Both the position numbers and the translations under genes were made by a program. A stretch of 64,000 nt of DNA from an uncultured Fretibacterium sp. (GTDB lineage Bacteria; Synergistota; Synergistia; Synergistales; Aminobacteriaceae), in assembly GCA_946186205.1 (NCBI GenBank), contig CAMHMH010000002.1:496001-560000 (forward strand), in the 5' to 3' direction. The notes below the pieces were generated by a model. That model was not told where the DNA came from. It made no database searches and saw nothing but the letters and a program-made list of their open reading frames with translations. Positions within the stretch are counted from its first letter, which is position 1; the number at the start of each line of letters is the position of its first letter. Below are positions 1 to 64,000 of this stretch, piece by piece.

Positions 1-206
1 TATGCCCCACCATGTTCTCGCTGATGTACACAGGGAGGTGCATTTTCCCGTTATGCACAGCGATTGTGTGTCCTATCATCTGAGGCACTATCATTGAACG
101 CCTTGACCATGTTTTGATTACTTTCTTTGCGCCGGAGACGTTCATTGCTTCGATTCTGTCGAGGAGCCTCTGTTCAACAAAAGGCCCTTTCTTACTTGAG
201 CGCATT
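1..206 (-). CDS. rpsS: 30S ribosomal protein S19 (partial, C-terminus off the window)
   Basis: The complement of bases 206 to 1 reads [14 protein letters not shown] and continues through [17 protein letters not shown], the S19 core that binds 16S rRNA in the small-subunit head. About 68 residues are visible and the C-terminal end lies outside the window. It follows rplB with a 16-base gap, as in the S10 operon of most bacteria. The ATG at 206 fits the known S19 N-terminus. Confidence 0.95.
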
Positions 207-222
207 TATTTTTCAGCTCCTT

Positions 223-1050
223 CTACTTGTCATAACGCCTACGGATAATAAGCCTGTCTGACGGCTTGCGCTTGCGTGTCCTATAACCCTTCGCAGGAGT
301 CCCCCAAGGTGATACGGGGTGCTTGTTGGACTTTGATTTTCCTTCACCGCCGCCCATCGGGTGATCTACGGGGTTCATTACCATACCTCTTACTGACGGC
401 CTGCGACCCTTCCAGCGGGTTTTTCCGGCTTTGCCCCACGAAATATTATCGTAGTCTTCATTGCCGACCTGCCCGACCGTAGCCATGCACTCAAGAAGAA
501 TGAGTCTGAGTTCACTGCTCGGCATTCTGATATAGGCGTATTTGCCCTCTTTTGACATGAGCTGCGCGGAAGTTCCTGCTGCCCTCACGAGTTTTGCGCC
601 GTTACCGGGCTGAAGCTCAATGTTGTGAATGAACGTACCTACAGGAATGTCCTTGAGCTTTAACGCATTGCCGGGGGTAATGTCGCTCTCAGGGCCTGAG
701 AAAATCACATCGCCGACATTGAGGTCTTTCGGCATGATGATATAGCGTTTCTCACCGTCAGCATAATGAACCAGTCCGATTCTTGCGTTGCGGTTAGGGT
801 CATATTCGATCGTCGCAACTTTTCCGGGTATGCCGATTTTGTCGCGCTTGAAATCTATTATGCGGTAAGCTCTCCTGCTGCCCCCTCCGATATGGCGCAT
901 GGTGATTCGGCCTGTGTTGTTTCTGCCTCCATGCTTGCGGAGATGGACGACTAACGAGCGTTCCGGCTTGTCTGCCGTAATGTCCTCGCGCCCCTGAATT
1001 GACATATGACGGCGGGCGGCTGTATACGGCTTAAACTGTTTGATTGACAT
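223..1050 (-). CDS. rplB: 50S ribosomal protein L2
   Basis: This 275-residue protein has normal L2 length. It starts [15 protein letters not shown] and carries the L2 signature [21 protein letters not shown] near residues 218-238, including the conserved His of the peptidyl-transferase-proximal loop. The C-terminus is strongly basic ([16 protein letters not shown]), as expected for an rRNA-binding tail. L2 helps join the subunits and supports peptidyl transfer. It lies between rplW and rpsS in the S10 cluster and is transcribed leftwards with them. Confidence 0.98.
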
Positions 1051-1068
1051 GTTCCGTTTTCTCCTACT

Positions 1069-1365
1069 TTATATCGATGCACCCTCGAAGAACTCTATGT
1101 GCTGATCCGGCTTAAGGGCAACGATAGCTTTCTTCCATGAGCGCGTGTAACCTACTGTCCTTCCGCGCCTGCGGATTTTGCCCTTCACGTTGATTGTGTT
1201 CACTCCGTCTACTTTCACATTGAAGACTTCCTCAACGGCCTTGCGAATCTGAATCTTGTTCGCGCTCTTGTGAACCTCAAACGTGTATTTGTTCATCGCC
1301 ATCAGTGAGCTTGATTTCTCCGTGATTACAGGGCGTATGATTATGTCGTGAGCGGTCAGATTCAT
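1069..1365 (-). CDS. rplW: 50S ribosomal protein L23
   Basis: This 98-residue L23 binds 23S rRNA beside the peptide exit tunnel, where SRP and trigger factor dock. Visible family features are [11 protein letters not shown] at the N-terminus, [20 protein letters not shown] in the middle and a basic loop [13 protein letters not shown]. The start codon overlaps the rplD stop by four bases, which indicates translational coupling. It sits in the conserved order rplC-rplD-rplW-rplB. Confidence 0.97.
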
Positions 1366-1988
1366 CTTGAATAAACCTCCTCAATTTTCGCTACAGCTTC
1401 GGGAGTAACAATCAGATTCTTTGCGTTCAGAATGTCATAAACGTTAATGCTTGCGACGTTGATGCACTTTGCGCCGGGTAAATTTCTCACCGAGCGGACT
1501 ACATTCAAGCCGTTGTTGTGATAGATGACTAACGTTTTTCCGAATCCGAGTGCGTCAAAAAGATTCTTCACGGCCTTTGTCGAGGGCTTCTCGATTGCGT
1601 CAAAACCTTTCACGACAGCCATCAACTCTTCGCGTACCTTGTCGGACAAAACGCTTCTCAACGCAAGACGCATAACCTTCTTGTTGACTTTCTGATGGTA
1701 GTCCCTAGGGTGCGGGCCATGTGCTACACCGCCGTGTACCCAAATCGGCGAACGTGTACTTCCCTGACGCGCACGGCCTGTGTGCTTCTGTCTCCAAGGC
1801 TTTTTGCCTCCGCCGGAAACATCGCCGCGTGTCTTTGTGCTGTGAGTACCCTGACGGCAATTCGCAAGGTGAGCCACAACTACCTGATGTATCGCGGGCA
1901 TATGCACAGGAACATCAAACACCGCTGACGAAAGCTCCATTTCCCCGGCCCTGTCGCCGCTGAACTCATATACTTTTACGAAAGGCAT
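1362..1988 (-). CDS. rplD: 50S ribosomal protein L4
   Basis: This 208-residue L4 contains the long internal loop ([20 protein letters not shown], about residues 53-72) that reaches into the exit tunnel. The following SIRSP-like segment is also recognisable. L4 is an early 50S assembly protein and in some bacteria represses its own S10 operon. Nothing in this sequence shows whether that happens here. It overlaps rplW by four bases and follows rplC by 15. Confidence 0.97.
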
Positions 1989-2003
1989 AGTATTTTTTCC
2001 CCC

Positions 2004-2630
2004 TTATGCTTTCTTGTAGAGGGCAAGCAGGCTGTTTTTCGCGCCCGGTACTGCACCTTTTACGAGAAGTAAATTGTTCTCAACGTCTACGGCCATGACT
2101 GTGAGATTCTTCACGGTTACTTTGTCGCTTCCCATGTGGCCGGGCATCCTCTTGCCGGGAAATACTCTGCCAGGATATGAGATAGCACCGCTTGAGCCTC
2201 CGTGCCTGTGTTCGACTGACGTACCATGACTGAACTGCTGACCCCCGAAATGATGACGCTTGATTACGCCCGCGAAACCTTTACCCTTTGAGATGCCTTT
2301 GACGTTGATTTTCTCGCCTGCCTCAAAGAGATCCGCTTTCAGTTCCTGGCCGACTGTGTAGCCTTTCACATCATCAAGACGAAATTCCCGAAGTGTTTTC
2401 TTGGGTTCAAGTTTCAGTTTCTCGAACATGACCCTCTGCGCTTTGGACAGCTTCGCAGCCTTCACAGCCCCGAAGCCGAGAAGAACGGCGGAATATCCGT
2501 TCTGTTCAGGGGTTCTCAGAGCGACAACAGAACACGGCCCGGCAAGGACGACCGTAACAGCTACGGCCTGTCCCTCTGAGTCATAAATCTGTGTCATTCC
2601 GAGTTTTTTCCCCAGAATCCCAATTGACAT
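2004..2630 (-). CDS. rplC: 50S ribosomal protein L3
   Basis: This 208-residue L3 starts MSIGILGKKLGMTQIYD. It has the conserved central loop FSHGTSVEHRHGGSSG and GKRMPGHMGSDKVTVKN (about residues 135-180), which approaches the peptidyl-transferase centre and includes the Gln that is often methylated in relatives. It is one of the two proteins that start 50S assembly. A ribosome-binding site is visible as AAGGAGC upstream. It lies between rpsJ and rplD. Confidence 0.97.
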   Translation of the reverse strand: MSIGILGKKLGMTQIYDSEGQAVAVTVVLAGPCSVVALRTPEQNGYSAVLLGFGAVKAAKLSKAQRVMFEKLKLEPKKTLREFRLDDVKGYTVGQELKADLFEAGEKINVKGISKGKGFAGVIKRHHFGGQQFSHGTSVEHRHGGSSGAISYPGRVFPGKRMPGHMGSDKVTVKNLTVMAVDVENNLLLVKGAVPGAKNSLLALYKKA

Positions 2631-2650
2631 AATTTATATGCTCCTTACGC

Positions 2651-2956
2651 CTAAAATTTTATCTGAATGTCCACGCCTGACGCTAAATTAAGCTGCATAA
2701 GCGCGTCCATTGTCCTCTGTGTCGGTTCGATTATGTCTATAAGCCTCTTGTGAGTCCTCATCTCGAACTGCTCGCGGGCATCCTTGTCCTTGTGGGGGGA
2801 TTTCAGGATTGTGATCCGTCCCACCTCTGTAGGAAGCGGAATCGGCCCTGAAACCCGTGCCCCGGTTGACTGCGCCGTCTCTGCAATTTGTGCCGCCGAG
2901 ATGTCAAGAACTCTGTGATCAAATGACTTCAGACGAATGCGGATTTTGCGTGCCAT
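2651..2956 (-). CDS. rpsJ: 30S ribosomal protein S10
   Basis: This 101-residue S10 starts [18 protein letters not shown] and has the family segment [20 protein letters not shown]10 (NusE) sits in the small-subunit head and also joins NusB in antitermination. It is separated from tuf by only six bases, so here the str and S10 operons form one continuous transcription unit. Confidence 0.98.
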
Positions 2957-2962
2957 CGTTTT

Positions 2963-4165
2963 TTACTCGATTATCTGGGTTACGACTCCCGCGCCGACTG
3001 TGTGTCCGCCCTCACGAACAGCAAAGCGGAGTCCTTCTTCCATCGCTATAGGCACAATAAGTTCGACCTCAAATGTCGCGTTGTCGCCGGGCATTACCAT
3101 TTCTACACCCTCAGGAAGTTTGATGTTGCCGGTAACGTCTGTTGTCCTGAAGTAGAACTGAGGCTTGTAGCCAGCAAAGAACGGTGTATGACGGCCGCCT
3201 TCCTCTTTCTTCAGTACGTAAACTTCACCCTTGAATTTCGTATGAGGAGTAACTGTGCCGGGCTTTGCGAGAACCTGTCCGCGCTGTACTTCGTTCTTGT
3301 CGATACCGCGCAGCAATACGCCTACGTTGTCGCCTGCCTCTGCGCTGTCAAGAATCTTCCTGAACATTTCAAGCGATGTTGCTACGGTTTTCTGAGTATC
3401 TCTGCTCATTCCGACGATTTCAACAGCCTCGCCCGCATTGATTACGCCGCGCTCGACTCTTCCTGTAACAACTGTGCCGCGTCCTGAAATCGTGAACACG
3501 TCCTCAATCGGCATAAGGTAAGGCTTGTCGATTTCGCGAACGGGATCAGGGATGTAATTGTCGCACGCGTCCATAAGGTCGAATATCGGCTTGCAGATAG
3601 GATCATCCTTCTTGCCTGTGCCCTTTTCGAGTACTTCAAGTGCTGAGCCTCTGATAATCGGAATGTCATCGCCGGGGAACTCGTACTTGTTGAGAAGCTC
3701 GCGGACTTCCATCTCTACAAGGTCAAGAAGTTCGGGGTCATCAACCTGGTCTGTCTTGTTCATGAATACGACAAGCGCGGGAACGTTGACCTGACGCGCA
3801 AGAAGCACATGCTCACGAGTCTGAGGCATAGGGCCGTCAGCAGCCGAAACAACGAGGATTGCTCCGTCCATCTGCGCAGCTCCCGTAATCATGTTCTTGA
3901 TGTAGTCAGCGTGGCCGGGGCAGTCGATGTGCGCATAGTGCCTCTTCGGTGTCTGGTACTCAACGTGGGCGATGTTGATTGTGATTCCGCGCTCCCTCTC
4001 TTCGGGTGCTTTGTCGATCATGTCATATGCTGTGAACTCCGCGAAATTCTCGGTGGCAAGGCACTTAGTGATTGCTGCTGTAAGTGTTGTCTTGCCGTGG
4101 TCAATATGCCCGATTGTACCAATATTTAAGTGAGGCTTGGTGCGCTCAAACTTTTCTTTTGCCAT
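2963..4165 (-). CDS. tuf: Elongation factor Tu
   Basis: This 400-residue EF-Tu is the GTPase that delivers aminoacyl-tRNA to the A site. The G1 loop GHIDHGKT (about residues 19-26), DCPGH (G3, about 81-85) and NKTD (G4, about 136-139) are all present. The effector region RGITI and the C-terminal barrel domains follow. NKTD replaces the common NKCD, a frequent variant. The gene lies between fusA and rpsJ. No second tuf copy is in the window. Confidence 0.98.
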
Positions 4166-4187
4166 TTTTTATTATCTCCTTACTTTG

Positions 4188-6251
4188 TTAAATTCTTCCC
4201 TGCAAAATCTTTTCACTGACTTCTGCCGGGGTCTGCTCGTAATGATCAAATTCCATTGAGTAATTCGCACGGCCTGAAGTCTTGCTCCTCAAGTCCGTTG
4301 CGTAACCGAACATTCCTACAAGCGGGACAAAGGCTTTCACCTCGCGGGCATTGGCTTTCATTTCCATTCCGTCAATACGTCCGCGCCTCGATGACAAATC
4401 GCCGATTACGTCCCCTAAGTATTCTTCCGGCGTTGTTACTTCAACTTTCATCACCGGCTCCATCAATACGGGATCAGCCTTCTTCATGGCCTCTTTGAAT
4501 CCCATTGAAGCGGCAATCTTGAACGCCATTTCCGAGCTGTCTACTTCGTGATAACTTCCGTCAACAAGAGCGACTTTCACGCCGATAACGGGATAACCTC
4601 CGAGAACGCCCGACTGTATAGCTTCTTCGAGTCCTTTTTCGACAGCGGCAATAAATTCTTTCGGAATCGCTCCGCCTACTATCTTGTCTTCAAACTCGAA
4701 CTTTCCGCCTTCAATCGGTTCAATCTCAAACACTACATGACCGTACTGGCCTCTTCCGCCTGACTGACGTATATACTTGCCTTCAGCGCGCGCGGGTTTC
4801 CTTATTGCCTCGCGGTATGAGACCTGCGGATTTCCGACTTTCACATCAACGCCAAACTCACGCTTGAGTCTGTCAACAATAATTTCAAGGTGCAATTCGC
4901 CCATTCCTGATATTACCGTCTGGCCGCTTTCCTCGTCATTATGGACTCTGAATGTAGGATCCTCATCCGCAAGAGCGTTGAGTCCTTTCGACAATTTCAC
5001 TTTGTCCTGCTGAGTCGCGGGTTCAACTGCCAGCGATATAACCGGCTCAGGAAATTCCAGACTCTCAAGCACAACGGGTTTTGACTCGTCGCAAAGCGTA
5101 TCGCCTGTCCTTGTGGCTTTGAGTGATGGCACTGCTACAATCATTCCGGCTTCCATTGAGTCGATGTCCTCGCGCTTGTTTGAGTGCATTCTCATTATGC
5201 GCCCGATTCGCTCTTTCTGCCTTGACGTAGGATTGTACAACGCCCCGCCCTTGTCCATTTTCCCCGAATAAACGCGGAGGAAATATATTTTTCCCAAGAA
5301 CGGATCTACAGCCACTTTGAACGCTAACGCCGAAAACGGTTCGTCCGCACTGCTGTGTCTTTCTACTATCGTTTCCGGGTCTGAAGGCAAAAATCCTTTC
5401 ACCGCTGGAAGGTCAATCGGACTCGGCAGATACTCAACAACCGCGTCAAGTAAAGGCTCCACGCACTTGTTCTTGAAAGCTGAACCGCATAATACCGGGA
5501 CTGCCTTCAAATTTATTACGGCCTCGCGCATTGTCTTGCGGATTAATTCCGGGCTTACGGGTTTTCCCTCAAGATAGAGCATCATTATGTCATCGCTGAA
5601 ATCCGAAAGGGACTCCACTATCTTGTCTCTTCCTTCTTTGGCCGCCATCGCCAGCTCCGGGGGGATTGTTCCCTCTCTGGGAGGCTGTCCCAAAACACCG
5701 GGGAAGTAATACGCTTTCTGCTCTATCAGATCTACTACGCCCTGAAAATCATCTTCCGCGCCTATCGGTAACTGTATCGGGATTGCGTTTGCCCCTAACT
5801 TTTCGCGCATGGCCTTCACGACTGACGGGAAATCAGCTCCGATTCTGTCCATCTTGTTGACGAATGCCACTCTCGGAACGTCGTATTTATCCGCCTGCCG
5901 CCATACTGTCTCGGACTGAGGCTCTACCCCTCCTACCGCACAGAAGACCGCTACAACTCCGTCAAGTACGCGCAATGAACGCTCTACTTCTGCTGTAAAA
6001 TCCACGTGGCCTGGCGTATCAATCAAGTTGATAGTATGACCCTTCCACGCACATGTAGTAGCCGCTGAGGTGATCGTTATTCCCCTCTCGCGCTCTTGTT
6101 CCATCCAGTCCATTGTCGCATTGCCTTCATGAACTTCTCCGACCTTGTAATTACTCCCCGTGTAATAGAGGATTCTTTCACTGGTCGTTGTCTTTCCGGC
6201 ATCGATATGGGCTGCTATACCTATGTTTCTTACCTTGCTAATGTCCTGCAA
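4188..6251 (-). CDS. fusA: Elongation factor G
   Basis: This 687-residue EF-G is the translocation GTPase. It has AHIDAGKTT (G1), RGITI (G2), DTPGH (G3) and NKMD (G4), then domains II-V. Domain IV contains YREAIRKPA and the tip region typical of translocating EF-G. Length and order (rpsG-fusA-tuf) point to the main translocation factor and not an EF-G2 paralogue. It is separated from tuf by 22 bases and from rpsG by 34. Confidence 0.98.
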
Positions 6252-6285
6252 AAATTAACACCTGCACAAATAGATTTTATCCAGA

Positions 6286-6756
6286 CTACCAGCGGTAATG
6301 TGCAAATGCCCGGTTCGCTTCCGCCATCCTGTGTGTGTCGTCGCGGCGTTTGATTGAAGCTCCTTCGTTCTTGTAGGCATCCATCAACTCACGCATGAGT
6401 CTTTCACTCATAGGCATTCCCTTTTTGGCACGGGCATATGACACTATCCACCGAATCGAAAGCTGCACTCCGCGCTCCGGCGTAACTTCTACAGGAACTT
6501 GATACGTTGCTCCACCTACACGGCGGGGACGTACTTCAATGTTCGGTGTTACGTTTGCCATTGCCTTCTCAAACACTTCAAAGGGTTCAACGCCTAACTT
6601 TTCCGCAGCTGACTCTAACGCGCCGTAAAATATCTTCTCGGCTGTGCTGCGTTTTCCTCCCATCATCAATGCGCTTATGAATCTTCCCGCAGCCGCGTTG
6701 TTAAATCTCACATCGGGCTGAGGCTCGCGCTTCTTGATATGTCCTTTTCTCGGCAT
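6286..6756 (-). CDS. rpsG: 30S ribosomal protein S7
   Basis: This 156-residue S7 nucleates assembly of the 30S head. It starts MPRKGHIKKREPQPD and contains VRPRRVGGATYQVPVEV, the conserved rRNA-binding segment, and ends FAHYRW. It lies 16 bases after rpsL. In E. coli S7 represses the str operon at the rpsL-rpsG junction. Here that junction is too short for the long E. coli hairpin, so any feedback would work differently. Confidence 0.98.
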   Translation of the reverse strand: MPRKGHIKKREPQPDVRFNNAAAGRFISALMMGGKRSTAEKIFYGALESAAEKLGVEPFEVFEKAMANVTPNIEVRPRRVGGATYQVPVEVTPERGVQLSIRWIVSYARAKKGMPMSERLMRELMDAYKNEGASIKRRDDTHRMAEANRAFAHYRW

Positions 6757-6772
6757 GATTCAGAAATCCTCC

Positions 6773-7150
6773 CTAATTGGCTTTCGGTCTTCTCGCACCA
6801 TACTTTGAGCGACTTCTCTTGCGGTTCTCTACTCCTCCGCAGTCAAGAGTCCCTCTTATTATATGGTAACGTACGCCGGGCAAGTCCTTAACCCTTCCGC
6901 CGCGCACAAGAACTACTGAGTGTTCCTGCAAGTTATGACCGATTCCAGGTATGTACGACGTTACTTCGATGCCGTTTGTGAGTCTCACACGTGCAACCTT
7001 GCGCAACGCTGAGTTCGGCTTCTTAGGGGTTATCGTGTATACGCGGGTGCAAACTCCCCTTCGCGCCGGATTTCCCTGCAATGCCGGAGAATTGCTCTTG
7101 CTCTTCTTCTCCTCGCGACCTAATCGCACTAACTGATTAATTGTCGGCAC
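6773..7150 (-). CDS. rpsL: 30S ribosomal protein S12
   Basis: This 125-residue S12 starts at a GTG with GGAG about five bases upstream. It contains [17 protein letters not shown], including the Lys linked to streptomycin response in other bacteria, and [19 protein letters not shown] with the Asp normally beta-methylthiolated. S12 is a decoding-site protein. It is the first gene of the long leftward operon, downstream of a strong promoter at 7259-7288. Confidence 0.98.
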
Positions 7151-7207
7151 AAGTCTCCGCTGTCAAATCGTCGCTGTAAACTTTTCGGGCAAAAATTCTC
7201 CCTATTG

Positions 7208-7244
7208 ACAGCAGATTTCCCCTCCTTCCTGAATATATCTGCTA
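7208..7244 (-). promoter_or_regulatory. Leader hairpin exposing an SD-like loop upstream of rpsL
   Basis: In the rpsL leader AGCAGAT and ATCTGCT can form a 7-bp stem. The loop is purine-rich and contains GGAAGGAGGGG, a very strong Shine-Dalgarno-like motif lying about 70 bases upstream of the real rpsL start. It does not serve any ATG, GTG or TTG frame I could find. It may bind a ribosomal protein or the 30S subunit, but that is inference. Confidence 0.35.
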
Positions 7245-7258
7245 AAAACAGCCCTAGA

Positions 7259-7288
7259 ATCTTAACAAATACACGCGCTTCATGTCAA
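7259..7288 (-). promoter_or_regulatory. Promoter of the str-S10 operon
   Basis: On the minus strand TTGACA (7288-7283) is followed after 18 bases by TAAGAT (7264-7259). Transcription should start near 7252, leaving a leader of about 100 bases before rpsL. No other good promoter is visible in the short gaps of the ten-gene operon. Confidence 0.75.
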
Positions 7289-7302
7289 TTCTTAATATGA
7301 AA

Positions 7303-7689
7303 TTACCCTTTCAGATTATCATACCCCGGCTTGTTGTAGATTAACGCCATAAACTCAAGATCACCGTCCGATTTGTTCTCAAGTGAATGCCACTGACCCA
7401 CGCGAATCACGCACACTTCACCCGCGTGAACATGAGTAACCCTGCGTTCATTCTCCGAATCTCCCTCGATGAAGTCTCCCTCGCCCCGCAAAATGTAGTA
7501 CGGCTCCGTGTCATTCACATGCTGATGCCATCCCACACTCGAACCGGGCGCAAGAACTATACGCGCATAAAGCCGGCCATGTCCGTTAAGCTCCTCTTTC
7601 GGCACTATCTCATAGCGCATCGCTTTGCCTTTTCCGCCCGCAAGACCTTCAGCTTCTACACCTTTCACTTCACGTATCATTCTCATCAT
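7303..7689 (-). CDS. Single-domain cupin protein
   Basis: This small protein of about 128 residues is a cupin_2 beta-barrel. Motif 1 is visible as SVGWHQHVNDTEPYYILRGEG (HxH then E, about residues 51-70), and motif 2 as VIRVGQWHSLEN, so the metal-binding His/Glu set is complete. Such proteins bind a metal and act as isomerases, dioxygenases or sensors. Substrate cannot be told from sequence. It appears monocistronic, with a TATAAT -10 box at 7720-7715 on the minus strand. The exact start is uncertain between two nearby ATGs (7689 or 7683). Confidence 0.85.
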   Translation of the reverse strand: MMRMIREVKGVEAEGLAGGKGKAMRYEIVPKEELNGHGRLYARIVLAPGSSVGWHQHVNDTEPYYILRGEGDFIEGDSENERRVTHVHAGEVCVIRVGQWHSLENKSDGDLEFMALIYNKPGYDNLKG

Positions 7690-7739
7690 TCCACATCTGT
7701 TTTAGGATTTACATATTATAGCTGCCATTCCTAAATTTT

Positions 7740-8037
7740 TAATTGTAAACTCTTTTTAGAACTGTAGGTTTACATTCTCAGCGCGATTTCTGAAAACGTT
7801 CAAAACCGATTCGCCGATTCGCTTCTGACTCTCTCGAAACGGACTCGGCGATTCAAAAGCAAAGGACTCAATACCTAATCCGTGATAAAATTTTCTCGCT
7901 TTATCCGGCAAATTAAATAGTTACCTCGTTATTGCCGAAAAGTATCGTGAAAAATGGAATGCTATTTGTATCCCCAAATTTCTATTTAGCAAGCATACAG
8001 CTTTGAAGAAGGGCTGAGATTTTCAGGAGGAAGATTT
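7740..8037. other. Intergenic region with a GANTC/CGATTC-rich patch
   Basis: No gene is seen here. Bases about 7780-7885 are crowded with GATTC and GACTC pentamers (for example ACCGATTCGCCGATTCGC and GGACTCGGCGATTC). They resemble, in opposite orientation, the 53-bp repeat units in front of gyrB. The rest is AT-rich and probably holds the promoter of the downstream surface protein, but I cannot place a confident -35/-10 pair. Confidence 0.45.
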
Positions 8038-8238
8038 TTGCTGTTACGATTCGGGGCTGTCAGTGCAAAATTAATTCATCATCACTTCAGGGAGGCGGTC
8101 AAAATCACACAAACACTTGCGCAAATGGGCAGGGCATTAAGTTTTATGCCTACGGAAGAAAGGATTTCATTCAATTTTCATCCCTCAAAAATTTATGTAT
8201 ATCTTATATGGGAAGAAATGACAAGGAGGTTTAGCAGC

Positions 8239-11200
8239 ATGAATAAACGTATTACAGGTCTTGCGCTTGTTTTGGTACTGCTCTTTGCGTTCAGCGCGTG
8301 GGCAGCGCCTACTTTGCGTATCAACACGAGCAGGATTCCTGATGTCAAGAAGGGAGAAACAATTGATTTTGAGCTTGACTATGTCGCAGAGGACTTCGAG
8401 GACGATGCCGTTACGTGGTCAGTCAGTCCTGCAGATGCTCAGGAGGGCATATCGTTCAACACAGATGATGTCAAGTTCACAGGCACTCCCACGAAACTCG
8501 GAAACTTCAGGTTCACCGTTACGGCTACAGGAAAGTACCCGGTGCCGGGCAGCTCAAAGACAACAGACGATGGAGCAGTCAGCATTGACAGGACAATCAC
8601 GGTCACTAAAGCCTACACGATAGCCGTTCTCCCTTGGGGGCCGTCGGACTTTGAGGCAGTATCGGAAGATCTTGACGATGTTTTAGCTGTAACAGGACTC
8701 CTTAAGGACTCTGAGACTGCACCAGATCTGAGCGCGATAGAGTTCAACACAAAGGCGACGACTCCGCTTACGGCATGGGCAGTAAGAGGACTTCCTCCCG
8801 GAATCACGGCAAAAATTGATGGCAACGAAGAGGCTACAGATGGTTCAAGCGATGTCAAAATTACGCTTACAGGAACGCCCACAAAAGCCGGTATCTACAA
8901 CTCAATCTTTGTAACAGCGTCCAACAAAGGCGGAAGCGTTTCTTCAGGGCCGTACACTCTCAGGGTATTTGAGAAGGCAGCCGTTACGACAAAGAAGCTG
9001 CCCGATATGACCTGGGGCAAACCGTACAGCGCAACCGTAACAGCAACAGGAGGTCTTACGGGCTACAAGGTGAGCTGGGATGCTGCTACTACAGATCTTG
9101 AAGCTGCAGGATTAAGCGGGATTTCATTTGACGCTGAGACAGGAAAACTTTTCGGCACAACTGCTTCAACGGACAAAGCCAACGACACACTTAAATTCGA
9201 GACGAACAAAACAAAAGAAGTAACGCTCAAATTCAAGGCAAAATCCCCTCACGGTGAGGACGGAGATTCAGACGAAGCAGAGTTTACTTTGAAAGTCTTA
9301 GCTGTAGCACCCAAGATTCTCTCGAAGGACGAAAAGCAGGGTGATTTTGACGGTCTCGGACTTTCACTTACCAGCGAGGACGGGACAATTACGACAACAA
9401 AAGACGGAGATCTTGAGCTGAAATACACCTTTGACGGACCCGGCACAGTAACATGGACAACATCGACACTTCCGACGGGCTTCACTTCAGCTGAAACTGA
9501 CGGCGTATTGACGATTACTATCGCGAAGGATACTGTAGCTCAGACGCTGAAGAAATATCCTCTCACAGTAACGGCGAAAAACGCGGTCGGCTCTGACACG
9601 TCAACAATATACCTCAACCTTGACGCGCCCGATGTCGCTATAACCGCCACAAGAGCAGGTATTCTCAGCGCAAAGATGAGCGATGACAATGTTACTATTT
9701 TGTCGGGCAGTTTGTTTGTGGTTGGTGACTCAGTTGATGCGACTGACAGGACTCCAGCAACAGGCAGCGCACTTCCTAGGGGCGTTGTGAGAACGAAAGC
9801 ACTGAAAGCTAAAAAGGCACCCTCAAACAGGGGAGAGGGAGAATCTACAGGCAAACTTGAGCTTACAGCATTCCCCGGGCCTATAGCGTGGTCAGTCAGC
9901 AACCTTCCGAAAGGCATCAAACTTTCAATCGACAAATCAGTGAGCTTTGACACGAAAGCATATCTTGTAGGAAGCCTTACAGGTGAGACGAAAAAGAATC
10001 ATACTTTCACCGTAACAGCAACTAACAAGGTCTACAAAATGAGCGACACTATACAGGGAATGATCACCGTATACGGCAAGCCTACGATAAAGACGAAAAC
10101 ACTTCCTCCGCTCACACTCGGCAAAGCATACAGCGCAAGGATTGATTACTCAGGTCTTGATGCCTCAATTGACGTTTCATTTGCAGCCTCAACGGACGCA
10201 CCTGCTACAGGTTCAGCACTTCCGGCAAGAAGAGGGGATTACGGCGCATCGTCAGAATTCAGCGCGAATAATGGAGTTGCGAAACTGACATTTGACCCTA
10301 AGACGAGGATGATCACAGGAAGCCTCGACAGATTCCCGGCAACACCTAAGATACCTACGAGCGTGGACAAGAAGAATCCTTACACTGCAAAAGTCATCGT
10401 AACAGTGAAGGCCACCAACCCCGGCTACGGCCTCGGAACTGATACGATAAAAGATGCTGCCTCACAGGATATTGTCATCATGGTAAAGGGAGTCGCGCCC
10501 AAGTTCATGACAAAGAAGCTCATTGACTTTGCGGCATTCGGCGATAATGTTGACGCTGACGGATCGAAGCACACGATTTACATCACGGGTTCAAAGCCCA
10601 TGAGTTTCCGTGCTTACATCGCAGGAACGGACGCTGAGAAGTTCGGTCTCGGTTCATCAGATATTCCGATAACTGTAGCTGAGAAGACCGCTCTTCCTGC
10701 AGCCAAGAAAGACGATGCAGCTGCAGCACCTGTATTTACGATCACGAAGGAATATCCCGATGTCAACACAACAAAACTTAACGTTGCGTATGCTGAAGGT
10801 CAGAATTTCTCGCTGACAGGGCTTCCTATCACGATAAGTGCAGACAACGGAGCAAGCGCGCCCGTAATAAACATCTTCAAGGTAAACATTACAGGATACA
10901 CGCCTGTTATCGTTTCTAGCGACGGCACAACTGAGATCTCAAAGGACATCACAGTGAACGTCGCAGCAGGAAGCGAAATGCCTGAACTTGTCCTTAAAGC
11001 CAGCGGAGATTTGCCGCTTGAGTTCCAGTATTCAGGAGCAAAGAACGGCATCGAAGTGGAAGAGGGGACGGATGACACAACAAAGAAGCCAACTCTGACA
11101 ATTAAGGGAACACCCAAAGACGGCAAGGAGACAAAGACAACAATAAGCGTTACGCTCGTCAACCCGGTAACAAAGAAGAAGTACACCCGCAAGGTAATCA

Positions 11201-12834
11201 TTACGGGAATGCTTAAGCCTACCATCACGAGCAAAGGCAAAGCACTCATCAAAGAAGTAGACATAGGCAAGGCAGTCAGCTTCAAACTTGCGGCGAAGGG
11301 TTCAAAGCCTATAACGTGGTCAGTTGACAAGCCCGCTGAAATCGTAGCATTAGGTCTTTCACTCGACGAGAAAACCGGCGTTATCAAGGGCACTGCAAGG
11401 AACGTAACATCAAAAGACGGCGTAGAGTATGGGACATTATCGTTCAAGTTCATAGCAAGCAACGATGCCGGCACGAATGAAGTTGATGCTGAGTTAGGCG
11501 TGAAGGGCAAGAAACCGAAGCTCGCAACAAAGACGATTGAGATTGAGAGAACTTATGATGACTCAGGAAAGATTGTTGCTTCAGGCGACACGATTATGAA
11601 GACGGATATTCTGCCTACAGACATGACCGCAAATGTTCAGTGGTCGCAGGCTGCCGGAAGCTCTCTGCCCGCGCGTCTCAGCGGAATCACTATCGGCAAC
11701 TCGTCAACACGCAGCTACGGATCGTTTGACCTTTCAGGATTCACAGGCGGCGCAACAAAGGGAGCAACAGTGAGAGTTACGGCGGACAATTTCGGAAATG
11801 CTGTAACAGGCAACGTGAAAGTAGTCGTGAAAGACCCGGCACCGTCCTTTGATGTCAGCGAGGAAGAAGAAGTTAAGCTTAAGTCCAACAAAACTTCAGG
11901 CCAAAGCAAAAATGTTTCATTCACAATGAAGAATGACGTTGTAACGGGCGACTCCAACATCACATGGAAGATAACGGGAAGACCCGCGACACCTGTAACC
12001 GCTGTTCTCGGAGCATCAAGCAAGGCAGGCGCAACGGTGAAAGTTACCGTAGCAAAGGGAGTATCAAGCAAGGACGTTCCCGCGTCAAGGCGTGAGGAAT
12101 GGAGCAACCACTTCAAGACCTCATTCGCCATATCTGCAACCAACACTTTGACGAAGGCCGTAACAATAATGCGAGTCTCCGTTGACGTAACGCCGCATGA
12201 CGTTTCAGCACTTCCAGCCGAGAAGGACGCACTGCCCGAAAATGAAGAGCTTTCAGAGAATGAAGCCACAGAGGAGACACTCTCAGCTGATGAGCTTCCT
12301 GCTGGTGAAGGCACTGTAACTTACGGAGAAGCACGCGGAGAGTCAACGCTCACTGAGGCCGAACGCAAAGCAATCTCAGACAGCGGATATATCATTGCTG
12401 CAATACTTCCTGAGATCACAGCAGATGAGTCCGGGCAGTATGACCTTGACGCGGTATCACTCGACACGGCAGCCCCTGAAGGCTACGAGCTTGTGTGGTT
12501 CGCATTCCCTCGCAACGTTGAAAGCTCCGACGATGATGCAATCGCTGAGTTCTACGACGAGGCCGGCGCGGAAGTGTTCGCAGTCCCAGAGGCAAGAAAG
12601 GTTGTTCCGTCCCCGTGGCTTGAGAAGGAAGTAATCTACGCACCTGTTATAGCGGTCAAAGCTCCGTCAACGACAGACGCAAAGACTTCATTCGATCAGG
12701 CTCAAGAGGGCGACACAGTAACAGTTCAGGCCATCGAGGAAGCGACGCAGAACAGCGCGCAAGAGTCAGCAGAAACTTCAGCAGAGGCCGAAAAGGTTTC
12801 AGAGGAAGCAAAGCACGAGGAAGCAGCAGAGTAA
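8239..12834 (+). CDS. Giant secreted protein with tandem putative Ig-like domains
   Basis: This 1,531-residue protein starts at the ATG at 8239, eight bases after AAGGAGGT. It begins with a signal peptide (MNKRITGLALVLVLLFAFSAWA). Most of the chain is a string of beta-rich modules of roughly 90-110 residues with He_PIG/putative-Ig features, such as LPPGIT, LSLDEKTGVIKGTA and repeated FTVTATN. Short insertions with SALP recur near residues 505, 655 and 1140. The C-terminal 150 residues are very acidic (Glu/Ala/Ser-rich), and there is no LPXTG or visible membrane anchor. It is probably an exported surface or matrix protein. A TTG at 8038 with its own AGGAGG is in frame and would add 67 residues before the signal peptide. 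I consider that start unlikely but cannot exclude it. Confidence 0.85.
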   Translation: MNKRITGLALVLVLLFAFSAWAAPTLRINTSRIPDVKKGETIDFELDYVAEDFEDDAVTWSVSPADAQEGISFNTDDVKFTGTPTKLGNFRFTVTATGKYPVPGSSKTTDDGAVSIDRTITVTKAYTIAVLPWGPSDFEAVSEDLDDVLAVTGLLKDSETAPDLSAIEFNTKATTPLTAWAVRGLPPGITAKIDGNEEATDGSSDVKITLTGTPTKAGIYNSIFVTASNKGGSVSSGPYTLRVFEKAAVTTKKLPDMTWGKPYSATVTATGGLTGYKVSWDAATTDLEAAGLSGISFDAETGKLFGTTASTDKANDTLKFETNKTKEVTLKFKAKSPHGEDGDSDEAEFTLKVLAVAPKILSKDEKQGDFDGLGLSLTSEDGTITTTKDGDLELKYTFDGPGTVTWTTSTLPTGFTSAETDGVLTITIAKDTVAQTLKKYPLTVTAKNAVGSDTSTIYLNLDAPDVAITATRAGILSAKMSDDNVTILSGSLFVVGDSVDATDRTPATGSALPRGVVRTKALKAKKAPSNRGEGESTGKLELTAFPGPIAWSVSNLPKGIKLSIDKSVSFDTKAYLVGSLTGETKKNHTFTVTATNKVYKMSDTIQGMITVYGKPTIKTKTLPPLTLGKAYSARIDYSGLDASIDVSFAASTDAPATGSALPARRGDYGASSEFSANNGVAKLTFDPKTRMITGSLDRFPATPKIPTSVDKKNPYTAKVIVTVKATNPGYGLGTDTIKDAASQDIVIMVKGVAPKFMTKKLIDFAAFGDNVDADGSKHTIYITGSKPMSFRAYIAGTDAEKFGLGSSDIPITVAEKTALPAAKKDDAAAAPVFTITKEYPDVNTTKLNVAYAEGQNFSLTGLPITISADNGASAPVINIFKVNITGYTPVIVSSDGTTEISKDITVNVAAGSEMPELVLKASGDLPLEFQYSGAKNGIEVEEGTDDTTKKPTLTIKGTPKDGKETKTTISVTLVNPVTKKKYTRKVIITGMLKPTITSKGKALIKEVDIGKAVSFKLAAKGSKPITWSVDKPAEIVALGLSLDEKTGVIKGTARNVTSKDGVEYGTLSFKFIASNDAGTNEVDAELGVKGKKPKLATKTIEIERTYDDSGKIVASGDTIMKTDILPTDMTANVQWSQAAGSSLPARLSGITIGNSSTRSYGSFDLSGFTGGATKGATVRVTADNFGNAVTGNVKVVVKDPAPSFDVSEEEEVKLKSNKTSGQSKNVSFTMKNDVVTGDSNITWKITGRPATPVTAVLGASSKAGATVKVTVAKGVSSKDVPASRREEWSNHFKTSFAISATNTLTKAVTIMRVSVDVTPHDVSALPAEKDALPENEELSENEATEETLSADELPAGEGTVTYGEARGESTLTEAERKAISDSGYIIAAILPEITADESGQYDLDAVSLDTAAPEGYELVWFAFPRNVESSDDDAIAEFYDEAGAEVFAVPEARKVVPSPWLEKEVIYAPVIAVKAPSTTDAKTSFDQAQEGDTVTVQAIEEATQNSAQESAETSAEAEKVSEEAKHEEAAE

Positions 12835-12874
12835 CAAAGCAGCAATCCTCAAAACGAATCGCAAGTAACAAAAG

Positions 12875-12909
12875 CACCCTGTCGGAACAAAGGCAGGGTG
12901 TTTTCTTTT
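12875..12909 (+). terminator. Intrinsic terminator after the Ig-like gene
   Basis: CACCCTG (12875-12881) pairs perfectly with CAGGGTG (12894-12900) across a 12-base loop and is followed by TTTTCTTTT. Confidence 0.85.
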
Positions 12910-12911
12910 GG

Positions 12912-12940
12912 TTGACAATTTTTTAGCATTGTGTAATTAT
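12912..12940 (+). promoter_or_regulatory. Promoter of the aromatic leader / aroB-like unit
   Basis: TTGACA (12912-12917) lies 17 bases before AATTAT (12935-12940). Transcription would start near 12947, about 35 bases before the leader peptide. It comes directly after the previous gene's terminator, so the leader and the aroB-like gene form an independent unit. Confidence 0.7.
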
Positions 12941-12981
12941 TCTAACGCTTTCAAAAATTTAAGAGGAGTTAATTTATCTCA

Positions 12982-13074
12982 GTGAACAGAATCAATCTTG
13001 CATCAGCAAATTACTTCATGAGCTTTTACTTCTGGTACTTTTATCAGAGGCTTATATTCATTTGGCTGACGTAA
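12982..13074 (+). CDS. Aromatic leader peptide (30 residues)
   Basis: A short frame opens at GTG 12982 and ends at TAA 13072-13074, preceded by GAGGAG (12963-12968). Eleven of its 30 residues are aromatic, and residues 15-21 read FYFWYFY, seven aromatic residues in a row covering Phe, Tyr and Trp. An in-frame stop at 12970 closes the frame upstream. This is the classic form of a regulatory leader peptide whose translation speed reports charged aromatic tRNAs. It lies 100 bases before an aroB-family gene and ends just upstream of a strong terminator. The 13-base spacing between SD and GTG is long. The peptide itself need have no function. Confidence 0.85.
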   Translation: MNRINLASANYFMSFYFWYFYQRLIFIWLT

Positions 13075-13150
13075 GGACATTCACACTATAACGATATGGA
13101 TACAGCACCTTCTGAATCAGTCAAATGATTTCGGGAGGTGTTTTTTTTTT
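13003..13150 (+). promoter_or_regulatory. Transcription attenuator controlled by the aromatic leader peptide
   Basis: Three competing helices can be read directly. Segment 1 (13003-13011) pairs with segment 2 (13060-13069), giving 9 bp with one bulged G. Segment 2 (13058-13069) pairs with segment 3 (13117-13128), giving 12 bp with one G-U, the antiterminator. Segment 3 (13106-13118) pairs with segment 4 (13127-13140) as the terminator. Segment 2 overlaps the last codons of the leader. A ribosome that reaches the stop codon covers it and lets the terminator form. A ribosome stalled on the aromatic run (13024-13044) leaves it free to form the antiterminator. Confidence 0.85.
13106..13150 (+). 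terminator. Attenuator terminator
   Basis: CACCTTCTGAATC (13106-13118) pairs with GATTTCGGGAGGTG (13127-13140), 13 bp with one bulged T and two G-U pairs. The loop is eight bases and ten T residues follow (13141-13150). It stands between the leader peptide and the aroB-like gene, so it must be read through for that gene to be expressed. Confidence 0.9.
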
Positions 13151-13173
13151 GCAGGAAGGACTGAAATGAAAAC

Positions 13174-14235
13174 ATGCCCGCGAATGTAAAAGTTAATGAC
13201 GGTTACAGCATAAGAATACGCAGGGGAGCGATTGAGAATCTCGGTGTCGAAATATTAAGGATCGCAGAAGGTTCATACACGGAGATATTAATCGTTACAG
13301 ACGAAAAAGTGTCGGGGCTTTATCTCTCAAAAGTGATAATGAATTTTCAGGAATGCCCGAAGCCTGACGGAATGAAGATACGAGTCTGCGAGCTGATAAT
13401 AGACTCACATGAAGGCGCAAAGAATTTCAGCACAGTCTCAAAGCTCCTCGATGACATGGCCGAGTTAGGACTCTCCGAGAAGTGCATAGTTGCGGCGATA
13501 GGCGGCGGTGTTGTGTGCGAGGCTGTCGGATTCGCGGCGGGCTGCTACATGGGGGGCGTGCGACTCGTTCTTGTACCTACGACACTTGCGGGAATGATTG
13601 AGGCTTCAGCGTGGCGCAGCGCATTCTTGAATCTCAGCAGCGGTAAAAATCTTGCGGGTATGTCGTGCCGTCCTTCCCTCGTTGTTTGTGATACTAATTG
13701 CTTGTCGACTCTCCCAAACGAGGAATACAGGTCGGGAATTGCTGAGGCTCTCAAGACTGCGATAATGTCGGGCGAGGAATTGTTCAAGATATTCGAGCGC
13801 GGAGATGTAATGAGCAATACGGAGAAGATAATAGAAGGCTGCATAAAATACCGGGCTGGATTGAGTCCCGAAATGCGCAACAAGTGTCTCGGCTATGCTT
13901 TGGGGAATGCCATCGAGACTCTGAGCGGCTATGAAGTTCAGCACGGGCTCGCACTCTCTCAGGGTATAGGGATAACGGCCAGGGCTTCAGTAAAACATGA
14001 ATGGTGCGGCAAAGAAACGTCAGAAAGAATCCTCAGCGCGCTTGAAAGAAACAATCTTCCTTCAGAATGCAGGAGGTTCACTGCGCGTGAAATATCCCAG
14101 GCGTTAATCAACGGCCGTAAAATTTCGGGGAATGGCTTTGAGCTCGTAGTGCTGTCTGAAATCGGACGCTGTGAAGTGAAAAGTGTGAATGAGAATGAGC
14201 TTGAAGAAATAATATCATCGGGCATGGAAGAATAG
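13174..14235 (+). CDS. Divergent 3-dehydroquinate synthase-family protein
   Basis: This 353-residue protein aligns along its length with AroB, the second enzyme of the shikimate pathway. The NAD-site motif GGGVV, VPTTL, SGKN and IAEALK are kept. However, the GDxxGF Asp is changed (VCEAVGF). The segment usually read DSSVGGKT is EASAWRSA, losing the catalytic Lys. The DERE..R stretch is missing, and GHTxGHAIE has become GYALGNAIE, losing a zinc-ligand His. The later His (QHGLAL) remains. It may be a repurposed or inactive sugar-phosphate cyclase relative. Placement behind an aromatic attenuator argues that it still matters to aromatic metabolism. AGGAAGGA (13153-13160) lies 13 bases before the ATG. 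A seven-codon frame, ATG 13166, overlaps the start. Confidence 0.8.
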   Translation: MPANVKVNDGYSIRIRRGAIENLGVEILRIAEGSYTEILIVTDEKVSGLYLSKVIMNFQECPKPDGMKIRVCELIIDSHEGAKNFSTVSKLLDDMAELGLSEKCIVAAIGGGVVCEAVGFAAGCYMGGVRLVLVPTTLAGMIEASAWRSAFLNLSSGKNLAGMSCRPSLVVCDTNCLSTLPNEEYRSGIAEALKTAIMSGEELFKIFERGDVMSNTEKIIEGCIKYRAGLSPEMRNKCLGYALGNAIETLSGYEVQHGLALSQGIGITARASVKHEWCGKETSERILSALERNNLPSECRRFTAREISQALINGRKISGNGFELVVLSEIGRCEVKSVNENELEEIISSGMEE

Positions 14236-14318
14236 CGCATTTTGTCGGGGCATGAGTTCAGGAAATGTAATATAATACTTGCATTCAAGCAATAACTTTT
14301 CAGGAGGTGCCATTAAGA

Positions 14319-14846
14319 ATGGACATTCGTTTTGTGCAGCGCGGGTGCGAAATTGATGACAGGCTCAGGGATTACATGGAGAAGAAAATATCCAAGCTCG
14401 AAAAATTCTTCAGGCGTATCATGAACTGTCAGATAGTAGTAACGCACCACAAGGGCAGCTTCAACGTTGAGACTACAGCCAACGCAAACGGTGTAATTCT
14501 CAGGGCAGAAGAGGACGCATTAGAACCCCGCAAGGCATTTGACCAGTCATTGAAGAACCTTGAGCGGAGGATCAAGAAGTACAACTCATATCTCAAGGAC
14601 AGGGCGCAGCTTGGAGCGGGCGAGGAATTTACGTTCAGCGTAGACGAGGCAGAAGACTCAAACGCGCCGGCAATCGACAAGGTGAAGAAGATAGAAGTTC
14701 ACCCGATGGAAGCGGCAGAAGCGGTAATGCAGATGGAGCTTGTCGGGCATGAGTTCTTTGTGTTCCAGAACGCAGCGTCAGGAGAAATCAACGTAGTCTA
14801 CAAGCGCGGGGAAAACAGCTACGGACTCATTGAACCCGTAAGATAA
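14319..14846 (+). CDS. hpf: Ribosome hibernation promoting factor, long form
   Basis: This 175-residue long-form HPF/YfiA protein inactivates 70S ribosomes by dimerisation in stationary phase. The N-terminal domain (about 1-100) has MDIRFVQRGCEIDDRLRDYM and the basic helix SLKNLERRIKKY. The C-terminal dimerisation domain (about 118-175) has HPMEAAEAVMQMELVGHEFFVF and ends YGLIEPVR. The ATG at 14319 is nine bases after AGGAGGTG. The upstream GTG at 14307 lies inside that SD and is rejected. A TATAAT box at 14271-14276 may be its promoter. Confidence 0.93.
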   Translation: MDIRFVQRGCEIDDRLRDYMEKKISKLEKFFRRIMNCQIVVTHHKGSFNVETTANANGVILRAEEDALEPRKAFDQSLKNLERRIKKYNSYLKDRAQLGAGEEFTFSVDEAEDSNAPAIDKVKKIEVHPMEAAEAVMQMELVGHEFFVFQNAASGEINVVYKRGENSYGLIEPVR

Positions 14847-14860
14847 CACGGAATGAATTA

Positions 14861-14893
14861 ATCCCTCTGGTTTAACGCCGGGGGATTTTTTCT
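14861..14893 (+). terminator. Terminator after hpf
   Basis: ATCCCTCTGG (14861-14870) pairs with CCGGGGGAT (14878-14886) with one bulge, followed by a T run. The next gene starts only 15 bases later, so there is no room for a promoter between the terminator and that gene. Confidence 0.75.
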
Positions 14894-14907
14894 CATGCAG
14901 GAAAGGA

Positions 14908-17900
14908 ATGATTTTGCCATGTACTTTAATAAGACTGCAAAAAGAAGACTGCAAAAAGAAGACTGAGAAATTCTTTCATGGACTCATAGTTCTTTGTGTC
15001 ATTCTCTCAGCATTAGTTTTAAGCGCAGGCTGCGGAGGCGGAGGAGGCTCTGGCGTTCAGCTGATGAATGAAAATACCGTTCCGCGCAATGAAGGCAACA
15101 CAGACAATAATAATCACAACAACGAAACAAACATTCCAGACAACCAACCAGACAATCACCAGACAACAGATGACAAACCCATTAATGATGAGCCGATAAG
15201 CGATACAGTATTCGTGATTGAGTTTGATTCTGACGGAGGGACTTATGTTGCGTCCGTTGAAGTTTTATCGGGCGACATTCCCGAAGAGCCAGAAGACCCC
15301 GAAAAAGACGGCTTCACCTTCATGGGCTGGTATGACAGCGATGACAGGCTTTTTGAGTTCGACAATATGATTAATGATGATATTCAACTCACGGCAAAAT
15401 GGGCTGAGACAATTGCGGCTACGGACAAAGAAATGAATGATATTGACGCGGCTGTAATAGGCGGCTTTATGTCAGTACCGCTTGACGCTTCAGAAGAGTC
15501 GCCAATAGTCAGTGCTGATGTGTCATACATTCTTGACGGCAAGGGAATAATTCACGCAGAGCAGGCAAGCAGCGGGCCTTTGATGAAAATTTCGGGGCTT
15601 GTCGGAAAACCTGTAGACTTCAGCGTCATAGGAGACGGGAAAATCACGAGTGCTGAGATAATGTTCGAGATTGACCCGGCAAAACTCGGAGGACTCAGCG
15701 TTAATGATCTGACTGCTGTATGGTACGACGAAAGTAATGACATTGTTGTGCCTCTGAGCTGTGATATTGAGGACAATACGATAACGGTGAAAGTTGATCA
15801 TTTCAGCCAGTTTGCATTAGTGAAGTCTGAAGAATGGCTCAAGCTCTGGAACTCTCCTTTGCCGGACGGAGACGGGCGGAATATCATTCTGTTAATCGAC
15901 TGCGAGGCAAACGGCTTTATTTCCAGCCATGACGAACGCGGCAATCATGTCAATATATACCATATGAACCGCACTGTAGACGCTGCGAACAAAATAATAG
16001 ACAGCCTCAAAGATGATGACTATATAACAGCGGCATTTTTCCGTCACGGTGAGAATGCGTACATTACATCAGACATGCAGAATTATTACTATCTTCTTTA
16101 CTATGATGCGCCTATGCAAAGATACGGCGATAAATCCGCTGCAGGTGATATATACAGGAAGAAAATTGTTCAGGACGGCCATGACAACAGGCAGGAGATA
16201 AAAGACTGGATAAGCTCACTGCGCGTTACTTTCGGCCGGAGCATATATGACACACCGCGTGCTTTGCTTGCCGCTATGAAATATGCCGTTGAGGAAGTAC
16301 ACGAGAAGAATAACTGCGCCCAGTCAGAAATAATATTGATTTCCCCGGCTTACCTTTATTCCCGCATTAATGACAATGACGTAAATGATATGCTTGCCTC
16401 AAAAACAGGTGAAGCGCTGAAAAATGATGACGGCCTCAACCTGATATATGTAGGCGGGCTTGATGAGATGTTCAGTTATTCCGGACTTATTGAGTTCGCG
16501 CAGGAAGTCGGCGGAGTGTATATTAACGCTTCACAGGTTAAGGATCTTGCGGTGTCGTTTGATGAAGCTCTTGACGGTTTCGCAATTTCGTCTGATGACC
16601 TTGACTATGACGGGCTAGAGGACTGGTACGAAATTCACGGCATGAAGGATCAGTACGGCACAGTGTGGTCAACTGATGCAAAGCTGAGGGACACGGATTA
16701 TGACGGCATTGTTGACGGCGAAGAAATGGGAAATAAAACAGGCAAGGGGATTTACGGTCAAGATATTGAAGCACTGACTCACTTTAAGAGAGTATCAAAT
16801 CCCCTTCTCACAACGAAATACAGCAACCAAGCATTTATCACCGTTCCTGATTCTATGCTCGCTGAACATGACATTGAGCGTCAGCGTATCGAACTCACCA
16901 TAAAAATCAAGGACTGGCGTTATTCTGAGGACAGCACATCAGAGACTTTCTATCTTGAGCCTTCAAACCTGAAAGTTGAGCTTTATGATCTCCCTGAAGA
17001 ATTTATGGTGCAGGAAGAGCCGCATTTGCACAAGACCGAGACAATCAACACCCGGAACAAGTCAAAGCAGCTTACGTACAAAGCAGCAATCTCATACAAG
17101 GGCAAAAACTTTCCTAACATGACATTCATTAACTGGCGTATAACTGCTGACAATATAAGCGGCACTATAGAAAGGCAGCAGCTTTTGGACGTAAATAAAA
17201 TTCAGGTCAAGAGCGGACTTCTTCAAACAGCTTCAACAGCCCTCGCAAAAGTTGAGCAGAATTTCATAAACGCAATAATCAGCGGCGTAAACGAAAAGGC
17301 TTCATCATCGACTCAGTTGCAGAAGATAAAGAGCATTATCACAGCGACAAACAGCAACATTCCCGACAAAATCTATGAGGCTTTCGCGCTGGCAATCATT
17401 GATGTTATAGGCTCGTCAAAAGTCAGTGCCTACGAAACAGACATGACAAAGCTGACGAACCAGATATACGAACAGCTTCAGAAGGGACTTGATGACCGCG
17501 AGACAGATATAGTACTTGACGGCAATAATTATCACGTTAAATTTACTGTTCAGGCATTGGGCGGAGTGTTCAGCGCATGGGCTGATGTTTCAAGAAATGA
17601 TACGTATATGGGTCATCTTATGTCGACGAATTACGGATCAAATGACGGCATGAAGGCTCTCTCGGAATACTGCGCTGTTATTGCACAGCTCAACACAGAT
17701 CTGTGGAAGGAAGTAATAGCATACTACACTACGGGCATAATGAAGGAAATCGGCCTTGAGAAAATCGAACTCATAAAACCCGACAAGAGCAATCCCACAA
17801 AGGCAAAGAAAACGGAAATCAAGATGCAGAAGGCAGTATCATCTGTCCTTGACTACGGCGAGATAGTTATACGCGCATTCAGTGAGAAGAATACAGCTGA

Positions 17901-18240
17901 GGCTCTCTTGAAGAGTCTGGGAAAAGATGCGTATGACAAACTGAAATCAGAGGGACTTACAGCTGCGTCAAAAAAATTCAGCGACTTTGTGAAGAAAAAT
18001 ATTCCGGGCGGCGAGGCGATCGTCAAGAATGCCGACAAACTAAAGAAGGCAATAGAGAAGTTCGAGGCATACAAGAAAAAATTTGAAGAGTATTCCGTGA
18101 TGTCAGCGGACAATAAAAAGAATGCTTCAGGTATCACAAAGAAAAGCTATGAGGATTTCAAGAGCGCGTATGAAAGCCTGAGCGGGATTGACATATTCAA
18201 GGACTTCATTCCAGTTGCTGAATGGCCTGAAAATTTCTGA
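14908..18240 (+). CDS. Large lipoprotein with InlB-type repeat, VWA-like region and calcium loops
   Basis: This 1,110-residue protein begins with a Lys-rich n-region, a hydrophobic stretch (26-39) and a lipobox ending at Cys42, followed by five Gly. Residues about 50-95 are an Asn/Asp/Thr linker. About 100-165 form a Listeria-Bacteroides (InlB B-type) repeat (EFDSDGGTYV ... FMGWYD ... LTAKW). About 317-560 look like a divergent von Willebrand A fold (NIILLIDCE). Two EF-hand-like calcium loops, DLDYDGLEDWYE (about 564) and DTDYDGIVDGEE (about 595), follow. The last 400 residues are helical and Lys-rich. It is probably an outer-membrane surface lipoprotein. A tandem 14-bp duplication lies at its 5' end. 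Confidence 0.8.
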   Translation: MILPCTLIRLQKEDCKKKTEKFFHGLIVLCVILSALVLSAGCGGGGGSGVQLMNENTVPRNEGNTDNNNHNNETNIPDNQPDNHQTTDDKPINDEPISDTVFVIEFDSDGGTYVASVEVLSGDIPEEPEDPEKDGFTFMGWYDSDDRLFEFDNMINDDIQLTAKWAETIAATDKEMNDIDAAVIGGFMSVPLDASEESPIVSADVSYILDGKGIIHAEQASSGPLMKISGLVGKPVDFSVIGDGKITSAEIMFEIDPAKLGGLSVNDLTAVWYDESNDIVVPLSCDIEDNTITVKVDHFSQFALVKSEEWLKLWNSPLPDGDGRNIILLIDCEANGFISSHDERGNHVNIYHMNRTVDAANKIIDSLKDDDYITAAFFRHGENAYITSDMQNYYYLLYYDAPMQRYGDKSAAGDIYRKKIVQDGHDNRQEIKDWISSLRVTFGRSIYDTPRALLAAMKYAVEEVHEKNNCAQSEIILISPAYLYSRINDNDVNDMLASKTGEALKNDDGLNLIYVGGLDEMFSYSGLIEFAQEVGGVYINASQVKDLAVSFDEALDGFAISSDDLDYDGLEDWYEIHGMKDQYGTVWSTDAKLRDTDYDGIVDGEEMGNKTGKGIYGQDIEALTHFKRVSNPLLTTKYSNQAFITVPDSMLAEHDIERQRIELTIKIKDWRYSEDSTSETFYLEPSNLKVELYDLPEEFMVQEEPHLHKTETINTRNKSKQLTYKAAISYKGKNFPNMTFINWRITADNISGTIERQQLLDVNKIQVKSGLLQTASTALAKVEQNFINAIISGVNEKASSSTQLQKIKSIITATNSNIPDKIYEAFALAIIDVIGSSKVSAYETDMTKLTNQIYEQLQKGLDDRETDIVLDGNNYHVKFTVQALGGVFSAWADVSRNDTYMGHLMSTNYGSNDGMKALSEYCAVIAQLNTDLWKEVIAYYTTGIMKEIGLEKIELIKPDKSNPTKAKKTEIKMQKAVSSVLDYGEIVIRAFSEKNTAEALLKSLGKDAYDKLKSEGLTAASKKFSDFVKKNIPGGEAIVKNADKLKKAIEKFEAYKKKFEEYSVMSADNKKNASGITKKSYEDFKSAYESLSGIDIFKDFIPVAEWPENF
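14931..14964 (+). repeat. 14-bp tandem repeat at the start of the lipoprotein gene
   Basis: AAGACTGCAAAAAG occurs twice (14931-14944, 14945-14958) and a third partial copy follows (AAGACT). The unit length is not a multiple of three. With two copies the frame from ATG 14908 is open. With one copy that frame stops at once. With three copies the ATG at 14919 would be in frame instead. Confidence 0.8.
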
Positions 18241-18263
18241 TAAAAATATATTGCCTCAATATG

Positions 18264-18300
18264 CAGACCCGTTTCAGCTCCGGCGGGTCTGTTTTTTTTT
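18264..18300 (+). terminator. Terminator after the lipoprotein gene
   Basis: CAGACCCG (18264-18271) pairs with CGGGTCTG (18284-18291), followed by nine T residues. It also separates this gene from the converging thioesterase gene. Confidence 0.88.
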
Positions 18301-18304
18301 GCAG

Positions 18305-18718
18305 CTACATGAACATATTACTCAGCCATTCATACAATGGATTGCCGTCACGCAACAATTTACCGTCAGCAGAAGTGAAAGCATGTTTTGTGTAGCCTTC
18401 AGCAGCTATTCTCCCGGTGTCAGCGTGAAATATCCTGTTCGAGAAAACTACGCTTACTTTTGTGAGCTTGGTTACGGTCGTCTCTATGTCTATCTCATCT
18501 TCATAATACAGCGGTGATTTGTACCTGCAATGAGCCTCTACTACCGGCAGCAATACTCCTTCTGATTCCCAGATCGCAAAGCTCTTACCGTTCGCCCGGC
18601 AGAAATCACTTCTTCCCATCTCGAACCAGTTCAAATAATGCGCGTGATATGCCACTCCCATTTTGTCGGTCTCGCCGTAACGGACTCGCGTGCGTGTGAT
18701 ACATTTTGCTTCTGACAT
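18305..18718 (-). CDS. Acyl-CoA thioesterase, YbgC/4HBT family
   Basis: This 137-residue hot-dog-fold protein carries the 4HBT signature RYGETDKMGVAYHAHYLNWFE near residues 13-33. The Asp and Tyr/His positions are those used for thioester hydrolysis in YbgC-like enzymes. Length is normal for a single-domain thioesterase. Members cleave short- or medium-chain acyl-CoAs and, in YbgC, associate with the Tol-Pal envelope system. No tol genes are nearby, so the substrate is open. It is transcribed alone, towards the terminator at 18264-18300. Confidence 0.88.
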   Translation of the reverse strand: MSEAKCITRTRVRYGETDKMGVAYHAHYLNWFEMGRSDFCRANGKSFAIWESEGVLLPVVEAHCRYKSPLYYEDEIDIETTVTKLTKVSVVFSNRIFHADTGRIAAEGYTKHAFTSADGKLLRDGNPLYEWLSNMFM

Positions 18719-18745
18719 GTTAAAGCCTCCCGGAAATTTTTTTCA

Positions 18746-18799
18746 TATTATCACATGGCATATAAAATTGATTGACTTATTATCACATGGCATATAAAA
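18746..18799. repeat. 32-bp tandem duplication in a promoter region
   Basis: TATTATCACATGGCATATAAAA occurs at 18746-18767 and again at 18778-18799, offset by exactly 32 bases, with TTGATTGACT between. The second copy follows TTGACT (18772-18777), and its TATAAA (18793-18798) could be a -10 box for the small downstream gene. Confidence 0.8.
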
Positions 18800-18819
18800 A
18801 ACAAAGGGATGGCGTTCTT

Positions 18820-18996
18820 ATGTGGGATAAAATTATCGGTATCCTCCCGCTGTTATGGGATGTTGTAACCGACTCAAGACTTGATGACGCGAAAAAAGAA
18901 GCACACATGTGGCAGAGCTTGTTCTGGATTGCAGTAATAGTTATAGTTATACTCGTAGTAATCATGATATGTAAGAACACGGACGACCGCGAATAG
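18820..18996 (+). CDS. Small single-span membrane protein (58 residues)
   Basis: I choose the ATG at 18820, preceded by AAAGGGATGG, giving 58 residues. An in-frame ATG at 18787 would extend into the duplicated promoter element. The protein has a soluble N-terminal part (MWDKIIGILPLLWDVVTDS) and one strong membrane segment (about residues 33-52, AVIVIVILVVIMI). A short charged tail KNTDDRE ends it. I recognise no family. Short proteins of this shape are often regulators or partners of larger membrane proteins, but there is no direct evidence here. Confidence 0.6.
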   Translation: MWDKIIGILPLLWDVVTDSRLDDAKKEAHMWQSLFWIAVIVIVILVVIMICKNTDDRE

Positions 18997-19078
18997 TCTT
19001 GAAGGCTTCTGTCCGTTCTGAATCGAATCGCCCGAAATCAAATTGCCTAGTCAAAATCGAGTCCATCAAAACCAAATC

Positions 19079-19290
19079 GCCGACTCAGAATCGAATCGCT
19101 CAAAAATAACCCTGCGAGTCAAAACCTAATCGCTGACTCAGAATCGAATCGCCAAAAAACAACCCGGCGAGTCAAAACCTAATCGCCGACTCAGAATCGA
19201 ATCGCCCAAAAATAACCCGGCGAGTCAAAACCTAATCGACAACCCAGAATCGAATCGCCCAGAAGCAACCTGCCGAGTCAAAACCAAACC
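19079..19290. repeat. 53-bp tandem repeat, four copies, GANTC-rich
   Basis: Four 53-base units start at 19079, 19132, 19185 and 19238. The third reads GCCGACTCAGAATCGAATCG at its beginning and ends GAGTCAAAACCTAATC. A more diverged copy precedes them from about 19016. Units 2 and 3 are nearly identical. A full unit contains four GANTC sites (GACTC, GAATC twice, GAGTC). Unit 4 has lost some. I see no open frame through it. It fills the 370-base gap between the small membrane gene and gyrB. Confidence 0.9.
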
Positions 19291-19317
19291 GCTCAGAAAT
19301 TCTTGAAGTCTCCAATC

Positions 19318-19326
19318 TGCTATAAT
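19318..19326 (+). promoter_or_regulatory. Extended -10 promoter of gyrB
   Basis: TGCTATAAT at 19318-19326 is a perfect extended -10 element (TGnTATAAT). No -35 box lies at the right distance. The same TCTGCTATAAT sequence precedes fhs. It lies 40 bases before the gyrB start. Confidence 0.7.
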
Positions 19327-19366
19327 CACCCGTGAAACTTCAACAGGAGGCATAAAACTTTCACAC

Positions 19367-21283
19367 ATGGAAATCACAAACACATCACCGACAGAAGAAT
19401 ACGGAGCAGAAAGCATAAAAGTACTTGAGGGACTCGAAGCCGTCCGCAAACGCCCGGGAATGTACATAGGCGACACGTCATCGCGCGGGCTTCATCATCT
19501 TGTGTATGAAGTCGTTGACAACGCGGTTGACGAAGCAATGGCGGGATTCTGCGACAAGATAGAGATCACAATTCACCCTGACGAAAGCATAACAGTTCAG
19601 GACAACGGGCGCGGCATTCCTACAGACCCTCACCCCTATAACGGCCGTCCAACAAGTGAAGTTGTCTTGACGGTGCTTCATGCGGGCGGGAAATTCGGCG
19701 AGGGAGCGTACAAAGTTTCGGGAGGCTTGCACGGAGTCGGAGTCTCTGTCGTGAACGCTCTCTCAGAATGGCTTGTTGTTACTATTGCGCGTGATGGCAT
19801 CGAGAAGACTCAGAGATTCGAGCGCGGAGTCCCTGTAACAGAATTAAGCGAGGGAGTCCCGGCAGACTGGAAGGGAACAAGAATCACATACAAGGCTGAC
19901 AGTGAAATCTTTGAAGAAGTTCACCATTCACTCGACACGCTCAAGAGCCGCTTCAAGGAATTGGCGTTCTTGAATCCCGGGCTGAAAATCACAGTGCTTG
20001 ACGAACGGACGAATGAATCACGCGAGTATTTCTTCAAGGGGGGTATTAGCGCGTTCGTTAAATACATTGACCGCGACCGCCTGCCATTGTTCGCAGAGCC
20101 TGTAGTGCTTTCGGGAGTCCGCGACAACATAGCGATTGATGTCGGATTTGAGTACAACGACGGCTATCAGGAACACATGTACACGTACGCAAACTTGATA
20201 CACACGATAGAGGGCGGGACTCACCTTGCGGGGCTCAGGTCGGCCATGACACGCGCATTGAATGAGCTTGCGAGATCGGGAAAAATTCTGCGCGACAAAG
20301 AAGAGAATCTCTCAGGCGATGACCTAAAAGAAGGATTAACCTGCGTATTGTCCGTGAGACTCTCGGAGCCTCAGTTTGAAGGCCAGACAAAAACAAAGCT
20401 CGGAAACAGTGAAGTGCGGGGAGCTGTCGACTCATTCATCTACGAGGGGTTAATCTCAGCGTTTGAAGACCGCCCCGAAATAGTGAGGCCGATTGCGGAG
20501 AAAGCCATTCGCGCAAGACGTGCACGTGAAGCCGCAAAGAAAGCACGTGAATTAGTCCGCAAGGGTGCTATGTCAGGCATGAGTCTTCCGGGCAAGCTCG
20601 CGGATTGTTCCTCAAAGAAAGCTGAGAACACAGAGCTGTATATAGTCGAGGGAGATTCAGCAGGAGGATCAGCGAAGCAGGGACGCGACCGAAAGTTTCA
20701 GGCTATATTGCCGCTGAGGGGAAAAATTCTGAACGTCGAGAAAGCTCACATGGACAGGATGTTAGCAAACCGCGAAATTCAGACGATAATAACGGCTTTG
20801 GGCTGCGGGATCGGGAATGAATTTGACGCTGAGAAGCTGCGCTACCACAAAATAATCATCATGACCGATGCAGATGTTGACGGAGCGCACATAGCTACAT
20901 TGCTTCTTACGTTCTTTTACCGTCATATGCCCGAACTTTTAGCGCAGGGATATTTGTATCTCGCACAGCCGCCGTTATACCGCGTGCAATACGGCAAGGA
21001 AGTAAGCTACTGCTACACGGACCGTGAATTACGGCAGAGAGTCGACAGCGCGGCGGATCCGTCAAAAGTCAGCGTACAGCGTTACAAGGGACTCGGAGAA
21101 ATGAATCCCGAACAGCTCTGGGAGACGACAATGGACCCCGCAAACAGGATTCTCAAACAGGTGCAGCTTGATGACAATCTTCTTGCTGATGAATACTTTG
21201 ACATTCTCATGGGCGAAAAGGTAGAACCCCGCAGGCAGTTCATAATCGCGAATGCTCATGAGGTCAAAAATCTTGACGTTTAG
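19367..21283 (+). CDS. gyrB: DNA gyrase subunit B
   Basis: This 638-residue ATPase subunit of gyrase introduces negative supercoils together with GyrA. The GHKL ATPase domain shows EVVDNAVDEAMAGF, DNGRGIP and GLHGVGVSVVNALS. The TOPRIM domain shows EGDSAGGSAKQGRD and DADVDGAHIATLLL. The C-terminal QRYKGLGEMNPEQLWETT is also present. Length matches the short GyrB form lacking the E. coli insertion. ParE cannot be excluded by sequence reading alone, but the motif set favours GyrB. AGGAGG is 16 bases before the ATG, an unusually long spacing. No dnaA, recF or gyrA is nearby. Confidence 0.93.
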   Translation: MEITNTSPTEEYGAESIKVLEGLEAVRKRPGMYIGDTSSRGLHHLVYEVVDNAVDEAMAGFCDKIEITIHPDESITVQDNGRGIPTDPHPYNGRPTSEVVLTVLHAGGKFGEGAYKVSGGLHGVGVSVVNALSEWLVVTIARDGIEKTQRFERGVPVTELSEGVPADWKGTRITYKADSEIFEEVHHSLDTLKSRFKELAFLNPGLKITVLDERTNESREYFFKGGISAFVKYIDRDRLPLFAEPVVLSGVRDNIAIDVGFEYNDGYQEHMYTYANLIHTIEGGTHLAGLRSAMTRALNELARSGKILRDKEENLSGDDLKEGLTCVLSVRLSEPQFEGQTKTKLGNSEVRGAVDSFIYEGLISAFEDRPEIVRPIAEKAIRARRAREAAKKARELVRKGAMSGMSLPGKLADCSSKKAENTELYIVEGDSAGGSAKQGRDRKFQAILPLRGKILNVEKAHMDRMLANREIQTIITALGCGIGNEFDAEKLRYHKIIIMTDADVDGAHIATLLLTFFYRHMPELLAQGYLYLAQPPLYRVQYGKEVSYCYTDRELRQRVDSAADPSKVSVQRYKGLGEMNPEQLWETTMDPANRILKQVQLDDNLLADEYFDILMGEKVEPRRQFIIANAHEVKNLDV

Positions 21284-21370
21284 GCTGTATTGTGCTAAAT
21301 GGGCATTCAGACTCAGCCGATAACCTGTACAGCAAGCGATAATAAAACACTTACAGGGGGAAAAAAATAA

Positions 21371-21946
21371 ATGGCAGCGACCAACAACGCGCAGTACACG
21401 TACCAGGCCACAAGAATCTCAACAGCAACGAAAGAACAGTTGCTCCTCATCACCTACGACATAGGAATCAAAGCGTGCAGGACAGCGGAGAACGCAATGA
21501 CGGCGAAAACTCCCGATTATGACCTCGCGAACAAGGAAGTAATCCGAGCGCAGGAAGTAATACGCGAGCTTATGGTTACCCTCAACAAGGACCGCGGCGG
21601 AGAAATGGCAGACAAGCTCATGCAGCTTTACGAGTATATGTATCAGTTACTTGTTGACGCGAACATGAAGAAAGAGCCTGACAATATCCGGACAGTTCGG
21701 GGAATGCTGGAGGAGCTTAAGCAGACATGGGAGAGCGCGTTAATGCAGCTTCTTCAGAAATACCAGGAAGAGCATCCCGAAGACAAAGACCTTCAGAATG
21801 CCATGAATGAACTTGAGGGGAAACCGACGGAAGCGGCCTCATCAGCACCATCATACACAGCAGCACCCAAGCCCGCCGCAACGTCATACAAAGCCCCCGC
21901 ACCCGCGAAAAATGCAAAGGCCGGAACATTCACGCTCGCAGGATAA
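21371..21946 (+). CDS. fliS: FliS-family flagellar export chaperone
   Basis: This 191-residue protein has a FliS core of about 125 residues (QYTYQATRISTATKEQLLLITYDIGIKACRTAE ... LYEYMYQLLVDANMKKEPD), which binds the C-terminal helices of flagellin before export. After the core comes an unusual tail rich in Ala, Pro and Lys (about 135-191) not found in standard FliS. It is followed by a FlgN-like gene whose start overlaps it. Two chaperones side by side suggest a flagellated organism, although no other flagellar gene is in the window. Confidence 0.85.
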   Translation: MAATNNAQYTYQATRISTATKEQLLLITYDIGIKACRTAENAMTAKTPDYDLANKEVIRAQEVIRELMVTLNKDRGGEMADKLMQLYEYMYQLLVDANMKKEPDNIRTVRGMLEELKQTWESALMQLLQKYQEEHPEDKDLQNAMNELEGKPTEAASSAPSYTAAPKPAATSYKAPAPAKNAKAGTFTLAG

Positions 21947-22403
21947 AATACTTCAGCAGGCAAAAGACCTGATCCAGCGCGAGATAAAATTTTGCAGGAC
22001 GTTAAGGGCAATGATTTCGAGGGAACTTGAAGCCATTGTCCTTAATGGTGATATGGACGAGTTATCACGAATCCTTGAGCAGAAAGACGAAATTATTTCA
22101 CAGCTGCAACTGCTTGCTGACGGATGGCGCGACATTCTGGAGGAGTCCGGGCTTGACGCGAATGTTCAGAGCACAGAAGGATTCGGAATGAGACTGCTTG
22201 AGATTTACCCCGATGATGAGGAACTGCCCGCGCTCATTGAGGAAAGCAGAGAGATTGCCGGGAGCATAATCAAGGCAGAAGATGACGCAATATCAGAGAT
22301 TGAGAAATACTCAGCGGGACTCAGGTCTCAGATGGTCTCACGGGCTCACGCAAAGAACGCCGCCGCGAGCTATGCGAAAATGGGAGGGGGATATTTCTAC
22401 TAA
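21912..22403 (+). CDS. FlgN/FliT-like flagellar chaperone
   Basis: The protein is an all-helical chain of about 163 residues with the FlgN pattern (REIKFCRTLRAMISRELEAIVLNGDMDELSRILEQKDEIISQL). FlgN chaperones hook-associated proteins FlgK and FlgL. The ATG at 21912 overlaps the end of fliS by 35 bases in another frame. Upstream codons of this frame (His/Pro/Arg-rich) are a shadow of the fliS tail. No clear SD is seen, so expression probably depends on coupling to fliS. The C-terminus ends GGGYFY. Confidence 0.7.
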   Translation: MQRPEHSRSQDKILQQAKDLIQREIKFCRTLRAMISRELEAIVLNGDMDELSRILEQKDEIISQLQLLADGWRDILEESGLDANVQSTEGFGMRLLEIYPDDEELPALIEESREIAGSIIKAEDDAISEIEKYSAGLRSQMVSRAHAKNAAASYAKMGGGYFY

Positions 22404-22405
22404 GC

Positions 22406-23458
22406 ATGAGAAAACTTTTACTGATAATCGCAGCAATAATCATTTTCCCGCCAGCAATATTTTCAGCAGAACCTGACCCCGATTTAGCAAAGGAAGTAGA
22501 AATAGGCCGCCGCGCAATGAAACAGATTGAGGAAAAATGGCCGCTCACTTCAGACCCCGCAGTAACATCAAAACTTGAGATGATATTACGCAAACTTGAG
22601 CCGTTCATGTCCCGCCGAATAAACTGGGAAGTACGACTCGTGAAGACTGAAGCAATGAACGCTTTCTGCCTTCCCGGGGGATTCATATTCTTCACGACGG
22701 GAATTGTTGACGTTCTGAAAACTGACTCTGAGCTCGCCGCAGTCATGGCGCATGAGATGATTCACGCTGACAGGAAGCACAGTTTACGAATGGCAGCGGA
22801 CACGAGCAAGGTTACGCTCGGAGCATTGGCGGTGATGATACTTTCAGGAGGAGCAGCAGCACCGATAATACTCGCACAGGTAGCGCAGGTAGCTATAACG
22901 AGCTCATACACGATGGAGCTTGAAGCGGAAGCAGACCGGCTCGGACTCGACGCGCTGATTAAATCGGGCTATTCACCAACGGGAATGATTACACTTTTTG
23001 AGCATTTCATGGCCGAAGAGTATAAACAGCCTCTTGTTGATTACGGGGTATACATGAATCACCCTGACACGCCGAAGAGACTCGCCGCCGCCGTTAAGAC
23101 TCTTCATGAGAGACACATACCCATTGAGCGCAAATACTCTTTGGGACTCTTGAGAACAGAAATTCATGACGGAGCGGAAATTTCATTGAGGATTGACGGC
23201 TATACAGTAATCACCGGCAGGAGGTCTCCTGAAACACTAGCATTGATGCGGACGATACGCGCTGAGCTCGACAAATATTTGCAGCTTGAGCTTGCGCCGT
23301 ATGAGATTCATGTTGAGCGGGGAGCGTTATACATTGGCAATCACTTCATAGCAGGAAATACTGACGGAATGACCAAGCCCGACAACATTCGCAAAAATTT
23401 ATTGAAGGTCATCAACTCAGCGAGAGCTAAATATCCCACGTCAAAATTCTTCAAGTAA
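22406..23458 (+). CDS. M48-family metalloprotease, exported
   Basis: This 350-residue protein has a signal peptide (1-20, ending IFSA) and an M48 peptidase domain with the zinc motif HEMIH near residues 116-120. The third ligand lies in MELEAEADRLGLD about 60 residues on. It resembles the BepA/Ste24-like periplasmic proteases that work on outer-membrane protein folding, but lacks TPR repeats. The C-terminal 120 residues are unassigned. It starts two bases after the FlgN-like gene, so it is probably cotranscribed with the flagellar chaperones. Confidence 0.85.
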   Translation: MRKLLLIIAAIIIFPPAIFSAEPDPDLAKEVEIGRRAMKQIEEKWPLTSDPAVTSKLEMILRKLEPFMSRRINWEVRLVKTEAMNAFCLPGGFIFFTTGIVDVLKTDSELAAVMAHEMIHADRKHSLRMAADTSKVTLGALAVMILSGGAAAPIILAQVAQVAITSSYTMELEAEADRLGLDALIKSGYSPTGMITLFEHFMAEEYKQPLVDYGVYMNHPDTPKRLAAAVKTLHERHIPIERKYSLGLLRTEIHDGAEISLRIDGYTVITGRRSPETLALMRTIRAELDKYLQLELAPYEIHVERGALYIGNHFIAGNTDGMTKPDNIRKNLLKVINSARAKYPTSKFFK

Positions 23459-23471
23459 TACATAAAAATAT

Positions 23472-23507
23472 ATCCCGCGCCTGAAAAGTAGGTACGGGAT
23501 TTTTTTT
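23472..23507 (+). terminator. Terminator after the M48 protease gene
   Basis: ATCCCG (23472-23477) pairs with CGGGAT (23495-23500), with an inner CCT/AGG pairing, followed by a run of eight T. Confidence 0.85.
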
Positions 23508-23545
23508 GCGTTTACGTTTAGGAATTAGGAGAATTGCTTTGAGAG

Positions 23546-23618
23546 CGACCCCGGGGTGATTCGAACACCCGGCCTACGGCTTAGGAGGCAGTCGCTCTAT
23601 CCACTGAGCTACGGGGCC
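23546..23618 (-). tRNA. tRNA-Arg, anticodon CCT
   Basis: The minus strand folds as a complete 73-base cloverleaf. The acceptor stem is GGCCCCG/CGGGGTC, the D arm GCTC/GAGC, the anticodon loop CTCCTAA with anticodon CCT (reads AGG), and the T arm GGGTG TTCGAAT CACCC. The discriminator is G73. The 3' CCA is not encoded. The anticodon stem (ACTGC/GCCGT) has a T29-C41 mismatch in its middle, which is unusual. Confidence 0.93.
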
Positions 23619-23679
23619 TTTGACTTTCAACCGTCAAAATATAGCAACAACGGCTGATTTTGTCAAACCATAAGGCTTT

Positions 23680-24719
23680 TTACGGATAAACTCCCAAATC
23701 GAAAAAATACAGATACTCGAATCCTTCAGACAGACACATTACTCCGGCAGAACCGCTTGTGCCTGAAGTGATGAAGCCGTCGCACCTGCTGAGGAAAAGC
23801 ATTGAGACGAGATATTCAAGCCCACGAAGATATTTGTCATTCTTCCTGTTTGCGCCGCAGCTTGCCAGATATTTGGGATTATCGTAATCATAATCAATAT
23901 AATCTGCTTCAGGGAGTATTAACTTTTCGCCGAATGAATCCTGAAACTTTGCGAGTATCTTTTTATCTTCAGTTGCAAGATAAACGGAATCAAAATTTCT
24001 TTCCTTCATTGCCTCGCGCGCTTTTGCGATTGCCTGTTCTGCTGTTGGTGGTATAGGGTGATTCTTTGGCTTCATGGCAACATAATCTGTCCCCCTCACG
24101 AGAAGGCCGAGTATCTTTCTGCCGGAATATTTTTCCTGCATACGTCCCAGCATTTCGAGTACATGAGGCTTGAAGCGTATATATTTCCTGCACAGGCCGC
24201 GCCAGTAATCCAGACAGCCTGCTTGGTCAGGCCGCTGGCTAGGCCGTTTGTGTTTTTCCGTGTCCATGCCGACAATGTATTTTCGTGATGACAGGGCATC
24301 TTCAAGCGACATTCCGCCGGGCTGTTCAAAGTAATATTCCCATGCGTTTATGCGCCCTACTTCATTAGGATAAAGATATGCGTTAGGGTAATTCTTCATG
24401 TCAACAACAGGAACAAGCCCCGTTCTGTCAGAATAGGCAATGCCCCCCAAGACTGTAATAAAAACGGAAAAAAGTCCTACACTGGGATCTCTTCTTCGAA
24501 TTATGTAAGGTTCCGGGCCGTGAAGTTTTTTGCCGAAAGGGTTAAATCTTGTGCGGTCTTTTCCCCAAAAAATATAGTCCCAAAATTTTCTTTTACAGGT
24601 TGTGAGAACGTGAAAGCGATCGTACTTCTTCAGAAATTCTTTTACGGATTTTATGACAGAATAATGGTCTGGTCTGGTCTGGTCTGGTCTGGTCTGGTCT
24701 GGTCAATTGTAGCGGCCAT
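23680..24719 (-). CDS. Phase-variable glycosyltransferase (fucosyltransferase-like), out of frame here
   Basis: The reading frame of this transferase is open without a stop from 24666 down to 23680 but has no proper start codon. The motif LLVRGTDY and the C-terminal GFITSGTSGSAGV suggest a GT23/NodZ-like or O-fucosyltransferase fold. The only good ATG (24719, MAATID) is separated from it by seven AGACC units. With seven units translation ends after about 22 residues. Six or nine units would join the ATG to the frame and give about 340 residues. The fallback TTG at 24450 would yield 256 residues without the N-terminal part. The gene is therefore a contingency locus in its off state. An extended -10 (TGTTATAAT) lies at 24769-24761 and AGAAAGGA precedes the ATG by about 15 bases. 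Confidence 0.8.
24666..24704. repeat. Pentanucleotide repeat (GGTCT)7 with a partial eighth unit
   Basis: GGTCT is repeated seven times without a mismatch (24666-24700), followed by GGTC. On the gene's strand the unit is AGACC. Five is not a multiple of three, so gain or loss of a unit shifts the frame of the glycosyltransferase. Such tracts mutate by slipped-strand mispairing. Confidence 0.97.
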
Positions 24720-24760
24720 TTTTATTTTGTCAAGTCCTTTCTGCGTAATTTATTGTTTGA

Positions 24761-24769
24761 ATTATAACA
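24761..24769 (-). promoter_or_regulatory. Extended -10 promoter of the phase-variable gene
   Basis: TGTTATAAT is read on the minus strand from 24769 to 24761, placing the transcript start near 24754 and the ATG at 24719 inside the transcript. A second promoter-like pair, TTGACA (24733-24728) and TACAAT (24711-24706) with 16 bases between, would start transcription inside the repeat, after the ATG. If used, the repeat number would change the 5' end itself. Confidence 0.5.
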
Positions 24770-24816
24770 TAATGCAGCGGGGGAAATATTGAGCTTATCC
24801 CCCGTTTTTCAGAAAC

Positions 24817-25941
24817 TCAGCTAATCATGTTCACCAGTTTCAGCAAAAGACTCTCCTTGAACTTTATCGCTTTAACCGGGCACATCTCATGACAGCAGTA
24901 ACACCTTATGCATTTGTCGTAGTCAAAATACAAGCGCCTGTTCTCATGTCTCAGTGCGTGAGCCGCGCAAATCTCCGCGCACCTTCCGCAGCCTATGCAC
25001 TTTTCGGGAATGTGCACGGGCTTCGAGGTCATCAGCCTGTCGAAAAATGGTATGTTAGGCATCAGTCGCATCGATCTGGTTTTGGGAATCTTAACGCCGG
25101 GGAACACGTGAGAGGAGTCTATATCGCCTTCAATTTCTGACGCGAATGACTCGCACTGAGGGAGATTACGTTTCTTCGCGGCCATGTACAGCGGGTAATC
25201 CTCAAGTCTTCCGCCGAGCATTTTGCACAACGTGAAGTCCATACTTAACGCATCAACGCATGCTCCTATTATCCCGAACTCGTAAGGCTCTCCCGATGTC
25301 GGGCCGTCTCCGTGCATGCCTATAACGCCGTCGAGAATCGTAAACGCAGGCTTCACACCGAGATATATATCAAGTAGCAAGGACGCGAATTTTTCACGGC
25401 TCAGTCCTACGTTGTAATGCCAGCCAGCTTTGAGTCGACCGGGAACACAGCCGAAAAGATTCTTCACGCCCATCGTCAAATACATCTGCCCGTGAGTTTT
25501 GAGTTTCGCGAGATTGATTACTTTGTCGGACTCAAGCACATACCTGCTGACCTGTATTCGGTGAAAGTCTGCGTTGTCATTCACAGGAAGACTCACAGGG
25601 TCTGTAAGCTCGTGGCACTCAATCCCCAGTTCACGCGCTACGTTCATGAACCCGGCCTTCTCTGCGGCATTCTTGAAGCTGTCAATTCCGGGACTGTCAG
25701 CGATGAGAGGAGTCCCGCCCGACTCAATCACAAGTTTTGCGACTGCACGAACGATTGACGGATCTGTCGTGACTCTGCGCTCTGGGTCATGGCCGGAGAC
25801 AAGATTAACTTTGAGGAGTACTTTATCTCCCTTGCTGATGAAGTTTCTGACTCCTCCGAAGCTCTCAAACGCTCTCAATATTGCCGCGTCAATTTCGGAC
25901 TGCTCGTAATTTTCTTGACGAATAAATAATACTTTGCTCAT
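24817..25941 (-). CDS. DUF362 protein with C-terminal 2[4Fe-4S] ferredoxin domain
   Basis: About 374 residues. The DUF362 domain (about 1-290) includes KVNLVSGHDPERRVTTDP, LADSPG-like and NLAKLKTHGQMYLTMGVKNLFG. The C-terminus carries two ferredoxin motifs, CIGCGRCAEIC and CIRCYCCHEMCP, each ligating a 4Fe-4S cluster. DUF362 proteins are common in anaerobes but have no assigned reaction. Here electron transfer with the neighbouring flavodoxin is plausible. I place the start at the ATG overlapping the flavodoxin stop (TAATG). An ATG 15 bases earlier is also possible. Confidence 0.85.
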   Translation of the reverse strand: MSKVLFIRQENYEQSEIDAAILRAFESFGGVRNFISKGDKVLLKVNLVSGHDPERRVTTDPSIVRAVAKLVIESGGTPLIADSPGIDSFKNAAEKAGFMNVARELGIECHELTDPVSLPVNDNADFHRIQVSRYVLESDKVINLAKLKTHGQMYLTMGVKNLFGCVPGRLKAGWHYNVGLSREKFASLLLDIYLGVKPAFTILDGVIGMHGDGPTSGEPYEFGIIGACVDALSMDFTLCKMLGGRLEDYPLYMAAKKRNLPQCESFASEIEGDIDSSHVFPGVKIPKTRSMRLMPNIPFFDRLMTSKPVHIPEKCIGCGRCAEICAAHALRHENRRLYFDYDKCIRCYCCHEMCPVKAIKFKESLLLKLVNMIS

Positions 25942-26399
25942 TAATTTTTCAGCCATTCATTAATTGTTTCACTGTCGATTTTGTTTGCTTTGATTCCCTC
26001 GTGAACGTTCGCGCCCGGGCAAAGCTCTTTGATTTTTGCGGTTGCTTTCGCGCATGAGCTTCCTCCGCTTGTGCAGAAGGGATAAATATCTTTACCGCTG
26101 AAGTCGTATCTCTCAATGAATGACACGACAGCCATCGGGCATGTGAAGAACCACACAGGGAAGCCGATAATGATTCGCTCGTATGATGAGAAGTCCTCAA
26201 TCTTTGAGTCAGTGAGTTCGGGCTTCTCGTTCCGTTTGAACTCCTTGCGTGACTCAAGAATGGTCATGATATACGTTGAAGGATATTTCTTTGCGGTCGT
26301 TATTTCATGAAGGGTTGATGAAGTTTCGCGCGCTATCGTTTCGGCAATTGCTTTAGTGTGTCCGCTCTTGCTGAAGTATATGATTAACGTTTTCGGCAT
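25941..26399 (-). CDS. Flavodoxin
   Basis: This flavodoxin-like protein of about 152 residues begins MPKTLIIYFSKSGHTKAIAE, where SKSGHT is the FMN phosphate loop. Further features are GFPVWFFTCPMAV and FCTSGGSSCAKA, the two isoalloxazine-side loops. The order fits small flavodoxins used as NADPH- or ferredoxin-linked carriers. The ATG at 26399 has GGAG 11 bases upstream. It is translationally coupled to the DUF362 ferredoxin, suggesting a shared redox role. Confidence 0.85.
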   Translation of the reverse strand: MPKTLIIYFSKSGHTKAIAETIARETSSTLHEITTAKKYPSTYIMTILESRKEFKRNEKPELTDSKIEDFSSYERIIIGFPVWFFTCPMAVVSFIERYDFSGKDIYPFCTSGGSSCAKATAKIKELCPGANVHEGIKANKIDSETINEWLKN

Positions 26400-26462
26400 C
26401 GTAATGCTCACTCCGTTTTTGCTTTGTGATTATACACTAATGACTTTGATATTTTCTCACTC

Positions 26463-26471
26463 TGCTATAAT
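26463..26471 (+). promoter_or_regulatory. Extended -10 promoter of the one-carbon operon
   Basis: TGCTATAAT precedes fhs by about 40 bases and matches the gyrB promoter element, including the flanking TCTGCTATAATC. No THF-riboswitch-like structure fits between it and the start codon. Confidence 0.65.
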
Positions 26472-26509
26472 CCACGAAACAAAATCCACACACAAAGGAG
26501 AAAATCATA

Positions 26510-28183
26510 ATGTCATTCCCAAGTGATATAGAGATCGCGCAGTCAGTAACACCGCGAAAAGTTATTGATGTCGCGTCAGGTATAGGAATCTCTGAAGATG
26601 AGTTAGAGCTTTACGGAAGGTACAAAGCAAAAGTATCACCGTCCGTAATGAAGAGATTAGCCGATAAGCCCGACGGAAAATTGATTCTTGTTACGGCCAT
26701 CACTCCCACGCCCGCAGGTGAAGGAAAAACCACAACGACAGTAGGACTCACTGACGGACTCCGCAAGATCGGCAAAAACGCAATGGCAGCATTGAGGGAG
26801 CCATCATTAGGGCCGAGCTTCGGACTCAAAGGCGGCGCGGCTGGCGGAGGATATGCGCAGGTGATTCCGATGGAGGACATCAACCTTCACTTCACGGGAG
26901 ACCTTCACGCGATAACGACAGCTCACAATCTTTGCGCGGCCATGCTCGACAATCACATTCAGCAGGGCAACGAGCTTAACATTGACCCAAGAAGAGTCGT
27001 ATTCCGCCGTGTAATGGATCTCAACGAGAGAGCGTTACGCAACATCGTTATCGGTCTCGGAGGCAAAGCGCACGGAGTTCCCCGCGAGTCAGGTTTTGAC
27101 ATCACGGTAGCTTCTGAGGTCATGGCGATATTGTGTCTTGCTTCTGACTTGATGGACTTGAAAGCGAGACTCGGCCGTATGGTTCTTGCGTACACTTATG
27201 ACGGAAAGCCCATAACAGCTTCTGACATTGGCGCAGCGGGTTCAATGGCTGTATTGCTGAAGGACGCAATCAAACCGAATCTCGTACAGACTCTTGAAGG
27301 CAGTCCCGTATTCATTCACGGCGGGCCATTCGCGAACATTGCGCACGGGTGCAACAGCATTCAGGCTACGAGGCTCGGACTCAAATGCGCGGATTATCTT
27401 GTTACTGAGGCGGGATTCGGTGCTGACTTGGGCGCGGAAAAGTTTCTTGATATTAAGTGCCGGGTTGCGGGATTGAAGCCCGATGCGGTTGTAGTTGTTG
27501 CCACTGTAAGAGCTTTGAAGATGCACGGAGGACGGAAGAAGACCGAGCTTAACACGGAAGATCTTTGCGCGCTTGAGGCAGGTATTCCCAATCTCATCAA
27601 GCACATCGAGAACATACAGAAATACGGACTGCCGGTTGTTGTCGCGATAAACAGATTCCCGAATGACACGGAAGCAGAATTATCACTTGTCGCAAAGAAG
27701 TGTGAAGAGTTAGGAGCGTCATTCGCGTTGTCAGAAGTGTGGAGCAAAGGCGGCGAGGGAGGAAAGGAATTAGCGCGAAAAGTTGTCGAGGCTTGCGAAA
27801 AGTCATCATCATTCAGATTCATTTACGACGCGGCCATGAGTCCCAAAGAGAAAATGAATGCGATTGCCCGCGAAATTTACGGTGCTGACGGTGTAGACTT
27901 CACAGCGCAGGCTGAAAAGGATCTCGTGCAGATTCACGAACTTGGCAAAGATGATCTTCTTGTGTGCATGGCAAAGACTCAGTACTCACTCTCAGATGAC
28001 CCCGCGAAAATCGGACGGCCTTCAGGATTCCGAATCACCGTTCGTGAAGTGAGGCTCTCTGCCGGTGCTGGCTTCCTTGTCGCTGTTACTGGTGAGATTA
28101 TGACTATGCCCGGCTTGCCTAAGAAACCTGCCGCGCTGAATATTGATGTCGATTGTGATGGAAAGATTACGGGGTTGTTCTAG
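26510..28183 (+). CDS. fhs: Formate-tetrahydrofolate ligase
   Basis: This 557-residue enzyme makes 10-formyl-THF from formate, THF and ATP. It has the P-loop [16 protein letters not shown] (about 65-80). The conserved [23 protein letters not shown] and the [15 protein letters not shown] segment are also present. Length is normal. It is the first gene of a four-gene run with fchA, folD and thrE, spaced by 2, 3 and -1 bases. The operon links formate to methylene-THF and to serine/glycine metabolism. AAAGGAG is at the expected distance from the ATG. Confidence 0.97.
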
Positions 28184-28185
28184 TC

Positions 28186-28815
28186 ATGGCCGAAGAGTTA
28201 ATGAGCAAATCATGCGCTGAGTTCACAAAACTTTTGGGCGCGAAAATACAAATGCCCGGCGGGGGTGCTGCTGCTGCTCTTGCTGGCGCGTTAGGTGTTG
28301 CGCTGTGCGAGATGTCCGCGAACTTCACGGTCGGCAACAAGAGATATGCTGACGTTGAGCCGGAAATGAAATCAATTGTTGAACGCGCAGAGAAAATCCG
28401 TGTGCGTTTCCTTGAGCTTGCTGACGAGGACGCAGAAGTATTCCCGGCAGTTTCAGCCGCGTGGAGGCTCCCGAAAGATTATCCCAACAGAAAAGAAATC
28501 TTCACACAAGCCGCCCTTGCCGCCTGCAAAGCTCCTCTTGAGATGGCTAAATGCTGCTGCGAGGCTATAGACCTTCTTGAGATTGTCATGGAGAAGGGAA
28601 ATGTTATGCTGATTTCTGACGTGGGATGCGGCGTATCACTTTGCGAGGCCGCTATGAGTTCGTCAGCAATGAACGTATACATCAACACAGGAAGCCTCAA
28701 AGACTGCCCCGAAGCCCGCGAGTTAGAGTCGCAGATTGACTCCCTCATGGCCGAATACCTTCCCAAAATTGATGACATCTCCGGCAAAGTTACTCTCATC
28801 GTGAGGAGGGTTTAA
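28186..28815 (+). CDS. fchA: Methenyltetrahydrofolate cyclohydrolase (cyclodeaminase family)
   Basis: This 209-residue, all-helical protein of the FTCD_C/FchA family starts MAEELMSKSCAEFTKLLGAKIQMPGGGAAAAL, and the PGGGAAAAL stretch is the family hallmark. The family comprises formiminotetrahydrofolate cyclodeaminases and FchA, which hydrolyses methenyl-THF to 10-formyl-THF. Position between fhs and folD favours FchA. The neighbouring FolD appears to lack cyclohydrolase residues, which supports this assignment. Confidence 0.85.
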   Translation: MAEELMSKSCAEFTKLLGAKIQMPGGGAAAALAGALGVALCEMSANFTVGNKRYADVEPEMKSIVERAEKIRVRFLELADEDAEVFPAVSAAWRLPKDYPNRKEIFTQAALAACKAPLEMAKCCCEAIDLLEIVMEKGNVMLISDVGCGVSLCEAAMSSSAMNVYINTGSLKDCPEARELESQIDSLMAEYLPKIDDISGKVTLIVRRV

Positions 28816-28818
28816 CGA

Positions 28819-29694
28819 ATGGCCGAATTGCTAAAAGGAGTCCCGGCCGCGACAAAAATAACGGAGGAATTATCCGCCCGCTGTGAGAGACTCAAAGCAT
28901 CAGGAATAAATCCGACGCTTGAGATTTTGAGAGTCGGCGACAAGCCAGAAGATTTATCCTACGAGAAGGGAATCGAAAAACGCTGCGCCAAAATCGGAAT
29001 CACCGTCAGCAAAATACTATATCCATCCGGCACAGAATTTTATGACCCAATCAACGACATAATAAGCTCCATGCGCGGCCATGTCCGGGAAATCAACAGG
29101 GACGAATCTATTCACGGCTGCTTAATGTTCCGTCCGACCGTGCACAAAGACTATGAAGAAACCGTGCGCGAACTCCTTGACCCGTCAAAAGATGTCGACT
29201 GCATGACAGATGCCTCACTCGCGGGACTCTTCACAGGTTCGGGGACTGGTTACCCTCCGTGCACAGCGCAGGCATGTATTGAGCTTCTTGACTTCTGCGG
29301 GATTGACCTTGCCGGGAAAAATGTCGCCGTAATAGGCAGGAGTCTCGTGATTGGCCGCCCCGTCTCAATGCTCCTAATGAACCGTGACGCAACCGTAACA
29401 ATCTGCCACTCAAAGACACGCGGTTTGCCGTCAGTCTGTCGTAATGCTGACATAATCATAGCCGCTATAGGGAAGCCGAAATTTGTCGGTGAAGAATTTG
29501 TGTCAGAAGGCCAGACAGTTATCGACGTGGGAATCAATGTAGACGAGTCCGGGAATTTATGCGGTGATGTCGACTTTGACTCAGTGTCGGGAATCGTCCG
29601 TGCAATATCGCCTGTGCCGGGCGGAGTAGGAGCTTTGACAACGGCGGTCCTCGCAAAGCACGTAATAGAATCAGCGGAGAAATTGTTGAAGTAA
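28819..29694 (+). CDS. folD: FolD-family methylene-THF dehydrogenase, probably without cyclohydrolase activity
   Basis: This 291-residue enzyme keeps the FolD fold and NADP-site segment (VIGRSLVIGRPVSMLLMNRDATVTICHS), the folate-binding Asp in KDVDCM, and PGGVGALT. The two residues known to be needed for cyclohydrolase activity in the human enzyme (Lys56, Gln100) are replaced. The Tyr-x-x-x-Lys motif is Tyr48-EKG-Ile52, and the usual VQLP is MFRP. It is therefore likely to catalyse only the dehydrogenase step, 5,10-methylene-THF to methenyl-THF. FchA encoded just upstream would complete the pathway. It starts three bases after fchA. Confidence 0.9.
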   Translation: MAELLKGVPAATKITEELSARCERLKASGINPTLEILRVGDKPEDLSYEKGIEKRCAKIGITVSKILYPSGTEFYDPINDIISSMRGHVREINRDESIHGCLMFRPTVHKDYEETVRELLDPSKDVDCMTDASLAGLFTGSGTGYPPCTAQACIELLDFCGIDLAGKNVAVIGRSLVIGRPVSMLLMNRDATVTICHSKTRGLPSVCRNADIIIAAIGKPKFVGEEFVSEGQTVIDVGINVDESGNLCGDVDFDSVSGIVRAISPVPGGVGALTTAVLAKHVIESAEKLLK

Positions 29695-30908
29695 TGCGTG
29701 ATATTGATTATATTTTGATGTTCTGCGTGAACCTGAGCCGCAATATGATTATGAGCGGTGCAAATTTGGAGCGCATTCACACGGCGGTTAATACAGTATG
29801 CCGGGCGTATAAGCTGTATGAGGTGAGTATATTTCTTCTGAGTACTCATATGTCAGTGAGCGCGGTTGATTCTGAAGGCAATTATTCCTCGCGGCAAATT
29901 TCGATTCCGTCATCAGGGATTCACCTTGACCGTTTAAGAAGCCTCAATCAGTTATCGTACAAGATCGCTGAGATTACTCCCAATCCCAAAACGTTATCCC
30001 AAATGTTAGACCGTGCAATGAACGTGAGCGATTACCCGGAGTATGTAGTTCTTGCCGGGAAGATATGCGCGATGCTCTGTCTTGGTGTCATGTTCGGTGC
30101 TACAGCGTGGGATTTGATTCCTGTTGCTGTGATTACGGCGTTGATTCACTTCCTTATGTCATGGCTTGAACGAAAGGGGCTCGACCGTATGCTGGTGAAC
30201 TCCCTCACAATGTGGTCGGCCGCTTCTGTTGCGCTGGCGTTCATATATTCGGGCTTCAACGGAAATTTTGCGGTCATAATGATAACGGTCTCAATGCTCG
30301 TTATACCCGGCATTCCTCTCGTTAATGCGATGCGTAACCTGCTGTGCGGAAGCGAGATAAACGGAATATTGCAGATGCTGAAAGTTTCAGTTGAGACTAT
30401 GGCACTTGCGCTTGGTATTTACGCGGCGTTCATGATGTTCGGAGTCGAGTCGATGATTAGCCCGGCAGTTTCAGCTCCGACTGACCCGGTGTTGTTGATT
30501 GCGCTTTCGTTCATTGCGTCAATAGGATTCGGCGTGAACTTCAGAATCCCTCCCAAAGATTTATGGCTTGCGGGACTCGGCGGAGCTTTGTCGCGTGTGT
30601 CAGTGATATATCTTCCGGGGATAATCGCGGGGCGTTTCTGGTTCATGACTCTTTCGGCATCGGCGGCGGCATTGTACGCGGAGTTTCTAGCGATAAGACG
30701 CAAGCAGCCTTCAACATATTTCGTTTACCCGTCAATAATCCCATTGATACCCGGCGACCTGTTCTATTACGCGATAACAGGTATATATCTCGGTGCTCGT
30801 GAGTGGGTTGAGCTTAACGGCGTGAACTGTCTGATTTCTCTTGCGGGACTCAGCATGGGATTCGTATTAGCGTCGACGGTCGTGATACACATTCGCAGGA
30901 GGAGATAG
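29694..30908 (+). CDS. ThrE-family threonine/serine exporter
   Basis: This 404-residue membrane protein joins the two halves of the ThrE family. An N-terminal DUF1212-type domain (GANLERIHTAVNTVC ... VSIFLLSTHMSVS) is followed by about ten membrane segments (from residue 125), including the DUF3815-type half with YPSIIPLIPGDLFYYA. ThrE exports threonine and serine. Its start overlaps the folD stop by one base, so it is translationally coupled to the one-carbon genes. That suggests a link to serine as one-carbon donor. The direction of transport cannot be told from sequence. Confidence 0.85.
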   Translation: MRDIDYILMFCVNLSRNMIMSGANLERIHTAVNTVCRAYKLYEVSIFLLSTHMSVSAVDSEGNYSSRQISIPSSGIHLDRLRSLNQLSYKIAEITPNPKTLSQMLDRAMNVSDYPEYVVLAGKICAMLCLGVMFGATAWDLIPVAVITALIHFLMSWLERKGLDRMLVNSLTMWSAASVALAFIYSGFNGNFAVIMITVSMLVIPGIPLVNAMRNLLCGSEINGILQMLKVSVETMALALGIYAAFMMFGVESMISPAVSAPTDPVLLIALSFIASIGFGVNFRIPPKDLWLAGLGGALSRVSVIYLPGIIAGRFWFMTLSASAAALYAEFLAIRRKQPSTYFVYPSIIPLIPGDLFYYAITGIYLGAREWVELNGVNCLISLAGLSMGFVLASTVVIHIRRRR

Positions 30909-30912
30909 AGTC

Positions 30913-31434
30913 ATGGGTGAAAGCAAACAATTTCGCTGCCCTCAATGCGGATATGATTTCGAGGCTGTTACGGGAGTCGGGTTCGCATTCCCTCAAGAAT
31001 ACGCCGAGACAGTAGCAGAAATGAAACACGGCGGACTCGGTGAAGAGGCAAAACGATTCTTTGAGGAACACCCCGACGGAGCAATAAGCTGCGAGAATGT
31101 TGTGATGAAGTGCGAGAGTTGCGGAGAATATGACAGCCGCGAGTCCCTCGCAATGTATGTGCCGAAAGAAGGCTTTGTGCATCGAGTCCCTGAAGGAATG
31201 TGGTCGGTAGTAGCTCCGTTTGAGGGAAGCGATTATGTTTCACCGGATGAGCTTGAAGCGTGTTATGACCTTTACGCCGAATACCCTCACAAGTGCGAGA
31301 ACTGCGGGGGGAAAATGAAACCTGCTGAAATATTTTCTGTCGATGATCTCGGCAATGAGACTCTTATTCGCCCGCTGATATGTCCTCATTGCGGCGCGGA
31401 GATGGAAGAAGCCGGGACTTTCTTTTGGGACTGA
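30913..31434 (+). CDS. Multi-zinc-ribbon protein of unknown function
   Basis: This 173-residue protein has four CxxC-type pairs: CPQCGYDF near residue 9, CESCGEYDS near 68, CENCGGKM near 126 and CPHCGAEM near 158. They suggest two or more zinc ribbons. The middle is acidic and otherwise featureless. No nucleic-acid or enzyme domain is recognisable. It follows thrE by four bases and may be the last gene of the one-carbon transcript. Confidence 0.7.
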   Translation: MGESKQFRCPQCGYDFEAVTGVGFAFPQEYAETVAEMKHGGLGEEAKRFFEEHPDGAISCENVVMKCESCGEYDSRESLAMYVPKEGFVHRVPEGMWSVVAPFEGSDYVSPDELEACYDLYAEYPHKCENCGGKMKPAEIFSVDDLGNETLIRPLICPHCGAEMEEAGTFFWD

Positions 31435-31448
31435 TTAACGAAACAAAA

Positions 31449-31485
31449 ACGGGAGGAAGCATTCATGACTCTTCCCGTTGTTTTT
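31449..31485 (+). terminator. Terminator after the zinc-ribbon gene
   Basis: ACGGGAGGA (31449-31457) pairs with TCTTCCCGT (31470-31478), followed by TTTTT at 31481-31485. It belongs to a locally repeated terminator family (also at 31747-31785 and near 32767-32805). Confidence 0.8.
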
Positions 31486-31505
31486 ATGTCATGTGAGGCG
31501 AAATT

Positions 31506-31726
31506 ATGAGCAGGGATTTGCGCAATCACAAGAACTTTCGATACATACGCCATTTTTTGAAGAAAGTTTTTGCTTACTACATGAAATTATACCCGGATGA
31601 AAAAATCAAATCTTTCTATGACTTGATGATGAAGATGAGCTGTTCAACCTGGAGATTGACTCGTTCATTAGCTTCATCAGAAACGGAGCAATTCTTGAGA
31701 TTGAGCATCCGGAAGAATACAAATAG
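31506..31726 (+). pseudogene. Small frameshifted gene (unknown family)
   Basis: The first part reads MSRDLRNHKNFRYIRHFLKK and continues to KSFYD. A different frame then continues DDEDELFNLEIDSF through EHPEEYK and stop at 31724. Adding one base after 31622 (GAC-CTT-GAT) restores one protein of about 73 residues, YDLDDEDELF across the junction. The second frame ends neatly 12 bases before a terminator, whereas the first runs through it. I infer a one-base deletion, real or from sequencing. The product is basic at the start and acidic at the end, with no known domain. Confidence 0.55.
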
Positions 31727-31746
31727 TATCATCACGCAAAACAAAA

Positions 31747-31785
31747 ACGGGGGAATCATTTTGCGACTCCTCCCGTTATTTTTAT
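31747..31785 (+). terminator. Terminator after the small frameshifted gene
   Basis: ACGGGGGA and TCCTCCCGT form the stem, followed by TATTTTT. The sequence is a near copy of the terminator at 31449-31485, including the flanking AAACAAAAACGGG and TTTTTATG. Confidence 0.7.
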
Positions 31786-31813
31786 GCCGCGAAAATTTTT
31801 ACGTGCTTCCTTC

Positions 31814-32386
31814 TCACTGAAGCTCAATATATTTTGACGCAACGTAGCCCGACACATCAGACTCCTCATAGTAGATGTAATACCATTTTGAGCCGCCCGC
31901 AGATTTTGCTTCACCGTTCACAGTAACATGCGCTCCGTTGTCTAACGCATCAAGGATTCGTGATTTAATGTTCGGTGCTGAACGGATATTGAGACGGTCA
32001 TTCGCCGGGATGTTTATCACGACTCCTTCAACGGGATATTCTGTGCGCTTGGGCTTGCTTTGAGTCCTGCCCTCAATCTCGATATATTTTGCTGACACAT
32101 AGCCTGACACCCCGGACTCCTCGTGATAAATGTAGTACCACTTTGATCCGTTCGGGGAATCAGCCTCGCCATTCACAACAACATATGTTCCGTTGTCGAG
32201 CGCGTCAAGTATTCGTGATTTCGCGTTAGGCTTCTCGCGGATGTTTAGCCGGTCATTCTCTGCTATGTTGATTACGACTCCTTCAGCCGGGTAGTTTGCT
32301 CGCTTACTCCTGGCAGCAGTCGCAGGGTCAAACGTCAGAAACATTAACGCACAGAACAGAATCGCAACGCATAAAACTTTTCTCAT
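31814..32386 (-). CDS. Exported protein with two SH3b repeats
   Basis: This 190-residue protein has a signal peptide (1-24, ending TATA) and two nearly identical bacterial SH3 domains (about 33-103 and 116-190). Each has YPxEGVVINI, DRLNIR, ILDALDNG and SKWYYIY.EES.VSGYV.SKYIE. SH3b domains bind peptidoglycan peptides, so a cell-wall role is likely. No catalytic domain is attached. The close match of the two copies indicates a recent internal duplication. Confidence 0.85.
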   Translation of the reverse strand: MRKVLCVAILFCALMFLTFDPATAARSKRANYPAEGVVINIAENDRLNIREKPNAKSRILDALDNGTYVVVNGEADSPNGSKWYYIYHEESGVSGYVSAKYIEIEGRTQSKPKRTEYPVEGVVINIPANDRLNIRSAPNIKSRILDALDNGAHVTVNGEAKSAGGSKWYYIYYEESDVSGYVASKYIELQ

Positions 32387-32419
32387 TCTGAAAATCTCCT
32401 TTCACAAAAAGGTGCGGCA

Positions 32420-32761
32420 CTAAAACGGCCATAACACTTTCCACCATCTTTTACTCTTTTGCGCCTGAGCATCTTTATAGCCCTGCTCGTAGCCTTTGCG
32501 GTAACCTGTAACCCAAGAGAGCAGCGCGCCAATTGCCGAGGCAGTACCCTTCACGAACTTCTGAAGCCATGTGTCATTTCCCCATAAGTGAATGCCTGCT
32601 ATTATCGCGGGGATTGTGCCTATCCAGCCCGCAAGCCTCTTGAAGAAATTCCAGACCGCGCGAAAAACTGAAAGCAATCTTCCCGGCCCTAACCACCAGC
32701 CTATAGCAATCAAAGGTACTGCATACAGTAACACCGTCAGCACTTCAGAGCCTCCCTTCAT
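32420..32761 (-). CDS. Small membrane protein of unknown function
   Basis: This 113-residue protein has an N-terminal membrane segment (about 8-28), a second weaker one (about 44-62) and perhaps a third (71-86). The tail is strongly basic and aromatic (KSKRWWKVLWPF), preceded by the repeat-like GYRKGYEQGYKD. No family is recognised. It lies 34 bases upstream of the SH3b gene on the same strand, so the two may be cotranscribed. GGGAGG lies close before the start region. Confidence 0.65.
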   Translation of the reverse strand: MKGGSEVLTVLLYAVPLIAIGWWLGPGRLLSVFRAVWNFFKRLAGWIGTIPAIIAGIHLWGNDTWLQKFVKGTASAIGALLSWVTGYRKGYEQGYKDAQAQKSKRWWKVLWPF

Positions 32762-32815
32762 ACAAAAAAGGGAGAAGCCATTACGACTCCTCCCGTAAAT
32801 TTTTTCCCTTGCACG

Positions 32816-34999
32816 TTAGAACAAAGGAGCAAGCACCAGAGCTACAACGGTCATTAACTTGATGAGAATGTTAAGCGCAGGGCCGGCCGTATCCTTGAAG
32901 GGGTCGCCGACTGTATCACCTACGACTGCCGCCGCGTGATTCGGTGAGCCTTTGCCGTTGAAGTGTCCTTCCTCAATGTACTTCTTCGCGTTGTCCCAAG
33001 CTCCGCCCGAATTGGCCATGAACAGAGCCATCATTACGCCCGTAACAATCGCTCCTCCGAGAAGACCGCCGAGAGCCTCTTTGCCCAGAAGGAATCCGAC
33101 AAGAACAGGCACTGCGATAGCCATTACGCCGGGTACGATCATCTGAGTCAATGCGGCGTGAGTCGAAATCTCAACACAGCGGTTTGAGTCGGGCTTTGCT
33201 TTTCCTTCCATGATGCCGGGAATCTCGCGGAACTGTCTGCGGACTTCCTCAATCATGAAGCCTGCTGCCTTGCTCACAGCGTCAATTGAGAGCGAGCAGA
33301 ATATGAACGGTAACATACCGCCGATGAGCAATCCTACAATGACGTAAGGATTCATAATGTCAATTTTGTCGATATGCGCCGCCTGTGAATATGCCACGAA
33401 AAGAGCAAGTGCCGTCAGAGCCGCCGAACCGATTGCGAGTCCTTTGCCCATTGCCGCTGTGGTGTTCCCGATTGCGTCAAGGTGGTCTGTGATTTTGCGC
33501 ACGCCTTCAGGGAGTTCGCTCATCTCTGCAATTCCGCCGGCATTGTCTGCTATTGGGCCGTATGCGTCAACGCTCAGTGAAATTCCCGTAATCGAAAGCA
33601 TACCTACAGCCGCGACTGCAACACCGAACATGCCCGCAAGATAGTAGCTGATGAGAGTCGACAAGCAGATAAGAAGCACCGGGATTCCTGTTGACATCAT
33701 TCCGAGAGACAAGCCCGAAAGAACTACCGTCGCTGTGCCTGTGTCAGATGAAGCCGCGACATTCTGCACAAACTTGTAGTCGCCTGACGTGTAAATCTCC
33801 GTAACGATTCCGATGATGATTCCCGCGAGGACTCCTGACGTTACCGACAAGAACACGTTGAAAGCGTTTGAGAAGAAGAAGAATATGCTGAGAATAAATG
33901 TTCCGGCTATCATCAGTCCGCCCGCTACAAATGTTCCTGTCCTGAGAGCAAATGCCGCGTCGCCGTCCTCAATGCGTTTCACTACCCCGGCCATGCCCGG
34001 AAGTTTTGCCACGATACCGCGTACTGTCCCGGCGTAAGGTGCTTTCTGTGAGATCATCATGCAGCCTACGATTGACGAGAACACGCCCCATGCAGCAAGG
34101 AACAGAGGAAATCCGATTCCCCAGAGTCCGAGTGCTTCTCCGTCAGACGTGAATGAATACACCGCACCGATGGCCATAGCAGCGAGTATTGAGTTCACGT
34201 ATGACTCGAACAAGTCCGCACCCATTCCGGCAATGTCCCCGACGTTATCGCCAACGTTGTCAGCAATTACAGCAGGGTTGCGGGGGTCATCTTCAGGGAT
34301 TCCGGCCTCAACTTTTCCGACAAGGTCAGCTCCTACGTCAGCAGCTTTCGTGTATATGCCGCCTCCTACACGCGCGAAAAGTGCTATCGAGCTCGCGCCC
34401 ATTCCGAACGCCGTCAACGCCGTAACATCATTCAGGAACAAATACGAGAACGCAAGACCTATGAGTCCGAGTCCAACGACTACCATACCTACGATGCTTC
34501 CGCCGGAGAAAGCTACCTCAAGCGCATTGCCTGCCGCCGTTGAAAGTATGCCTTCTGACTTGGGAGCTTCAGTTGTCGGGGCTTCTGCTGAATCTGCTGC
34601 TTTGTCGAGGTCAACAGATTTCTTTGCTGACTTCTTTTCTTCCGCTGGCATTCCCGCAAGTGCCGCATATGTCGTTCTTCCGTTTGAATTTGTTGCAACG
34701 TACATTCCGATCCAGCCAGCTGTCGCAGAGCATAACGCGCCAAGAACAAACGCAAACGCAGATCCGAGTCCGAGTCCCGGTGCCGCAATGAGCAATACCG
34801 CAACGACTCCAACAAAGGGAGCAAGCCATGAATATTCTTTCTTCAAGAATGCCATAGCACCTTCATGAATGATTGATGAGAGTTCAGCGACTCTCGGATG
34901 ACCGATCTGACTCTCTTCTAGTTTCTGGTAAACTGTCCAGGCATATAACCCGGCAAGCGCACCAAAGACTAACGTAACAAATACTAAGAATAGCCACAT
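32816..34999 (-). CDS. hppA: Membrane-bound ion-pumping pyrophosphatase, K+-dependent type
   Basis: This 727-residue pump hydrolyses pyrophosphate to move H+ or Na+ across the inner membrane. The active-site signatures [22 protein letters not shown] and [22 protein letters not shown] are intact. [18 protein letters not shown] carries Ala where K+-independent enzymes have Lys, which indicates the K+-dependent class that includes the Na+ pumps. About 16 membrane segments are visible. A loop near residues 115-150, rich in Glu, Lys, Ala and Ser, is longer than usual. A TATAAT box lies about 50 bases upstream on the minus strand. Confidence 0.95.
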
Positions 35000-35084
35000 A
35001 AATTTTAGCCTCCCTGTTTGTGATATTGTGAATTGACTAATTATAGCCTAAAAGTTTATCGTAAGTGTAAAAGTTTTCAGTGCG

Positions 35085-35942
35085 CTATTTTGCACCGTAT
35101 CTGCGTAAGAGTTCGGCTGTTTCGGTTTGGTCGTAATCTGCTGCCAACCATAAAGCCGTCCTGCCGAAATCGTCCTTAGCGTTTACGTTTGCGCCGTGAT
35201 TGATGAGCATTTCTGCTGTTTCGGTGCGGCCGTACATTACCGCCCAAATTAAAGCCGTCACGCCGTTATAGTCGTCCTTAGCGTTTACGTTCGCACCGTT
35301 CATTATGGCTTCTTCAATTTTTCTGGCATCACCTGCCCCGCACAGTTTCACAAACTCATAATCACTCATTGCAGGCTCTTTTTTCTTGGGCTTTACTTCT
35401 GATTTCCGCAAAGACTCCTCAAGTTTTCGTGCTTCCTCCTGAGCGAGTTTTTCCTTGCGCTGAATCTCTGCCCTTATACGTTCCTGCTCCTTGCGCTGTT
35501 CCTCAAGCTGTCTTTGAATCTCTGCGTTTCGTCTGGACTCTTCTGCTTTCTGGGCTTCTGCCTGCCTCAATGCTTCTTCCCTGCGTTTTGCCTCAGCCTG
35601 TATACGTTCTCTTTCTTGCCTTTCTGCCTCAAGCTGCCTCTCAATTTCTGCTCTGCGTTTTGCTTCCTCTTCTTGTTGAGCCTTCAAGGCCTCTTCATGA
35701 CGTTTCTTTTCCAGCTCAAGCTCTAATTCCGCTCTTTTGCTGGCTTCCTTCTTGCGCTGTTCTTCAAGGTCTTTCAGCACCTGCTCAATGTTCGTATCAT
35801 TGTCATTTTTCTTTGGGCTTTTGTATTTCGTGAACAATGACCGCAATCCCGGGAACGCCCACAGCACAAATATAAGCAGCAGTGTACCGATAATTTCTCC
35901 CGCAAACTTTTTCAGACCTTCAAGCAGAAACTCAAACCACAT
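35085..35942 (-). CDS. Membrane-anchored coiled-coil protein with ankyrin repeats
   Basis: The best start is the ATG at 35942 (MWFEFLLEGLKKF), with AAAGGGGA upstream, giving 285 residues. A membrane segment (about 16-34) is followed by a long Glu/Arg/Lys/Gln-rich coiled coil (about 50-190) with periodic repeats such as AEIERQLEAERQERER. About three ankyrin repeats come last (about 200-285, with NGANVNAKDD and NHGANVNAKDD). It is likely an inner-membrane scaffold with a cytoplasmic protein-binding end. The coiled coil resembles TolA-like spacers in composition only. Confidence 0.75.
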   Translation of the reverse strand: MWFEFLLEGLKKFAGEIIGTLLLIFVLWAFPGLRSLFTKYKSPKKNDNDTNIEQVLKDLEEQRKKEASKRAELELELEKKRHEEALKAQQEEEAKRRAEIERQLEAERQERERIQAEAKRREEALRQAEAQKAEESRRNAEIQRQLEEQRKEQERIRAEIQRKEKLAQEEARKLEESLRKSEVKPKKKEPAMSDYEFVKLCGAGDARKIEEAIMNGANVNAKDDYNGVTALIWAVMYGRTETAEMLINHGANVNAKDDFGRTALWLAADYDQTETAELLRRYGAK

Positions 35943-36142
35943 GGATTTTTCCCCTTTAATTTTGTGTGAATGACCGAAATTATACCCTAGCTGAAATTTC
36001 CAGGCATTAAGACTCATACCGTCAGACTCAATTACGCCCTTGCACCATTAAAAGCTATCCTTGCGAATGCGATTGAAAGTTACTTTTCCCCATTTAATAC
36101 GGCAATTATAATTACAAAAATTAATGACAAAGGAGGAAAAAA

Positions 36143-36457
36143 ATGTGGCTCGCAAAGAGGACAACAATTTTCAAACGCAAAGACAAAATTACGTGGACGA
36201 AAATTAAAGAGCTTCTCAATTCTGAAGGTTTCAAAAGCGTAAAGGCCGGGCATTATTCAGCAGACTCGCTTTTCTCATGCGGCTGCGGGGCTAAACTTGA
36301 TCCCAGAAATTTCGGCGCAAACGGAAAAATTGACCGCGATATATATTTTGTTGACGTTCTCAATGAAGATTACGAACGCGCTAAAATTCTTCTTGCGTCA
36401 AACGGAATCGAGTCCATTGTTGAAGATGATGTTATCGGCAAATACGGGAGGATATAA
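36143..36457 (+). CDS. Hypothetical protein, 104 residues
   Basis: The ATG at 36143 follows AAAGGAGG at good distance. The protein begins with a basic stretch (AKRTTIFKRKDKITWTKI) and has a Cys cluster, FSCGCGAKLDP, near residues 50-60. It ends with a DUF2007-like pattern (VDVLNEDYERAKILLASNGI, residues about 74-95). I do not recognise it firmly. It is two bases from the next gene, which also has Cys-rich motifs, so the pair may handle a metal. Confidence 0.7.
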   Translation: MWLAKRTTIFKRKDKITWTKIKELLNSEGFKSVKAGHYSADSLFSCGCGAKLDPRNFGANGKIDRDIYFVDVLNEDYERAKILLASNGIESIVEDDVIGKYGRI

Positions 36458-36459
36458 AT

Positions 36460-36876
36460 ATGACAGATAACGTGAAAAAACTTGTAGTTATTATTCAGTG
36501 TGATGATGTTGTGAAAAGATGTTCGGGCTTCCTATGCATGAGGGACTTTTACGAACGCGCCGGGAAATTTGAAGGCTACCCGGAAGGCACGCGCTATATG
36601 TCGATGACCTGCGGAGGCTGCTGCGGAAATATCACGGTGAAGCTCGAAAATTTAGCGATGAGACTCCGCAAAGAGGGAATGAGCAAGGACGATGTTACGT
36701 TTCATTTTGCTACGTGCATTTGCTCCGAGAACGCTCACAGACTCCCCTGCCCGTTTATGAACCGCATGAAGTCATTGTTACAGCACAAAGGCTTCGGAAA
36801 TATCGTATTAGGGACTCACATCTCAAAGAAAGCTCAGGCAAAAAGGGACGCGGGAATCTACAGAAATTGGGAGTGA
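36460..36876 (+). CDS. CGGC-domain protein
   Basis: This 138-residue protein belongs to the small CGGC family, named for its Cys-Gly-Gly-Cys motif. Here the motif appears as TCGGCCGN near residue 51, with additional Cys residues CDDVVKRCSGFLC near 15-27 and TCICSEN near 85. The family is thought to bind metal, but no reaction is established. It lies two bases after the preceding Cys-containing gene and about 40 bases from the end of the converging arsR-type gene. Confidence 0.8.
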   Translation: MTDNVKKLVVIIQCDDVVKRCSGFLCMRDFYERAGKFEGYPEGTRYMSMTCGGCCGNITVKLENLAMRLRKEGMSKDDVTFHFATCICSENAHRLPCPFMNRMKSLLQHKGFGNIVLGTHISKKAQAKRDAGIYRNWE

Positions 36877-36918
36877 GCAGCCTCCCCGCAGAAAATTTCA
36901 GAGGAGGCCGGGAATATC

Positions 36919-37194
36919 TCACTGTCTGCACTCAATACCCGCGATAAACTCACGGAATGCCCTCAGCGTATCACAGTCAAGAGAGTAATACGTCCATTTT
37001 CCCTCGCGCCTTGAACGCAAAAGCCCGCATTCAGACAAAACACGCATGTGATGAGTCAATGTCGGCTGTGTAATGCTGAAGTGTTCCAGAAGCTCGCATG
37101 TGCATTTTTCCCCGTGAGTGAGGAGCTGCACAATCTGAAGCCTGTTTGTGTCGGACAAAGCCCGGCAGATTAACGCAACGTCAGGTATGTTCAT
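36919..37194 (-). CDS. ArsR/SmtB-family transcriptional regulator
   Basis: This 91-residue winged-helix repressor has the recognition helix TQPTLTHHMRVLSECGLLRSRREGKWTYYSL. The alpha-3 segment, where ArsR proteins bind As(III), reads EKCTCELLEHF and keeps a CxC pair, as in ArsR (ELCVCDL). Binding of arsenite or another soft metal is therefore likely. It follows the permease gene by 12 bases on the same strand, so it probably represses its own operon. Confidence 0.9.
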   Translation of the reverse strand: MNIPDVALICRALSDTNRLQIVQLLTHGEKCTCELLEHFSITQPTLTHHMRVLSECGLLRSRREGKWTYYSLDCDTLRAFREFIAGIECRQ

Positions 37195-37206
37195 ATCATG
37201 GTCTCC

Positions 37207-38202
37207 CTAAAACACAATGTTGAACACGTAGCCGGTGATTATGATTCCGGCCGCGCATGTCATCACGAAAACCCAAAGCAGTCGGGGCTTTATGACTTTT
37301 CGCAGCATGATCAGCGAGGGCAGGCTCAGATCCGTAACAGCCATCATGAAGCTGATTACCGTACCAATTAACGCGCCTTTTGCCAGCAGTGCCTCAGCAA
37401 TCGGGATTGTTCCGAAAATGTCAGCGTAAACCGGGATTCCTACAATCGTCGCAAGAATCACGCCGAAAGGATTATCGCTCCCAAGCACGGAAGTTATGAG
37501 ATTCTCCGGCACATAGTTGTGTATCACCGCTCCGATTCCTACGCCCGCAAGAATATACGGGAACACAACCCGGAAAGTTGCTATGACTTCACCGCGTGAA
37601 TACTTTATGCGCTGTGCTGTGGTGTAATTCAGGAACTCTATATCCGAGTCAATCACTCCCGAACGAGGCCGCGCAAAATCCTCGATATATTTCTCCATGT
37701 GAAGACAGCCGATAAATGAGCCTCCCAGAACTGCCAGCGTGAATCCCAGCACTATATACGCCGCCGCCGTCCTTGCTCCGAAAACGCTCATCAGAAGAAC
37801 CAGACTCCCCGGATTAATCATAGGCGACGAAATCAGAAATGAGAACGTCATACCCAGAGGAAGCCCCGCGCTTGTGAATCCCATGAAGATAGGAATCGAT
37901 GAACACGAGCAGAAAGGTGTTACAGCTCCCAGCAACCCCCCTATGATATTCGCCCAAATTCCCCGGAATCTGCCCATGATTCTCTTGCTCCGTTCAGGCG
38001 GGAAAAACGTCTGAATGTACGACACGCAGAATATCAGCGCACAGAGAAGCAGACTTATCTTCACGGTGTCAAACAGGAAGAACTGTACGCTTTTTCCGAA
38101 CGCCGAAGATGTATCAATCCCGGCAAACGAAACCAAATGCCCAGCAATATCATTAAGCCACTTCATTCCAAGAACTTGAACCTGAACAAAGTCCCATAAC
38201 AT
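37207..38202 (-). CDS. ArsP/DUF318-family permease
   Basis: The ATG at 38202 follows AAGGAGCG and gives 331 residues. The protein has about eight membrane segments in two repeats. It has the family motif TPFCSCSSIPIFMG (first half) and the GIPVYADIFGTIPI counterpart in the second half. Members include ArsP, an exporter of trivalent organoarsenicals, and uncharacterised YraQ-type permeases. The downstream ArsR-type gene supports a metalloid role. The Cys pair FCSC is the probable substrate-contact site. Confidence 0.88.
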   Translation of the reverse strand: MLWDFVQVQVLGMKWLNDIAGHLVSFAGIDTSSAFGKSVQFFLFDTVKISLLLCALIFCVSYIQTFFPPERSKRIMGRFRGIWANIIGGLLGAVTPFCSCSSIPIFMGFTSAGLPLGMTFSFLISSPMINPGSLVLLMSVFGARTAAAYIVLGFTLAVLGGSFIGCLHMEKYIEDFARPRSGVIDSDIEFLNYTTAQRIKYSRGEVIATFRVVFPYILAGVGIGAVIHNYVPENLITSVLGSDNPFGVILATIVGIPVYADIFGTIPIAEALLAKGALIGTVISFMMAVTDLSLPSLIMLRKVIKPRLLWVFVMTCAAGIIITGYVFNIVF

Positions 38203-38249
38203 TTTTAACGCTCCTTGCATAGATGATAGTCTATTTGTGAATGGCGGAA

Positions 38250-38278
38250 ATGATACAAGATATATAGATAGATGTCAA
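38250..38278 (-). promoter_or_regulatory. Promoter of the permease-arsR operon
   Basis: TTGACA (38278-38273) and TATCAT (38255-38250) are separated by exactly 17 bases. The spacer is a TA-rich run of ATCTATCTATATATC. Downstream lies the perfect inverted repeat ATAGACTAT (near 38226-38234), a possible ArsR operator. Confidence 0.75.
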
Positions 38279-38315
38279 TGAATTATTGCGCTGTTGTTCA
38301 GTGAAAATATTACGC

Positions 38316-38343
38316 TTGAAATTTAACGGAAATGTTCTAAAAT
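38316..38343 (+). promoter_or_regulatory. Promoter of nhaC with a long leader
   Basis: TTGAAA (38316-38321) and TAAAAT (38338-38343) are 16 bases apart. The leader is about 120 bases long and contains a 7-bp hairpin with triloop (CTGGCGG/CTGCCGG, near 38405-38421). No known riboswitch class was recognised. Confidence 0.55.
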
Positions 38344-38470
38344 TTGCGCGATTTTCCGAATTAAGCCGTTAAGACCAATAGGCAAAAAGCATTCCTCAAA
38401 ACGTTCTGGCGGACACTGCCGGGTATAGTCGGAAAATGTAACACCCATTATATTTTTGGAGGAATGTTAT

Positions 38471-40054
38471 TTGTGCAAGCGTCCCAATCTTTTACTGTCG
38501 ATTTCTGTACTCCTTATTAGCGCGTTAATTGTTACGTTCGGTGTTGTTGATGTCGAATTGGAATCGGGTTCACATTTCGGGCTCGGGCTTCCTGCGCAAG
38601 TTCCGCTGTTGTTTGCTGCAATATTCGCGGCTCTAGTCGGTGCGCTGTATCTCAAACGTTCGTGGTCAGAGCTTGAGAAAGGCATGGCCGGAGCGATTCA
38701 GGTCTCAATTCAGGCGATTGTTATTCTTGTTCTTGTGGGCTGCCTCGTAGGGTCATGGATTCAGAGCGGTGTTGTTGCGACGATGATTTACTACGGGCTT
38801 GAAGTGATGACACCGAGATATTTCTACCTTGCCTCGCTGATAATCTCCGTTGTTGTTGCGATTGCTACGGGGTGCTGCTGGACTACAAGCTCAACCGTAG
38901 GCGTTGCGTTAATCGGAATAAGCGCGGGACTCGGATTACCTTTGCCAATAACGGCGGGATTCGTGATTTCGGGCGCATATTTCGGGGATAAGATTTCGCC
39001 TCTGTCAGACACAACCAACCTTGCACCAGCTGTAGCAGGAAGCGAACTCTTTGAACACGTGAAGGCCATGATGCTGTCGACGATTCCCACGCTCATAATC
39101 ACGGCAATAATCGCGTTCATGATGGGCGACTCTGCTCAGGGTTCAGACGGAGGAAGAATCGCGCTGATTCAGAGCATGATGCGTGCAGAGTTCAACATAT
39201 CGTTATGGGCATTCATTCCGCCGATGGTGATTATCGTGATGGCCGTGATGAAAATTCCCGCAATCCCCGGAATCGTCTCAGGAATTGCAGCAAGCATTGT
39301 GTTATCGCTCGTGAGAGGGTCAACGCCTTTTGAGACTCTCAACGTTCTTTTCTCTGGTTACGTCCCTGAACACTTGGGAACATTCGCAGAGGCCGCAACA
39401 CCTGAAGCAATTACGGCGGCAACGGGAGCATTCACTAGCGCATTCACGGCGGGGAGTCCTGCATTCAGCGTAACGCCTGATGTTTTCGCAAAGGTCGGAG
39501 GCTTGCTCACTCAGCTTTTCACGAGGGGCGGAATGACATCAATGCTTGAGACTATATGCTTGATAGTTGTTGCGCTTTCACTCGGCGGAATTATGGAGGT
39601 CTGCGGCTTCCTTGACGTTATACTTGACGCACTCATGAGGCACGTTAAGAGCGTCGCGGGGTTAATCGGTTCTGTTCTTGCCTCTGCGTTTCTTGCGAAT
39701 GTATTTCTCTCTGAGCAGTATCTGTCAATCATCGTACCGGGGCGAATGTTCAAGCGCGCATTTGACGAGCGTACATGGCCGAACGGGAAAAAACTTGCGC
39801 CCGTAATGTTATCGCGTTCACTTGAGGACTCCGGCACAATGACAAGCGTATTAGTCCCGTGGAACACATGCGGGGTTTACGTAAGCTCGGTGTTGGGCGT
39901 TGCGACTCTCGACTACCTGCCCTACTGTTTCATGAACTGGCTTAATCCTCTTGTGGCGTTCGCAATGACAGCGTTAGGACTCGGAATAATCTGGAAGAAT
40001 GAGAAGGCCGAAGAAGGAGTCTTCATTGCCGAGGCTGAACCAGTTGCGGAATAA
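38471..40054 (+). CDS. nhaC: NhaC-family Na+/H+ antiporter
   Basis: The protein is about 527 residues from the TTG at 38471, eight bases after TGGAGG. The earlier TTG at 38456 overlaps that SD and is rejected. It has 11-12 membrane segments and NhaC-type motifs (GDKISPLSDTTNLAPAVAG, near residue 180). NhaC antiporters expel Na+ in exchange for H+, and some members exchange malate with lactate. With hppA nearby the window shows a strong sodium economy. It is divergent from the permease-arsR operon. Confidence 0.92.
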   Translation: MCKRPNLLLSISVLLISALIVTFGVVDVELESGSHFGLGLPAQVPLLFAAIFAALVGALYLKRSWSELEKGMAGAIQVSIQAIVILVLVGCLVGSWIQSGVVATMIYYGLEVMTPRYFYLASLIISVVVAIATGCCWTTSSTVGVALIGISAGLGLPLPITAGFVISGAYFGDKISPLSDTTNLAPAVAGSELFEHVKAMMLSTIPTLIITAIIAFMMGDSAQGSDGGRIALIQSMMRAEFNISLWAFIPPMVIIVMAVMKIPAIPGIVSGIAASIVLSLVRGSTPFETLNVLFSGYVPEHLGTFAEAATPEAITAATGAFTSAFTAGSPAFSVTPDVFAKVGGLLTQLFTRGGMTSMLETICLIVVALSLGGIMEVCGFLDVILDALMRHVKSVAGLIGSVLASAFLANVFLSEQYLSIIVPGRMFKRAFDERTWPNGKKLAPVMLSRSLEDSGTMTSVLVPWNTCGVYVSSVLGVATLDYLPYCFMNWLNPLVAFAMTALGLGIIWKNEKAEEGVFIAEAEPVAE

Positions 40055-40069
40055 GTGAGAAGAAATTTT

Positions 40070-40109
40070 GCGGCTGACGGTAGAAATTGTCGCCGGCCGC
40101 TTTTTTTTT
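40070..40109 (+). terminator. Terminator after nhaC
   Basis: GCGGCTGACGG (40070-40080) pairs with GTCGCCGGCCGC (40089-40100) with a mismatch, followed by nine T. It separates nhaC from the converging acetyltransferase gene. Confidence 0.75.
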
Positions 40110-40114
40110 GTGGG

Positions 40115-40858
40115 CTAAACTTCCCGGTTTCGGAAAACGTCAATCCCTCCCAAGTCTTTGAAGCCGTAAGCAGAATAGAACGGAACACCAGCGAGAGTCG
40201 CCTGAAGAACAATCTTTTTTCCGTGAGACAATCTGCGAATCTCATCCATCATTGCCGCCGCGATTCCTTTCCTCCTCATCTCAGGAATGACCGCGAAATA
40301 ATAGACACCCATTAATCCCGCGTCATCATTAACGGTCTGAAACACTCCGCAGTCCCGGCCATGAAGCACCGCAATGTACAGCACGAAATTTTTGCAGCTC
40401 ATCAAGTTTTCAGCGAACGAAATATAATCCTCTGTAGGTTCATCGCCTTCATAAGCGAATCCGAGCCACGCGCATTTTGCCCACCGCGCATAATCTTCAC
40501 GCGACGTTACAGCACTAAAGGTTACGGAAGCATTTTGACGAGTCAGAACCGCAGAGTCAGGAGCGAGACTCATTGCGCGCAATTCTTCAGACTGAATGAG
40601 TCCCCCGGCTTTAAGAAGCTCATTGCCTCCGTCAAAAACAGGCCACAAGAAAAACTCTTCACGCTCACGGAAAAATTCAGCGACACTTTTCACAGTCTCA
40701 ATATCATTCACGCGATCGGGAAAACATACCCAGTTTTCAGCCTCTGTTACTGTTGAGACGCAGAAGCCGTTGCCGAGAGTCAAACTTTTATTCGCCGGAA
40801 TATTTTTCAGGCACTCCATCATGAAGCGCATGTTACGCAGTGCATCATTCATCATCAA
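40115..40858 (-). CDS. GNAT-family N-acetyltransferase
   Basis: This 247-residue protein has a C-terminal GNAT domain (about 110-245). Its acetyl-CoA loop is VIPEMRRKGIAAAMMDEI, followed by FYSAYGFKDLG, the usual beta-bulge and last strands. The N-terminal 100 residues look like a degenerate second GNAT half. Substrate is unknown. The start overlaps the end of the coiled-coil gene (TGATGATGAATG), with GAGGAGG seven bases upstream, so it is the last gene of the slt-tilS-coiled-coil run. Confidence 0.82.
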   Translation of the reverse strand: MMMNDALRNMRFMMECLKNIPANKSLTLGNGFCVSTVTEAENWVCFPDRVNDIETVKSVAEFFREREEFFLWPVFDGGNELLKAGGLIQSEELRAMSLAPDSAVLTRQNASVTFSAVTSREDYARWAKCAWLGFAYEGDEPTEDYISFAENLMSCKNFVLYIAVLHGRDCGVFQTVNDDAGLMGVYYFAVIPEMRRKGIAAAMMDEIRRLSHGKKIVLQATLAGVPFYSAYGFKDLGGIDVFRNREV

Positions 40859-43326
40859 AATACCTCCTCAAGCCCGCACGTAAGCATTAAGTCTTTAACC
40901 GCCGGGATAATTTCAGAGTTAATCTTTTCGCGGTATACAGTTGATTCTGAGTCGTCAGTGTCATCTTCAGCAAGTGAGGCTTTGAGACTCTCTGCAATTT
41001 TTGTTATCTCTTCATTTGTCCGAGTCATTCCGTCTGACTGAAGCTCAAGAATTTTTGCGCGTGTATTTTCGCGTTCTGACTTAAGGTCTAAATCTTCTTG
41101 AGTGAGTTCGCGCAGTTTGTTCTGAAGGTCTCGCCTTTCGTCAGAAGTCAAACATGCTGCGGCGTAATCGTCCTCGTTCCTGAAGCCCAAAGCCAGAAGC
41201 CTCTTGTTGAAGTTTATCTCATGACGCTGGAGATCCTCGCGGCCTTTTGCTGACTCAGTTTCAAGAGTGTGAATGTCAGTCTGTATTCTCTCAAGAGTCT
41301 GTGATTTTGCGTTTCTGTCATCGCGTCGTTCGTTGAGCTGTGAGCGCAGGGACTCGACATCAGCATTCATTCTCGACATTTCGTCATCGGGCTTGCGTGA
41401 TGCAAAAAGTATTATCCTCTGCTGCTGTACTGAGTCGCGGTCAGCCTCAATAGCTTTGAGACGGCTCAATAATTCCTCGCGCTTGACTCTGAGGGACTCT
41501 CTTGTCTTCTTCATGGCCGACATTTTTGTGTTTGCTACTGATAATTCGCGTTCAAGCTCATCACGTTTCACGGAGCCTTCCTGCCAGTCAGTCATACGTT
41601 TAGTGAGGGCTTCAACGACTTCAGCGGGATTTTTGTCGGGGAGAGTCTTATAGCCGTAAGCCGTAATCTGAGAGATCAATTCACGTTTGAGGCTCGTCAA
41701 AATTTCGGCCTGAGTCTTTGTCTCTGTGTCAAGCTGTTCTTCCTCTGCGCGAGCGTTCTGAAGTGCAAATGCTGCGTCCTGCTGAATGCGCGTAACTTCT
41801 GCGAGAGTCTCCCGTATCTTGTCTAACTCATCGGCGGCTGCTTTCATTTCGCGTTCGGCTTCCTCTGCTGAGTCGGCTGCGTTCCGTGCTAATTGCAATG
41901 TGTCGCGTGTCCTCTGCCGTTCCCTGTCGATTTCCTCAAAGGGTGAAATCCCCGCGCTCATTTTGAGTCCCAGTAGTGAAACCTTTGATGATATTTCCGC
42001 TGTGAGCTCGTTGATCTGCTTGCGTAATTCTGACTCTCCCCGTCCGACTTCTGAGCTTTCTTCGCTGAGTTTCCCGGCCTTAGTCTGTCGTGTCGTCAAT
42101 GCGTCTCGAAGTTCGGTTAATTCCCTCTGAGTCTCCTGAAGCTGTTTGTGAACTTGTTCGGGATCGGGGATTGATGCTCCTGATGTGTAGGGATGAGTCA
42201 TTGAGCCGCAAAGGGGACATGCAACGCCGTCCTGCAAGAGTTCTCTCACTGCGTCAAGGTCTTCTATTCTCCGCAAGAGTGCCGCGCGCTTTTCGAGTCG
42301 TTCTGCTTCCTGCTGAAGCTCGTGAATCTTCCCGGACTGCTCTATGTCCCGGATATTTAGAGTCCTCGTTTCCTGCTGAATGCGCAATCTTATGTCCTGA
42401 AACTGTTTGAGCTTGTCTTCGAGGCTTCTTACTGCCTGAAATTTTTTGTACAGCTCATCGAGGTCAGAAAGTTTTTTGTTGCACCTGTCGCAGATCTCGC
42501 GCCATTCTGCTATCGACTTACCTTTGAGAGTCCCTTCAAAGAACGCCCGCGCCCTTGCGTAATTTTTATCAATGACTGCGTAACGGTGATTAACGTCCGA
42601 GAACATCGCGCTTCTATCATTGAGTGTTGACTGAGCCTGCAACTTTCGCTGAATTGCTTTCGACCACGCTATTTTGAGTCCCGTGTGCTTTTCGTCAGCC
42701 TGTACGAACATGGCAAAACATTTCTGAATCCCTGACAGACCCGTCTGCAATTTCTCATCTATTGAGTGCTGCTGCAAGAATTTCCGGGCTTCCCTCAGTG
42801 CTACTTCTAAGCGTTCGAGTGATATTTGTTCGGACTCAACTTTTGCGGAACATTCGCGGTATTCACGTTCTGAGTCTTCGTATTCGTTCCGTGCCTGAAT
42901 AACTGCGTCGGATCTGTCTGTGATTTGAGCGTCGAGAGCTTTAACCCGCTGGATGAGATTCGCGAGCTTTGTTTGTTCGGCTAATTTGTCGCGATATTCT
43001 GCCTCAATGATAGTCAGTGCTTCTTCTGCGTTCTGAAGGGCTGTTCGTGCTTCGGTCAGGTCATCCCTCAATGAGTCCTGCTTGATTTTGTTCCTGCCTC
43101 TTTGTTCGCGCAAGTCCTTTATTGTTTCGTACTCCTCGCCAAGCTCCAAAGTTTTTCCGCCGCGTTCGAGCCTCTGCTTTGACGGTACAAATAATGCCGT
43201 CCGTCTCTCAAGGTCAGCGCGTTTTGCGTCAATGTCCCTCAGATTTTCCTGCTGCCGTAATTCCTCTGCCCTGTGCTGCAAGATTTTCTGCAACTCTTCA
43301 AAGCCTTCTAGTAATTTCTCTGTCAA
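40855..43326 (-). CDS. SbcC/Rad50-like zinc-hook coiled-coil protein lacking ATPase heads
   Basis: This 823-residue protein is almost entirely coiled coil, with a zinc hook CPLCGSMTHPY at residues 370-380, close to the middle, as in SbcC. The C-terminal part (FNKRLLALGFRNEDDYAAAC) matches the SbcC C-terminal coil. No Walker A (GxxGxGKS/T), no signature motif and no Walker B are present. The chain begins and ends about where the globular lobes of SbcC would start. No sbcD is nearby. TTG 43326 overlaps the tilS stop (TTGA), and the frame is intact over 2.5 kb. It may be a conserved structural relative, or an SbcC that lost both heads. Confidence 0.8.
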   Translation of the reverse strand: MTEKLLEGFEELQKILQHRAEELRQQENLRDIDAKRADLERRTALFVPSKQRLERGGKTLELGEEYETIKDLREQRGRNKIKQDSLRDDLTEARTALQNAEEALTIIEAEYRDKLAEQTKLANLIQRVKALDAQITDRSDAVIQARNEYEDSEREYRECSAKVESEQISLERLEVALREARKFLQQHSIDEKLQTGLSGIQKCFAMFVQADEKHTGLKIAWSKAIQRKLQAQSTLNDRSAMFSDVNHRYAVIDKNYARARAFFEGTLKGKSIAEWREICDRCNKKLSDLDELYKKFQAVRSLEDKLKQFQDIRLRIQQETRTLNIRDIEQSGKIHELQQEAERLEKRAALLRRIEDLDAVRELLQDGVACPLCGSMTHPYTSGASIPDPEQVHKQLQETQRELTELRDALTTRQTKAGKLSEESSEVGRGESELRKQINELTAEISSKVSLLGLKMSAGISPFEEIDRERQRTRDTLQLARNAADSAEEAEREMKAAADELDKIRETLAEVTRIQQDAAFALQNARAEEEQLDTETKTQAEILTSLKRELISQITAYGYKTLPDKNPAEVVEALTKRMTDWQEGSVKRDELERELSVANTKMSAMKKTRESLRVKREELLSRLKAIEADRDSVQQQRIILFASRKPDDEMSRMNADVESLRSQLNERRDDRNAKSQTLERIQTDIHTLETESAKGREDLQRHEINFNKRLLALGFRNEDDYAAACLTSDERRDLQNKLRELTQEDLDLKSERENTRAKILELQSDGMTRTNEEITKIAESLKASLAEDDTDDSESTVYREKINSEIIPAVKDLMLTCGLEEVF

Positions 43327-44339
43327 ACGGATTCTCCCTCCTCAAAATATATTCTTCCGTTCCTGCCTGACACCGTGAAATTTCCGCTCCACTGAAACAT
43401 GAAGCTGTCCCCCTTAGCGATGAGTCCGGCCAATTCGCTGCACCTTCTGCGCGACAAAGTTTTGAGTCCCAGCTGCCTGCCCAAATCACGAATCACAATC
43501 GCAATATCATCATGTGAAAACTTTCGGAGCTTCTTACGGTCAAGAGTGTGTGAGTCAACAAGGCATGATGTGAGAATCTCCCGGCTTCTTTCGTCCTCAT
43601 TGTCTCGTATCTTCCTCATGTCCTCGCCGAATTGCGCTAAATGTTCAACTGCTGATGAGTTTATGCTTGTCTCGATAATGGGCAGGAGCTTCAGCCGTAT
43701 ATAGTTCCGCGTGTAAGTGTCATCATTGTTCGTTGAGTCCTCGCGCCAAGAATAGCCCCTCACTCTGAGAATGTCCCGGAGAGTCCCGCGCCTTAGTCCC
43801 AGAAGAGGCCGGAAAAACGTAACGCCTTCAGCATGAGTCGACTCCGTGATTCCTACAGCACCGCGAATCCCCGTTCCCCTCAGAATGTTGAACAATACAG
43901 TTTCGGCCAAATCGTCGCGGTTATGACCAAGCATTATTGATGTGATGCCTGAATCTTTTGCTGATGTTGCGAGCGAATGAAGGCGGATTCTTCTTGCTGA
44001 CGTTTCGAGGGACTCGCCCTTCATTTTTTCGGAAGGAACATTTACCCTTACTGCCAGGAAATTCACACCGAGACTTTTTGCAAACATGGCCGTAAACTTT
44101 TCGTCATCATTCGACTCGCTTCCTCTTATGCCGTGATTGATGTGAATCGCTGTAATATCCCCGCCGTAAAACTTCTTGAACATCCACAGAAGCGCAACCG
44201 AATCACCTCCGCCCGAAACAGCAAGCGCAGCCGGCCTCCCGTCTTCAGGAAGCCAGCCCTGCCGAATGCCGGTGTCATGAAAATATTTTCCCAGCACGTA
44301 ATCTGAAAGGTGATACGGTATTCCCTGCCTATTTTCCAT
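43323..44339 (-). CDS. tilS: tRNA(Ile)-lysidine synthase
   Basis: This 338-residue enzyme turns C34 of tRNA-Ile(CAU) into lysidine, allowing it to read AUA. The N-type ATP-pyrophosphatase loop is AVSGGGDSVAL. It is followed by the family segments INHGIRG, ETSARRIR, LGHNRDDLAETVL and RPLLGLRRGTLRD. The C-terminal tRNA-recognition part is shorter than in E. coli, as in many bacteria. I use the ATG at 44339, which overlaps the slt stop by 11 bases. The ATG at 44390 lies deep inside slt. Confidence 0.93.
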   Translation of the reverse strand: MENRQGIPYHLSDYVLGKYFHDTGIRQGWLPEDGRPAALAVSGGGDSVALLWMFKKFYGGDITAIHINHGIRGSESNDDEKFTAMFAKSLGVNFLAVRVNVPSEKMKGESLETSARRIRLHSLATSAKDSGITSIMLGHNRDDLAETVLFNILRGTGIRGAVGITESTHAEGVTFFRPLLGLRRGTLRDILRVRGYSWREDSTNNDDTYTRNYIRLKLLPIIETSINSSAVEHLAQFGEDMRKIRDNEDERSREILTSCLVDSHTLDRKKLRKFSHDDIAIVIRDLGRQLGLKTLSRRRCSELAGLIAKGDSFMFQWSGNFTVSGRNGRIYFEEGESV

Positions 44340-46293
44340 CGCCGTATAGCAGCCTGTAGACTTCAAGATTTGCGCTGACCTTCTGAACATAATCGTTTGT
44401 CTCAGAAATTTTCACGGCTTCAACCCACCGCGCAAGATCGACATTAGCCCCGCCGTTTCTGAGCCATTTACGCGCATTTCCTGAGCCTGCGTTGTATGCT
44501 GCCATAACGTATTCTTCGCGTCCGAGATTCTTCTTCAGCCATGACAAATGGGACGCGCCGAGTCTTATGCTGTCGTTAGGGTTGTACAGGTCGTAATTAG
44601 GAATCCCTGCGCGTTTTGCTTCCTCTTTTGCTGTTGCCGGCATGAACTGCATTAACCCCGCCGCGCCTACCCAGCTTCTTGCGTTTGGTTTGAACGCGCT
44701 CTCCTGTCTCATTATCGCCCAGATGAAATTTGCTTCCGTCCCGTACTGCTTTGACGCTGCATCTACTGACGCTTTATAGGGACGGGGGTATAACGCTTCA
44801 AGATCTTGACGGTACATCGTAGTGTTTGAGGTCATGAGAGTCTCAAGCCTCTTTGCCTCGCTGTAACTCTCCTCAAGACCAAGCCAGCGCGACAAATGCA
44901 AAGCCCGGTACAATTCCTTCGTGCTTGCTTTTGGCCGTGAAAGTTTCAAGTATGCGTGATTGATGAAGCCCCATTGCTCAAGCTCCGTAGGCTTAAGCGT
45001 CAAGTTCGGGTTCGTTCCGTCAACAATCTTCAGCTTCTGACCAGTCAAGAATGCGTAAATCGTCAGGGGATATTTCCTCTTGAGAAGTGAGAGAGTGTTA
45101 GCGGCGGCCTGATTCTGTCCTGCGAGTGCCTGAGAATGCGCCAGCCAGTAAAGAATCCTCGCGCGCCTGTATTGATTCACTCCGGGAGCGTCGCACTGCC
45201 TGAAAAGTTTCGCGGCCTCTGCGTAATTCCCCGCGTCAAGATTCCTGTGCGCCCTCGCCCATAACGCATTGAAAGCAAACGTTGTACCCGGAAATGACCG
45301 TAATATTTGCGCCTCTAGTGCGTCCCTTCTCGCTGTGTCTGATTTCCCCGTAAGGTTTATGAGAGACTGCAACGCCCGCGCCTGAACATTTCCCCTTCTT
45401 TCACGCGCTATACGGTCTAAGACTCTCAAGCATGAGTCGCGCATTCCTTTGTCTTTCGCGAGTGCTGCGATCCTTGTTACTGAGCTTGAAGCGTAATCGT
45501 TCCCGCTGACCGCAAGACTGCCCCAAAGGTTTAACGCCTCGTTGTTTCTCTTGAGCCTCGAATTTGACCACGCACGGTAATATTGAGCCTTACGCCCCGT
45601 CGCGCCCGTAAGGATTTCGAGTGCTGAAGAGTTATTGCCGACTGTGTGATAGTGAACGCCTAATGCGACCCGTATGTTGTTGTTCGGTTTCGGGATTCTC
45701 GCGAGTACTGCTGCTGCTTCCTTGCTGCCTGCTTGAAGCTCTAACAGTTGCAGGGCGTGTGAATTGATGTCCCTGTTGCCGGGAGTCTGAATGAGTTTCG
45801 AGAGCGTGAAGATTTTGCGTTCGTCCGTTCCTGCGTGCTGTAACATTCTCGTTAATCCCGTGAGAGCTGCTGACGGATTCCCCTGCGAGTCATTGATTCT
45901 GTATTGCGCCATTGCCACGTAATATTTCAGGTCTGAAGGTGCTGACTTGTACAGAGACTCCGCGAGCGTCAATGCTTTCTGATTCTGGTTGAGCTTCTCA
46001 TAGCCCAGCAGCAATATCATCTGTGCATAGGGTCTCACGGAAGCCGGGAAATTTTTCGACTGCGACTCAAGTATCGTTACTGCTTCCGGCCATCGCTCCT
46101 GGAATCTGTATGCATTAGCCATGAGTGAATAATCGCGCGCTGTTTTCTTCTTGATGGCTTGAAACTGTAGCTCCATCTCCGGCCATGCACGCCGCCAGAA
46201 TAAGTCCTCAAGTTTTGATGCCGCGTTTGCTTCCGGGAGAGTCAGAATCAAAATGGCGATAGTGATTGCGAGTGTGCAAAATTTTTTCAGCAA
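44329..46293 (-). CDS. Soluble lytic murein transglycosylase (Slt70-like)
   Basis: About 654 residues. I use TTG 46293, eight bases after AAGGAGGAC, which gives a proper signal peptide (LKKFCTLAITIAILILTLPEANA). A long TPR-like helical domain (about 30-480) forms the doughnut of Slt70. The C-terminal catalytic domain shows IMRQESAFKPNARSW with the catalytic Glu, GLMQFMPATA, and YVMAAYNAGSG. It cleaves glycan strands of peptidoglycan in the periplasm. An AATTATAATATCC -10 region (46333-46328) fits this start and excludes the ATG at 46371. Confidence 0.93.
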   Translation of the reverse strand: MLKKFCTLAITIAILILTLPEANAASKLEDLFWRRAWPEMELQFQAIKKKTARDYSLMANAYRFQERWPEAVTILESQSKNFPASVRPYAQMILLLGYEKLNQNQKALTLAESLYKSAPSDLKYYVAMAQYRINDSQGNPSAALTGLTRMLQHAGTDERKIFTLSKLIQTPGNRDINSHALQLLELQAGSKEAAAVLARIPKPNNNIRVALGVHYHTVGNNSSALEILTGATGRKAQYYRAWSNSRLKRNNEALNLWGSLAVSGNDYASSSVTRIAALAKDKGMRDSCLRVLDRIARERRGNVQARALQSLINLTGKSDTARRDALEAQILRSFPGTTFAFNALWARAHRNLDAGNYAEAAKLFRQCDAPGVNQYRRARILYWLAHSQALAGQNQAAANTLSLLKRKYPLTIYAFLTGQKLKIVDGTNPNLTLKPTELEQWGFINHAYLKLSRPKASTKELYRALHLSRWLGLEESYSEAKRLETLMTSNTTMYRQDLEALYPRPYKASVDAASKQYGTEANFIWAIMRQESAFKPNARSWVGAAGLMQFMPATAKEEAKRAGIPNYDLYNPNDSIRLGASHLSWLKKNLGREEYVMAAYNAGSGNARKWLRNGGANVDLARWVEAVKISETNDYVQKVSANLEVYRLLYGDGK

Positions 46294-46397
46294 TTTATTT
46301 TTGTCCTCCTTGAATCGTTTCGGGGATATTATAATTGTTTTGATGTCTGAAAATTTTTTGTTCAGAATCATATCAGCCTTTTCATGTTACAATCGCT

Positions 46398-46500
46398 GAA
46401 ACCGAATCAACAAGTACGAAACCGAATCGATAAGTATGAAACCGAATCGACAAGTACGAATCGAAATCAACGAATCGAAATCAACAAATCAGAATCGAAT
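46398..46500. repeat. GAATCG-rich short tandem repeats (20 bp x3, 14 bp x2)
   Basis: Three 20-base units (GAAACCGAATCGACAAGTAC type) occupy 46398-46457. Two identical 14-base units (GAATCGAAATCAAC) occupy 46458-46485, then comes AAATCAGAATCGAATC. GAATC occurs about seven times in 100 bases. The block fills the gap between the divergent slt and sugar-transferase genes and resembles the repeat before gyrB. Confidence 0.85.
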
Positions 46501-46532
46501 CATTAAGAGTGAAAGGAGTCTCTCAAATTAAC

Positions 46533-47921
46533 ATGGCCGGAACAAGATCACCGTTCGCAAACTTATCTTATTATCTCTTCTCGATCGTTCAAATTTTCAT
46601 TGATGTATTTCTCTGTCAGTTGTGCTTTCTGATAATACCTCCCTTTGAGTTTGAAGTCCGCGTATTTCTGACTGGCGCGTCGCTCTCGTGTCTCACTTTC
46701 TACAGGCTTTACGGCTTCACGAACTGGACACTATGGGAAGAGACATCATCAGTCTTAAAGGCGTGGCTTCTGACTCTCTTCATTGATGTGTTGTTCCTGT
46801 TCACTGTGAAGTTCAGATTGTCGGCATTCAGAGTCTTTGCGGCGGTCTCTCTGTTCGTTCCGTTGACATTGACAGCAAGATACTATTTTCGCGTGAAACT
46901 GTTCGGACTCGGCCTTCTCGTGAAGAAAGTAATCATACTCGGAGCGGGCGAGGCGGGAAAATTGTTTGCGGAGAAAATATCCTCATCACCTTTTGCGATT
47001 CGCAGGGCAGTATGTTTTCTTGACGATGACGGGTCGAAGCAGGGCTGTGAAATTTCGGGCGTGAAAGTTTCGGGAAGGCTCTCGGATTTCGTGAGGGTTC
47101 AGAGTGAAGTTAAAGCAGACGAGGCAGTTATAGCGATACCGACGGCGACTCGGCAGGAATTGGCCGGTATTCTGAATATTGTTGAGCAGCATATAGGGAC
47201 GGTGCTTTACGTGCCGGATATGTATATGCTTACGGTGTCTTCAGCGTCGATAGGGAATCTTGACGGAATGCCGGTTATTTCGTCGTCGCAGGGACTGTTG
47301 AATCCCGTGAACAGGTTCGTGAAGTCATTGATTGATTACATCGGTGGATTCATTGCGCTTGTGATTTTCTCGCCTGTTATGGTTTGGGCGGCGTACAGAA
47401 TCAAGAAGGAGGACGGCGGGCCTGTGTTCTTCATTCAGGATCGAGTCGGGTGGAAGGGGAAACATTTCAGGACGTACAAGTTCCGCTCAATGTACACGAA
47501 CGCAGAAGAGATTACGAGAAAACTTTTCAGCGACCCGGAAATTTTTGCGGCCTACAAGAAAGGCATTAAGCTGAAAGATGACCCAAGACTCACAAGCATA
47601 GGAGAATACATCAGAAGGACGAGCATTGACGAACTGCCGCAATTGTTCAACGTCCTGAAAGGTGAGATGAGTCTTGTCGGGCCTCGTCCGTTAATGCAGA
47701 GTGATGTTGATATAGTTTACGGTGAAGAGTTTACGAGAAAAGTTTACTCAGCGAAGCCGGGCCTCACAGGAATATGGCAGGTAAGCGGGAGAAGTGATCT
47801 TGATGCAAATTTCCGGCGCGAGATTAACTGCTACTACGTTCACAACTGGAGCATATGGTTAGACATAGCGATACTGCTGAAGACTCCGTTAGCTGTTGTA
47901 ACACACAAGGGAGCGTATTAA
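46533..47921 (+). CDS. Polyprenyl-phosphate sugar-1-phosphate transferase (WbaP/CpsE type)
   Basis: About 462 residues. Four membrane helices (about 15-110) are followed by a CoA-binding-like Rossmann domain ([17 protein letters not shown], about 135-245). A further membrane-entering helix then precedes the catalytic PGT domain ([62 protein letters not shown]). It starts surface-polysaccharide or glycan units by loading the first sugar phosphate on undecaprenyl phosphate. AAAGGAG lies 14 bases before the ATG. No glycan cluster follows, since the next gene is tyrS. Confidence 0.92.
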
Positions 47922-47968
47922 TCTGCGTGTATAATTAGCCGTGAAAATCCCATAAAGGAGACAATAAT

Positions 47969-49246
47969 ATGAATGCGTTTGAGACTCTGAGGGAGCGCGG
48001 TTATTTCGAGTGGTGCACGAATGAAGAGCGGCTCTCACAAGTCATGAATGAAGAGATGATTACGGCTTACGTAGGATTTGACCCGACAGCGGACAGCCTT
48101 CACGTCGGGCATTTGATTCCGCTGATGGCGCTGGGATGGTTGCAGAGAGCAGGACACAGACCTATTGCGCTCGCAGGAGGCGGAACGGGACTCATCGGCG
48201 ACCCTTCCGGAAAAAGCAAAGAACGCAACCTCATCACACTTGAAGCGGTCATGCACAACATAGAGGGCGTGAAGAAGCAGCTCGTGAAATTCCTCAACTT
48301 TGACTGCGGTGAAAACTCTGCATTGCTCCTCAACAATTACGACTGGTTAAGCAAAATTTCTTTCCTCGATGTGCTTCACGATGTGGGAAAATATTTCTCC
48401 GTCAACAACCTTATAGCCCGCGAATATATCCGCTCACGCCTCGAAGACCCCGAAAAAGGAATCTCCTACACAGAATTTTCTTACGTCCTGCTTCAGGCGA
48501 TGGACTTCAAGTATCTGAATGAACATTACAATTGTCGCTTGCAGATGGGCGGAAATGATCAGCAGGGAAATTTGTTAGCAGGTTCTGACTACATACGGAG
48601 GACAACAGGCGCGGAAGTTTTCGGACTCACTCAGCCTCTTTTGCTCACGTCATCGGGTACAAAGTTCGGAAAAACTGAGGCCGGCGCGGTGTGGCTTGAC
48701 CCGGAGAAAACGAGTCCGTACAAGTTCTATCAGTTCTGGTTCAACACGGAGGACAAAGACGCAGAAAGACTCCTCAAGCTGTATACATTCCTTCCGATTG
48801 ACGAAATCAAATCCATCATGGCCGAGCATGAACAATCCCCGGAGAAGAGAGTCGCGCAGAAGAAACTAGCATACGAGGTTACAGCGACAGTACACGGAGT
48901 CGATACGGCAAAAAGCGTAATCACAGCCAGCGAGATTTTGTTCAACCCGAAAATTGATTTTGCTGACGTTAGCGTTGAAACTTGCGAAATGCTCAAGCAG
49001 GAAATCCCTTACGCGAAACTTGAAGGCTTGAGTCTTCCTGCGGGAGTCGTCAATGTCCTTTCAGCGTCAGGGGCTTGCGAGTCAAACGGCGAGGCAAAGC
49101 GCGCAATACGCCAGGGAGGAGTCTCGGTCAACGGCGTGAAGATTACGGACGAGAAAGCAGAGATTAGCCCGTCAATGTTAATCGCGGAAAAATATTTGTT
49201 CCTCAGAATAGGCCGGAAGAAATTCAGCATGGCCGAAATTGCGTAA
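47969..49246 (+). CDS. tyrS: Tyrosyl-tRNA synthetase
   Basis: This 425-residue class Ic synthetase has the HIGH-type motif HVGHLIP (about 47-53), the tyrosine-site GNDQQGN, and the KMSKS-type loop KFGKT. A C-terminal S4-like RNA-binding domain covers about 355-425 (SGACESNGEAKRAIRQGGVSVNG). AAAGGAG and a TATAAT box (47930-47935) lie upstream. There is no T-box or leader peptide, unlike the aroB-like gene. Confidence 0.96.
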   Translation: MNAFETLRERGYFEWCTNEERLSQVMNEEMITAYVGFDPTADSLHVGHLIPLMALGWLQRAGHRPIALAGGGTGLIGDPSGKSKERNLITLEAVMHNIEGVKKQLVKFLNFDCGENSALLLNNYDWLSKISFLDVLHDVGKYFSVNNLIAREYIRSRLEDPEKGISYTEFSYVLLQAMDFKYLNEHYNCRLQMGGNDQQGNLLAGSDYIRRTTGAEVFGLTQPLLLTSSGTKFGKTEAGAVWLDPEKTSPYKFYQFWFNTEDKDAERLLKLYTFLPIDEIKSIMAEHEQSPEKRVAQKKLAYEVTATVHGVDTAKSVITASEILFNPKIDFADVSVETCEMLKQEIPYAKLEGLSLPAGVVNVLSASGACESNGEAKRAIRQGGVSVNGVKITDEKAEISPSMLIAEKYLFLRIGRKKFSMAEIA

Positions 49247-49250
49247 CACT

Positions 49251-50018
49251 ATGCACACATGCACATGGTATATAGCTGGGAATGTCAGCGATGTTTTGTC
49301 GCAGGTCATAAAGGACATGGCCAACGCACTGCGGAGTCATTCCCGGAACATTGACATTGACGTTATCAGCGCAAAGGAGTCCTACAAGGCAGGGTTTGAG
49401 CGAGTGAGAAATATTTTCAGGAAGCGTGAGATATGGCACTTGTTCGGGCGCGCTCCGTTCTGGTGGCGAATCGTAAGGCTACATTCGCGGACTGTTCACA
49501 CGTTGCTTGAGAATAATTATTGGGCGGGTCATCCTTCGAGGTTCTTCACAGAGGGCGCGAAATCTGGCGAGGCTGTAATCTTCCCTGTGTTTGATCCGTT
49601 AAGCTCATACACTGAGGACGGGAAGAAGGCTGTATTTGTCCGGGACGGTCGCAAAGTCCCTGAAGGTGATTACGAGGTTGCGGACATCACAGAAAAGTTA
49701 TTGCGTCCTGAAGCACTCAGCGGGATATACATTGCGAACGACACAGGCCCCCGCGAGGCAATGAGGGCAGGTATTCTCACGATGAGAGGAGTCTGCGTTG
49801 CGTCAGAGAAGTCCGGGTATCTTGATGAGATTCTTGGGCCTGATGGTTACTTTCTGATTCGTGATGAGGAAGATTTGCCCCGGATAATTCAGCAGGGACT
49901 CGGCAACAGGGGAAAGCATACGGCCATGACAGCGCGTCATTTCCTGAACTCCCGTCGGTCTCACGAACGCTGTGCAAGCTCAATCATAAGTCTTTACAGG
50001 AAGATCATATCAGAATGA
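49251..50018 (+). CDS. GT-B (GT4-like) glycosyltransferase relative
   Basis: About 255 residues from the ATG at 49251, five bases after tyrS. The N-terminal half resembles a GT-B first domain (WYIAGNVSDVLSQVIKDMANAL). The C-terminal half carries a GT4-like donor-site pattern (IANDTGPREAMRAGILTMRGVCVASEKSGYLDEILGPDGYFL). It is about 100 residues shorter than usual GT4 enzymes. It overlaps the following LpxL-like gene by four bases, which suggests a lipid- or envelope-glycan role. It is not assigned further. Confidence 0.65.
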   Translation: MHTCTWYIAGNVSDVLSQVIKDMANALRSHSRNIDIDVISAKESYKAGFERVRNIFRKREIWHLFGRAPFWWRIVRLHSRTVHTLLENNYWAGHPSRFFTEGAKSGEAVIFPVFDPLSSYTEDGKKAVFVRDGRKVPEGDYEVADITEKLLRPEALSGIYIANDTGPREAMRAGILTMRGVCVASEKSGYLDEILGPDGYFLIRDEEDLPRIIQQGLGNRGKHTAMTARHFLNSRRSHERCASSIISLYRKIISE

Positions 50019-50887
50019 GCAAACTTGCAGTGAAAGCCATAAAAATATTTGAGCGTCTCTGCGACACAGGAACAAAGGGAAGACTGACTCAAAAATTTTT
50101 GTCGGGACTCCTCAAAATGATTCACCCGCGAGCGCGACTCGTTGATGAGAATTTGAAGCGCGCTTACCCTGATGCCCCGTCGCAATGGAGGAAGGATATA
50201 CGCTCGGCCATGTATGACAATTTAGCGTGGACGATCACGGAGATATTAGCCCTTCAGCGAGACCCCGTTAAGATTCTTGACTGGGTGAAAACAACGGGCA
50301 ATCCTGAAATCGCAGATGAGCTTATTGACGCAAACAAAGGAGCTATATTTTTGTCGGGACATTTCGGTAACTGGGAGATCATGGCCGCATGGTACGCACA
50401 GTACACAAAGAAGCGTCATCATCAAATGTACGTTGTAGCGCAGCCCATTCACGACAAGGACATATCAGACTACATTGACGGACTGCGTAATCATATGGGC
50501 GTTGACCTTCTGCCGAGTCATTACCCCGTTCAGAAGTATGCGAGACTCCTCAAAGCCGGGAATCATATCGCGCTTCTGAATGATGTCGCGGGCTACAAAG
50601 AAATGATTGTGCCTTTCATGGGTCATGACGCAACGAACCTACCAGGCCCGGCAATAATGGCAATGCTTTCAGGAGTTCCGATTGTCCCGGTCTGCATTTA
50701 CCGCAACGCTCCCTTTCAGCACGAGATAGAATTTTTCCCGCCGATAGAGATGCCCGACTCAAAATTGCCGCGAGAGGAACGAATCCGAAAGATCATTCTT
50801 GACTGCAATACAGCGATCGAGAGATTCATACGCAGAAGGCCGGAGCTTTGGTTCTGGCTTCATAACAGATGGAAACGGAGAGAATAA
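50015..50887 (+). CDS. LpxL/HtrB-family lipid A acyltransferase
   Basis: This 290-residue protein has the HxxxxE/D catalytic motif SGHFGNWEIM (about 111-120) and later LLNDVAGYK, LPGPAIMAMLSGVPIVPVC and a typical ending WFWLHNRWKRRE. The family adds a secondary acyl chain to lipid A at the inner face of the inner membrane. Its presence supports a lipopolysaccharide-bearing outer membrane. It overlaps the preceding GT-B gene and abuts queD. Confidence 0.9.
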   Translation: MSKLAVKAIKIFERLCDTGTKGRLTQKFLSGLLKMIHPRARLVDENLKRAYPDAPSQWRKDIRSAMYDNLAWTITEILALQRDPVKILDWVKTTGNPEIADELIDANKGAIFLSGHFGNWEIMAAWYAQYTKKRHHQMYVVAQPIHDKDISDYIDGLRNHMGVDLLPSHYPVQKYARLLKAGNHIALLNDVAGYKEMIVPFMGHDATNLPGPAIMAMLSGVPIVPVCIYRNAPFQHEIEFFPPIEMPDSKLPREERIRKIILDCNTAIERFIRRRPELWFWLHNRWKRRE

Positions 50888-51262
50888 ATGTTACTGTCAA
50901 AAGATTTCACGTTCGACGCAGCGCACAACCTCATAAATTATCACGGAAAATGCGAGAGGCTTCACGGTCATACATACAGGCTTCGAGTCATCGTTGAAGG
51001 AACGCCCGACTCTGAAGGAATGATTATCGACTTCATAGAGCTGAAAGCCGTCGTGAAAGAGCGAGTCATTTCCCGGCTTGATCATTCGTACATCAACGAA
51101 ATCATTTCACAGCCGAGCGCGGAAAATATAGCTTTGTGGATCTGGGATGAGCTTGAAGAGTCTGTGAGGCGTGAGAATTGCTCATTGTATGAGATTCATG
51201 TTTGGGAGACAGCAGACAGTCGGGTTATTCTCAGGAGGGATGATATTAATTGCCGGAGATAG
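50888..51262 (+). CDS. queD: 6-carboxy-5,6,7,8-tetrahydropterin synthase
   Basis: This 124-residue T-fold enzyme has zinc ligands His13, His26 and His28 (AAHN ... LHGHTY), catalytic Cys22 in KCERLHGH, and LDHSYIN. The final ETADSRVIL includes the pterin-anchoring Glu. It makes the QueD product for queuosine from dihydroneopterin triphosphate. With folE2 just downstream, which makes that triphosphate, the pair covers the first two queuosine steps. No queE or queC is visible here. Confidence 0.92.
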   Translation: MLLSKDFTFDAAHNLINYHGKCERLHGHTYRLRVIVEGTPDSEGMIIDFIELKAVVKERVISRLDHSYINEIISQPSAENIALWIWDELEESVRRENCSLYEIHVWETADSRVILRRDDINCRR

Positions 51263-51504
51263 CGAGATTTTACGGGCTAATCATCAAAATGTACTTCACG
51301 AATGACAAGAATGCCGCGCCGAATTTCAACGCCCTATACGGTGAATATATGGGAGAATTTGACATTAACACGCTGGAAATGTTCAAAGGAGATTTGCCGC
51401 CGCGAGCCGTTAATATCGTCAGAGAATGGGCGGTGCTTCATCAGTCCGAGCTTCTCGAAATGTGGAACTCCCAAAAGATTCGCAGGCTTCCTCCGCTGGT
51501 TTAG
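51250..51504 (+). CDS. DUF4160 protein
   Basis: This 84-residue protein starts at a TTG and overlaps the end of queD by 13 bases. It matches the DUF4160 pattern: MPEIARFYGLIIKMYF at the start, a middle with N/HF-ALYGEYMGEFDI, then LPPRAVNIVREWAVLHQSELLEMW. The usual PHFH is replaced by PNFN. These proteins often lie beside DUF2442 genes in toxin-antitoxin-like pairs. No DUF2442 partner is adjacent here. Its insertion between queD and folE2 is odd. Confidence 0.85.
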   Translation: MPEIARFYGLIIKMYFTNDKNAAPNFNALYGEYMGEFDINTLEMFKGDLPPRAVNIVREWAVLHQSELLEMWNSQKIRRLPPLV

Positions 51505-51552
51505 TGTTTAGCTGAAGCTGTGATGAATTGTACGAGAATGGAAGATGACTAA

Positions 51553-52323
51553 ATGAAAGACGTACAGAAAGAATATGACTCCCGTAACATTCAGATTGAC
51601 CGCGTTGGAGTCCGCAACGTTAATTACCCGATAATCACTCTATATCATGACGGAGGGACTCAATCCACAATCGCAAGAATATCAATGAGCGTCTTATTGC
51701 CCCGTGAATATCGCGGGACTCACATGAGCAGGTTTATTGAGACTCTCGAAGAATATCGCGGCAGAGTCTCCCCTCATAACCTCGAAGGCTTCACGCGCCG
51801 ACTCTGTGAGAAGCTCAACGCCTCAGAAAGCTCAGTGCGATTCAGATTCCCGTATTACTTCAGAAAGAAAGCTCCCGTTTCAGGCATAGAAAGTTTCAGC
51901 AAGTGCGACATAGATCTTCAGGCAAATTACACAGTAGGACATTTCGACATGGTTACGGGACTCGCTCTCAGTGTTCAGACTTTATGCCCCTGCTCAAAGG
52001 AAATCTCACAGTACGGGGCGCATAATCAGCGGGCAGTTGTCTCACTCAAAGTACGCTGCAAAGGTCTCGTGTGGTTCGAGGAACTAATAGCGATGATTGA
52101 GGAGTCAGCTTCATCACCTCTGTATACATTGCTGAAACGTGAGGACGAAAAATTTATCACTGAACATGCTTACGAGAATCCCCGGTTTGTTGAGGACGTT
52201 ATACGGGAGCTTGCAGTGAGGCTTGACGCTGAAGACCGAATAACGTGGTACAGCGCGAGTGTTGAGAGCGAAGAGAGCATTCACGATCACAGCGCGTTTG
52301 CGGAGATTGAGCGCGGTAAATGA
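51553..52323 (+). CDS. folE2: GTP cyclohydrolase FolE2
   Basis: This 256-residue GTP cyclohydrolase IB converts GTP to 7,8-dihydroneopterin triphosphate. The family signature TLCPCSKEISQYGAHNQR (about 141-158) contains the metal-binding Cys. The C-terminal ENPRFVEDVIRELA and SIHDHSAFAEI segments are also typical. FolE2 can use metals other than zinc and is often expressed when zinc is low. It supplies folate and queuosine synthesis, and queD lies just upstream. It overlaps the next gene by four bases. Confidence 0.94.
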   Translation: MKDVQKEYDSRNIQIDRVGVRNVNYPIITLYHDGGTQSTIARISMSVLLPREYRGTHMSRFIETLEEYRGRVSPHNLEGFTRRLCEKLNASESSVRFRFPYYFRKKAPVSGIESFSKCDIDLQANYTVGHFDMVTGLALSVQTLCPCSKEISQYGAHNQRAVVSLKVRCKGLVWFEELIAMIEESASSPLYTLLKREDEKFITEHAYENPRFVEDVIRELAVRLDAEDRITWYSASVESEESIHDHSAFAEIERGK

Positions 52324-53249
52324 GACGGCGCAAGAGAAGGGGACTCCCTCAGCGTTTGCTTTACTATTCGCTTCTCGTGTTCATATTCGTGATGTCCTAC
52401 AGGGTTTACCGCTCGTGGTATGAGGACTACAAATTTTCGCACCCAAGAATTATTGAGGCAGTAACAACAAATTACAGCGAAGAGCAGCCGTTAGACGGTA
52501 TATTGCTGTGGGACGAGCAGTTGATTTACGCAACAAAGAGCGGCTTCCTCACGTACCCTTCAGCACGTCCGCGAATGGTCGCAAAGGGTGAAATTCTCGC
52601 GGCTATCGACGGAACAGCTATATACGCTCCTTACCCCGCATACTTTTTTCCGGGACTCGACGGCCAGGAAGGTCAATGGGTTTACGCAAAACTATGGCCG
52701 GATTTCGCTCCTTATCCCGAATTTGAAGACGCAAAACTCATCGACGAAGGAACATACTTGCAGCGCGGAGAACCAATCGGCAAATTGATTCCTCAGCCGC
52801 AAATCTTGAGGTGCATAACTTATCTTGATACATCGCCTTCACTCGAACGGACTCTCAAGAACAAGCAGAGTCCCGCAATAAGAATACGCACAGAAGACGA
52901 GGGAAAAGAACGAAAAGCAGAAGTTGTAGCTGTGAAATCTTCAGGGCAGAAGCTCAAAGTATATTTGCGTCTTCCTTTCTTCCCGCCGGGACTCGTAAGG
53001 TCAAGGAGCTTTCATGCGAGCGTGATAACAGACGTTCAGAAAGGCATAATGATTCCTGACACGGCAGTTATTACACGGGACGGAAAAAACAAAGTATATA
53101 TCCTTGAGGGTAACAGCCCTATTCTACATGTCATTGAAGGCTTCCCGGCTGATGAGGAAAATTTTTTCATTGAGAAGGGAGTCAGTCACGGCGACAAATT
53201 AATACTCGACGCTTCAGCAATAAAAGACGAAAAAGAAAGGATCTGGTGA
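52320..53249 (+). CDS. HlyD-like membrane protein of the yggS-sepF cluster
   Basis: This 309-residue protein has a short basic cytoplasmic start, one membrane helix (about 12-30) and an extracytoplasmic beta-rich part. That part has two lipoyl/barrel-sandwich-like halves (DGTAIYAPYPAYFFPG; ITRDGKNKVYILEGN) resembling HlyD adaptors. There is no helical hairpin, so it is not a standard efflux adaptor. Proteins of this kind occur upstream of yggS and sepF in several phyla, but their role is unknown. It overlaps folE2 and is three bases from yggS. Confidence 0.75.
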   Translation: MRRRKRRGLPQRLLYYSLLVFIFVMSYRVYRSWYEDYKFSHPRIIEAVTTNYSEEQPLDGILLWDEQLIYATKSGFLTYPSARPRMVAKGEILAAIDGTAIYAPYPAYFFPGLDGQEGQWVYAKLWPDFAPYPEFEDAKLIDEGTYLQRGEPIGKLIPQPQILRCITYLDTSPSLERTLKNKQSPAIRIRTEDEGKERKAEVVAVKSSGQKLKVYLRLPFFPPGLVRSRSFHASVITDVQKGIMIPDTAVITRDGKNKVYILEGNSPILHVIEGFPADEENFFIEKGVSHGDKLILDASAIKDEKERIW

Positions 53250-53252
53250 AAG

Positions 53253-53939
53253 TTGAACGCAGACGAAATACGCGAACGAATCGACTCCGCAATGTCAAAG
53301 GCAGGACGAAAGGACAAGGTATTTTTCGCGGCAGTCAGCAAGACACGAACGGTTGACGAAATGAGAGAGGCCGAAAAAATTTCATGGGTTGATTACTTCG
53401 GGGAGAACAGAGTCCAAGAGGCCGAGTCAAAACGAAAGGTTTACGGAGCGTCGCGAGTCCCCTGGCGTTTAATCGGTCATCTTCAGGCGAACAAAGCACG
53501 AAAGGCAGCAGAAATTTTTGACACGATCGACAGCATTGACTCTCAGGACTTGGCGCAGAGACTCAACCGCATAGCAAACGAACTCGGAAAGATTATCCCG
53601 GTATTGATTGAGGTCAATACTTCCGGAGAAGAGAGCAAATCAGGAATTGACCCTGCGAATTTCCCCGCGCTTCTTGAAGCTGTGATGTCTCAGGAAAATT
53701 TGAGGCTTGAAGGATTAATGACAGTGGGACCGATCACAGAGTCCGAACGCGAAATCAGGAATGCCTTTGCGACTCTCAGGACTCTTTCAGAGAATGCGAG
53801 AATCAAAACGGGACTCGATCTTCCGACTCTCTCGATGGGAATGAGTGATGATTTTGAGCTTGCCATTCTTGAAGGAAGCACATTGATTCGAATCGGGACT
53901 CTTTTATTCGGCCCAAGAGATTACACCCGCAACCCTTAA
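53253..53939 (+). CDS. YggS-family pyridoxal-phosphate protein
   Basis: This 228-residue single-domain PLP-binding barrel protein starts at TTG. The PLP Lys is in AAVSKTRTVDEM (about residue 29), followed by FGENRVQE, WRLIGHLQANKAR and SMGMSDDFELAILEGSTLIRIGT. YggS/YlmE proteins keep vitamin B6 and amino-acid pools in balance and have no firm enzymatic activity. Linkage to sepF and divIVA is conserved in many Gram-positive bacteria. Confidence 0.94.
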   Translation: MNADEIRERIDSAMSKAGRKDKVFFAAVSKTRTVDEMREAEKISWVDYFGENRVQEAESKRKVYGASRVPWRLIGHLQANKARKAAEIFDTIDSIDSQDLAQRLNRIANELGKIIPVLIEVNTSGEESKSGIDPANFPALLEAVMSQENLRLEGLMTVGPITESEREIRNAFATLRTLSENARIKTGLDLPTLSMGMSDDFELAILEGSTLIRIGTLLFGPRDYTRNP

Positions 53940-54011
53940 TCCCTATTCATAATTTTTTATGGTATATTTAGCGTATTCACAACTGCATAATTTTACGGGA
54001 GGTTGTTATAG

Positions 54012-54425
54012 TTGAACTTCATGAAATTCTTCGGATTCGAGAATGACGAAGACGATTACGACGACAGCGACGACTACAAAGAAGAACCGCGCAAAAAATC
54101 ACCCTCAAGAAAAGACTCATCGTCACGCCCGGCATCAGGCAACTCAAACGCGGGCGGAAAATTGATTCTCTTCAACGGCATAGCGTCAGACAGCGACAAA
54201 CGGAGACTCCGCGAGGCATTCAACAACGGCGCAATGATTCTCATAGACCTTCACACACTGAACCAGCGCGATTTTGACGAGGACGGGAAAGACTTCATAA
54301 CCTTCATGGGCGGTGTAGCCTTTGCGAGGAATGGTGAGCTTAGATTCATTGAGCCTGCGCAGTATCTTGTTACGCCGCGGTCTGACATGTTTGAAGTTTG
54401 GCCGGAAGGAGAGACTAACGAATGA
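54012..54425 (+). CDS. sepF: SepF cell-division protein
   Basis: The protein is 137 residues from a TTG (GGAGG upstream) and starts with an amphipathic helix (MNFMKFFGF), the membrane target of SepF. A long acidic then basic Ser-rich linker (10-48) follows. The DUF552 domain comes next (LILFNGIASDSDKRRLREAFNNGAMILIDL ... FITFMGGVAFARNGELRF). SepF bundles FtsZ filaments and can replace FtsA as the membrane anchor. It overlaps divIVA by four bases. Confidence 0.9.
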   Translation: MNFMKFFGFENDEDDYDDSDDYKEEPRKKSPSRKDSSSRPASGNSNAGGKLILFNGIASDSDKRRLREAFNNGAMILIDLHTLNQRDFDEDGKDFITFMGGVAFARNGELRFIEPAQYLVTPRSDMFEVWPEGETNE

Positions 54426-55249
54426 GCGACTTGCTGACAGCGAAAGATGTTGAAGTAAAAATTTTCAAGAAGGTGCGTTTCGGGGGATATTCAGTGCCTG
54501 AGGTTGAAGACTTTCTGAATCAGGTTGCGGATGATCTTGAAGCATACGTGACTCAGCTTGACGAAAAGGAAGCAAGGATACAGGAGCTTGAAGCGTTCGT
54601 GAAAAAGCAGGAGGCCATGACCGACGCAATAAAGGACGCATTGATTCAGGCACGCAAGGCCGCAAAAGACATGGAGGAGCAGGCACGCACTCAGACCGAG
54701 AAAATATTAGCCCAGGCTGAAGAGGAAGCAAAACAGCACGTAGCAGAAGCAGACGGACTCGTTCAGGCGCGAATCGATGAGGCTGAAAGGAAAGCAAACG
54801 ACATAATAGCACAGGCGAAAATCTCAGCTGAGGAAATCTCGCAGTCAACTCAGGACAAACGCGCACAGGCTGAATACTCACTCTCAAACATCGAGCAGGA
54901 GTTAGAGTCAAAACGCCGTGAAGCAGAGAGCAAAGCCAATGACATATTATCGTCAGCAAGAGAAGAGGCCAAAAAGATTCTTGGTGATGCCGAACGACAG
55001 ACAGCCGAATATGAGAGTCAGTTACGATTCCTGAGCCTTCAGAAGCAGCAGTTCCTGAAGGACGCATATTCACTCCTGATAGATTTTGGGAAGATCGTCG
55101 ACAACGCACAGGAAGAAATTGACGCAGAGATGGCAGACTTCCCGCCCTCAGAGCTTCCCGCAGACAACCGCGACATTCAGACATTCAGCATTTCACCGAA
55201 GCCGGAAGAATCCGCCGGGACTGTGAATGATAAAGCAAACGAGGAATAA
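54422..55249 (+). CDS. divIVA: DivIVA-family protein
   Basis: This 275-residue protein has an N-terminal DivIVA lipid-binding domain (about 1-60) with VRFGGYSVPEVEDFLNQVADDLE. A long Ala/Glu/Lys-rich coiled coil (60-220) and an acidic Pro/Ser tail follow. DivIVA binds curved membrane and recruits division or polar-growth factors. It lies between sepF and recG with overlaps on both sides (4 and 23 bases), so the proteins are made together. Confidence 0.9.
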   Translation: MSDLLTAKDVEVKIFKKVRFGGYSVPEVEDFLNQVADDLEAYVTQLDEKEARIQELEAFVKKQEAMTDAIKDALIQARKAAKDMEEQARTQTEKILAQAEEEAKQHVAEADGLVQARIDEAERKANDIIAQAKISAEEISQSTQDKRAQAEYSLSNIEQELESKRREAESKANDILSSAREEAKKILGDAERQTAEYESQLRFLSLQKQQFLKDAYSLLIDFGKIVDNAQEEIDAEMADFPPSELPADNRDIQTFSISPKPEESAGTVNDKANEE

Positions 55250-57290
55250 ACCCCGGCTTGATTCACCCGTAACAATTCTCGCAGGAGTCGGCCCGAAAAA
55301 AGCTGAGGCGTTCGCAAAACTCGGAGTGTTTACGCTTGAGGATCTCTTTTTCCTTATGCCGCGGCGTTATGAGGACAGGAGATTCCCCAAGCCCTTGGCG
55401 CAGCTTCAGCCGGGTAACACAGAATGCGCCGTCGCTGTTGTCTCTGAGATTGGCTGCCGCAACGGACGTACGGAAGCAATAATTTCTGATGAGTCAGGTA
55501 TCGCCCGCGTTGTTTGGTTCACTGAGAGAATCGGCGAATTTGTGCGTAAAGGAATGAGGCTCGCACTTTACGGACAAATCAGCGATCACTACATCGAGCC
55601 GCAATTCACTCACCCGGAGTTTGAGATACTATACAGGAACAAAACTCCGACATTAATCGGCAGAATCTTTCCCATTTACCCCGCAACAGCCGCCCTTACT
55701 CAGAGGGAAATAAAGAAATTTGCAGACACCGCGCTTGATACTTACTCCGAGTCATGCCTCAAAGATTTTCTCCCTTCACGAATCCTTAAGCACTACAAGA
55801 TGATGACGCTTCAAGAAGCCGTAAAGACTATACATAATCCTGCTGACGAGAAAGCATTTATTCGCGCAAGAAACAGGCTCTCGTTCAACGAATTGTTTTT
55901 GCTTCAGGCGGGAGTCATAATGCGGAGAAGGTCATTCACCGGGAAATATCACGCTGACGTTCTCAGGCCGGGGAAAATTTTTGCGAAGTTTGAAGCCGGA
56001 CTCCCATTCAGGATGACGGACGCTCAAAGAATATCAGTCTACGAAATTTTGCAGGACATCGAGAAGCCGTACCCTATGAACCGTTTATTGCAGGGCGACG
56101 TAGGATCAGGCAAGACTATTGTAGCAGTGTTCGCGATGCTGGCGGCGTTTGATTCGGGCGTTCAGTCCGCGTTCATGGCACCCACGGAAATTCTTGCTCA
56201 GCAGCACTATATGAGCCTGAAGAAATTTCTTGACCCTCTCGGAGTTAAGACCGCACTATTAACAGGAAGCCTCAAAGCCTCGGAGCGTTCAGAAATTCTT
56301 GCCGGGCTTGCTGACGGAAGCATAAATATAGCTGTCGGGACTCATGCTTTGTTCTCAGAGGGCGTAACGTTTAAGAATCTCTCACTCGCTGTTGTTGACG
56401 AGCAGCACAGATTCGGAGTCCTTCAGAGAGGGAGTCTCACAGCAAAAGCTACAGCCCCTCACGTTCTGGCCATGACCGCAACACCAATCCCCCGAACGCT
56501 GATAATGTCGATATACGGAGATCTTGAAGTCTCGACGCTTAACGAAATGCCCAAAGGACGAAAGAAGATAATCACAAAAGCACTTACACCGCCGGAATCC
56601 AAAAAAGTTTTCGGAATGATTCGCGAGGAAGTCAGCAAAGGACACCAAATTTATTGGGTATGTCCCGTAATCGATGAGAGCGAACTAGATTTAACCAGCG
56701 TAACACAAGCTCATGATATGCTGAGGGAAAAACTCCCTGAGATGAGAGCCGCTATACTTCATGGCCGTATGAGTGCTGACGAGAAATCACAGATAATGAA
56801 TGAGTTTTCAGCCGGGCATATTGATATTCTCATCGCAACGACGGTGATAGAAGTCGGCGTTGATGTCCCTAACGCATCAATGATAATCATACAGGACGCG
56901 GGTCAGTTCGGACTCTCGCAGCTCCATCAGTTACGGGGGAGAGTCGGACGCGGGAAGGCTCAAAGTTTCTGCGTGCTTCTTGAGAACGGCGACATATCAG
57001 ACTCAGGGCGTGAAAGAGTTTCGGCGATGGTTGAAACTTCTGACGGGTTCGAGCTTTCGGAGCGTGATTTGATTCAGAGAGGGCCGGGGGAAATCTGCGG
57101 GACTCATCAGCACGGTGTTACGGATTTCAAGGTAGCCGATTTGATTCGTGATGAAAAGATTCTGACTCTTGCGCGCGATGAGGCAAAGAAACTTCTTGAT
57201 GATGATCCTGATTTGAGCGGTGAGCCTAATCTCAAGAGTGAAATTTTACGGAAGCTCGGCGGAGTCTTGGAGCTTGCAATAACATCATGA
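55227..57290 (+). CDS. recG: ATP-dependent DNA helicase RecG
   Basis: This 687-residue superfamily 2 helicase regresses stalled replication forks. It has an N-terminal wedge/OB domain (LAGVGPKKAEAFAKLGVFTLEDLFFLMPRRYEDRR), the Walker A loop LQGDVGSGKT, the DEQH box VVDEQHRFGVLQR, TATPIPRTL and the motif VI region QLRGRVGRGKAQSFC. Length is normal. The start overlaps divIVA by 23 bases. A downstream in-frame Met would cut into the wedge, so the early ATG is kept. Confidence 0.96.
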   Translation: MIKQTRNKPRLDSPVTILAGVGPKKAEAFAKLGVFTLEDLFFLMPRRYEDRRFPKPLAQLQPGNTECAVAVVSEIGCRNGRTEAIISDESGIARVVWFTERIGEFVRKGMRLALYGQISDHYIEPQFTHPEFEILYRNKTPTLIGRIFPIYPATAALTQREIKKFADTALDTYSESCLKDFLPSRILKHYKMMTLQEAVKTIHNPADEKAFIRARNRLSFNELFLLQAGVIMRRRSFTGKYHADVLRPGKIFAKFEAGLPFRMTDAQRISVYEILQDIEKPYPMNRLLQGDVGSGKTIVAVFAMLAAFDSGVQSAFMAPTEILAQQHYMSLKKFLDPLGVKTALLTGSLKASERSEILAGLADGSINIAVGTHALFSEGVTFKNLSLAVVDEQHRFGVLQRGSLTAKATAPHVLAMTATPIPRTLIMSIYGDLEVSTLNEMPKGRKKIITKALTPPESKKVFGMIREEVSKGHQIYWVCPVIDESELDLTSVTQAHDMLREKLPEMRAAILHGRMSADEKSQIMNEFSAGHIDILIATTVIEVGVDVPNASMIIIQDAGQFGLSQLHQLRGRVGRGKAQSFCVLLENGDISDSGRERVSAMVETSDGFELSERDLIQRGPGEICGTHQHGVTDFKVADLIRDEKILTLARDEAKKLLDDDPDLSGEPNLKSEILRKLGGVLELAITS

Positions 57291-57727
57291 AGTCTTGGGA
57301 AGAACTTATTGACCCGGAAAAAGACCCGGACAAAGAATCGCGTGAGAAATTTTTCGGTTACCTTTTGCGCCGGCCATGCACACAGAAGCAGGCGCGTGAA
57401 TATCTGAGCAAGAAAAAACTTCCTGAGAGTCTTATTGACGAGGCAATAGATTCGGGACTGATTGATGATTTTGCGTTTGCGGTGCTTTTTGCTGAAGGCC
57501 ATTTGCGATGGGGCAACATGAAAATTTCGTATGAGCTTTCGAGGCGGGGAGTCTCCCGTGAAGATATAAGCCTTGCGCTTGATGAGATTGCTGACGAGTC
57601 AGAAAGGGCGCGTGAATTTGCTGACGGATTGCGCGAGTCCGGGATTGAAGACAGGAAAATAAAATCGCGGCTTATTTCTCGCGGCTTCACAAACAGGGCA
57701 GTTAATGAGGCACTAAGGGAGGAATAA
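57287..57727 (+). CDS. recX: RecX family regulatory protein
   Basis: This 146-residue three-helix-repeat protein has the RecX pattern: LLRRPCTQKQAREYLSKKKLPESLIDEAIDSGLIDDFAFA in the first half and RGFTNRAVNEAL at the end. RecX limits RecA filaments and so moderates recombination and the SOS response. It overlaps recG by four bases. No recA is in the window, so regulation would act on a distant gene. Confidence 0.88.
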   Translation: MKSWEELIDPEKDPDKESREKFFGYLLRRPCTQKQAREYLSKKKLPESLIDEAIDSGLIDDFAFAVLFAEGHLRWGNMKISYELSRRGVSREDISLALDEIADESERAREFADGLRESGIEDRKIKSRLISRGFTNRAVNEALREE

Positions 57728-58086
57728 TGATGAGAAAGAAATTAACGTTTGAAGAGCTTGCAGAAAAAACACTGAAATTATTAGCTGAACATGATTTCCC
57801 AGTCCGTGCAGCGTTCGACATTCCAGGCACAAAGAATGAAGCGGGGCTTTACGTTGTGAAAGATTTATTGACACCGGGATTTTTCCGCTTTGAGATTCAC
57901 GCGGGCAGACTCAGTTCACAGTACACTACATACCACACGAATCCCGGAAAATCAGAGCAGGAACTCAGAGACGAGATCAGGAAATACATTGCCGACAAAA
58001 ACGAGATAAGCAGGATATGCGCCGAGATAAAAGAACTTAGCGACTCAGTTGACGACAAAGAGGGAGAATTTCCGAGCGACTACTAA
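57727..58086 (+). CDS. Hypothetical protein, 119 residues
   Basis: The start overlaps the recX stop by one base. The protein is alpha/beta, with a helical N-terminus (EELAEKTLKLLAEHDF), strands in the middle (AGLYVVKDLLTPGFFRFEIHAG) and a helical acidic C-terminus ending EGEFPSDY. There is no Cys, no membrane segment and no recognisable motif. It is the last gene of the long rightward run from folE2 or earlier to the terminator at 58136-58166. Confidence 0.65.
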   Translation: MMRKKLTFEELAEKTLKLLAEHDFPVRAAFDIPGTKNEAGLYVVKDLLTPGFFRFEIHAGRLSSQYTTYHTNPGKSEQELRDEIRKYIADKNEISRICAEIKELSDSVDDKEGEFPSDY

Positions 58087-58135
58087 AATTTTTGCGTATC
58101 AATTTTCAGACCCCGCAGACTCAATCACAAAATAA

Positions 58136-58170
58136 AATCCCCCTCACCATTACAGCAAAGGGGATTCATT
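58136..58170. terminator. Bidirectional terminator between the recX run and the FMN oxidoreductase gene
   Basis: AATCCCC (58136-58142) pairs with GGGGATT (58160-58166). A-rich sequence lies on the left and CATTTT on the right, so it can serve both converging transcripts. Confidence 0.75.
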
Positions 58171-58177
58171 TTCCTTC

Positions 58178-59257
58178 TTACGCGAATAGCTCCGAGATAA
58201 TATCAGCTACCCTTTCTACTTTGTTCACCTTCACGACGTTTGAGCCGCAGAAGAATAACCCTGTCTCCCAGTTCCCGACTTGTGCGTCAACCAACGCCGC
58301 CGCAATGCAGAATGTCTCCTTTGTCTTACGATAGCGGCAATGACTCAGACAGTTCGCGAAACATGGTTTGCTTTCTACGCTGCCTTCTAGATATTTCGCC
58401 ACAAATGGATTCTTTATCGCCCGGCCCGGCAAACCTGCGGGGCTGTGAATGAGTACAACGTCTTCTTCCTTCGCGTCAATATATGCCTGCTTGAATCTGT
58501 CTGACGCATCGCCTTCAACCGTACACGCAAAACGAGTCCCCATTTGCACGCCCGAAGCACCAAGCGCAAACACCCTCTCAAGGTCTGACCTGTCCCAGAT
58601 ACCTCCGGCCGCTATCACGGGTATGTCGCTCTTCATTTCGTCATGAACATAACGCACAACATCAGGCACAGCATTTTCGAGTCGCAGCGCAGGGTCATAA
58701 ACTTGTTCGATCGTCATCGCTCCCAAATGCCCACCGGCTGTAGCTGGCTCCTCAACAACAAACGCATCGGGGACTCGGTGATACTTTTTCTCCCAGTGCC
58801 TTGTTATGAGGCTCGCTGCTTTTGCTGATGAGACTATCGGAACGAGTGCGACATCGGGAAAATCTTTCGTGTAGTCAGGAAGTCTCAGAGGAAGTCCCGC
58901 ACCCGATATGATTATGTCCGCTCCTCCTTCTGCTGACGAACGCACCTGCCTGTCGTAGTCCGTCAATGCCACCATGCAGTTCACCGCTATTATTCCTTCA
59001 GGGCCGGCGATTGATTTTGCTTTCGAGATTGCTTCCTTGATTACGATCTCGTTCACGTCAAAATAGTTATGCTTCTCTACCTGGAACAAGGGCGAGTCAT
59101 GCGCGAGTCCGACGCTCGCAATTGTCCCTATTCCGCCGTTCTTCGCAACATGGCCGGCTAAGTTCGGCCCGGATATATCGACTCCCATTCCCCCCTGTAT
59201 TAATGGGTACTTGGGCTTGTATTTCCCTATCTTTAATACAGGCATGGCTTCTTTCAA
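58178..59257 (-). CDS. Nitronate monooxygenase / enoyl-reductase-like FMN protein
   Basis: About 359 residues. The TTG at 59257 has AAAGGTG upstream, whereas the ATG at 59275 lies before that SD. The TIM-barrel NPD/FabK family shows PLIQGGMGVDISGPNLAGHVAKNGGIGTIASVG, FVVEEPATAGGHLG and IPVIAAGGIWDRSDLERVFALGASGVQMGTRF, the last being the FMN phosphate site. A Cys-rich segment (PCFANCLSHCRYRKTKETFC, about 320) near the C-terminus may bind a metal or cluster. The family includes nitronate monooxygenases and FabK, and which applies is not clear. Confidence 0.88.
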   Translation of the reverse strand: MKEAMPVLKIGKYKPKYPLIQGGMGVDISGPNLAGHVAKNGGIGTIASVGLAHDSPLFQVEKHNYFDVNEIVIKEAISKAKSIAGPEGIIAVNCMVALTDYDRQVRSSAEGGADIIISGAGLPLRLPDYTKDFPDVALVPIVSSAKAASLITRHWEKKYHRVPDAFVVEEPATAGGHLGAMTIEQVYDPALRLENAVPDVVRYVHDEMKSDIPVIAAGGIWDRSDLERVFALGASGVQMGTRFACTVEGDASDRFKQAYIDAKEEDVVLIHSPAGLPGRAIKNPFVAKYLEGSVESKPCFANCLSHCRYRKTKETFCIAAALVDAQVGNWETGLFFCGSNVVKVNKVERVADIISELFA

Positions 59258-59338
59258 CTTGAGCACACCTTTCATTTTGTGATAATTACACAGAGTATAT
59301 CACGCTGAATCCGATTCGCTATGAGTGATTGAGCGTGT

Positions 59339-60715
59339 TTATACCCGTTTGAGACTCACAGTGAAGCAAGTGCCTTCTCCCTTTTTGCTGACCGCTGAAA
59401 TTTTCCCCCCGTGAGCCTCAACTGTAGCCTTCACGATAGCGAGTCCGACTCCGCTTCCGCCCGTAACCCTCGCGCGGGACTCATCAGCTCGCCAGAAACG
59501 CTCAAAGATATTCGGCAGGTCTTCAGGAGCGATTCCGATTCCAGTATCAGCAACTTCAATCACAGCTTCATCATCACGAGCATAAAGCCTCAGCGTAACA
59601 TTCCCGCCCTTGTCAGTGTATCGCATAGCATTGGACAGCAGGTTGTCGATTACATGACGGAATTTTTCGCGGTCAATCTCGCACGTTACACTCTCAAGTT
59701 CAGACGCTAAATTTATTCCTTCCTTCGTGAAAACGGGCTTGAAACTCTCTGCTACATACTCAAGAAATTTTTTCATGTCCGTAACCTCAAGATTCAATCT
59801 CAGAGTCTCGCCTTCAATCCGCGACAATACATCTATGTTCCCGATCAAGTCCGCGAGTCTCGTCATCTCATTCACGCACAGAGTCAGACGTTCGGGAGTC
59901 GGCTCCAGTATTCCGTCAGCAATCGCTTCAATCTGAGTCCTTGTTACTGTGAGGGGAGTCCGCAGCTCATGAGCAACATCAACCATCAAACGCCGCCGCA
60001 ATTTTTCCTGACCCGCTAATGAACGTCCGAGATCTTCAACGCCCCGCGACAATGCGTCAAGCTCCCGGATTCCTATGGGCTTTGCTTCCTCGTGAACGTC
60101 ATAATCCCCCCGCGCAATATTTTTCGTCCTCTCTATCGCATGTATCACAGGACGGCTCAATCTCCCGGCTACGAAATATCCCAAGCCGCAAGCAAACAGT
60201 ATCATCACGAACGCTCCCGAAAGCGTGTACTGAACAAGATACGATATGAACGATGTCTCATAGCGTCCCGAAGGTATACGGCGTTCAATTTCGAGTCGTC
60301 CCGCGCCCCCCGGAAGTTTCACCGTTATGTGCTCTGTAGGCGATGCGGTTTCAGGCGGCCGGTCTTCCTGCGAGCCTCTGTGCGTTTTTCTGTGCATTCG
60401 CATTGACATGGGAAGGAGCGTATATACTTCACGGCCCTGCGCGTCAATGAGTGAGATTGTCATTGCTGCCCATTGCGGAGCCGGTCTCAGTATGTCCATC
60501 ACTCTGCGGGGATTCCAGACTCTTCCCTCCTCATGAAACAATGCCGACAATGACTCGCCGAGATTCTGCAAGTCCGCCTGCCTCCGCTGTATCTGGTACT
60601 TTCTGAAGCCGTCAACACTGAGCTTCAGTCCCAGAATCGGAACGACAATTCCCGCAAAGACAGCGAGAATCACATAAAGCATAAGGAAATGAGTCCGCAG
60701 AGATCTACTTCTCAT
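59339..60715 (-). CDS. Sensor histidine kinase, BaeS/CpxA-like architecture
   Basis: This 458-residue kinase has membrane segments at about 10-30 and 163-185 flanking a periplasmic sensor of about 130 residues. A HAMP domain (186-238), the phospho-acceptor His249 in VDVAHELRTPL, and an ATPase domain with N box, DTGIGI and GGSGVGLAIV follow. The sensor contains a Met/His-rich patch (PMSMRMHRKTH, about 102-112), which could bind metal. The start overlaps the response-regulator stop by 11 bases. The pair is divergent from three small secreted proteins, which are its likely targets. Confidence 0.93.
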   Translation of the reverse strand: MRSRSLRTHFLMLYVILAVFAGIVVPILGLKLSVDGFRKYQIQRRQADLQNLGESLSALFHEEGRVWNPRRVMDILRPAPQWAAMTISLIDAQGREVYTLLPMSMRMHRKTHRGSQEDRPPETASPTEHITVKLPGGAGRLEIERRIPSGRYETSFISYLVQYTLSGAFVMILFACGLGYFVAGRLSRPVIHAIERTKNIARGDYDVHEEAKPIGIRELDALSRGVEDLGRSLAGQEKLRRRLMVDVAHELRTPLTVTRTQIEAIADGILEPTPERLTLCVNEMTRLADLIGNIDVLSRIEGETLRLNLEVTDMKKFLEYVAESFKPVFTKEGINLASELESVTCEIDREKFRHVIDNLLSNAMRYTDKGGNVTLRLYARDDEAVIEVADTGIGIAPEDLPNIFERFWRADESRARVTGGSGVGLAIVKATVEAHGGKISAVSKKGEGTCFTVSLKRV

Positions 60716-61388
60716 CGTCGAACCTGTAGCCGAATCCGTAAATAGTTTTTATCCATCCGTTTTCATGGCCGGGTTCAGCGAGCTTCTTTCGCAAGTTCTT
60801 CACGTAGGTGTCTATCGTCCTGTCGAAACCGTCATAATCATCACCGAGCGCGGAGCGTATAATCTCGTCCCTTGACCATGTGCGAATCGGTTTTGACGCG
60901 AGAGTCGAGAAGATGAGGAACTCACTTTTTGTTACGGGTATAGATTTTCCGTCCTTCCGTATTTCGACTCGCTCCGGGTCAATCTCTATTCTTCCGTCAG
61001 CAAAGAACCCCGACGCTATGTTGTCCCTTGAGGCTGACGGGCGTAACTGTGCGCGTATTCTTGCCATCAACACACGCGGGCTGAAGGGCTTCGGCACGTA
61101 ATCATTTGCGCCGGAATCGAGACCGTAAACCACATCCGACTCGCCTGTTTTCGCAGTGAGCATTATTATCGGGACTTGTGATTTCTCGCGTATACGTCTG
61201 CAAACTTCCTCGCCTGAAAGTTTCGGGAGCATGAGATCGAGCACAACAAGTGAAATCTCATCGCGGTCAAAAATTTCGAGGGCTGACAATCCGTCTGAAG
61301 CTGTTACTGTGTCATAGCCTTCACGCTTTGCATATGCGCTCACAACTTCAGCGATTGATGATTCGTCTTCAACAATTAATATCTTCAC
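60705..61388 (-). CDS. OmpR/PhoB-family response regulator
   Basis: The protein has 227 residues from GTG 61388, with GAAAGGAG upstream. The receiver domain has the acidic pair Glu7-Asp8, the phospho-acceptor Asp51 in VVLDLMLP, a Thr in MLTAKTGES and Lys in VPKPFSP. The winged-helix domain (about 125-227) ends with YVKNLRKKL and TIYGFGYRF. It pairs with the downstream kinase. The upstream ATG at 61430 lies before the SD and is rejected. The roughly 100-base divergent region towards 61489 would hold its binding sites. Confidence 0.95.
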   Translation of the reverse strand: MKILIVEDESSIAEVVSAYAKREGYDTVTASDGLSALEIFDRDEISLVVLDLMLPKLSGEEVCRRIREKSQVPIIMLTAKTGESDVVYGLDSGANDYVPKPFSPRVLMARIRAQLRPSASRDNIASGFFADGRIEIDPERVEIRKDGKSIPVTKSEFLIFSTLASKPIRTWSRDEIIRSALGDDYDGFDRTIDTYVKNLRKKLAEPGHENGWIKTIYGFGYRFDDEK

Positions 61389-61488
61389 GGTAAAAATTCT
61401 CCTTTCACAGAAAATATAGATTGATTTCATACCGCGTTCACAATCAGGGATTATTCTATCAGCGTTGAAACAAGGAGGTAAACACGAG

Positions 61489-61854
61489 ATGAAGAAAACG
61501 AAAATTGCAGCAGCGTTGATGATAATGACAGCCGGAAGCGTATTGCTCGCAGGGAATACAGCAGGAGCAGAAGAGGTTAAAGCGTCGAGACATCACGGAC
61601 ATATGCCCCCTCCGCGTGAGTTCAGAGAGCCTCCGCACCACGGGCCGCACAACCCTCCGCCGCCCCCGCACGAATGGAGAGGTCATCCGCACCACGGACC
61701 GCACAACCCGCCGCCGCCGCCTGAATGGAGAGGTCATCCGCACCACGGACCGCACAACCCGCCGCCGCCGCACCATCACGGGCCGCATAACCCGCCTCCG
61801 CCACATCACAGAGGGCCTCACGGAAGGGACATAGGAGTCGAACCGCGCTGGTAA
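61489..61854 (+). CDS. Small secreted His/Pro-rich protein
   Basis: The protein has 121 residues from ATG 61489, seven bases after AAGGAGGT, with a clear signal peptide (MKKTKIAAALMIMTAGSVLLAGNTAGA). The mature part is nearly all His, Pro, Gly, Asn and Arg, with repeated HHGPHNPPPP and EWRGHP units. It contains about two dozen His residues and no Cys. It ends IGVEPRW. Such low-complexity His-rich periplasmic proteins can bind Ni, Zn or Cu. It is divergent from a two-component system with a Met/His patch in the sensor. The function as metal buffer is inference. Confidence 0.8.
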   Translation: MKKTKIAAALMIMTAGSVLLAGNTAGAEEVKASRHHGHMPPPREFREPPHHGPHNPPPPPHEWRGHPHHGPHNPPPPPEWRGHPHHGPHNPPPPHHHGPHNPPPPHHRGPHGRDIGVEPRW

Positions 61855-61891
61855 AATATAGGGAGCAAAACCGAAAGGAGAAATACATATC

Positions 61892-62218
61892 ATGAAGAGA
61901 GCATTAGCAGCAGGATTAATATTAGCGGGAATAATCGCAGTATCGGGAACATCATTAGCAGAAGCAAAAGCGGTCCAGAACATTCACGAAATGAGAGAAA
62001 AGGCTAACCTCAGCAAGCAGAGACCGCTCGAACCGCCGAGAGATTTTGACGGAAAACGCCCGCCGATGATGAGCAGAGACCGCAGACCCGATGACAGGCA
62101 TTACGGAAGCAAGCCCGACAGAAGACCGTCGAGACCGCCGCGTTCAGGAGACAGGAGACCGCCGGAATTTGACAGACAGCCCGCACAGCTTCAGCGCGGA
62201 GTAGAGTCACCATGGTAA
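61892..62218 (+). CDS. Small secreted Arg/Pro/Asp-rich protein
   Basis: This 108-residue protein has a signal peptide (MKRALAAGLILAGIIAVSGTSLA) and a disordered mature chain rich in Arg, Pro and Asp (RPPMMSRDRRPDD, KPDRRPSRPPRSGDRRPP). Its last residues, RGVESPW, echo the IGVEPRW end of the previous gene. This suggests that the two are related or share a C-terminal signal. AAAGGAG precedes the ATG. It overlaps the possible GTG/ATG region of the next gene only slightly. Confidence 0.75.
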   Translation: MKRALAAGLILAGIIAVSGTSLAEAKAVQNIHEMREKANLSKQRPLEPPRDFDGKRPPMMSRDRRPDDRHYGSKPDRRPSRPPRSGDRRPPEFDRQPAQLQRGVESPW

Positions 62219-62241
62219 ACACAAAAGGAGGAAACATAATC

Positions 62242-62745
62242 ATGAAGAAAGTATTAGCACTCGCATTAGCACTCGCAGTTTGCATAGCCGGTACAGCACT
62301 CGCAGAACAGACCGGAAGGAACGCAAGACATCCCGCACCCGCAAGAATGAATCAGCCGACGCAGCAGAGAATGAACCGTCCCGAAATGCCCGGCCATGAT
62401 TCACCCCGCGCACCTGGAGCAAAACGGAGCAGAACATTCACGCCCGACATGCCCAAAGAGATCCGCGAGAAGTCAGCAGAACTCGCAAAGCTCAGAATAG
62501 ACCTTGAAGAGGCAATGACATCACGCCCGCTGAACAGGGAGAAGGCTCTTGACGTTCACGCGAAAATTCAGAAGGTCAAGCAGGAGATTGAGACGTGGAG
62601 ATTCACTCAGAGGCTTGAGAGAATAGAGGCAAGACAGAAGAAGGGACTCTCTCCCGCTCCTGAAAACGAAAAGTTATCGCCCGCAGAAAATCCCGCGCCT
62701 GAAGAGAAAGCAATGACTCCTGATGATGATGACGATGACGACTAG
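62242..62745 (+). CDS. Small secreted Spy/ZraP-like protein
   Basis: The protein has 167 residues from ATG 62242 (AAAGGAGG upstream; the in-frame ATG 62212 lies before that SD), with a signal peptide (MKKVLALALALAVCIAGTALA). Residues about 75-135 form a helical hairpin (EIREKSAELAKLRIDLEEAM ... AKIQKVKQEIETWRFTQRLERI) like the Spy/CpxP/ZraP family. Those are periplasmic chaperones or zinc-binding sensors of envelope two-component systems. The chain ends with seven Asp residues. With the Cpx/Bae-like kinase nearby, an envelope-stress or metal role is plausible. Confidence 0.75.
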   Translation: MKKVLALALALAVCIAGTALAEQTGRNARHPAPARMNQPTQQRMNRPEMPGHDSPRAPGAKRSRTFTPDMPKEIREKSAELAKLRIDLEEAMTSRPLNREKALDVHAKIQKVKQEIETWRFTQRLERIEARQKKGLSPAPENEKLSPAENPAPEEKAMTPDDDDDDD

Positions 62746-62790
62746 AGGAAGCAATATTGCTTAAATGCACATAACTAATACATTGCCTTG

Positions 62791-62826
62791 TCCCCCCGGT
62801 TTGAAAGACAGCCGGGGGATTTTTTT
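62791..62826 (+). terminator. Terminator after the secreted-protein operon
   Basis: CCCCCGG pairs with CCGGGGG across a 12-base loop (62792-62819), followed by seven T. Confidence 0.9.
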
Positions 62827-62843
62827 GCGCGCCTGGAAAATTC

Positions 62844-62872
62844 TTGAAAAAAAAAATGTACGCTAGAATTAT
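62844..62872 (+). promoter_or_regulatory. Possible promoter of the last gene
   Basis: TTGAAA (62844-62849) and AATTAT (62867-62872) are 17 bases apart, with a run of ten A overlapping the -35 end. The -10 sequence matches that proposed for the aromatic leader. Confidence 0.45.
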
Positions 62873-62908
62873 TACAGTCCCACAAAATAACAAAAGGAGG
62901 CTGAAAGA

Positions 62909-64000
62909 TTGCAGGATAACTTGTCCATGTTTGACCGCAATATGCTGGACAATATCGAAATCCGACGGCACTTTAACGCAAAAGCCTTCACGGATTCACA
63001 GTCATTAGCAGAATATTTCGCCGTGAAAGTCACAGGCTTCAGCAGCATATTTGACTCTGCTGTCCCGAAATGCCTCGAACTTATTGCCGCCTCAGTCAAT
63101 GACGCTGTGTCGATATTGGCGGGAAAAGGCGTGTACGATTATGACGGATCATTATTCATGGAGCGTTTCGGAATCGTTCATGCTTTCGAGGATGATATAG
63201 ACCCGTTAATCACACTTCAGGCGGAAATTTCCGGGCTTGAGAGAATGCGGAGGGATACCAGGAAGATAAAGCGTGAGGCAATGAGGCAGATTGATTCGGC
63301 GGGTATTCTCCGTAACGCTGTATACCAGGCTGATATAAAGACGGGATATTATGTCTGTGTCGTTCTTGCTGAAAAGGAAAAACTTCGGGAGGCAGCCGGG
63401 CTTGCAGACGAGGAATTATTATCACGGAGGCTGAACAATATAATGCTTCATGCGGGAAATGACAAAGCTGCAGAAATTCTCGCCCTTGTGATTCAGAATC
63501 CTTTCTCATTCCAGTACTATAAAGAGCTTTATTTGCTTGCCGGAGAAAAATCCCCCGTTATCATGAAACTATGCTCGCTCTTGGGATATGCGGATGAGTT
63601 CAAAGCATTCAGGGAGTCAGCCGGAGACTCAATAATCGCAGGGCTTAAGTCAGGAGACCACGGCACCGCCGAAATGATCGATATTCTTCAGAAGTCCAGA
63701 GATACATATTACTTCACGCCATCGCAGAAAAATGAGCTTGACGAAATCGAACGCGCATTATCCGCAAAGAAAGCCTCAGAGGACGAAATCACATCAGCAA
63801 TCGGCGCGAACTCACAGGAAGAATCGAAAGCTGACAGCCTCATAGAAGCCGGGAATATTCCGGGAGTATGGGCAATGCTCGACGGCAAAAACGGACTTAC
63901 AGAGTACAAGCTCATGGACTATTACGACAAGTTAGTGAAGGAGTTTGTAGAACGCCGCGACTTCAGGAACATCGAGCGGAGAATGAGCTACGTTTATGAT
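62909..64000 (+). CDS. Unknown protein, at least 364 residues (C-terminus off the window)
   Basis: A TTG at 62909, eight bases after AAGGAGG, opens a frame without stop to the window edge. It begins MQDNLSMFDRNMLDNIEIRR, and the chain is soluble and largely helical. It has no signal peptide or membrane segment, few Cys and many charged residues. Later parts (AGNIPGVWAMLDGKNGLTEYKLMDYY) have the look of helical repeats. No family is recognised. It has its own possible promoter, so it is separate from the secreted-protein operon. Confidence 0.75.
   Translation, partial: MQDNLSMFDRNMLDNIEIRRHFNAKAFTDSQSLAEYFAVKVTGFSSIFDSAVPKCLELIAASVNDAVSILAGKGVYDYDGSLFMERFGIVHAFEDDIDPLITLQAEISGLERMRRDTRKIKREAMRQIDSAGILRNAVYQADIKTGYYVCVVLAEKEKLREAAGLADEELLSRRLNNIMLHAGNDKAAEILALVIQNPFSFQYYKELYLLAGEKSPVIMKLCSLLGYADEFKAFRESAGDSIIAGLKSGDHGTAEMIDILQKSRDTYYFTPSQKNELDEIERALSAKKASEDEITSAIGANSQEESKADSLIEAGNIPGVWAMLDGKNGLTEYKLMDYYDKLVKEFVERRDFRNIERRMSYVYD

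Follow-up and report, generated by a model that had tools for sequence, protein, structure and literature searches.

The window, the whole 64,000-nt stretch of DNA analysed here, belongs to a gut bacterium whose genome is 99.7% complete. On its + strand, a promoter-like site (12912-12940) was read in the sequence as TTGACA, 17 nt and AATTAT with TG upstream, and a TTGACA N16-17 TGTAATTATT arrangement also lies 5' of the leader in most relatives. It is followed on the same strand by a Shine-Dalgarno-like AGGAG (12964-12968), of which GGAG is repeated in relatives, a leader peptide ORF (12982-13074), an intrinsic terminator hairpin with ten T (13105-13150), the AroB-derived gene that would be controlled (353 aa, 13174-14235), a -10-like conserved element (14266-14276), and hpf (14307-14846), the gene for the long form of the ribosome hibernation-promoting factor, which was identified by Pfam and NCBIfam and is a possible read-through target. 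Upstream, positions 8038-12834 encode a 1598-aa Ig-repeat-like protein, present but fast-diverging in relatives, with a terminator-like hairpin after its gene (12871-12904). Rfam gives a single match in the window, to a tRNA away from this site; a T-box or known riboswitch identity for the attenuator, which has no Rfam match, was ruled out, as was a viral or mobile origin, as viral contigs yielded no relatives.

The leader ORF starts with GTG, 13 nt after AGGAG (a rather long gap), encodes VNRINLASANYFMSFYFWYFYQRLIFIWLT and ends at a TAA stop (13072-13074). As the original prediction had it, the 30 codons include seven consecutive aromatic ones, Phe-Tyr-Phe-Trp-Tyr-Phe-Tyr (13024-13044), read directly from the DNA. 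No other run of at least five F/Y/W codons occurs in the window, whichever frame is read. In 100 first-order Markov-simulated 64-kb sequences, runs of at least five occurred at a mean of 0.42 and a run of seven was never seen.

Three arms make up the competing structures. Arm 1 (13003-13011, TCAGCAAAT), the pause or anti-antiterminator arm, pairs with arm 2 (13058-13069, TCATTTGGCTGA), the 5' arm of the antiterminator, while arm 3 (13117-13128, TCAGTCAAATGA), the antiterminator's 3' arm, supplies the loop and upper part of the hairpin of the terminator. The predicted 12-bp antiterminator between arms 2 and 3 was found, with one G-U pair and a duplex energy of -16.2 kcal/mol. The proposed pause helix (13003-13011 with 13060-13069) was found as well, with a lower stability of about -8 kcal/mol. 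The terminator had been described as a 13-bp stem with ten T; the T run stands (13141-13150), but the stem has 15 pairs with one bulged T, and the fold of 13105-13140 reaches -18.9 kcal/mol. Arm 2 does lie over the last leader codons, as claimed, covering codons 26-30; 13 nt separate the last control codon from the start of arm 2, and 2 nt separate its end from the leader stop. A second pairing, between CAGAGG in the leader and CCTTCTG in the terminator, was examined by eye and rejected, as it is not conserved among relatives.

With the transcript extended to 13128 and a ribosome on the Trp codon, the predicted fold is the antiterminator. Once the terminator 3' arm has been transcribed, the balance tips slightly to the terminator (-24.2 versus -20.2 for the antiterminator). 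Because the complete terminator is the more stable structure, the order of co-transcriptional events matters, as in other attenuators. The bases between arm 3 and the terminator 3' arm are too few to span a helix of 10-12 bp, so the two helices should be unable to coexist.

A protein search covered 61 related genomes and located the gene behind the terminator in most of those from the host's genus, which are rumen and gut Synergistaceae near Fretibacterium. These relatives are mostly metagenome-assembled genomes, in which single absences may be gaps, and patterns across many genomes carry the conclusions. In 25 of 25 same-genus loci where the AroB-like gene is present and the DNA upstream of it is readable, a homologous leader occupies the same position. 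The leader consensus is approximately (V)NxINLTSAxYFxFxFxFWYxFQRxxxLWLT, with F-x-F-x-(F/R)-W-Y conserved in the leaders of the 25 loci. Across 24 distinct leaders, the Trp codon is invariant and the Phe and Tyr positions are preserved via synonymous TTT/TTC and TAT/TAC changes. A covariance model of the element matched 32 genus genomes (31 besides the host), one copy each, and gave no match outside the genus in a 121-genome set. Several genus members lack both the leader and the AroB-like gene. Against the reading as an attenuator stand the window leader's GTG start, 13 nt after AGGAG, and two genomes, G032 and G018, in which the end of the leader is unusual and the antiterminator weak.

In the alignment of relatives, 93% of antiterminator cells are paired and 4 of 10 pairs have changed on both sides; for the terminator, the figures are 99% of cells and double changes at 5 of 12 pairs. 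As a control, sliding the columns by one to three lowered pairing to about half or less. An own-versus-cross duplex test, in which the arms were set by alignment rather than by complementarity and the linker served as control, gave p = 0.00005 for both arm 2:arm 3 and arm 1:arm 2 across 29 sequences (linker, p = 0.68): arms of the same genome pair better than arms taken from different genomes. Restricted to the 24 AroB-like sequences, arm 1:arm 2 gave p = 0.004, weaker than the other two helices. Covarying arms include TTCGGCTG with CAGTCGAA in G017, GTTTGCTGA with TCAGCAAAAC in G027 and TTCGACTG with CAGTCGAA in G036. The original prediction was to fall if relatives kept neither the aromatic codon run nor the competing helices; both are retained, with compensatory changes. 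The features by which an attenuator is recognised are found together here: a leader ORF with a ribosome-binding site and clustered control codons, a U-run terminator before the first gene, a covarying competing antiterminator, an arm 1:arm 2 helix, and control codons 5' of arm 2 with the stop adjoining. The leader, the terminator and the compensatory changes in both main helices strongly support a ribosome-controlled attenuator. Outside the three helices, many relatives conserve the motif AATACACGGAGAAC in the linker (13080-13104 in the window), where the window itself does not carry it.

The gene behind the terminator had been assigned to the AroB family. By sequence and fold this is correct, but its score, its residues and the absence of the pathway indicate that it does not function as aroB. 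The protein matches Pfam DHQ_synthase, and its predicted structure (pLDDT 87) is a DHQS fold with a TM-score of about 0.85 to solved DHQS. Against the aroB equivalog model TIGR01357 it scores 191.4 bits, where the cut-off is 305 and the Fretibacterium AroB reaches 339.5. All 8 canonical proteins compared have the equivalents of Asp146, Lys152, Arg264, Asn268, His271 and His275, whereas all 11 AroB-like proteins have lost them, the substitutions being D146E/K, K152S/H/N, R264M/V/L/I, N268C/K, H271Y/C and H275N/S; the equivalents of Glu194, Lys197 and His287 are retained. The residue numbers are those of the Aspergillus enzyme, in which Glu194, His271 and His287 are zinc ligands.

The AroB-like proteins form one clade (support 100/100, stem 0.89) within the Synergistaceae AroB group, and dN/dS of the gene is 0.06-0.14 in comparisons of species whose dS is near 1 or higher. 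Residue loss, purifying selection and a long-stem clade together are what one would expect of a protein that has taken on a new job and retained it. Judged from its sequence, the AroB-like protein is a catalytically dead, repurposed pseudoenzyme under strong purifying selection. In two genomes (G007 and G020; loci L023 and L025) it is only 236 aa long, comprising the N-terminal domain, with leader and hpf still there, and two of the genomes examined have an in-frame stop in the gene. The protein is therefore not indispensable everywhere. Its regulator and its neighbour suggest that the new role is probably something useful during aromatic starvation.

Family searches of the host genome found no chorismate synthase (aroC), no prephenate dehydratase (PDT), no DAHP synthase and no EPSP synthase. 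The lone DAHP-synthase-family (PF00793) gene is KdsA and the lone EPSP-family (PF00275) gene is MurA, and a functional shikimate pathway in the host was ruled out by these searches. Among the 37 genus genomes searched, aroC occurs in just G019, G021 and G036. The host carries trpD-trpC-trpF-trpB-trpA (L154:6394-10757, on G000:C4), beside which no trpE or trpG was seen. With neither of these beside trpD and no chorismate synthase, Trp looks as if it were made from imported anthranilate. A trp leader was sought before these genes as well, and no convincing candidate was seen. The host also has two copies of a shikimate-dehydrogenase-like gene, each beside a TRAP transporter. They lie in a duplicated block with apparently identical proteins (L155:4012-12238 and L156:2637-10863, on G000:C2 and C10), which contains the shikimate-dehydrogenase-like, sugar-isomerase-like and HMG-CoA-lyase-like genes, the TRAP transporter and a helicase pair.

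The two weakest genus matches of the covariance model, in G021 and G036, lie directly 5' of tyrA-aroA-aroC-pheA-aroK. In Fretibacterium, F. fastidiosum included, a homologous leader with the same arms precedes aroF-tyrA-aroB-aroA-aroC and further genes; at one such locus (L043) the leader is MRSLNLTAAYFSNYFRFTYYWGKANFCLAGPGKD. A model built with the Fretibacterium elements matched a further operon of this kind in G078, outside the training set. The attenuators of the Fretibacterium operon (L043, L044, L045, L171) and of the tyrA-aroA-aroC-pheA-aroK operon (L139, L140) share with the window a homologous leader start, LNL-T-A-YF, and arms TTTGGCTG / CAGCCAAA, or covarying versions, at the same place in the terminator loop. 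They precede intact biosynthetic operons, whereas the window's attenuator precedes a predicted pseudoenzyme. The L043 element comes after gyrB, and the window too has gyrB close by (19367); G019 keeps the order tyrA-aroB-aroA-aroC. Since homologous attenuators stand before real aro operons in relatives that make aromatics, the window's element is, on this homology, an orphaned aro-operon attenuator retained after pathway loss. In the simplest history, a Phe/Tyr/Trp attenuator once controlled the common pathway as a whole; this lineage then lost the pathway and retained the attenuator and a much altered aroB. A Fretibacterium-like aromatic leader was also seen at L172:1603-1769, in G179, a genome with 7% contamination that belongs to another family; the contig is short, shows no aro gene and is possibly a stray.

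How the switch would operate can be laid out from the coordinates and the established trp-type mechanism, from which the ribosome geometry is inferred. With charged tRNA-Phe, tRNA-Tyr and tRNA-Trp plentiful, the ribosome would reach the leader stop and cover arm 2, and the terminator (13105-13150) would form. With any of the three tRNAs short, the ribosome would stall on 13024-13044 with arm 1 masked and arm 2 free; a ribosome stalled over or just past arm 1 would leave arm 2 free or nearly so. Free arm 2 would then pair with arm 3, and transcription would continue into the AroB-like gene and possibly hpf.

The reading we favour, with a probability of roughly 0.8, is a ribosome-mediated Phe/Tyr/Trp-tRNA attenuator, descended from that of an aro operon, that now stands before a dead AroB-derived protein kept by selection. 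The observed anatomy, covariation, operon homology, pathway loss, loss of catalytic residues and purifying selection form its basis, and from them we infer the switching, the tRNA signal and the protein's new role. The attenuator most likely induces the repurposed AroB pseudoenzyme when Phe, Tyr or Trp tRNAs are uncharged.

The strongest competitor, though we consider it doubtful, is a module linking starvation to hibernation, in which selection keeps the attenuator mainly for hpf, read-through on uncharged aromatic tRNAs would raise the hibernation factor, and the intervening AroB-like gene is either a partner or a remnant. It draws on the arrangement of the genes: in 29 of the 30 genomes with the leader, hpf comes directly after the AroB-like gene, across a gap of about 24-71 nt (about 300-330 nt in two cases) with no terminator between, and beyond hpf the gene varies among genomes. 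None of the canonical aroB genes in the genomes compared has an adjacent hpf, which occurs in other contexts in aroC-bearing or leader-less genomes, and the truncated AroB-like forms coexist with a persisting leader and hpf. On the other side, hpf has a promoter-like TGTAATATAAT / TGNTATAAT element of its own, found in varied form in nearly all genomes read and also where the AroB-like gene is absent. The exception to the gene order, G013, keeps the leader and the AroB-like gene with no hpf behind them, in none of the genomes does hpf come immediately after the leader, and strong purifying selection acts on the AroB-like gene itself. Given hpf's own conserved promoter-like element, read-through may couple the attenuator to ribosome hibernation, and we rate this as possible only. 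At two loci (L002 and L008) an insertion of about 250 nt separates the -10-like element from hpf. These insertions have similar motifs, resemble the stretch before the host trpD (L154, about 5990-6300) and look like a short interspersed mobile element.

A second alternative, that attenuator and AroB-like gene are drifting leftovers of a dying system without present use, is improbable. The pathway is gone, both elements are lost in some genomes, and a few truncations and in-frame stops occur, as such decay would have it. However, a dN/dS of about 0.1 between species already at dS near or above 1, and covarying helices preserved over deep divergence, need selection and so disfavour a relic.

Slightly less probable still is sensing by an arrest peptide, in which a nascent W-Y-x-F-Q-R peptide would bind a free aromatic compound and stall the ribosome in the manner of TnaC, with no part for tRNA charging. 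Conservation of W-Y and Q-R outside the helical arms is in keeping with it. Yet the leaders differ in how many aromatic codons they have (7-13) and in the order of these, several leaders lack Gln-Arg, and the Fretibacterium leaders are aromatic-rich without W-Y-x-F-Q-R; the pattern is therefore one of codon counting rather than of an arrest motif. Least probable is an ordinary aroB making dehydroquinate for aromatic synthesis under a standard biosynthetic feedback attenuator: the family match and fold, the remaining Lys197 and zinc ligands (Glu194, His287) and the presence of trpDCFBA would suit it, but the four missing enzymes, the six lost active-site residues, the sub-threshold score and a trpDCFBA that would require imported anthranilate all stand against it.

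On the favoured reading of an orphaned attenuator before a selected pseudoenzyme, the locus departs from the expectation that a regulator disappears along with its pathway, as an amino-acid attenuator would have outlived its operon. Selection appears to keep it throughout a genus of aromatic auxotrophs, with a neofunctionalised pseudoenzyme as its target; this is a clean case of regulatory exaptation in which the ancestral state survives in sister species. The locus also allows a direct test of starvation sensing by an attenuator on behalf of a function other than biosynthesis, which might be ribosome hibernation. More tentatively, the attenuator may have been re-used as a general starvation sensor, through which uncharged Phe, Tyr or Trp tRNA induces the AroB-derived non-enzyme and hpf together; if true, an amino-acid attenuator would directly drive a ribosome-protection response.

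Ribosome-mediated attenuation of the common aromatic pathway is now documented in Synergistota. An earlier report of it there was not found in the open-access literature, and the Synergistetes regulation literature that was found concerns HisR repressors (PMC9413887). The AroB-like protein shares with 3-dehydroquinate synthase AroB the fold and the equivalents of Glu194, Lys197 and His287, and differs in the lost equivalents of Asp146, Lys152, Arg264, Asn268, His271 and His275 and in having no pathway around it. E. coli trpL and pheL (cited in PMC11802643) share with the window a control-codon leader, an antiterminator competing with a terminator, and a stop near the antiterminator arm. Each of the two responds to one amino acid; in the window, unlike in trpL and pheL, arm 3 is mainly the terminator loop and top rather than the whole 5' arm.

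The original prediction knew of no described attenuator of this form before aroB. That novelty holds only in part, as an aromatic attenuator before an aro gene is known: Corynebacterium glutamicum has a ribosome-mediated one, aroR, with Phe-Tyr-Phe, before aroF (PMC4046766; PMC11802643, citing Neshat et al. 2014). Both aroR-aroF and the window place an aromatic-codon leader before an aro gene, and in aroR-aroF ribosome stalling raises transcription. According to the same papers, aroR-aroF regulates a functional DAHP synthase in response to Phe, whereas the window has seven codons covering Phe, Tyr and Trp and, as its apparent target, an AroB pseudoenzyme in a pathway-less host. In the open-access literature, where absence is a weak argument with subscription journals mostly outside it, such aromatic attenuators were found only before working biosynthetic genes. 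Compared with these systems, the window's element is unusual as an aro-operon attenuator that survived the loss of its pathway.
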